From a virus, in IMG/VR virus record IMGVR_UViG_3300025410_000076, positions 1 to 27,816 of that record: a DNA stretch of 27,816 bases; one strand, 5' to 3'. A model generated the notes under the pieces. The model saw nothing but the letters and a program-made list of their open reading frames with translations. It made no database searches and was not told the origin of the DNA. Positions 1 to 27,816 of the stretch are shown in pieces (the first letter of the stretch is position 1; each line of letters begins with the position of its first letter). The position numbers and the translations under genes are program-made.

Positions 1-267
1 GGTGGTCAACCAACATCGGCAGACCCAGCAAACACATACGGTGCTTGGGTTGTTGATATTTTAGATTATACAAATACAAGCAAATATAAACTTCAAAAAG
101 TTTTTGGAGGAGCTTATTCATCAGGTTTTCAAGTGTATTATGCAACAAATAATTATATGAATACAAGTGCAGTATCTTCATTATGGATAGGATCAGCAGG
201 AAATTTTGCACAATATTCAAGAATTGATGTTTATGGAATAGCAGGTTCACCTGCAACAGGAGCTTAA
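1..267 (+). CDS. Tail fibre / adhesin protein, C-terminal fragment
   Basis: The first 88 codons in frame 1 are open and stop with TAA at 265-267, so this is the 3' end of a gene that starts left of the window. The visible protein is rich in Thr, Ser, Asn, Tyr and Gly with alternating hydrophobic residues, as in beta-structured phage fibre domains. Its last part (YKLQKVFGGAYSSG, then SLWIGSAGNFAQYSRIDVYG) follows the same pattern as residues about 114-168 of the next protein (FKQTLISVNN, then ITSISLYGGAGNW and FTLYGT). The two therefore probably share a fold and descend from a duplication. The next gene begins two bases after this stop and its Shine-Dalgarno (AGGAG, about 258-262) lies inside this coding end, so the two are translationally linked. 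Function as a fibre or receptor-binding part is inferred from neighbours; no named family was recognised. Confidence 0.75.
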   Translation, partial: GGQPTSADPANTYGAWVVDILDYTNTSKYKLQKVFGGAYSSGFQVYYATNNYMNTSAVSSLWIGSAGNFAQYSRIDVYGIAGSPATGA

Positions 268-269
268 TT

Positions 270-1595
270 ATGTCATCATTTATGCAACCAATTTTTACAA
301 AAACTCTTACAAATGCAGTATATACTTTTACTTTTAATAATATACCTCAAAATTATACGGATCTATATTTAGAAATATCTGGAAGAACAGATTATGCTTC
401 AGCAAGCTGGGATTCAGGTGGTGCAATATTTTTTAATGGAGATAATGCAGGAACAACATATTCTTCAACTTTATTAACAAATAATGGTGCAACTACAACA
501 TCTTCAAGATATGCAAATAATCCTTATACTTATTATGGAAATATACCAACAACATCAATAACAAATACTTTTGGAAATATTGGTATTTATATTCCAAACT
601 ATTCAGGGGCATCTTTTAAACAAACATTGATTAGCGTAAATAATGAAAATAATGCAACAACTTCATATCAATATCAAGAATCTGGGGTTTGGCGTTCAAC
701 AGCACCAATAACATCTATATCTTTATACGGAGGAGCTGGAAACTGGGCAGCTGGTTCTACATTTACTCTTTACGGAACACTTAGACCTGGGAATTATCCA
801 AAAGCAATAGGTGGTCAAATTTCAACAGATGGAACTTATTGGTATCATGCTTTTAGAAATATTGGAACAGATTATTTCAATCCAATTCAAAATTTAAGCG
901 CAGATATTTTATGTGTTGCAGGTGGAGGTGGTTCTGGAGGTTCAGGAATTGCTGGCGGAGCTGGAGGAGCTGGAGGAGTTTTATATAATTCATCACAAGC
1001 ACTTACCCCATTTGGGCAATATCCTGTTTTAGTTGGAGCAGGTGGCGGTGTTTTAACAAATGGCGGTAATTCGCAATTTTCAACATTAAATCCAGCACTA
1101 GGCGGAGGATATGGTGGAGGAAACAATGCAAATGGAAATTCTGGAGGCTCAGGAGGAGGTGCTGGTGAACAAGGTGCTTCACAAACACCTATTGGTGGAT
1201 CAGGAACCCCAGGTCAAGGAAATTCGGGCGGAAACAATCCAGGAGCTGGATGTTCGCCAACAGGCGGTGGCGGAGGTGCTGGAGCTGCAGGATCAAATGG
1301 TGTAAGTGGAACTCCAGGAGTTGGTGGAGTAGGAACCTCATCGTATTCTTCTTGGGGACTTGCAACTGGAACTGGTCAAAATGTTTCTGGAACGGTTTAT
1401 TTTGCAGGCGGTGGCGGTGGAGGATCTTACTGCACTGGATCTGCATCTGGAGGTTATGGTGGCGGAGGTGCTGGAGTTGTAAGTAATTCTAATACTTACA
1501 GTAATAATGGAACACCAAACACTGGCGGAGGTGCTGGTGGTGGAGGCATAGCTTCTGGCGGTTCTGGGGTAGTTATAGTAAGATATTCAGTATAA
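270..1595 (+). CDS. Tail adhesin with beta domain plus glycine-rich C-terminal domain
   Basis: 441 residues, probably a virion protein at the tail tip that contacts the host surface. Residues 1-172 form a Thr/Ser/Asn/Tyr-rich beta domain that resembles the end of the preceding gene product. Residues about 180-210 are a bridge (GTYWYHAFRNIGTDYF), followed by DILCVAGGGGSGGSG, where a glycine-rich domain begins. This runs to the C-terminus as alternating GGGG/GGAGG runs and short Ser/Asn/Thr spacers and closes with SGVVIVRY. The opening strand, glycine field and closing VVIVRY strand match the phage glycine-rich domain family, which resembles the polyglycine sandwich of gp38-type adhesins in T-even-like phages. 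That comparison is from family knowledge and I have not searched it. AGGAG lies eight bases before the ATG. Two other genes in the window carry the same C-terminal domain type. Confidence 0.8.
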   Translation: MSSFMQPIFTKTLTNAVYTFTFNNIPQNYTDLYLEISGRTDYASASWDSGGAIFFNGDNAGTTYSSTLLTNNGATTTSSRYANNPYTYYGNIPTTSITNTFGNIGIYIPNYSGASFKQTLISVNNENNATTSYQYQESGVWRSTAPITSISLYGGAGNWAAGSTFTLYGTLRPGNYPKAIGGQISTDGTYWYHAFRNIGTDYFNPIQNLSADILCVAGGGGSGGSGIAGGAGGAGGVLYNSSQALTPFGQYPVLVGAGGGVLTNGGNSQFSTLNPALGGGYGGGNNANGNSGGSGGGAGEQGASQTPIGGSGTPGQGNSGGNNPGAGCSPTGGGGGAGAAGSNGVSGTPGVGGVGTSSYSSWGLATGTGQNVSGTVYFAGGGGGGSYCTGSASGGYGGGGAGVVSNSNTYSNNGTPNTGGGAGGGGIASGGSGVVIVRYSV

Positions 1596-1605
1596 GGAGG
1601 GTAAA

Positions 1606-1848
1606 ATGACAAATACAGTTGAAAGACCAAAAATAACAGAATTTGATTGTGAAAAGCAAATTGAAATAATTAGAGATATGACTGATGAAGAGTTTCAGGC
1701 TCATCAAGATCGTATTGCAGAACTTGAAAAAAATTTGGCTGCACAGGCAGAAGCAGATGCTGCAAAAGCAGCAGCACTTGATTCAGCAAATAAAAAGCTT
1801 GCAAAGCTCGGTCTAACTGCAGATGAAATTGCTGCAATTATAGGCTAA
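1606..1848 (+). CDS. Small helical fibre-associated protein
   Basis: 80 residues, acidic and almost wholly helical by composition. Residues 28-69 are Ala/Glu/Lys/Gln-rich and suited to a coiled coil (IAELEKNLAAQAEADAAKAA), followed by a short helix ending LTADEIAAIIG. The start is well fixed by an extended Shine-Dalgarno (AAGGAGGG) about six bases before ATG. It follows the adhesin gene by ten bases, the usual place for a small fibre chaperone or trimerisation partner in phage fibre operons, but nothing in the sequence proves that role. I do not recognise a named family. There is no signal peptide and no membrane segment. Confidence 0.7.
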   Translation: MTNTVERPKITEFDCEKQIEIIRDMTDEEFQAHQDRIAELEKNLAAQAEADAAKAAALDSANKKLAKLGLTADEIAAIIG

Positions 1849-1853
1849 TACAA

Positions 1854-1859
1854 TATAAT
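1854..1859 (+). promoter_or_regulatory. Possible -10 box before the 124-aa gene
   Basis: TATAAT lies in the 30-base gap between two genes, 19 bases upstream of the ATG at 1879. The best -35 candidate is TTGCTG at 1829-1834 with a 19-base spacer, longer than usual. Treated as a weak promoter candidate because AT-rich gaps produce such boxes by chance. Confidence 0.25.
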
Positions 1860-1878
1860 TAGATAAAAGGGGGTAAAT

Positions 1879-2253
1879 ATGACAAAAGCCAGAGACGTTG
1901 CCAATAACGGCACTACTGACATAATTCCCCTTGACTCTATAGCTGGACAATTTGACGGGATTGAAGTAAGATTTCTTCCTACTTATCAATCTAATCAATT
2001 ATCCATAACCAACCCACTTAGGCTTTTACTAAGTGTTAATGGTATAATTCAAACAGTGGATTTTCCAGAATATGTTTGGCAATCACCTCTACCAAGATAT
2101 GGTTTTCAGATAGATTCAGATGGGTACATACTCTTCTCAGAAGTCCCGCCTGCGGGTTCTACATTTGACGCAAGACTTATGCCAGGACCAGCAATAAATA
2201 CAGCATACAAATCTTATCCGTTTAAACCAGCGGACATATTACTAGGAGCATAA
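1879..2253 (+). CDS. Small conserved virion-associated protein
   Basis: 124 residues. It begins MTKARDVANNG and continues with strand-rich sequence (GIEVRFLPTYQS, RLLLSVNGIIQTVDF, FQIDSDGYILFSEVPPAGS, FDARLMPGP). The MTKARD opening and the pattern resemble small proteins next to tail fibre genes in aquatic phages, as far as I remember; no function is known to me. The Shine-Dalgarno is the purine run AAAAGGGGG at 1865-1873, six bases before ATG. Only four bases separate its stop from the next ATG, and its own last codons supply the Shine-Dalgarno (AGGAG) of the next gene, so the two are coupled. The segment coding VPPAGS contains the perfect inverted repeat CCCGC-CT-GCGGG at 2145-2156. Confidence 0.7.
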   Translation: MTKARDVANNGTTDIIPLDSIAGQFDGIEVRFLPTYQSNQLSITNPLRLLLSVNGIIQTVDFPEYVWQSPLPRYGFQIDSDGYILFSEVPPAGSTFDARLMPGPAINTAYKSYPFKPADILLGA

Positions 2254-2257
2254 AGAC

Positions 2258-5200
2258 ATGGCAAGAAAGATATTACTAGATACACAGTACACGTTCACAC
2301 CGTCTACTAGAACATTGGTTCTTAATAACCGATATATTCCACAGGAGCGTTTGCTTCTTATTACTAACGTTACACAGAATAAGGTTATATTTAACTTCTC
2401 AGATCCTAGTCTGAAAGCCACCTCTTATACTACATCCATGTCTGGTGCCACTGGTTTTACTACTATTGTTTTGAATTACAACACTTCAACAATGGCTGCT
2501 ACTGATAAGATTCAAGTAACAATTGATGAATACTCTGAGGCATTCCGCCCATCAGAAGAATTGACGGATCCAGTAGGAAAGCTCCGTACATCTACACCAC
2601 AAGCACTTATTGATACAGACTTTGAATATGGTACACAGGTTTCCAAGTGGGAAAACCTAACAATGATTAATAACCGTCCATTTGGTTATCAGACTGTTCC
2701 AAATATTTCAAACCTATCAAGCATTAGCTTGCCTAACCTTTCACGTACAGTAACTGTTACAACATCAACACCACACTATTTGACGGTGGGAATGCCAATT
2801 GTAGTTCAAGATACATATCTTTCAATTGCAAATGGTAACTATGTTGTAGATACAGTTCCAACATCAACAACATTTACATATACATCACGTTCTCTTAACT
2901 CTACATCAACAACATCAATTCTTGATACAAACAAGACTGCTATTTATCAAGGTGCCCTATATTCAGGTGCACAAATTGGTACAGCACCAACAGTTTCAAC
3001 AATTGCTTCAGGTAATGGTATGACTGTTGTTACAACTGTAAACCACGGTCTTGCAATTGGTAATGAAGTTGCAATTACTGGTATTACAACATCTACAGGA
3101 TATGCTCCAAATGGTGCATTTATTGTTGCTACAGTAAATGGTCCAACATCATTTAACGTGTATACACCACAAACTATTACTGGAACACTTACTGCAACTT
3201 CTGCTGCAGTTTATGTACGTCCACAAGGACAATTCCTGCACCGTCCATTTGACGGTGGAGTTATCTTCTCGTCCAATGGATCATCTAACTTTGAGCAGTC
3301 TGTTCGCCAAACTCGTCGTTACTTCCGTTACCAATCAGGTAAGGGTATTCAAATGTCAACGGGTACTGTGTTAAAGCCTAATCTTCAGCTTGATTCACTT
3401 ACATCATCTGGAACAACTGTAACAGTTCAAACTCGCGAACAACATAATTTGCAGGTAGGTGCACAAGTTCAAATTATTGGTGCAAATGAAACTGCATATA
3501 ATGGAACATTTACAGTAGCTGCTGTAACTGGATATAACACATTCCAGTATACTGCTCTTTCAACTCCTTCAGCATCACCAGCATCTGGATCATATTATGT
3601 ACAGGTTGTTGGATGGTATGGTGCTGCAAACCGTACAGGTTTGTTTGATTCTCAAAACGGTATGTTCTGGGAATTTGATGGACAAACACTTTGGGCAGTT
3701 CGCCGTAATTCAACATTCCAGCTCTCTGGTAAGGTTTCTGTAACAAATGGTAACCATACTGTTTCTCAAACAAGCACAACATTTCCAACTAACTTCTCAA
3801 AGCAGTTAGTCCCAGGAGACTATATTGTTCTTCGTGGACAAACTTATCGGGTAACAGATATTCTTTCTGATACAACTGTTAATATTACTCCAGCGTATCG
3901 TGGAACAACAGATCAAAACGTTATTGTTTCAAAGGTTTCAGAACTTAGAGTTCCACAATCTTCATTCAATATTGATAAGCTTGATGGAACTGGTCCTTCA
4001 GGATATAAGATTGATCTTTCAAGAATGCAGATGTGGTTTATTGACTTTGCATGGTATGGTGCGGGTGTAATTAGATTTGGTGTTCGTGGCACAGATGGCA
4101 ATATTATTTATTGTCACAAGATGCCTAATAACAACGTTAACTCTGAAGCATATTTACGTTCTGGTAACATTGCGGGACGTTATGAGTCTTCTACAAACCC
4201 ACCATCAACATATCCTACAACTTCAATTGGTGCATCAGACACATCAATTAACGTAGCCTCAACAACTGGATTCCCATCATCAGGAACACTTGTTATTAGA
4301 GGAAATGCTGGTGGTTCAAATACTAACTATGAGTATGTTAACTATACAGGTACAACATCAACAACATTTACTGGTTTAACTCGTGGTCAAGCAGGAAGTT
4401 CATCAATTGCTTTGACAGTTGCAGCAGGATCTAATATTGCAACAGTTTCATCAGCATCAGGACTTCAAGTCGGACAAAGAATTATTGCTCCATCTTACTT
4501 CCCAGATAATACATTTATTGCGGGAATTAGCGGAACAACATTGACACTTTCACAAGGTGCATTGCAGGCTAACCCAACAGTTATTGTACCTCCAATGGGT
4601 GCAACATCTGGACAGGTTTACACATATACTGCTTCTGCCCCACACACAATTGAACTTGCTTATCCAACATATGGCCCATCTATCTCACACTGGGGTACTT
4701 CGGTTATTATGGATGGCGGATTTGATGACGATAAGTCGCTTTTGTTCACATATGGACAATCAACTCCAGTCACAATCCCAGCCTCTGGAACAAAAGCCCT
4801 TCTTTCAATTCGTATCGCACCTTCTGTAGATAACGGTATAGGTGCGGGATTTGGTCAGAGAGAACTTCTAAATCGTATGCAGTTAGTTCTTAGAAACCTT
4901 GACGTTAATACATCAGGACCAATTCTTGTAAGAGCATATTTGAATGCACAGACATTTGCTGGACAGCAATCAATTCTTGGAAACGCAGTCGGAACTGCAA
5001 TTACAAGCAGTGCTACACCTCCATCAAACTCTGCAAGCGTAACAACATATACAACATCAGCAGCACATGGTCTTAACGTCGGAGATCAGGTTACTGTATC
5101 AAGTTACGGCGGAACTGGTTATAATGGTACATTTACAATTTTAACTGTTCCAACTACAACTACATTTACTGTTTCACAAGCAACAGTATCTGGAACACCA

Positions 5201-5584
5201 GGAACAACAGGAACATTCCTTGCATACAAGCCTTGGACAAACGCTGTTGGTAACGTTTACGGAACACTAACATCCTCACTTGGACAGATTGCAGACTACG
5301 CTCCAAATGCTACAAATGGTGGTGCATCAGGTGCATATGCAGTAACTGGTGGTGAGGTTACAGGTGGATTCTTCACAGCTGGTGTTACCAGCCTTGACGT
5401 ATCAAAGGTTCGTGACCTTGGTAACTCTATCTTAGGTGGCGGAGGTCTTGGAACCCCAGCATACTCAAACACAGGTATTTATCCAGACGGCCCAGACGTT
5501 TTGACTCTTGTTGCTACAAATCTTAGCTCAGCATCAAGCGTAACTGTACAAGGTCGTATTGCTTGGACTGAAGCTCAGGCTTAA
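2258..5584 (+). CDS. Large structural fibre protein with FCCH-like repeats
   Basis: 1108 residues, the largest complete gene here, probably a major tail fibre or tail-tip scaffold. The N-terminal 115 residues (RKILLDTQYTFTPSTRTLVL, RLLLITNVTQNKVIFNFSDP, VTIDEYSEAFRPSEELTDPV) form a conserved head domain that I associate with structural proteins of aquatic phages. Four repeats follow at about residues 162-210, 254-302, 385-434 and 926-975. Each has the pattern T-V-T-T....H-x-L-x-x-G-x-x-V, then a Y-N-G-x-F-x-V-x-x-V element and T-F-x-Y or T-F-x-V. This is the pattern that often draws an FCCH-like (ubiquitin E1 beta domain) annotation in phage tail proteins. A different short module near residues 655-710 (INVASTTGFPSSGTLVIRG, then TFTGLTRGQAG) is another common phage fibre unit. 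Arg is mainly CGT and Lys often AAG, unlike the flanking AGA-rich fibre genes, which suggests strong expression or a different history. Confidence 0.8.
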   Translation: MARKILLDTQYTFTPSTRTLVLNNRYIPQERLLLITNVTQNKVIFNFSDPSLKATSYTTSMSGATGFTTIVLNYNTSTMAATDKIQVTIDEYSEAFRPSEELTDPVGKLRTSTPQALIDTDFEYGTQVSKWENLTMINNRPFGYQTVPNISNLSSISLPNLSRTVTVTTSTPHYLTVGMPIVVQDTYLSIANGNYVVDTVPTSTTFTYTSRSLNSTSTTSILDTNKTAIYQGALYSGAQIGTAPTVSTIASGNGMTVVTTVNHGLAIGNEVAITGITTSTGYAPNGAFIVATVNGPTSFNVYTPQTITGTLTATSAAVYVRPQGQFLHRPFDGGVIFSSNGSSNFEQSVRQTRRYFRYQSGKGIQMSTGTVLKPNLQLDSLTSSGTTVTVQTREQHNLQVGAQVQIIGANETAYNGTFTVAAVTGYNTFQYTALSTPSASPASGSYYVQVVGWYGAANRTGLFDSQNGMFWEFDGQTLWAVRRNSTFQLSGKVSVTNGNHTVSQTSTTFPTNFSKQLVPGDYIVLRGQTYRVTDILSDTTVNITPAYRGTTDQNVIVSKVSELRVPQSSFNIDKLDGTGPSGYKIDLSRMQMWFIDFAWYGAGVIRFGVRGTDGNIIYCHKMPNNNVNSEAYLRSGNIAGRYESSTNPPSTYPTTSIGASDTSINVASTTGFPSSGTLVIRGNAGGSNTNYEYVNYTGTTSTTFTGLTRGQAGSSSIALTVAAGSNIATVSSASGLQVGQRIIAPSYFPDNTFIAGISGTTLTLSQGALQANPTVIVPPMGATSGQVYTYTASAPHTIELAYPTYGPSISHWGTSVIMDGGFDDDKSLLFTYGQSTPVTIPASGTKALLSIRIAPSVDNGIGAGFGQRELLNRMQLVLRNLDVNTSGPILVRAYLNAQTFAGQQSILGNAVGTAITSSATPPSNSASVTTYTTSAAHGLNVGDQVTVSSYGGTGYNGTFTILTVPTTTTFTVSQATVSGTPGTTGTFLAYKPWTNAVGNVYGTLTSSLGQIADYAPNATNGGASGAYAVTGGEVTGGFFTAGVTSLDVSKVRDLGNSILGGGGLGTPAYSNTGIYPDGPDVLTLVATNLSSASSVTVQGRIAWTEAQA

Positions 5585-5605
5585 AGAAAGGCGGGTAGTG
5601 GCGAA

Positions 5606-6961
5606 ATGCCTCTAGACAAACAGAATTTTAATTATTCTATCCCACTTTCTGCTCCACTTTTAAGTGCTGATAATGGAGTTATAGTTGGAGATACAACAGC
5701 TTCTCAGACTATATATAATGGTAAAATACTTTATAGCTTAAATAGCACAACTTATATTCCAGTAGGTATATCTACTGTTGTAGCAAATTCTGTTGCTTAT
5801 CAGCCTACCGCCCCTATAAATCCATCAGTTGGTCAATTATGGGTAGATTCATCTTCATCAAATACTTCTTTTGATCCAAATATTATTCGTCGCAAAACTA
5901 TTACTGCAACATCTGGACAAACAGTATTTACAGCAGATCTAGCATTTACAGATGGATATGAACAGGTATTTGTTAATGGTGCATTAATAGTTAAGAATAC
6001 AGACTATACAACCACAAATTCAATCACAATAACACTGGTTAAACCTGCAGCCAACAATGATATAGTTGAAATATTGTCTGTTACTAATTTAAATTCAGTA
6101 TCAGGATCTACTGCTACAACTACAACAAATACATTTACAGGTGCTCAAACATTTACACCTTCAAATGCTGCGATTACTCCAATTACTATTAATGGTGCAT
6201 TTAACCAAACCGCAGATTTGCTAGATGTTAAAAATTATTCTGGAACAAATCTTTTAAATATAAATGCATCTGGAAATATAACAACATCTGGGTACATATC
6301 AACAGGTAATGATAATAATATACTTGGGCTTTATGCAAATGCAACAAATGCTTCATCAGGAGTAGGAATAATTGCTTGGGGTAAAAATGTAGCAACATGG
6401 GGCGGGGACATACATTATCTTGCTGATAGTAGAGGTGCAAGTGGTATGCACAGATTCTGGACTTGGGATGGAACCAATTTTAATTTAAGAGCAATGATTG
6501 ACGCATCTGGTAATTTTAAATTTAATGCAAGCAATACGGGTATTGTTTTTAATAATTCATCAGCAACAACAAACTCAACGCTAAATGATTATGAAGCAGG
6601 AACATTTACCCCAACAGATGCATCTGGAGCATCTTTAACTTTGACAACTGCTGATGGATATTATGTAAAAATTGGCAGATTAGTTCATGTAAATTGGAGA
6701 GTGCAATGGCCTTTAACATCAAGTGTTTTAACAGCACTTATTAGAGGTTTTCCATTTTCAGCAGGAACTTCTCCAGTAGGAGCACAATATGTTGGTGCCA
6801 CATCTATCACAAATTATGGAAACTCTAATATATTAAGCATGTTTAGTCATGAAAACTCAACATCTCTGGCCTTTAGAAATTATTCTAATGGAAGCTTAAC
6901 AAATGCTAATATGTCAGGTATATTTCTGTATGGAAGTGCAACATATTATGCTGCTTTTTAA
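5606..6961 (+). CDS. Tail fibre protein with C-terminal receptor-binding-type domain
   Basis: 451 residues. The N-terminus (LSADNGVIVGDTTASQTIYN) and SVGQLWVDSSS at about 74-84 are typical fibre head segments. Residues about 95-160 form a small beta domain (TSGQTVFTADLAFTDGYEQV then FVNGALIVKNTDYTTTNSIT), a known phage fibre motif. Residues 200-290 carry LLDVKNYSGTNLLNINASGN and MIDASGNFKF, the shaft-type repeats seen in many fibres. The last 120 residues begin NDYEAGTFTPTDASGASLTL and contain YYVKIGRLVHVNWRVQWPL and IRGFPFSAG, a C-terminal module shared by many phage fibres and likely to bind the host. The start ATG has only a poor Shine-Dalgarno (AAAGGCGGG about 13 bases away); a GTG at 5598 is out of frame. 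An AT-rich 36-base gap follows. Confidence 0.8.
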   Translation: MPLDKQNFNYSIPLSAPLLSADNGVIVGDTTASQTIYNGKILYSLNSTTYIPVGISTVVANSVAYQPTAPINPSVGQLWVDSSSSNTSFDPNIIRRKTITATSGQTVFTADLAFTDGYEQVFVNGALIVKNTDYTTTNSITITLVKPAANNDIVEILSVTNLNSVSGSTATTTTNTFTGAQTFTPSNAAITPITINGAFNQTADLLDVKNYSGTNLLNINASGNITTSGYISTGNDNNILGLYANATNASSGVGIIAWGKNVATWGGDIHYLADSRGASGMHRFWTWDGTNFNLRAMIDASGNFKFNASNTGIVFNNSSATTNSTLNDYEAGTFTPTDASGASLTLTTADGYYVKIGRLVHVNWRVQWPLTSSVLTALIRGFPFSAGTSPVGAQYVGATSITNYGNSNILSMFSHENSTSLAFRNYSNGSLTNANMSGIFLYGSATYYAAF

Positions 6962-6970
6962 TTTATACTA

Positions 6971-6976
6971 TATAAT
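6971..6976 (+). promoter_or_regulatory. Possible -10 box before the 70-aa gene
   Basis: TATAAT occurs in the 36-base gap between two fibre genes, followed by a strong Shine-Dalgarno (AGGAGGA at 6984-6990) and the ATG at 6998. No convincing -35 hexamer is seen at the normal distance. Weak candidate. Confidence 0.25.
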
Positions 6977-6997
6977 AGATGACAGGAGGAATTAAAA

Positions 6998-7210
6998 ATG
7001 TCACTAGAAAAGAAAATATCAATAGATAAAATAGAGATAGATGAAAACAGTACTATTCATGTTCGTGAAATTACTCGCATTCTTGAAGATGGCAAAGAAA
7101 TTTCTTCATCATTCCATAGGTGGACACTTTTGCCTGGAGATAATATAAAAAATCAAGATAAAAGGGTTATAGCTGTTGCTAAATCCTTATGGAAGATAAA
7201 AGATGAGTAG
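6998..7210 (+). CDS. Small conserved phage protein of the fibre region
   Basis: 70 residues, MSLEKKISIDKIEIDENSTI then HVREITRILEDGKEISSSFH. The pattern K-x-I-x-x-D-K-I-E...V-R...T-x-I...DGKEISSSFHRW...PGD matches a small protein family I recognise from fibre regions of T4-like cyanophages and other aquatic phages, where it has no proven function. The Shine-Dalgarno AGGAGGA is seven bases before ATG. Its end overlaps the start of the following glycine-rich gene by eight bases (ATGAGTAG), so the two are co-translated. Soluble and charged, with no membrane segment. It could be a fibre assembly helper or a small virion component; the sequence does not decide. Confidence 0.75.
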   Translation: MSLEKKISIDKIEIDENSTIHVREITRILEDGKEISSSFHRWTLLPGDNIKNQDKRVIAVAKSLWKIKDE

Positions 7211-8195
7211 ATCTAGAGATTTATCAGCAAATGCCCCATATGTTGTGCCATCTGTAACTTATACAGGTGGAACTTTAACATCTGATTCAACATATTATTA
7301 TTTAACTTTTATAAATCCCGCTTCAGCAGGAACATTTACTGTTACAAATGGAAATCTTATTGCTGATATAGGTGTTGTTTCTGGCGGTGGCGGTGGCGGT
7401 GGAGCTTTTGCCGTTTCTGCTTGTGGCGGTGGCGGTGGAGCAGGTGGAGTATATGCTTTTATGGCACAAACACTTATTCCAAATATTTATACTGTAACTG
7501 TAGGTGCTGGCGGAGCAGGTGGCGGTAGCGCATCTGGAGCAGTAGGAGGAAGTGGTGGTAATTCATCAGTAACTGGTGGTTCTTTTTCTGTTTTTACATT
7601 AGGTGGCGGTGGAGGTAGCACATATCCGTCTGCTGGAACTGGACCCAATTCTGGTGGCTCTGGAGGAGGCACTGGGGGAGCTGGAGGAAGTCCAGATGGT
7701 AGCGGAAATATAATTGGAAATTCAAGAGGTGCTTTTGGTACACCAGGTCAAGGATATAACGGAGGAGGCCACACTGGAACAGGAACAAGCGTTACAACAA
7801 CCTCTTGCGGTGGCGGTGGAGGTGCTGGAGGTAATGGCGGTAATGGAACTGCAAGTTCAACAGGCGGAGCTGGTGGTATAGGTTCAACAATTTTGAGCAG
7901 TTGGCTTCCCGCACAAACTTATGGTCAACTTTATTTTGGTTCATATTTCTTTGGTGGTGGCGGTGGAGGTGGATCTTCTGCTTCATCAGGATCAGCAGCA
8001 GTTGGAGGTTATGGCGGTGGTGGATCTAGTGGTACACCAACAGGTTCAACAGGTGGTAATCCAGGAAATAATGGTACAGCAAATACTGGCGGTGGCGGTG
8101 GCGGAGCTTGTGCTGGTTCTGTACCTAACAATGGTGGCAATGGCGGTGCTGGCATTGTAATTGTTAGGTACACAAGAGCACAGGTAGGTGGATAA
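7203..8195 (+). CDS. Glycine-rich tail adhesin
   Basis: 330 residues. A short N-terminal region (1-50, VPSVTYTGGTLTSDSTYYYL) leads to the strand GTFTVTNGNLIADIGVVSGG, which opens a glycine-rich domain of about 270 residues. It holds many GGGGGG and GGAGG runs separated by Ser/Thr/Asn spacers, two Cys-centred loops (AVSACGGGGGAGG and TTTSCGGGGGAGG), and a closing strand GGAGIVIVRYTRAQVGG. The family is the phage glycine-rich domain also seen at 270-1595 and 9082-11121. It is likely a receptor-binding tip built as a polyglycine sandwich, by analogy with gp38-type adhesins of T-even-like phages. It is the leanest version here, almost all glycine domain. The gene overlaps its upstream neighbour by eight bases and its downstream neighbour by one (TAATG). 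The GGTGGC-type DNA repeats are prone to slippage. Long antisense frames across it are artefacts of the glycine codons. Confidence 0.8.
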   Translation: MSRSRDLSANAPYVVPSVTYTGGTLTSDSTYYYLTFINPASAGTFTVTNGNLIADIGVVSGGGGGGGAFAVSACGGGGGAGGVYAFMAQTLIPNIYTVTVGAGGAGGGSASGAVGGSGGNSSVTGGSFSVFTLGGGGGSTYPSAGTGPNSGGSGGGTGGAGGSPDGSGNIIGNSRGAFGTPGQGYNGGGHTGTGTSVTTTSCGGGGGAGGNGGNGTASSTGGAGGIGSTILSSWLPAQTYGQLYFGSYFFGGGGGGGSSASSGSAAVGGYGGGGSSGTPTGSTGGNPGNNGTANTGGGGGGACAGSVPNNGGNGGAGIVIVRYTRAQVGG

Positions 8196-9082
8196 TGTCT
8201 AAAGCTATTAAAATTTGGTCGGGAAACACTTGGGAAGATGTAGGCCCAGCACTTCCTACAGTTACCACCCAATTTATTCAAATAACAAATCCATCATCTG
8301 TAGGATTTATAATTCGTGGAGCAGCATCTCAAACTGCCAATTTAATGCAAATTCAAAACAATGGCCTTAATCCGCTTGTTACTGTTGATCAAAATGGTTT
8401 TGTAGGAATTGGAACATCATCACCACAAGTTTCATTAAAAGTAACAAATGGAACATCTGGAACTATAGCAATTCAATCAAATGGCTCATCTGGGGCGTTT
8501 CCAACAACAGGTGCGGGATTAGAATTGGTTGCAGGTGCCTATGCAAATGGAGATTCAATTCAATCATATAATAGAGATACTTCTTCATGGAGAACACTAG
8601 GTATTTATGCAGCAGGTATAAATTTATTAACAAGTGGTGTTCAAAGATTATCCATTGATTCATCTGGAAATATAACATTTGGATCTGGATCGGGAACTGT
8701 AAATGTAAATGGAAATATATCTTTTTCTGGAACAGTTACATTACCAGCCCCAATTATTACATATTCAATAAATGCACAAACCACAACATCATACACAACA
8801 GTATTATCTGATGCTGCAGCAGTTGTAACAATGAACAATGCTTCTGCAAATACATTTAATATTCCAACAAATGCATCTGTTGCATTCCCTATTGGAGCTT
8901 CAATTACAATTATTCAAACAGGTAGCGGAACAACAACAATAAGTGCCGTAACTTCTGGAACAACCACAATTGCATCAAACGGTGCTACTTCAAATGCTCC
9001 TAAACTAAGAGCACAATATTCTGCTGCTACTGCTATTAAAATTGCAACTGACACATGGTATGTAGTAGGAGATATTGCTTAA
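8195..9082 (+). CDS. Tail fibre protein
   Basis: 295 residues. The N-terminus MSKAIKIWSGNTWEDVGPAL is a common head sequence of short phage fibre proteins. The middle holds shaft-like repeats: LMQIQNNGLNPLVTVDQNGF, VGIGTSSPQVSLKV, and LSIDSSGNITFGSGSG (the SSGN pattern of pyocin/fibre repeats). The C-terminal 100 residues (TYSINAQTTTSYTTVLSDAA, then ASITIIQTGSGTTTISAV and KIATDTWYVVGDIA) form a beta module widespread in phage fibres. Start and stop overlap both neighbours through TAATG junctions (8193-8197 and 9080-9084), so it is translated with the glycine-rich gene before it and the LamG gene after it. Probably a side fibre or tip subunit; the exact position in the virion is not visible. 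Confidence 0.8.
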   Translation: MSKAIKIWSGNTWEDVGPALPTVTTQFIQITNPSSVGFIIRGAASQTANLMQIQNNGLNPLVTVDQNGFVGIGTSSPQVSLKVTNGTSGTIAIQSNGSSGAFPTTGAGLELVAGAYANGDSIQSYNRDTSSWRTLGIYAAGINLLTSGVQRLSIDSSGNITFGSGSGTVNVNGNISFSGTVTLPAPIITYSINAQTTTSYTTVLSDAAAVVTMNNASANTFNIPTNASVAFPIGASITIIQTGSGTTTISAVTSGTTTIASNGATSNAPKLRAQYSAATAIKIATDTWYVVGDIA

Positions 9083-11121
9083 TGACAAGAATATTAGGAT
9101 CTTTAGGCGGAGGCCATGGATTTGTAACCAGTGGTCTTTATATGAATTTAGACCCAGGCAATTCTGCTTCATATTCTGGCAGTGGAACAACAGTTACAGA
9201 TTTAAGCGGAACTGGCCACAACGGTACTATATATGGATCCTTAGGTTATAGTACATCAAATAGCGGTGTTTGGAATTTTACAAACAATGGTGCTTATATA
9301 TTAGCAGGAACATTACCATATTCTGGAAGTTCTGTAAATTCATGGTCTATGGGAATATGGGTTCAACCACTTACTGCAAATGGAAATATTATTTCAATGT
9401 CAGTAACAAATCCATCTGGTTCTTGGAACATGCCCCCAATTCGTGCATCCAATCAAACATTTATTGGCAAGGTTTGGAATAACAATTATTTAACATCACA
9501 GGTTTTTAATATTGGTGTTTGGTATTATGTTGTATTAACTTTTGATTATACGGCGGGAACACAAAATCTTTATGTTGATGGAAATCTTGTTGCATCGCAA
9601 TCAGGAATATCTTCTCAATCAAGTGGATCAGATAACTATTGGTTTATTGGACAATCAAATCCAGGTGCAGATAACTCAGGAAATCTTGTTGGTAATATTG
9701 GTGCAATTCATTATTATGGAAATAAAGCTTTAACTGGTGCAGAAGTTGTAAGAAATTATAATGCTTTGCAAAAAAGATATAAAACTACGGGATATGTTAC
9801 AAATGGCCTTGTTATGTATTGGGATTTTGGTAATTCCGCCTCATACCCAGGAACTGGAACAACAGTTACAGATTTAAGCGGTAATGGAAATAATGGAACA
9901 ATTAACGGCTCAGGTGGCTCATATTCAAGCACATTTGGTGGAGTGTATACATTTGGCGGTAATGGAAATACTATTACAGGTGGACCAAATCTATCATCTG
10001 GTAATTTTACAGTTATGGGATCAGCAAGATATTTAAATGGACAAAATTTACGTATTATTTCAGCATTAAATAATAACTGGTTATTAGGACACTGGAATGG
10101 CAGTAATATGAATTACTATTCGGCGGGATGGGTAAGTGCTGTAAATCAAGGTTCTACGGATAATGCATGGAGAATATATACTGGAACGGGTAATCCATCA
10201 GCAGGTGTTTATTCAATGTATGCAAATACATCTCTAATTGTTTATAATTCTGCAGGAACAGCTGGACCAAATCAATTTGCTATTAATTCATATACAAATA
10301 CATCTGAATATAGTAATGGTCAATTTGGATTCTTATTGGCATATAATCGTGTATTAACTCAAGCTGAAATTGCTCAAAATTACGAATACTTTAAAGGTAG
10401 ATACTCACTAGTAAAACAAAGTTATGAGTGTGTTCAACAATATGGTTCTAATCAAACATGGGTAAATCCAGGTATTTCACAAGCTGATCTTGTTGTTGTT
10501 GGCGGTGGTGGCGGTGGTGGAAGTGCTTCATATGGTGGTGGTGGTGGAGCAGGAGGTATGATTTATAATACCAACCAGGCCCTAGGTTCAAGCTATGTAA
10601 TTACAACTGGTGCAGGCGGAGGATCAAATGCACAAGGAAGCAGCACATCTTTTGGATCTTTAGCAACAGCAACTGGCGGTGGTTATGGCGGTAACGGTGC
10701 TGGAGGATCAGGTGGTTCTGGTGGAGGATCTCAAGGTGGCTCAACATCTTATTCTGCAGGAGCTGGAACAACTAACCAAGGAAATAACGGTGGTGGTGGA
10801 TTCCCAGGATATTCTTATGGTGGTGGTTCAGGTGGTGGTGGAAACCAAGAAGTTGGTCACAATGGAAATGGATTCCAAGGAAATTATTTTGCTGGCTCAG
10901 GTGGACTAGGAAGATATATTTCTGGTATTATGTATTCTGCAGGTGGTGGTGGCTATGACACAGGTGGTGCACAAGGCTCTGGTGGAGCAGGTGGAACACA
11001 AGGAAATGGTTATGGAACAAATGGAAGTGCAACAGCTGGTAATGCCAATACAGGAAATGGTGGCGGTGGTGGCGGAGCTTCAGGAGGATCAGGAGTAGTT
11101 ATTGTGAGGTATAAATCATGA
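9082..11121 (+). CDS. Tail protein with two LamG-like domains and a glycine-rich tip
   Basis: 679 residues from the ATG at 9082. The frame is open from an earlier ATG at 9055, but 9082 forms the TAATG overlap used at neighbouring junctions and gives the expected start MTRILGSLGGG. Two concanavalin/LamG-like domains lie in tandem at about residues 18-232 and 236-440. Both start S/NGLxMxxDxGNSASYxGxGTTV then TDLSGxGxNGTIxGS, and both end with a KALTGAEVVRNYNALQKRY or VLTQAEIAQNYEYFKGRY helix. The first has the sugar-binding-type core WYYVVLTFDYTAGTQNLYVD. From residue about 471 a glycine-rich domain begins (LVVVGGGGGGG) and ends SGVVIVRYKS, like those at 270-1595 and 7203-8195. It probably binds a surface glycan of the host. 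A 27-base exact repeat marks the domain duplication. Confidence 0.8.
   Translation: MTRILGSLGGGHGFVTSGLYMNLDPGNSASYSGSGTTVTDLSGTGHNGTIYGSLGYSTSNSGVWNFTNNGAYILAGTLPYSGSSVNSWSMGIWVQPLTANGNIISMSVTNPSGSWNMPPIRASNQTFIGKVWNNNYLTSQVFNIGVWYYVVLTFDYTAGTQNLYVDGNLVASQSGISSQSSGSDNYWFIGQSNPGADNSGNLVGNIGAIHYYGNKALTGAEVVRNYNALQKRYKTTGYVTNGLVMYWDFGNSASYPGTGTTVTDLSGNGNNGTINGSGGSYSSTFGGVYTFGGNGNTITGGPNLSSGNFTVMGSARYLNGQNLRIISALNNNWLLGHWNGSNMNYYSAGWVSAVNQGSTDNAWRIYTGTGNPSAGVYSMYANTSLIVYNSAGTAGPNQFAINSYTNTSEYSNGQFGFLLAYNRVLTQAEIAQNYEYFKGRYSLVKQSYECVQQYGSNQTWVNPGISQADLVVVGGGGGGGSASYGGGGGAGGMIYNTNQALGSSYVITTGAGGGSNAQGSSTSFGSLATATGGGYGGNGAGGSGGSGGGSQGGSTSYSAGAGTTNQGNNGGGGFPGYSYGGGSGGGGNQEVGHNGNGFQGNYFAGSGGLGRYISGIMYSAGGGGYDTGGAQGSGGAGGTQGNGYGTNGSATAGNANTGNGGGGGGASGGSGVVIVRYKS
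9183..9209 (+). repeat. 27-bp exact direct repeat, copy 1 (LamG domain 1)
   Basis: The 27 bases starting TGGAACAACAGTTACAGATT recur exactly at 9855-9881 in the second LamG domain of the same gene, both coding GTTVTDLSG. Flanking bases on both sides are also similar, so this is the best conserved core of a 200-residue domain duplication. Confidence 0.85.
9855..9881 (+). repeat. 27-bp exact direct repeat, copy 2 (LamG domain 2)
   Basis: Exact copy of 9183-9209, 672 bases downstream. The offset equals 224 codons, so recombination between the copies would delete or add one LamG domain in frame. Confidence 0.85.
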
Positions 11122-11996
11122 CAACATATACAGCACCCACATATCCAGCTTCATATGCTGCTGGAGATGTGATAAATTTTAATTACACTGGTGGATCTCA
11201 AACTTGGAATTCATTAAATGCTAACTATATAAAAATTGAATTATATGGTGCAGCAGGAGGAGTTATATCAGATACTCAAGGTTATGGTGGATATTCTTAT
11301 GGATTTTTTTATCCCGCTCAAAATACAAACTATTATTTATTTGTTGGTGGACAAGGTGGAAACGCATATCAAAACACAACTGGAACACAAACTTCAGTAG
11401 CTGGTTGGAATGGTGGCGGAGAAGGCGGACTTGGCGTAAGCGGTTCTTATGTTCACAGAGGTTCAGGTGGTGGCGGTGCTACAGATTTCAGAGCTGGAGG
11501 AACAGCATTATCAAATAGAATTTTAGTAGCAGGTGGTGGTGGAGGCAGCGGAACAAGAAACGTTGCTTTAACTGCAGGATCATATGGCGGAGCGGGTGCT
11601 GGAACATCAATACTTAATCAAAATGGTGCACCTGGGTATACATCTTCTGCAAGAGGAATCGGTTATGGCGGAACACAATCTGCTGGAGGAAATGGCGGAG
11701 CAAGCGGTTCTGGAGGATCTTCAGCTGGAACAGCTGGAACACTTGGTGTAGGAGGACAAGGCGGATTAGATGCAATGAGTCTTACACAATATAACTACGC
11801 AGGACCTGGCGGTGGTGGTGGTTATTATGGCGGTGGCGGCGGCGGAGCAGGTGGAATTGATGGTCGTGGAAATGCGGGTGCAGGTGGAGGATCAGCATTT
11901 GTATCAACAGGTGCTGGAGGGCAAATAGCTATATATGGAGGTGAATCAGGGGTTAATAGTGGTAATGGATCAGCTATTATTACCATCCTTGCATGA
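11118..11996 (+). CDS. Glycine-rich protein of the ALK-type glycine-rich domain family
   Basis: 292 residues, overlapping the preceding gene by ATGA. This glycine-rich protein differs from the other three. It reads FNYTGGSQTWN, IKIELYGAAGG, NYYLFVGGQGGNAY, GWNGGGEGG, then GGGGATDFRAGGTALSNRIL followed by VAGGGGGSG, and it ends GNGSAIITILA. The order 'TGxxQTW / xIEVxGAxGG / LxVxVGGxG / GGGGATDxR / RIlVAGGGGG' is the signature of the glycine-rich domain first described in ALK-type receptors and common in phages and environmental bacteria (Pfam Gly_rich, as I recall it). Role as a tail adhesin is inferred from its place. It has no separate N-terminal attachment domain, so it may cap another fibre rather than attach by itself. 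The C-terminal strand lacks the VVIVRY ending of its neighbours. Confidence 0.8.
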   Translation: MTTYTAPTYPASYAAGDVINFNYTGGSQTWNSLNANYIKIELYGAAGGVISDTQGYGGYSYGFFYPAQNTNYYLFVGGQGGNAYQNTTGTQTSVAGWNGGGEGGLGVSGSYVHRGSGGGGATDFRAGGTALSNRILVAGGGGGSGTRNVALTAGSYGGAGAGTSILNQNGAPGYTSSARGIGYGGTQSAGGNGGASGSGGSSAGTAGTLGVGGQGGLDAMSLTQYNYAGPGGGGGYYGGGGGGAGGIDGRGNAGAGGGSAFVSTGAGGQIAIYGGESGVNSGNGSAIITILA

Positions 11997-11997
11997 T

Positions 11998-12417
11998 ATG
12001 GCACATTGGGCGGAAATTGATAAAGACGGAATTGTATTAAGAGTTTTATATCATGAAGATAAAACTATAGATGAGCAACAAAAGAAAATAGCAGAAGAAT
12101 TTGGATACGAGTATAATCCACCAGAAGATGATGGCGGTTATCAATGGTTAATTGATAATTTAGGTGGAACTTGGATTCAAACTTCTTATAACGGATCAAT
12201 TAAAAAAAACTTTGCTTCTGTAGGATTTAAATATGATAAAAAACGTGATGCTTTTATTCCACCTAAACCATATGATTCTTGGAAACTAAATGAAGATACA
12301 TGTTTGTGGGAAGCTCCAAAAACAAAACCAGAAAGCGAAGCTATTTGGGATGAAGAAAATCTATCGTGGATAGAAATCAAAGTTGACGGGGAAACCCTGA
12401 TAGAACCTCAAGTATAA
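11998..12417 (+). CDS. Conserved fibre-region protein of the MAHWAEID family
   Basis: 139 residues from ATG 11998, two bases after the preceding stop. An upstream ATG at 11935 is in frame but lies inside the glycine-rich gene and would add shadow sequence. The protein starts MAHWAEIDKDGIVLRVLYHE and contains WIQTSYNGSIKKNFASVGFK, FIPPKPYDSWKLNEDTCLWE and IWDEENLSWIEI. This architecture (MAHFAEL, WxQTSYN, F-A-x-x-G-x-x-Y-D, FxxPxPYxSW.L, W..P, Y-x-W-D-E-x-x-x-x-W) is well known from small fibre-region proteins of cyanophages and pelagic phages, where the function is unknown. No Shine-Dalgarno is evident, so initiation probably depends on termination of the gene before. Hydrophilic, with no membrane segment. 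Confidence 0.8.
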   Translation: MAHWAEIDKDGIVLRVLYHEDKTIDEQQKKIAEEFGYEYNPPEDDGGYQWLIDNLGGTWIQTSYNGSIKKNFASVGFKYDKKRDAFIPPKPYDSWKLNEDTCLWEAPKTKPESEAIWDEENLSWIEIKVDGETLIEPQV

Positions 12418-12418
12418 T
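12413..12418 (+). promoter_or_regulatory. -10-like box directly before ATG 12425
   Basis: TATAAT ends six bases before the ATG at 12425 and overlaps the upstream stop codon. No Shine-Dalgarno lies between them. A transcript from such a box would begin at or next to the ATG. TTGACG at 12383-12388 is upstream, but its 24-base spacing is too long for a classical -35. Confidence 0.3.
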
Positions 12419-12424
12419 AGTATT

Positions 12425-14470
12425 ATGTCATACAAGCAAGCGGTACTCAGAGATAATCCAATAGCATTTTGGCCATTAAACGGCACATCTAGCTTGAGAA
12501 CTTATGCTACCATTTTGCTTGAATATGCTACATATCAAGATTGGTTAAGTGCAGAACCTAACTACGGATACTCCCCGCTTACCTTTACACTAGAAGACAT
12601 TTCTTATAACGGCAATCACGGTGCATTTACATTGGGCCAGCCAAAGTTTGCTGACATATTGCCACTAGCAGCTTTGTCTAATTATGACACACAATTGGCG
12701 GGATGTAAGATTGATTCTGCTTCAGAAATTGGTATTACTAATCTTGCACAACTATACGATATGTTCTATACAGGAACAGAAAACTTAAAGTTTGGCATAG
12801 AGTTTTGGGTTGCATTTAATAAACCGCCATCAGGCGTTAATACATTATTTTCAGTAAATTATTTGGGCGGGAATATAATGAAAGCCTATGCTCAAAATGA
12901 TAAAATCTATCTAACTATAAATGGTAAAGATAAAGTAACTGGACAAGCATTATCGTATACAACATCAAAACAAGTTCCATCTTGGGATTCTCAAATGCAC
13001 GTATTCTTGTCATATGATCAAGGAAATATTAGCATATCTGTTAATTCAATTCCAGGAGATTCCGCAGTAGTATCCAATAACTTTATATTTACAAACAATC
13101 AATATGCACAAGCTGAGTTCTTCTATAATATGGGTCCAGCATCAGCAAATGATACATTTGTAATTAACGATCTTGCTTTTTATGATTACATATTGTCTAC
13201 AAATACAATTCGCTATCATATGGTCTGGGGAACCAATGATTCTGCCCCGCAAAATTATGTAAGAGAAACAAGTGGGTTTTTCTTTGATATTAAAGATTCA
13301 GAAAATATGTTTGCATTTAAGAAGCTGTTTACATCTCCAATTGATTATCAGCAAGGAGTTAACTCGGGGTTAAAATCTGATAAAACTGGTTTAACTCTAA
13401 CTCAAACATCAACTGCTGCTGCAGCATCAGGAAGCTGGGTATATTCAATTCCATCATCAGGATTAAGTAAAATATCTGGTGTTAAAATTGCGTGGGATTC
13501 TGGAATGTCTGACAACTCATCATTATCAGCATCAGATTATGCAAAGGTTGAATTATCACAAGATAACGGAGTAACTTGGACACAAGTAACTAATAGCTAT
13601 CCAATTGTAAAGTTTGCTGACAATGTATCTGTTGCATATCCAAATATGTTAGTTAGAGTAACGTTATCTACATCAGATTCATCTAAAGTGTATTTGCCAA
13701 GAATAGATAACTTGCTGATTGGTGTCTATAAAGATCTTTCTATTTATTCTGATGGTGGAGCATTTGCTCTAATGCCACGTGCTGGTAGCTATACTGGCGA
13801 TACTTATACAATTAAAAATAATTCATTTAACATTCTTGCAAGATCAGAAAACTTTGGTATCAAGCTTAATACCACAACTGATGGTAGTAATTCTATTGCT
13901 GCTATATACCCTCAGCTTAATTCCCCGCTTTTTCAAACAGTAGAGTTCTGGTTTAGATATGATGCAATAAGTACATCTAAGATACAATATATTCTTGACA
14001 CTATAGGATACAATGCATCTATCTACTTCAGCGGAGTTGACGGCGGGTTGATTCAGAATGGTTTCTCTACAGTCTATGTAAATGGCGTAGATATATCTAA
14101 TGGTAGATATTTAACCCAAGGCGAGACATATCACTTTATTTGCGTATATCCTCAACAGATTAATAATACAATCTACCTTGGTGGAGATGCAAAACTACTT
14201 AATTATTCATTATCAACATATGGCTACCTATCAGTATATCCAGGAGCATTTGCCGTTACAGACGCTCAAAATAGATATCTAAACTTTTTGTCAGCAACTG
14301 TATCAAAGATTAATTTCCCAAATGCCACTTCAACAATATTTGGCGGTAGTGTGGTTGCTGGTCAATCTCCATCTAATGTAATAGGCACATTGTCAGAATA
14401 CTCTGGCGGTAGCACAGCATATAACGGTGGACAGCCAATTTTGGCATACGTACATCCCATAAATGCTTAA
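12425..14470 (+). CDS. LamG-type minor tail protein
   Basis: 681 residues. The start MSYKQAVLRDNPIAFWPLNG is the classic opening of LamG-bearing phage tail proteins ('xxPxxyWpLn'), followed by ISYNGNHGAF, IEFWVAFN, HVFLSYDQGNISISVN and INDLAFYDYILSTNTIRYHM, so residues about 8-270 form one concanavalin-like domain. A middle domain (about 320-440) holds VKIAWDSGMSDNS, AKVELSQDNGVTWTQV and MLVRVTLSTSDSS, a beta sandwich. A second LamG-like domain follows (about 475-640: VEFWFRYDAISTSKIQYILD, STVYVNGVDIS, GETYHFICVYP). It probably binds carbohydrate at the tail tip or forms part of the baseplate. No Shine-Dalgarno precedes the ATG, but TATAAT lies six bases upstream. It is the last gene of the fibre block before the head genes. 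Confidence 0.8.
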   Translation: MSYKQAVLRDNPIAFWPLNGTSSLRTYATILLEYATYQDWLSAEPNYGYSPLTFTLEDISYNGNHGAFTLGQPKFADILPLAALSNYDTQLAGCKIDSASEIGITNLAQLYDMFYTGTENLKFGIEFWVAFNKPPSGVNTLFSVNYLGGNIMKAYAQNDKIYLTINGKDKVTGQALSYTTSKQVPSWDSQMHVFLSYDQGNISISVNSIPGDSAVVSNNFIFTNNQYAQAEFFYNMGPASANDTFVINDLAFYDYILSTNTIRYHMVWGTNDSAPQNYVRETSGFFFDIKDSENMFAFKKLFTSPIDYQQGVNSGLKSDKTGLTLTQTSTAAAASGSWVYSIPSSGLSKISGVKIAWDSGMSDNSSLSASDYAKVELSQDNGVTWTQVTNSYPIVKFADNVSVAYPNMLVRVTLSTSDSSKVYLPRIDNLLIGVYKDLSIYSDGGAFALMPRAGSYTGDTYTIKNNSFNILARSENFGIKLNTTTDGSNSIAAIYPQLNSPLFQTVEFWFRYDAISTSKIQYILDTIGYNASIYFSGVDGGLIQNGFSTVYVNGVDISNGRYLTQGETYHFICVYPQQINNTIYLGGDAKLLNYSLSTYGYLSVYPGAFAVTDAQNRYLNFLSATVSKINFPNATSTIFGGSVVAGQSPSNVIGTLSEYSGGSTAYNGGQPILAYVHPINA

Positions 14471-14521
14471 TTAGTTGCCATTTTTGGCATGCATATGTAA
14501 CGTTTTTGAAGAGTTCAATGG

Positions 14522-14527
14522 TATTAT
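14522..14527 (+). promoter_or_regulatory. -10-like box directly before ATG 14534
   Basis: TATTAT ends six bases before the ATG at 14534 in a 63-base gap, at the boundary from fibre to head genes. No Shine-Dalgarno lies between the box and the ATG. A small hairpin (TGCCA-TTTT-TGGCA, 14476-14489) sits between the upstream stop and this box and could be a weak terminator or regulator site. No good -35 hexamer was found. Confidence 0.3.
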
Positions 14528-14533
14528 TGGCAT

Positions 14534-14872
14534 ATGGGAAAAATGAAAGTAACACCAATTGATGAGGTAAACTGGGGTTTATACGCCTGGATGATGCCCG
14601 ATGAAACACTTGTAATGGATGAAGAAGGCGGTTACCTAAGTATTCCGTCATTAAAAGGCGATATTCGCCAGATCAAAAAGTTAAAAGATGCTGCTAAGCA
14701 TTACGGGCTAGAAGAAGGTCACCCAGTATTTTTTGCGGGGCATAGACCAGTAGATGACGAAGAACTTGAAATCCAAAGACAAAGATTAGAATTAGGCCTT
14801 GTGCCAGATGTTCACGATACACCAGCAATGCTGGAATACTATAAAGAAATGAAGGATATGAAACTTGGCTAA
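14534..14872 (+). CDS. Small conserved protein upstream of the portal
   Basis: 112 residues: MGKMKVTPIDEVNWGLYAWM, MDEEGGYLSIPSLKGDIRQI, KKLKDAAKHYGLEEGHPVFF, AGHRPVDDEELEIQRQRLEL. Charged and probably compact, with a helical C-terminal half. I recall proteins of this kind next to portal genes in phages of actinobacteria, but no function and no verified family name. It overlaps the portal start by eight bases, so the two are translated together; it could be a portal partner or a packaging factor. The ATG at 14534 has no Shine-Dalgarno and stands six bases after TATTAT. A second in-frame ATG at 14543 would remove only three residues. Confidence 0.7.
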   Translation: MGKMKVTPIDEVNWGLYAWMMPDETLVMDEEGGYLSIPSLKGDIRQIKKLKDAAKHYGLEEGHPVFFAGHRPVDDEELEIQRQRLELGLVPDVHDTPAMLEYYKEMKDMKLG

Positions 14873-16439
14873 TTTAACAGTAGATGACAGCATGGATGAC
14901 GATGAGGGCATTGTAGTAAAACTTGATGCACCTGCACATTCAGTAGAACACGATTTTGGTGATCCATTTAATTCAACATGGGAAGATATTAAAAAGGCTG
15001 AAGGACTTAGTCCTAACTTTCGTCGTAAAGTTGATAGAATGCAAAAGTCATTTACAGGTGTTGGTGATGCAAAGTCTAAGAAGCTTGATCCACTTGACCT
15101 AACTGGATATTCATTATTCCAAATTGTTCAGCCACCATATAACGTTTTATATCTTGCACAACTTTACGATGTATCTCCATATCACCACTCTGCAGTAAAT
15201 GCCAAAGCTGCAAACGTCGTTGGACTTGGTTACAAGTTTGAAAACACATGGGCTACTACTTCAAAAATTGAAGCGGTAATGGATGATTCTAAAAAGCTTG
15301 ACAAACTACGCAATAGAATTGAAGGGGCTAAAGAAGAACTCAGAGAGTTCATAGAGTCACTTAATTCAGATGATTCATTTATTGAAACAATGAAAAAGAT
15401 TTATATTGACCTTGAATCCACAGGTAATGCCTATATGGAAATTGGTCGCACAACTGCTGGCAAGATTGGTTACATTGGACATATTCCAACAACAACCATG
15501 AGAATCCGCCGTCACCGTGATGGCTTTGTTCAAGTTGTTTATAACCGCTATACATTTTTTAGAAACTTTGGCGATACTGAAACTCCAGATCAAATTGGAA
15601 CAGATCCTCAGCCAAATGAAGTAATTCACTTCAAGGTATTTACACCATCAAATACATACTATGGTGTACCAGATGTTTTGTCTGCAAAGAATGCAGTTGC
15701 TGGTGACGAGTTTGCACAAAGATTTAACTTGGATTACTTTGAGAACAAAGCAGTACCACGTTATATCATTACTGTAAAGGGAGCAAAGCTTACTGCTGAT
15801 TCAGAGCGTAAGTTGCTTGAATTCTTCCAAACAGGTTTGCGTGGTCGCAATCACAGAACCCTTTATATTCCTCTTCCATCAGACGGAGAACAAGGTCGTG
15901 TTGAATTTAATATGCAACCAATTGAAGCGGGAATTCAAGATTCTTCATTCAAGAACTACGCTATTGAAAACAGAGATCGTATTCTTCTTTCACACCGTGT
16001 ACCAGTATCAAAGCTTGGAATGCCTGCAAACGTATCCCTAGCAAATGCTAAAGATGCTGATAAGACATTTAAAGAGCAGGTATGTCGTCCACGTCAAGAA
16101 GAGCTTGAGTTCAAGATTAATTTAATTATTAAAGAATTCACTGATGCATTTAGACTTCAGTTTAATGAACTTGCACTTACAGATGAAGAGACACAATCAA
16201 GAATTGATGATCGTTATCTTAAGGATCAAGTTATTACTCCAAATGAAGTTCGTGCACGTCGTGGCATGGCACCACTTTCAGGTGGTGACGAAGTTTTGAT
16301 TATTAATCCTAAAGTTGCACAAGATGCTGCATCTGATGCAAGTGGAAACAAAACACGTAGTCAAGATCGTACATTAAATGCACCCGACAAAATGGGAACA
16401 GGTCGTGCCCCAAAGGGTGAAGGAAGGCAACAGGCATAA
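14865..16439 (+). CDS. Portal protein
   Basis: 524 residues from a TTG start at 14865. The portal is the dodecameric ring at the head vertex through which DNA is packaged and ejected and on which the capsid is nucleated. Features of the PBSX-type portal family are visible: an acidic N-terminal arm, YHHSAVNAKAANVVGLGYKF at about 106-125, a long basic/acidic helix (residues about 142-170), AYMEIGRT near 190, then IHFKVFTPSNTYYGVPDVLS at about 249-268 and FNLDYFENKAVPRYIITVKG at about 287-306. The wing/stem region follows, and the C-terminal end has YLKDQVITPNEVRARRGMAP. Length is normal for the family. The start overlaps the previous gene by eight bases. The C-terminal 45 residues are Ala/Gly/Asp-rich and probably disordered. 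Arg is mainly CGT/CGC, as in the capsid gene. Confidence 0.9.
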   Translation: MANLTVDDSMDDDEGIVVKLDAPAHSVEHDFGDPFNSTWEDIKKAEGLSPNFRRKVDRMQKSFTGVGDAKSKKLDPLDLTGYSLFQIVQPPYNVLYLAQLYDVSPYHHSAVNAKAANVVGLGYKFENTWATTSKIEAVMDDSKKLDKLRNRIEGAKEELREFIESLNSDDSFIETMKKIYIDLESTGNAYMEIGRTTAGKIGYIGHIPTTTMRIRRHRDGFVQVVYNRYTFFRNFGDTETPDQIGTDPQPNEVIHFKVFTPSNTYYGVPDVLSAKNAVAGDEFAQRFNLDYFENKAVPRYIITVKGAKLTADSERKLLEFFQTGLRGRNHRTLYIPLPSDGEQGRVEFNMQPIEAGIQDSSFKNYAIENRDRILLSHRVPVSKLGMPANVSLANAKDADKTFKEQVCRPRQEELEFKINLIIKEFTDAFRLQFNELALTDEETQSRIDDRYLKDQVITPNEVRARRGMAPLSGGDEVLIINPKVAQDAASDASGNKTRSQDRTLNAPDKMGTGRAPKGEGRQQA

Positions 16440-16442
16440 CAA

Positions 16443-17300
16443 ATGGCAACGGCATTAGATGTTCTAAACGTTGCCAGAACCCAAATAGGGTTTCATGAAG
16501 GTGCATCAAATGAAAATCCATATGGTATTTGGTATGGTGTTCCAAATGCTCCATATTGTGCAATGGGAATCAGTTGGTGTTTTGCACAAGTTGGTTTATC
16601 ACATTTAATTGCTGCACAAACTCCTAAAGGTTTTTCTTTTAATCCAGCAGCTTTGCATTGGTTTCAAATGCAAGGTCTTGTTGTTAATAAAATGTTAATG
16701 CAACCAGGCGATTTGATTATGTACGACTGGAACGGGGACGGGGTAGCAGATCACGTAGAACTATGTGAGAATGCAAGTCCTGGAGGATTTACTACAATTG
16801 CTTTTAACACTGGTAATCCAAATGATCCAACACAAGAAGGCTGCTGGAGAGTTCACAGAAATTATCTATTTGTAATTGCGGTAATAAGACCAAGATATCC
16901 TGTTGTCGTTGCTCCAACTAAACCAATAACAACTGGTAAGAAAGCAACAGCAGTTGTTGGCGGAACTGGTGCAGCAGTGGCGGGTGCTACTGGAATGTTA
17001 CATACAGGAGCTGTTTCAGGATCATCAAGTGCAACACCATCACCAAGTCCTACAGTATTTATTGCACCACCATTTCCATCATCTCAAAATTCATTTGCCA
17101 TAGGTCAAACCAATGACGCTGTTTTAACAATACAAAAAGCTCTTGTTAAAAAAGGAATGCTTCTCGCAAAATATGCGACTGGAACTATGAATACTCAAAC
17201 AAAGGCGGGACTTGTAAAGTTTGATAAGACTCTTGGCATTATAGTGCAAAATGGAGCAGTTCCTCAAATAGTCTATGATAACTTAAAGGGTGCACTATGA
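16443..17300 (+). CDS. Endolysin: CHAP amidase/peptidase plus peptidoglycan-binding domain
   Basis: 285 residues. Residues 1-155 form a CHAP-like cysteine hydrolase: the nucleophile is Cys39 in NAPYCAMGISWCF, and the general base is His104 in PGDLIMYDWNGDGVADHVEL. This spacing is that of CHAP domains that cut peptidoglycan peptides or the amide bond. A low-complexity linker (about 158-215, with VVGGTGAAVAGATGM and TPSPSPTVFIAPPFPSS) leads to a C-terminal peptidoglycan-binding helical domain (about 222-283: AVLTIQKALVKKGMLLAKYA, TGTMNTQTKAGLVKFDKTLG). No signal peptide is present, so export needs a holin; the next gene, overlapping by ATGA, has two membrane segments. The location between portal and protease is unusual. 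It could instead be a virion-associated hydrolase; the adjacent holin candidate favours lysis. Confidence 0.85.
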   Translation: MATALDVLNVARTQIGFHEGASNENPYGIWYGVPNAPYCAMGISWCFAQVGLSHLIAAQTPKGFSFNPAALHWFQMQGLVVNKMLMQPGDLIMYDWNGDGVADHVELCENASPGGFTTIAFNTGNPNDPTQEGCWRVHRNYLFVIAVIRPRYPVVVAPTKPITTGKKATAVVGGTGAAVAGATGMLHTGAVSGSSSATPSPSPTVFIAPPFPSSQNSFAIGQTNDAVLTIQKALVKKGMLLAKYATGTMNTQTKAGLVKFDKTLGIIVQNGAVPQIVYDNLKGAL

Positions 17301-17638
17301 ACTTAAAACATCACTTTAAATTCAATATTGGAGATGCAAAACAGTTGGCTATAGCCCTTATAAGCTCATATGGAATGTGGGCAGCCACAGGCTTTCAAAA
17401 GAGTATTACTGGCCTTATATACCCCGTAATGGGCTTTATAACAGGAGGCTTGGCTTCACATAACTCATCCTCATCTCCCGATGTCCTGCCAGATTCTCAT
17501 ATTCAAACTCCCTATGCCAACAATATAAACGATGGTAATTTGGGGATACCAGACCAAATAAAAGTCATAGACAAATACAAGCCAGAGGGTACGGATGTCA
17601 AAAAGGTCATCCAAATAAATAGCAACATTATAAGATAA
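17297..17638 (+). CDS. Probable holin
   Basis: 113 residues, overlapping the endolysin by four bases (ATGA). A basic N-terminus (MNLKHHFKF) precedes two hydrophobic segments at about residues 16-32 (QLAIALISSYGMWAATG) and 37-53 (ITGLIYPVMGFITGGLA), separated by a short polar turn. The remaining 60 residues are polar. Two membrane helices in a small protein beside an endolysin is the pattern of a class II holin. The family is not recognisable from sequence, so the call rests on membrane topology and position. The 60-residue soluble tail is longer than in many holins. The segments are weakly hydrophobic with several Gly/Ser residues, so a non-holin membrane protein remains possible. Confidence 0.6.
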   Translation: MNLKHHFKFNIGDAKQLAIALISSYGMWAATGFQKSITGLIYPVMGFITGGLASHNSSSSPDVLPDSHIQTPYANNINDGNLGIPDQIKVIDKYKPEGTDVKKVIQINSNIIR

Positions 17639-17674
17639 TCTTTATCAAAATTATGCTTTATTTATAAATATTGC

Positions 17675-17680
17675 TATTAT
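17675..17680 (+). promoter_or_regulatory. -10-like box before the protease gene
   Basis: TATTAT lies in a very AT-rich 52-base gap, ten bases before the ATG at 17691. No Shine-Dalgarno is present in the gap, and no clear -35 is at the right distance. It may drive a leaderless or near-leaderless mRNA for the protease and capsid genes. Confidence 0.25.
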
Positions 17681-17690
17681 TTATTTACAT

Positions 17691-19097
17691 ATGGATATTC
17701 AAAAAACTTACTGGCAAAACAGCGAATCTTCAATGGCCCTTCACTTCCCTATTACAAAGGTGAACAAGGAAAAGAGAACTGTTTCAGGATTCGCAACACT
17801 AGACAACCTTGATCGCCATGGCGATATTGTCACGGCGGAAGCAAGCAAGAAAGCATTTGAAAGATTTAGAGGAAACATCCGTGAAATGCACGGAGCCTCA
17901 GCAGTCGGCAAGATGGTCAACTTTAAAGAAGATAGTTTCTTTGACCCAGAAACAAATAAAAAGTATAACGGAATTTATGTAACAGCATACATCTCAAAGG
18001 GTGCACAAGATGCTTGGGAGAAGTGCCTAGATGGTACTTACTCAGGTTTTTCTATTGGTGGCAACATTGTAGATGCAAAGATGGAAAAGTCAGATGACGG
18101 AACAGACTCTCACAGAGTTATTCACAACTTTGATTTGCACGAACTTAGTATTGTTGATTCACCAGCAAACCAACTTTCTAATTTCTTTTCTATTCAAAAG
18201 ATGGCGGAAGGCATTGTAACAGAAAACGTATTCTGGTGTAAGGCTGACGAAGTAGCATCAACAACAACTGCAACAACAAAAGATTGCGTTGTTTGCGGAG
18301 ATTCAATGACAAACATTGGTTGGGTAGAACAGGCAGATATTGAAAAGCTTGAGACAATTGAAAAAGTTATTGATTCTTATTTTAAGAAAGATGATGCACC
18401 AACATCAGCACATGAAGCAACGGAGACAGCAGCTCCAGGTTTGGCAGGTAACGTAATTGATAGCAATGCTTCAATAAATCTTTATCCTGATCAAAATGAA
18501 AAAAAGAAAGTCACGTTTGCGAACGGGCTTAAAAAGAGTGATGATATTTCGCTCAACGAAGGAGGTAACAAAATGGCAGAAGATACAATCGCAGAAGTTG
18601 CAGAAATTGCAGCTGATGTAGAGACTCCAGCCGAAGAAGTTTCAAATGTTGAAGCAACTCCAGAAGATACCAGCATTGAAAAGGCTGTATCAATTTCTGA
18701 GGTTGATGACGCACTTGATTTTGAGAAGATGGTCACAGACCTAAAGACCTTCTTTGGTGAGTCACTAGAAAAGTCTAATACTAATTATGCAACACATGCA
18801 GCAACAGTAGCAGACATGTACAACATTGTAAACGAAACAAGAGCTGAAATGGCTCGTTTGTCAAAGGCTTATGAGGATATTCAAAAGACAAATGATGATC
18901 TCGTTGCAAAGTATGAGGCACTAAATAAGTCAGTAACTGACATGTTCGGAAAGATTGAGTATGTTGACCATCAGCTCAAGAATTTTGAATCAGCTACTGC
19001 AGTTCAGAAGTCCGTTGGGGTTCAGGCTCCAATGGGTCAAACAAAACCAAAACAAAGTATATGGCAAGGTGCTTTCCTCAGTGCTAGTAACATATAA
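17691..19097 (+). CDS. Prohead protease with C-terminal scaffold region
   Basis: 468 residues. Residues 1-170 form an HK97/XkdF-like prohead protease of the S78 type, which cleaves scaffold and capsid arms during head maturation. Visible motifs are VSGFATLDNLDRHGDIV (31-47), His67 in REMHGASAVGKM, the Ser-rich GTYSGFSIGG (115-124), and LHELSIVDSPANQ (149-161). His67 and a Ser of the GFSIGG region are the likely catalytic residues by family comparison. A Cys-pair segment (CVVCGDSMTNIGW, 199-211) may bind metal if paired with other Cys residues. From residue about 295 the protein is acidic and helical, with a coiled coil at about 385-440 (MYNIVNETRAEMARLSKAYE), typical of scaffold. An in-frame ATG with an excellent Shine-Dalgarno starts exactly at Met295. 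The gene start itself has no Shine-Dalgarno. Confidence 0.85.
   Translation: MDIQKTYWQNSESSMALHFPITKVNKEKRTVSGFATLDNLDRHGDIVTAEASKKAFERFRGNIREMHGASAVGKMVNFKEDSFFDPETNKKYNGIYVTAYISKGAQDAWEKCLDGTYSGFSIGGNIVDAKMEKSDDGTDSHRVIHNFDLHELSIVDSPANQLSNFFSIQKMAEGIVTENVFWCKADEVASTTTATTKDCVVCGDSMTNIGWVEQADIEKLETIEKVIDSYFKKDDAPTSAHEATETAAPGLAGNVIDSNASINLYPDQNEKKKVTFANGLKKSDDISLNEGGNKMAEDTIAEVAEIAADVETPAEEVSNVEATPEDTSIEKAVSISEVDDALDFEKMVTDLKTFFGESLEKSNTNYATHAATVADMYNIVNETRAEMARLSKAYEDIQKTNDDLVAKYEALNKSVTDMFGKIEYVDHQLKNFESATAVQKSVGVQAPMGQTKPKQSIWQGAFLSASNI
18561..18575 (+). promoter_or_regulatory. Internal ribosome binding site and start inside the protease gene
   Basis: AAGGAGGT (ending at 18566) is followed by AACAAA and an in-frame ATG at 18573. 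This is the strongest Shine-Dalgarno in the head module, while the protease start at 17691 has none. It is well placed to begin a separate protein from codon 295. Confidence 0.7.
18573..19097 (+). CDS. Nested scaffold protein from an internal start
   Basis: 174 residues, in frame with and identical to the C-terminal 174 residues of the protease-scaffold protein. It begins MAEDTIAEVAEIAADVETPA, is acidic over its first 60 residues, has ALDFEKMVTDLKTFFGESLE at about 47-66 and a long predicted coiled coil (about 85-145), and ends QSIWQGAFLSASNI. Helical, acidic and short matches head scaffold proteins. The capsid protein just downstream begins directly with its mature-type fold and shows no long N-terminal delta domain, so a separate scaffold is needed. 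The protein would be made in excess over the full-length protease, as Nu3 is from gene C of lambda. The Shine-Dalgarno is seen directly; expression as a separate product is inference. Confidence 0.6.
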   Translation: MAEDTIAEVAEIAADVETPAEEVSNVEATPEDTSIEKAVSISEVDDALDFEKMVTDLKTFFGESLEKSNTNYATHAATVADMYNIVNETRAEMARLSKAYEDIQKTNDDLVAKYEALNKSVTDMFGKIEYVDHQLKNFESATAVQKSVGVQAPMGQTKPKQSIWQGAFLSASNI

Positions 19098-19109
19098 CAA
19101 AAATAAAAG

Positions 19110-19128
19110 AAATAAGGTGGTGAAATAA
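19110..19128 (+). promoter_or_regulatory. Shared strong translation leader, capsid copy
   Basis: AAATAAGGTGGTGAAATAA is identical to 23506-23524 before the tail-tube gene. Its TAAGGTGGTGA core matches the full anti-Shine-Dalgarno complement TAAGGAGGTGA at 10 of 11 bases. ATG follows three bases after the repeat (19132). Confidence 0.8.
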
Positions 19129-19131
19129 TAA

Positions 19132-20289
19132 ATGAGTAATGAACTTCTACAAAAAGTCATTGATACTACAAGCTCAAGCCTTGGAACTGCAGCAGTAAAC
19201 GCATCAGCAGATACAGCTACCCTTTCAGGTAACGGTCTCCTATATCCAGATCAAGCAAATCGCTTCTTGGATTACATGTGGGATGCTACAATTCTCGCTA
19301 AGGCAGCTCGTACAATTCGTATGCGTTCAAACACAACCGAGATTGATCGTGTTGCAGTTGGACAACGTATCATGACAGTTGCACAGGAAGACAATCCACG
19401 TGACTACGTGGCAGCTAATGGTACATATTCTAATGCGAACGGTTCTACGTTCTCAGCACAGAATGCTACTTTTAACAAGGTCTCCCTCACAACTCGCAAG
19501 CTCCGTCTTGACTGGGAACTTTCAGCAGAGTCTCTTGAAGACAATATTGAAGGTCCTGATCTAGAGGATCACATTGCACGTCTTATGGCTACCCAGGCTG
19601 GTAACGATATTGAGGATACCCTTATTAACGGTACTGGAACTGGTTCAGGTTTGATGTCAGCTTTCCAAGGTTTCCGCTCTTTGGCTCTTAACAACGCACA
19701 CGTTGTTGACGCTAATGGATACGGACTTGACAAGACAGTATTCAACGAAGCTATTAAGAGACTTCCTCGTAAGTACAAGCAACGTCGTAACCAACTCAGA
19801 TTCTTCACAGGATCTAACTTGGTACAGGATTATCTATTCAATTTGACAGCTAACGCTGGTAACGGCAACCCATTTGATATCGCTTCAGGTATCATCCGTG
19901 GTGATGTCGCTGCTAACGATGGTGGTCCAGGAACAGTAACTCCTTTCGCATTTGGTATTCCAGTTATCAACGTTCCGTTGATCTCAGAAACACAAAGCGG
20001 AGACTACTCTGGTGCTACAGGTTCACACGGAGATGTCCACTTGACATTCCCACAGAACTTCATCATTGGTATTAAGCGTGACGTAACAGTTTATCGTCTA
20101 TTCCAGCCAAAGAAAGACACAATTGAGTACACACTCTTCATTCGTGTCGGTTGCGTAATGGAAAACTACGATGCACACGTTATCGTTAAGAATATCAAGG
20201 TTGCAGGTTCTACAATGTCAACATCATCATTCGGTTCAGGAGCTAACGGCTCTAACGTAACTGGTGGAGTTAACGGCGAGACATACTAA
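19132..20289 (+). CDS. Major capsid protein (HK97 fold)
   Basis: 385 residues, building the icosahedral shell. After a short N-terminal arm (1-40), LLYPDQANRFLDYMWDATIL at about 36-55 leads into ARTIRMRSNTTEIDRVAVGQ and the extended loop at about 78-120 (AQEDNPRDYVAANGTYSNAN, AQNATFNKVSLTTRKLRLDW). The spine helix region follows with ELSAESLEDNIEGPDLEDHI and ARLMATQAGNDIEDTLINGT, the standard HK97-type order also seen in phages of actinobacteria. The C-terminal part has HLTFPQNFIIGIKRDVTVYR then LFQPKKDTIEYTLFIRVGCV, the A-domain strand set, and a Gly/Ser tail. Codon use is biased to CGT and AAG, as expected for a highly expressed gene. It follows the protease-scaffold gene by 34 bases and has the strong shared leader. 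A terminator-like hairpin follows. Confidence 0.92.
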   Translation: MSNELLQKVIDTTSSSLGTAAVNASADTATLSGNGLLYPDQANRFLDYMWDATILAKAARTIRMRSNTTEIDRVAVGQRIMTVAQEDNPRDYVAANGTYSNANGSTFSAQNATFNKVSLTTRKLRLDWELSAESLEDNIEGPDLEDHIARLMATQAGNDIEDTLINGTGTGSGLMSAFQGFRSLALNNAHVVDANGYGLDKTVFNEAIKRLPRKYKQRRNQLRFFTGSNLVQDYLFNLTANAGNGNPFDIASGIIRGDVAANDGGPGTVTPFAFGIPVINVPLISETQSGDYSGATGSHGDVHLTFPQNFIIGIKRDVTVYRLFQPKKDTIEYTLFIRVGCVMENYDAHVIVKNIKVAGSTMSTSSFGSGANGSNVTGGVNGETY

Positions 20290-20312
20290 TATTTTTTATT
20301 AGTTGCAAGGCG

Positions 20313-20336
20313 GGGGATTACTTAAAAGTAGTCCCC
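20313..20336 (+). terminator. Hairpin after the capsid gene
   Basis: GGGGATTACT (20313-20322), loop TAAA, AGTAGTCCCC (20327-20336): a ten-pair stem with one G-U pair. It lies 24 bases after the capsid stop. No U-tract follows directly (TTAGCCATTTTC), so termination may be partial, or the stem may protect the 3' end of capsid mRNA. Confidence 0.5.
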
Positions 20337-20351
20337 TTAGCCATTTTCTGA

Positions 20352-20357
20352 TATAAT
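20352..20357 (+). promoter_or_regulatory. -10 box of a connector-gene promoter
   Basis: TATAAT preceded by TG one base upstream (TGATATAAT). It lies 15 bases after the capsid terminator hairpin and 23 bases before the ATG at 20381, with a Shine-Dalgarno (GAAAGGA) in between. The -35 region (TAGTCC with a 17-base spacer) is poor and overlaps the hairpin. Confidence 0.4.
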
Positions 20358-20380
20358 AAACAATGACGAAAGGATGACAA

Positions 20381-20779
20381 ATGTCATTTGCAGATTTAAA
20401 AATTACAGAACTTAGAAAAGCAGCAGAATCTTTTGGTGTTGAAACTCAAGGTTTGAAGACAAAGCAAGAGATTGTTGCACTTCTTGAAGAAGAAGGCATT
20501 TCTTATCAAATGTATGATAAGTTTACTAATGTTGAAAAGCAAGAAATTAAGATTCCAGATAACGAAAAGAAAAAGAGAGAGCAGAAGATCATGAACACAG
20601 CAACACAAGTTTTGGTCAAGATGGAAAGAAATAACCATTCATACGAAACAAATGGCTATATCTTTACTCAGGAACACCCATTCATGGCTATGTCTGAAAC
20701 AGATGCTCAAAAGATTTTTGATACACAAGCAGGATTCCGCCTTGCGACTCCACGAGAGGCTCAAGAGTACTACGCATAA
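20381..20779 (+). CDS. SAP/Rho-N-like small protein of the connector module
   Basis: 132 residues. Residues 1-40 (FADLKITELRKAAESFGVET, GLKTKQEIVALLEEEGI) form a helix-extended-helix unit of the SAP/Rho-N/HeH type: L-x-x-x-E-L-R-x-x-A...G-V...G-x-x-x-K-x-E-I-x-x-x-L. Such domains often bind nucleic acid. A lysine-rich linker (about 50-70) leads to a C-terminal domain (VLVKMERNNHSYETNGYIFT, then FMAMSETDAQKIFDTQAGFR, PREAQEYYA). In phages, similar N-terminal domains occur in small proteins between capsid and connector genes, where they may be minor head components. The Shine-Dalgarno GAAAGGA precedes the ATG. It begins a new transcription unit after the capsid terminator. No enzymatic motif is visible. 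Confidence 0.75.
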   Translation: MSFADLKITELRKAAESFGVETQGLKTKQEIVALLEEEGISYQMYDKFTNVEKQEIKIPDNEKKKREQKIMNTATQVLVKMERNNHSYETNGYIFTQEHPFMAMSETDAQKIFDTQAGFRLATPREAQEYYA

Positions 20780-20795
20780 TTAGGGGGTGTTTTGA

Positions 20796-21752
20796 TTGCA
20801 AACAATCAACACTAACAGCCAACAAAAGATATACTTAGAAGTATATAGTAACGGGGTCTTGTCTCAAGTAGACGCTAACACAAATCCCACATTAGCACTT
20901 TATGATGCAGACAATGATTCTGCACCACTTACTGGATTTGGAAGTTTAACTGGATATGATGAGACTCCCGCAGGCATTTATTCATATGCCTTGACTCCAG
21001 CAGTAACCAATAGAAACTTTGTCTTAGAGGCACGTTGGTCATATGTTGTTGGCGGAGTAACAGTTAATCAGAATGATTTTTATTCAATTGAAACACCTTA
21101 TGCATCAGTCGGGGAGTCCATGGATTTCCTTGGATATAGCCCTACTCCATCAGATGCCAATTATATTGACCCAAAGAGTATAGTCAATGCAGAAAAGCTT
21201 GCCAGAACCATCATAGAAGGCTATACAGGCATAAAATTCTACACATACTATGGCGGTCAAGAAGTATACGCTATTGGTTCAGATACCATTCAGCTTACAG
21301 AAAAAATGCTTACACTTGATCAGATTTATGAGAACGAAATCTTGGTATTTGATCAAACTCAGAACCCAGTTTATAATACATTTGGGTATAGCACAGAAAT
21401 TAGCCCAAGCGGTTATGCTATAAGAATATGGTATCCAGGATGGCCTGATGGCTGGAACAATCAAATGGATCCCGTCATTTATCCATACGGAAGATTTAGA
21501 GATGGATATCTATACCGTTTTGTCGGACAAATTGGTTACAAGTATGTACCAGAAGATATTAAGCTTGCATGTATGCTCTTGATTCAAGACATACTTTCAA
21601 ACGACTACAATTGGAGAAATAAGTATTTGTCCAAGGTTGACCTTAGTGAAATTTCATTTGAGATGGCTAAGGGTGCCTTTAACGGTACAGGAAACGTTGC
21701 AGTAGACAACATTCTTGATCAATACCGTAAAGCAAATATTGTGATTATCTAA
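20796..21752 (+). CDS. Head-tail adaptor with N-terminal Ig-like domain
   Basis: 318 residues from a TTG start at 20796, with AGGGGGTG just upstream. Residues about 1-110 form a beta domain (KIYLEVYSNGVLSQVDANTN, YDETPAGIYSYALTPAVTNR, NFVLEARWSYVVGGVTVNQN) resembling the N-terminal Ig-like parts of phage accessory proteins. Residues about 125-318 follow the head-tail adaptor pattern (HK97 gp6 / SPP1 gp15 type): a helix (SIVNAEKLARTIIEGYTGIK), strand-rich middle (IQLTEKMLTLDQIYENEILV, YAIRIWYPGWPDGW), PEDIKLACMLLIQDILSNDY, and a final helix ILDQYRKANIVII. The adaptor ring joins the portal to the stopper. Its stop overlaps the next start (TAATG). The fusion of an Ig-like domain to an adaptor is larger than the usual 100-residue adaptor and may decorate the neck. 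Confidence 0.75.
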   Translation: MQTINTNSQQKIYLEVYSNGVLSQVDANTNPTLALYDADNDSAPLTGFGSLTGYDETPAGIYSYALTPAVTNRNFVLEARWSYVVGGVTVNQNDFYSIETPYASVGESMDFLGYSPTPSDANYIDPKSIVNAEKLARTIIEGYTGIKFYTYYGGQEVYAIGSDTIQLTEKMLTLDQIYENEILVFDQTQNPVYNTFGYSTEISPSGYAIRIWYPGWPDGWNNQMDPVIYPYGRFRDGYLYRFVGQIGYKYVPEDIKLACMLLIQDILSNDYNWRNKYLSKVDLSEISFEMAKGAFNGTGNVAVDNILDQYRKANIVII

Positions 21753-22198
21753 TGTTTAATTCATCATTTATGGCATCCATCATGAATATGAAGGCGGATG
21801 TTTATACACAGGTAAATGCTCAAGATCCATCAACTGGTGCAATCAAGCGTCAATGGGTATATAGCCATACAATTCAATGCAAGGTAGAGCCTATTAAAGT
21901 TGGCGGGGCTTCAACAAGAACCGATAACAAAGCATTTGATAAAACATCAGATGGTAATTATACAGAAAAACTCCAGCTTAGACTTAAAGGATTAGAACTA
22001 CTTTCAAAGCGTTGGCGTATTCAAAACATTCGCTCAAGTGATAGAAAGAAAATATTTATTGAAATTGATAAATCTGGACAACCAGACACAATTTTTGAAG
22101 TAACTGCAGCACACGCAGTATTAGATCCTTTTGCAAAGATAGCATACTATGAAGCAGTGCTTCTAAGAACTGAGTTGCAAGATGACAGTCAAGCTTGA
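21752..22198 (+). CDS. Head closure (stopper) protein
   Basis: 148 residues. MNMKADVYTQVNAQDPSTGA, IKRQWVYSHTIQCKVEPIKV, then LQLRLKGLELLSKRWRIQNI and a C-terminal strand YYEAVLLRTELQ. The opening 'xxDVYxQxNxQDxxTGxxxRxW' and the later strand set match the SPP1 gp16 / HK97-type head-closure family. Such proteins close the portal channel after packaging and give the surface for tail docking. Position between adaptor and tail-completion gene supports this. Start overlaps the adaptor stop by one base; the end overlaps the next gene by 17 bases. No metal or catalytic motif. The assignment is based on order and fold-like pattern rather than strong identity. Confidence 0.7.
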   Translation: MFNSSFMASIMNMKADVYTQVNAQDPSTGAIKRQWVYSHTIQCKVEPIKVGGASTRTDNKAFDKTSDGNYTEKLQLRLKGLELLSKRWRIQNIRSSDRKKIFIEIDKSGQPDTIFEVTAAHAVLDPFAKIAYYEAVLLRTELQDDSQA

Positions 22199-22901
22199 GG
22201 TTGATACAAAGCAACTTGTAAATTCAATGTATGACCTTTCAGAAGGTCTTCAAGAACTTACTAAGCCTACAGTATTAAGCCAAGTTGCAAGATCAATATT
22301 TTCATTAACAGCAGAACGCTTTATGATAGATGTTGACAACTATGCCAGAAGAAATCCCAAAAGAATGCACCACGTTTATGAATGGGGCGGTATAGGAAAT
22401 CCTACTCAAAGATTATTTGTTCTTGAAAGAAGCAGAATAATTTATGGCGATTTAGTTATATCATCAAATTTCTTATCATCTAAAATGCCAGTTCCAATAA
22501 ATCCAGAATTGCTAAAGCCTGGAAGAACTGGCAAAATAGTATCTTCAAGAAGTATATTTAGAAATAAAGCAGAAGTTATGGAAAGTGGAACTCCAGTCTC
22601 ATTTCAAGCAAAAAGAGTTTTAGCTTTTATGGGTAATAATGGAATTGCTTTTATAGCACCAGGAACTCAAATAAACATATTGCATCCAGGCGGGATTCAA
22701 ACAAAGAATGCTTTTGCAGAATATATGCTTGATTGGTATACTAATAAGAGTAATGTAGTTATAGATTCATCTGGATATTATGATAGATTGGCAAACGACG
22801 TTTCCATAGCATTAAGTTCAAATAAATCTAGTGCGGCTGCTGTAAAAAATGCAGTAACAAAACTTGCAAATGAAATAGACACGGGGGATATAGTTAGATG
22901 A
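22182..22901 (+). CDS. Tail-completion / neck protein (gp10-like)
   Basis: 239 residues. MTVKLEVDTKQLVNSMYDLS, TKPTVLSQVARSIFSLTAER, then RNPKRMHHVYEWGGIGNPTQ and RLFVLERSRIIYGDLVISSN. Proteins in this position with an N-terminal helix, an M-H-H-x-Y-E-W-G motif and a later HPGGIQTKNAFAEYML region are tail-completion or neck proteins of HK97 gp10 type. The order adaptor, stopper, this gene, tail terminator is the usual one. Length is larger than the typical 130-170. It overlaps its neighbours on both sides (17 bases at the start, four at the end), so the cluster is tightly coupled. The function call is from gene order; the motif similarity is suggestive only. Confidence 0.65.
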   Translation: MTVKLEVDTKQLVNSMYDLSEGLQELTKPTVLSQVARSIFSLTAERFMIDVDNYARRNPKRMHHVYEWGGIGNPTQRLFVLERSRIIYGDLVISSNFLSSKMPVPINPELLKPGRTGKIVSSRSIFRNKAEVMESGTPVSFQAKRVLAFMGNNGIAFIAPGTQINILHPGGIQTKNAFAEYMLDWYTNKSNVVIDSSGYYDRLANDVSIALSSNKSSAAAVKNAVTKLANEIDTGDIVR

Positions 22902-23425
22902 CGGTAGATTATTCAAAAGTTGCAGTATCAGATGTGCGTAATGCCATATGGACAGAATTGCAAAATGCTGGCCTATTTCATGCATCTGATTATACGGCTA
23001 CAGGATTTACGTCCCCGCTAGTCCCTATTATCCCGTCTCAACAAGTTCCAGAATTTAACAACTTGCTTCCAGGCAAGACTTATATTACTTATGACATTGT
23101 GCAAAAAAATCATGGGGTTCAATGGTGGCTATCTGATGAATCTATGATCATGCAGATAGTATCTAGAAATAACACTCAAATACTTACAATTGCTAACTTC
23201 TTGACAGACCTATTTAGAAGATATGAGCAGTCAGCAGCAGATGTAAATGCTGAAAGAATGGCGGGAAGTCCATTTAGATTCCTATTCTTCCGCCTAGAAT
23301 CTGCAAATCCAGTACAACCATTTATTGATGAAGGTGGATTTATGAGCGGGGATATTGCAATAGGATATACCTATACCCGTGAAGTAGATGAAGGTACAAC
23401 CACCAATACTGGCAGATATATCTAA
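22898..23425 (+). CDS. Tail terminator protein
   Basis: 175 residues, starting in an ATGA overlap. SKVAVSDVRNAIWTELQNAG, YITYDIVQKNHGVQWWLSDE, SMIMQIVSRNNTQILTIANF, LTDLFRRYEQSA, FRFLFFRLESANPVQPFIDE, GDIAIGYTYTREVDEGTTT. An N-terminal helix, a beta sheet with a central strand (MIMQIVSRN), a helix with LxxLFRR, and a final strand ending IGYTYTRE fit the tail-terminator fold (lambda gpU / SPP1 gp17 type). It caps the tail tube and joins it to the stopper. It sits just before the tail-tube gene, as expected. The 103-base gap after it carries the promoter and leader of the tube gene. Confidence 0.75.
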   Translation: MTVDYSKVAVSDVRNAIWTELQNAGLFHASDYTATGFTSPLVPIIPSQQVPEFNNLLPGKTYITYDIVQKNHGVQWWLSDESMIMQIVSRNNTQILTIANFLTDLFRRYEQSAADVNAERMAGSPFRFLFFRLESANPVQPFIDEGGFMSGDIAIGYTYTREVDEGTTTNTGRYI

Positions 23426-23474
23426 AATTTGAATTATATAGGTTAAATGCTATGCTTTTCTATGAGGAAGCAAG

Positions 23475-23503
23475 TTGTCACTTTTTTTTGTTTTAATTTT
23501 ATA
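23475..23503 (+). promoter_or_regulatory. Promoter candidate for the tail-tube gene
   Basis: TTGTCA (23475-23480), 17 bases, TTTATA (23498-23503); TTATAT at 23499 is an alternative. The spacer holds a run of eight T. The -35 shares TTGTC with the candidate before the chaperone gene (24398). A weak hairpin (GCTT....AAGC, about 23454-23472) upstream of the T-run could instead be a terminator for the connector genes. Confidence 0.35.
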
Positions 23504-23505
23504 TC

Positions 23506-23524
23506 AAATAAGGTGGTGAAATAA
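23506..23524 (+). promoter_or_regulatory. Shared strong translation leader, tail-tube copy
   Basis: Identical 19 bases to 19110-19128 before the capsid gene, with the TAAGGTGGTGA core. ATG follows four bases after the repeat (23529). Confidence 0.8.
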
Positions 23525-23528
23525 ATAA

Positions 23529-24332
23529 ATGGCTACAAGTACTAAAAACGTAATCGTTGGAGCAGCATCTCTATTCGTTTCAGTTGGTAACAGCTCAAAC
23601 AATACAGGTCGCCCAACAACATACAAAACAGATCTTTCAAATTTGATGCCAACAAACACATCAGCACGTACTGGTATTCTCCAGTCTTCTGCTTATCGTG
23701 AAGTTGGTTATACAAATACAGGACTTGAAGTTTCATATGAGCCAACATACGGTGAGGTTATGGTTGATCAACTTCTTGATGCAGCCCGTATCTTCAAGCA
23801 AACACTTAAAGTTATGCTTAAGACAGAACTTACCGAAGCAACTCTTGAAAATCTTCAATTCTCATGGGGTCAAATGGATAGCGTATATGTTGCTAATGCT
23901 AACAACTCAGTTGTTAACGTTCCAACATTGCTAAACAATGATTCTGCTGTTAACAGCACACCAGATACTCCAGCAGCAACATTGAACATGGCTGCAGGTG
24001 CTCTTGGTGACGCACCAGTAGAGCGTGTACTTATCGCAGTTGGACAAGCTCCAGCTCAAATCGGTACATCAGCAGCTTTCAATGATCCAGCAGCAACAGG
24101 TTCAACACCAGTTGTATCAGTTGGAACAGGCTCAGTAACTACTGTTGCTCGTAACAAGGAGCGTGTATACGTTGCTCGTCGTGTTGTTTCTATTGATACA
24201 ACAATGCATGCACTCAAGCGTGATGCAGCAACTGTGTTCCCAGTGAATTTCCGTTGCTTGCCAGATTCAGATGCAAACTATGCAGGTGCAGAATACGGTG
24301 TTGTTATTGACCGTGTATACGGTACATTCTAA
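23529..24332 (+). CDS. Major tail tube protein
   Basis: 267 residues. MATSTKNVIVGAASLFVSVG is a typical tail-tube start, followed by an arm (GRPTTYKTDLSNLMPTNTSA), the tube-type strands YREVGYTNTGLEVSYEPTYG and EVMVDQLLDAARIFKQTLKV, the strand-turn MLKTELTEATLENLQFSWGQ, and a Ala/Thr/Val-rich middle (about 140-205) that may be an insertion loop. It ends with RRVVSIDTTMHALKRDAATV, FPVNFRCLPDSDAN and YGVVIDRVYGTF. Hexameric rings of this protein stack into the tail tube. It directly precedes the G/GT chaperones and the tape measure, the conserved tail order. Its 19-base leader is shared with the capsid gene, in line with the need for many copies. Confidence 0.85.
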   Translation: MATSTKNVIVGAASLFVSVGNSSNNTGRPTTYKTDLSNLMPTNTSARTGILQSSAYREVGYTNTGLEVSYEPTYGEVMVDQLLDAARIFKQTLKVMLKTELTEATLENLQFSWGQMDSVYVANANNSVVNVPTLLNNDSAVNSTPDTPAATLNMAAGALGDAPVERVLIAVGQAPAQIGTSAAFNDPAATGSTPVVSVGTGSVTTVARNKERVYVARRVVSIDTTMHALKRDAATVFPVNFRCLPDSDANYAGAEYGVVIDRVYGTF

Positions 24333-24363
24333 ACAAAACTTAATATACAACTTAATACAGAAT

Positions 24364-24396
24364 TTCAAGCCCCGTCAGAAATGGCGGGGTCTTGAA
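24364..24396 (+). terminator. Terminator after the tail-tube gene
   Basis: TTCAAG-CCCCGTCA-GAAA-TGGCGGGG-T-CTTGAA: an eight-pair inner stem with GAAA tetraloop and a six-pair outer stem with one bulged T. Short T-rich sequence (TTTGTCTTG) follows. It lies 32 bases after the stop at 24332 and would separate high tube expression from the lower need for chaperones. Confidence 0.7.
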
Positions 24397-24397
24397 T

Positions 24398-24425
24398 TTG
24401 TCTTGACTAACTATCTTGGTATAAT
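24398..24425 (+). promoter_or_regulatory. Promoter for chaperone and tape measure genes
   Basis: TTGTCT (24398-24403), 16-base spacer, TATAAT (24420-24425), directly behind the terminator. AAAGGAGC (24438-24445) then places ribosomes on the TTG start at 24452. TTGACT at 24403 is nearer the -35 consensus but only 11 bases from the -10. Confidence 0.5.
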
Positions 24426-24451
24426 TTAACTAATAATAAAGGAGCTATAAA

Positions 24452-24787
24452 TTGGCAACAACAGTATATGATGTAGTAGAAATTGAACTAAGTGACGGAT
24501 CAATCGTTACTCTAAAACCTCTGCCTATTAAGCAGCTAAGAAAGTTCATGGAGATTGTTAACTCCATGGGAATTGATGAAAGCAAAACAGAACTTGATGC
24601 AATGGATCAGTTTGTTGACGCAGCAATCGTGTGCCTAGAAGGACTAGGAAGAGCAGATTTGGCTAATAAAGATAAGTTTGAGGAATTGGTTGAAGTTCCT
24701 ACCATGATGAAGATTCTTGAAGTTGCGGGTGGGTTAAAACTAACAGACCCAAACCTTCTGGGAGCGGCTCTAGTTGGGACGAACTAG
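24452..24787 (+). CDS. Tail assembly chaperone G
   Basis: 111 residues from a TTG start with AAAGGAGC seven bases upstream. TTVYDVVEIELSDGSIVTLK, PLPIKQLRKFMEIVNSMGID, DAMDQFVDAAIVCLEGLGRA. Small, acidic and helical, as expected of the G partner of the lambda-like G/GT pair, which coats the tape measure during tail assembly. Its last codons contain the in-frame heptamer C CCA AAC at 24748-24754. Most ribosomes would end at TAG 24785-24787; a fraction shift to -1 and make the GT fusion. The position between tail tube and tape measure supports the call strongly. Confidence 0.85.
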   Translation: MATTVYDVVEIELSDGSIVTLKPLPIKQLRKFMEIVNSMGIDESKTELDAMDQFVDAAIVCLEGLGRADLANKDKFEELVEVPTMMKILEVAGGLKLTDPNLLGAALVGTN

Positions 24788-25065
24788 ATCTAAGCTCCTT
24801 AGAGTCTGAAGTTTTTGCTTTAGGTCATTGGAAAAATTTTGATGAGCTAGAGGAAAATCTCTCTATTCATGAACTTAATGCTTTGATAAAAACATTAAGA
24901 GCAAAAGAAGAAAGAGAAATGAAGTTCCAAGCAGCAATTGCTGGTGTAGATTTGGATGAACAATCCAAAGAACCCGAAGATGTTGCAGCTCTTCAAAATG
25001 CTCACACAGCATCTAAAGAAGGTTTTGGAGTGGGTGAAGGACTAGGCTTTATGACAATGGAATGA
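24452..25065 (+). CDS. Tail assembly chaperone GT, made by -1 frameshift
   Basis: A 204-residue product: codons 1-101 in frame 0 to 24754, then the -1 frame from 24754 to the TGA at 25063-25065. The -1 frame is open from 24721 and has no ATG, GTG or TTG until 24883, which lies past a conserved-looking start (SSWDELDLSSLESEVFALGH, WKNFDELEENLSIHELNALI), so independent initiation would lose the best part. The T part ends in REMKFQAAIAGVDLDEQ and an acidic tail. This resembles the T extension of chaperones in other siphophages (helix with ALGHW and a later K-F-x-A-A-L-x-G-V-D-L motif). The T part bridges the tape measure and tube protein. The frame change is read directly from the sequence; frequency is unknown. 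Confidence 0.8.
24748..24798 (+). promoter_or_regulatory. Programmed -1 frameshift signal
   Basis: Slippery heptamer C CCA AAC at 24748-24754 in the correct frame (Pro, Asn), then a six-base spacer, then a stem: GGAGC (24761-24765) with GCTCC (24794-24798), and inside it TCTAGTT (24769-24775), loop GGGACG, AACTAGA (24782-24788). The zero-frame stop is inside the inner stem. Heptamer, spacer length and hairpin all agree with a classical -1 site. Confidence 0.8.
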
Positions 25066-25083
25066 TGGAGGTGAGACAATAAC

Positions 25084-27816
25084 TTGGCAAAAATAGAATT
25101 AAATATAGTTGCTCTTGGTGATTTCTCTTCCGTTAATAATCAAATCAAGGCCCTTCAATTACAAATTGATGCACTTAATAAAGGTGTGGCGGGCGTTGGA
25201 TTAGGCCAACAACTTACAAAAGATCTTAATGCAGCACAAGCAGCATTTAAATCAACAATGCTTTCAACTGGACAGTTTACTATGCAAACTGTCAAGATGG
25301 CATCAGAAACAGAAAAATTTGGTCAGTCACTTGTATCTGGAAAATTAAGGCTTTCCGAATACTTTAATATAATAACTGGTAAAGCAGGACAAGCAACTGC
25401 ATCAATGAATGCACTTGCAGAATCACAAATAAAACTTAATAATTCTGTAGTTGTTCAAAACAAACAAGGCTTTTTAGATGTTTACACACCAACAGCATTT
25501 AATGGTGTAGCACAAGCTGAAGAACTTGTAACTATGAAGGCTGCATTAATGCAGAAAGCCATTGAAGGTGGCTCAACAGCACTTATTAATTTTGGTAAAA
25601 ATACACAATGGGCGGGTCGTCAGTTAACAGTTGGTTTAACTATGCCTATGGTTTTGTTTGGTGCATCAGCAGTAAAATCATTTAAAGATACCAATACAGA
25701 ACTTACAAGACTTCAAAGACTTTATGGTGAAGGTTTAACACCTCCATCACAAGCAGAACTTGACGCTATATCTAAGCAAGTCCTAGATTTAGGAACTAAA
25801 ATTGCTCAAACAATGGGTATTGCACAAACTGAAACTGTTAAAACTGCAGCAAACTTTGCTGCTATGGGTAAGCAAGGTCAAGATCTTCTTAACATTACTT
25901 ATCAGGCAGAACGTTTGTCAAAGCTTGGAGGAGTAGATTCTCAAGCAGCAACTAATGCAATTGTTGCTCTTCAAAATGTTTATAAAATTAATACAGCGGA
26001 CCTAGCAACTGCTGTAAACTTCTTGTCTGACGTACAGAAGCAAACAACAATGTCACTTTCTGACATGACCGAAGCAATTCCACGTGTTGGCCCAATTATG
26101 CAACAACTTGGTGGAACTTATAAAGAAACAGCTGTAATGCTTCTTGCAATGAAAGAAGCAGGTGTTCCAGCAGCCCAATCTGCTAACGCACTTAAATCTG
26201 CAATGGCATCTATAATCGCTCCAACAACAGCAGCAAAGAAAGAGTTCCAATCATTTGGAATAAGCCTTGATGCAATTAAAGGTGCTGGCGGACCAGTACA
26301 AATGATTCAGGCTTTACAACAAGGCTTGCAAAATCTTACCCCACTTGTTAGAGAACAACTTATTGAAAAACTATTTGGTAAATTCCAATTTGCTCGTGTA
26401 TCAGCACTTATTGAAAACTTTGGCAAGGCGGGAAGCCAAACAATTAACGCATTAAAGATTGCTAATGCTACATCAAGTCAATTAGCAACACTTGCAAATC
26501 AAGAAATGAAGCAAGCAACATCTTCTGCTTCCGCACAATTAGCAAGAGCATTAGAAGGAATTAAGGCTACCCTTTATCCAATTGGACAAAAATTTGTTGA
26601 AATGGGAACTATAGTTCTTAATGTTGCAAATAAAATTGGCAAAGCATTTAGTGATTTGCCTTCTCCACTTAAAGGATTTTTTGGATTTCTATTAGTTGGT
26701 GCAGCATTAGCTGGACCACTCATCATGTTAACTGGTTTGCTTTCCAATTTTGCTGGTTATATTCTTAAGACTGTTGGTAATATAAATAAGCTTGCTCACG
26801 GTGGCATGACTCTTAAAGAACTTCTAACACCTGAAATTGTAGCATCACAAAAAGCAGCAGAGCTTTTTTCAAATCAAATAGTTAATGATGTTGATGCAGT
26901 AGATCTTCTTTCACAAGCAATTCAAAGATTAACAGAATCTTTGTCTGGAATGTCAACAGCAATGAATACTGGAACTCTTGAAGAAAAAATTAGCACAGCC
27001 GCCGCTGTTGCACAAAGTCAACTTGTTGGCGGAAGATTAAGTTCAGGAACACTACCTTCACTTCCATTAATTAATACTAGAACACAAGATGATTTTGCAA
27101 GAATGGATAAAGCACACGTTGGAATTTCTCAAACACTTTCAAAAGAAGAAGCTGCAGCATTGCTGCCAGAACTTACTGCTGTACAACAAACAAGAGTTAA
27201 TCAAGCACTTACTGCAATAGAAACAGGTGCAGTAAAAGAAGAGCAAATATTGTTTAATCTACTTGATAATTTTGTTTTAAACCTAAGTCATAGTGTAAAC
27301 GAAGCAATGAAACCTTATGCTCAAAGACCAATTTATGACGAGTCTGGTAATTTGATAAGAGCTGGAAAAGAAAGTAAAGGAATAGCGAGAGAACAATTTA
27401 TTTCTCAAGAATTAACTCCTTCAGTTTATACTTCAAATATTTTGCAAGCTAAAGAAAAAGGTGTTCAGGTAACTAATGAACAAATAGCAAAATTTAGTCA
27501 AGCTATGAATTTAATTACAGAAGACATTTTATTGTCTGATGATCAATTTAAAATATTAAAAGAACCACAACTTGCAGCAGCATATGATCAGTCAATAAAA
27601 AAGGCAATAGAAGTATTTACTGTTATGGCTCAAAATGGGGAAGAAGATGCTGCAGAAATGCTTAAGCTTGCACAAGCTTTTCAAGAATTAAGAAATTATA
27701 CAACACTTGAAATTACTGGCCCATTATCAACTATGGGTATAAAAGGTGGCGGTAGTTCTGGTGCAACTCAAATTAGAGGAGCAGCTTTTCCAGGGGTATC
27801 AACATATGAAACTGCT
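25084..27816 (+). CDS. Tape measure protein, 5' part (continues past the window)
   Basis: 911 codons are open from TTG 25084 to the right edge without a stop. GGAGGTGA lies seven bases before the TTG and extends from the GT stop. The protein sets tail length and forms a scaffold inside the tube. Residues about 170-520 carry the TP901/Phage-minor-tail core: WAGRQLTVGLTMPMVLFGAS, FKDTNTELTRLQRLYGEGLT, AQTMGIAQTETVKTAANFAA, DMTEAIPRVGPIMQQLGGTY and MLLAMKEAGVPAAQSANALK. A hydrophobic stretch at about 529-561 (LKGFFGFLLVGAALAGPLIM) is the usual membrane-active segment. The rest is helical and Ala/Gln-rich. Spacing of 18 bases from the GT stop shows a single tail-assembly operon. Because the gene is cut by the window, total length and any C-terminal peptidase domain cannot be seen. 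Confidence 0.9.
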   Translation, partial: MAKIELNIVALGDFSSVNNQIKALQLQIDALNKGVAGVGLGQQLTKDLNAAQAAFKSTMLSTGQFTMQTVKMASETEKFGQSLVSGKLRLSEYFNIITGKAGQATASMNALAESQIKLNNSVVVQNKQGFLDVYTPTAFNGVAQAEELVTMKAALMQKAIEGGSTALINFGKNTQWAGRQLTVGLTMPMVLFGASAVKSFKDTNTELTRLQRLYGEGLTPPSQAELDAISKQVLDLGTKIAQTMGIAQTETVKTAANFAAMGKQGQDLLNITYQAERLSKLGGVDSQAATNAIVALQNVYKINTADLATAVNFLSDVQKQTTMSLSDMTEAIPRVGPIMQQLGGTYKETAVMLLAMKEAGVPAAQSANALKSAMASIIAPTTAAKKEFQSFGISLDAIKGAGGPVQMIQALQQGLQNLTPLVREQLIEKLFGKFQFARVSALIENFGKAGSQTINALKIANATSSQLATLANQEMKQATSSASAQLARALEGIKATLYPIGQKFVEMGTIVLNVANKIGKAFSDLPSPLKGFFGFLLVGAALAGPLIMLTGLLSNFAGYILKTVGNINKLAHGGMTLKELLTPEIVASQKAAELFSNQIVNDVDAVDLLSQAIQRLTESLSGMSTAMNTGTLEEKISTAAAVAQSQLVGGRLSSGTLPSLPLINTRTQDDFARMDKAHVGISQTLSKEEAAALLPELTAVQQTRVNQALTAIETGAVKEEQILFNLLDNFVLNLSHSVNEAMKPYAQRPIYDESGNLIRAGKESKGIAREQFISQELTPSVYTSNILQAKEKGVQVTNEQIAKFSQAMNLITEDILLSDDQFKILKEPQLAAAYDQSIKKAIEVFTVMAQNGEEDAAEMLKLAQAFQELRNYTTLEITGPLSTMGIKGGGSSGATQIRGAAFPGVSTYETA

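Follow-up and report, generated by a model that had tools for sequence, protein, structure and literature searches.

A conserved in-frame start inside a phage capsid protease gene points to a second product, a putative free scaffold protein

A prohead protease gene in a viral contig raised the question of whether one gene can yield both the protease and a separate scaffold. The window, that is, the whole stretch of 27,816 nucleotides that was analysed, is the IMG/VR record IMGVR_UViG_3300025410_000076, and the gene lies next to that of the major capsid protein. An earlier note on this DNA had proposed that the phage follows the plan of lambda genes C and Nu3, in which a scaffold is made from the 3' end of the protease gene. 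The analysis supports that plan: a ribosome-binding site and an in-frame start were found in all of the roughly 245 distinct relatives compared, and judging from these sequences the gene almost certainly encodes two proteins in one frame, the capsid protease and its C-terminal scaffold part in free form.

The outer protein matched the phrog_9427 head maturation protease along its whole length (residues 1-468, E 4.5e-110) in a profile search. A Pfam scan of the same protein placed PF14550 and PF04586 (S78_2/S78) above the gathering score and gave no match to Peptidase_S49. A structure model was made from 31 relatives, and only its outline was used because its mean pLDDT was 51. In it the protease domain is rich in beta structure. 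With this moderate-confidence model, a fold search returned the T4 gp21 protease as the sole PDB match with E below 0.001 (5e-5). Residues H67, S121, E151, S153 and D156 of the protease are invariant in the clade. The C...CxxC segment that follows, whose cysteines are kept in Streptomyces and Rhodococcus phages also, is a possible zinc ribbon.

Beyond it the model is of low confidence up to about residue 343. The first 49 residues after the nested start (295-343) are 33% D/E with a net charge of -15, and in the predicted helix behind them the best register has hydrophobic residues at 20 of about 28 a/d positions, the other registers at 7-15. The C-terminus of the model is again of low confidence; the F of its WQGAFL motif is present in all 12 aligned scaffolds, and that this motif is a coat-binding tail is a guess. 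It had been claimed that the nested ATG sits exactly where protease gives way to coiled coil. The position is right approximately but not exactly, as the helix begins at 344, well behind the end of the protease fold near residue 170.

Tudor-like insertions (PF11160 in L161, with similar stretches in L164, L218, L247 and L250) are found between protease and scaffold. They sit behind the CxxC segment and, in contigs that extend far enough, upstream of the nested start; the role of such an insert in a capsid protease is unexplained.

The elements described in the earlier note are all present in the window. The Shine-Dalgarno sequence AAGGAGGT is followed after 6 nt, which read AACAAA, by the in-frame ATG at 18573. 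When 25 gene starts of the window were scored by duplex energy with the 3' end of 16S rRNA, this site came out lowest, at -13.6 kcal/mol; the best of the other internal in-frame ATG/GTG codons (n=130) reaches -9.6 kcal/mol. AAGGAGG occurs on the + strand of the window in two copies only, one at the nested site and one upstream of the gene at 1606. In the predicted mRNA fold the nested Shine-Dalgarno is mostly unpaired. The features are collected in Table 1.

Table 1. Positions in the window of the outer gene, the nested gene and associated features.
Feature	Position	Strand	Remarks
Conserved -10-like box TATTAT	17675-17680	+	10 nt before outer ATG; no Shine-Dalgarno
Outer gene: prohead protease-scaffold fusion	17691-19097	+	468 aa, 51.5 kDa
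Protease domain, residues 14-170	17730-18200	+	structure model; fold match
C...CxxC segment, residues 177-213	18219-18329	+	C183, C199, C202 invariant in clade
Variable low-confidence linker, residues 231-294	18381-18572	+	pLDDT about 30; holds nested ribosome-binding site
Nested Shine-Dalgarno AAGGAGGT	18559-18566	+	-13.6 kcal/mol; kept in all complete relatives
Nested gene: putative free scaffold	18573-19097	+	174 aa, 19.1 kDa, pI 4.35; ATG = codon 295 of outer frame
Predicted long helix, residues 344-441	18720-19013	+	moderate pLDDT; coiled-coil-like heptads
C-terminal WQGAFL motif	19062-19079	+	W458, G460, F462, L463 invariant in clade
Major capsid protein	19132-20289	+	385 aa; own Shine-Dalgarno; PF05065 match from residue 59

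Relatives were gathered by protein similarity, independently of the nested site. The sample consisted of 80 IMG/VR loci, one MAG contig, Streptomyces and Rhodococcus phages and distant IMG/VR loci; it spans Streptomyces phages, Rhodococcus phages and freshwater contigs. The 245 distinct sequences scored form 22 clusters at 75% protease identity and are not independent of one another. Scores for L207 and L250 were corrected by eye before the final count, and L131 (= L230) was left out for a frameshift within the protease domain. The MAG contig (L082, CAINGU010000031.1) holds a 62% identical copy under the label of an uncultured cyanobacterium, and possibly is a binned phage.

The nested site scored -11 kcal/mol or better in 243 of the 245, and the two weaker sites were those of L172 (-9.9) and L336 (-10.7). 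Relatives that had lost the site while keeping the protein around it, the outcome that would speak against a nested gene, were looked for and not seen; no complete relative lacked the nested site or the in-frame start. Apparent losses were explained by AAGGGGGT variants of the site (L053-L055, L058, L061, L064, L070, L071, L073, L074, L078), by a TTG start (L250) and by a truncated contig (L207). The named phages share about 31-42% identity with the window protein where the two match, and each has, at codon 245-268, a start whose site scores -12.8 to -16.1 kcal/mol, with 159-191 aa remaining downstream. The site is also found in Streptomyces phages Jay2Jay and Comrade, with the nested start at codon 255 or 267.

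In one contig, L181 (= L314), protease and scaffold are naturally separated by an in-frame TAA after a 240-residue protease. The stop reads AAG TAA against AAG AAA in L178 and L183, and the Shine-Dalgarno and GTG of the scaffold are intact about 60 nt past it. An error of sequencing or assembly might account for this split, which was weighed as supporting, not decisive, because it was seen in one contig only.

What would the nested product do? Only about 45 residues precede the N-arm of the coat protein, not enough for a delta domain of the HK97 type, which bears out the earlier statement that the capsid protein lacks a long one. Conserved coat sequence begins at about residue 33-50 in the window and at about 20 in Streptomyces relatives, and comparison of the N-terminal sequences gave no sign of a delta domain of about 100 residues. 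An AlphaFold2 model of the coat protein had a pLDDT of 37 and was not used. Between the portal and connector genes of the window no alternative scaffold candidate was seen. A CHAP-domain endolysin gene (16443-17300) lies between the portal and protease genes, within the head gene cluster.

The nested part itself is acidic and has a predicted 98-residue helix with heptad bias. Searched against known scaffold families and structures, the scaffold half gave no significant match, its coiled-coil matches being weak and unspecific, and an alignment profile of the protease-scaffold protein run against PDB sequences also gave unspecific coiled-coil matches only. That the nested product is the scaffold is suggested by where it lies, by its composition and by the lack of any other candidate. 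Alternatively, initiation could be real while the free protein regulates or inhibits the protease, or plays a minor accessory part, and the fusion does the scaffolding as in P2 gpO. This seems improbable, because a scaffold that acts only as a fusion would need no perfectly kept second start, and because composition, heptad pattern, adjacency to the coat gene and the lack of another scaffold gene all fit a scaffold.

A free scaffold might also come from a transcript of its own that begins within the gene, as happens with herpesvirus UL26.5, and the ribosome-binding site would serve a long or a short message alike. Against this, a simple scan for a sigma-70-like promoter on the + strand from 17829 to 18573 found none, a kind of scan that would miss a phage-specific promoter. 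We consider a separate transcript quite unlikely, and an internal translation start on the protease message is the reading carried forward here.

The same sequence could in principle be no start site at all, its Shine-Dalgarno-like letters being chance or just encoding a conserved Glu-Gly-Gly peptide. The codons GAA GGA GGT are common in this AT-rich gene, and G291 and G292 are invariant within the close clade. Synonymous-site conservation within the close clade was by itself only mildly informative, and a comparison of lineages by codon phase took its place: in synonymous change within the clade, Gly292 ranks second lowest and Gly291 fourth lowest among 19 testable Gly codons. Across 28 clusters AAGGAGG is read in two phases, as (E/K)GG in 15 and in a shifted phase, mostly KE(E/A/V/D), in 13, so that other lineages spell KEE, KEA, KEV or KED with the same nucleotides. 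The nested start codon is ATG in 17 clusters and GTG in 11, with TTG in L250, and the spacing between site and start is kept while the start codon varies (M, V, L). Within the close clade, codon 290 is GAA, CAA or AAA (E, Q, K); its second and third bases are always AA, and the base that changes is outside the motif. Other internal starts are almost never as strong: among 2327 internal ATG/GTG contexts in the first loci fetched, 5 were at -12.5 kcal/mol or below, and 3 of those 5 are one homologous site.

Conservation beyond the amino-acid need, the check proposed at the outset, was thus found. Two codon phases and a varying start codon indicate that what is conserved is the ribosome-binding site and start, and that selection acts on these as nucleotides and not on the peptide. 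The comparison demonstrates, at the level of the genomes, that an internal site for initiation exists and that its nucleotides are under selection, and a peptide-only or chance origin is hardly credible. Nor is it at all plausible that the site, which does sit in the linker past the protease and CxxC domains, mainly pauses ribosomes at the domain boundary to aid folding of the fusion, as pausing would not call for a start codon at a set distance, such as all complete relatives have, and the split contig L181 retains both site and start though no fusion is possible there.

The outer start is of a different kind. As had been noted, the ATG at 17691 has no Shine-Dalgarno (+1.3 kcal/mol), and the element around its TATTAT box (about 17651-17690) is conserved in the clade. 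A TAWNAT -10 box was found 4-11 nt before the protease start in 209 of 237 relatives (12% for shuffled upstream sequence), and a Shine-Dalgarno in 6 of the 237. In contrast, the capsid gene start has a Shine-Dalgarno in 158 of 205 and a TAWNAT box in 7 of 205. Nine Streptomyces phages share the layout TTGNNN-N17-TANNNT-N6-ATG at the protease start; among the 1790 ATGs of 12 named loci, 19 have this pattern, all nine protease starts included, and in the records with annotation the ATGs that bear it are annotated gene starts. The window's own promoter-like pattern was sought elsewhere in the window and did not recur.

Because the -10 box stands 4-11 nt before the start, without a Shine-Dalgarno and family-wide, the protease mRNA is probably leaderless or near-leaderless; the gap found in the window predicts a leader of about 3-4 nt. 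The earlier note had pointed to the bare outer start and had inferred that scaffold is made in large excess. The observation stands, but a start without a Shine-Dalgarno is a family trait and by itself no proof of excess.

Several other starts have features of their own. The genes starting at 12425 and 14534, also without a Shine-Dalgarno, look leaderless too because TATAAT or TATTAT stands exactly 6 nt before their ATG. In Streptomyces relatives the small gene that directly precedes the portal gene shows this same arrangement. In L063 (around 4900-5001) a micro-ORF of 13 codons comes after the promoter element, and its stop overlaps the ATG of the protease. The L063 protease is preceded by a Shine-Dalgarno-like sequence, and a similar one precedes the protease in L035, L051 and L056.

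Altogether, these observations are very probably explained by a two-product gene, with the fusion made from the outer start, the free scaffold from the nested start, and the two assembling together. Cellular translation, the scaffold role, co-assembly and the relative amounts of the products are inferred. Ribosomes at 17691, on an mRNA that has no Shine-Dalgarno and is probably leaderless or nearly so, would make the full protease-scaffold fusion. Others, bound at the strong internal site at 18559, would start at 18573 and make a free, acidic, helical scaffold of 174 residues with the same C-terminus as the fusion. Fusion and free scaffold would co-assemble inside the procapsid through their shared helices and C-terminal tail, the coat protein, having no delta domain, would build around them, and the protease would then degrade the scaffold ahead of packaging. 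A more doubtful suggestion is that two initiation routes set the protease-to-scaffold ratio throughout the lineage, a 5'-end leaderless 70S-type route for the protease and a Shine-Dalgarno route for the scaffold. If two routes did operate on one message, the ratio would track the translation state of the host.

The nested gene would supply a scaffold for Stanwilliamsviridae, the Trina and Weasel groups and many freshwater contigs, in whose examined records none is annotated around the protease gene. Where the ribosome-binding site stays fixed, a switch of codon phase reveals an in-frame nested gene under selection by sequence comparison alone, and the test can be reused for other phages. The family-wide contrast between an outer start that abuts a promoter and has no Shine-Dalgarno and an inner start driven by one is testable in cultivated Streptomyces phages.

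Among the closest counterparts are the Stanwilliamsviridae and the Rhodococcus Trina/Weaselvirus phages, whose capsid maturation protease (phrog_9427) shares the full-length family, the gene order and the nested site. The public records examined for these groups show a single protease gene, with no annotation of the nested start or the scaffold, and a search of the open-licence literature turned up no account of a nested scaffold in them.

HK97 and T5-like phages are alike in having a serine head protease adjoining an HK97-fold coat gene. In HK97 the scaffold is the delta domain of the coat protein (PMC8508860). T5-like Vibrio phage Thalassa has a 201-aa protease with no scaffold half and a 465-aa coat protein, lengths consistent with a scaffold located in the coat protein there.

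In herpesviruses UL26.5 has its own promoter and transcript, whereas the evidence here favours an internal translation start. The layout is similar, a protease with a C-terminal scaffold and a nested in-frame scaffold gene, and PMC2949831 describes UL26c as containing the whole of UL26.5.

The lambda protease gpC is an S49 (ClpP-like) protease, whereas the protease here matches Peptidase_S78/S78_2 and the T4 gp21 fold, and the outer gene here has no Shine-Dalgarno and abuts a promoter. The likeness is one of mechanism, with no sequence relation shown: as in lambda, the protease would carry a C-terminal scaffold, and free scaffold would be produced in frame from the 3' portion of its gene. Lambda C and Nu3 overlap according to Shaw and Murialdo 1980 as cited in PMC8508860, and Nu3 interacts with C and E (PMC3224144). 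With an in-frame internal start that precedes the C-terminal part and is served by a separate ribosome-binding site, the window gene fits the lambda C/Nu3 mechanism by analogy.
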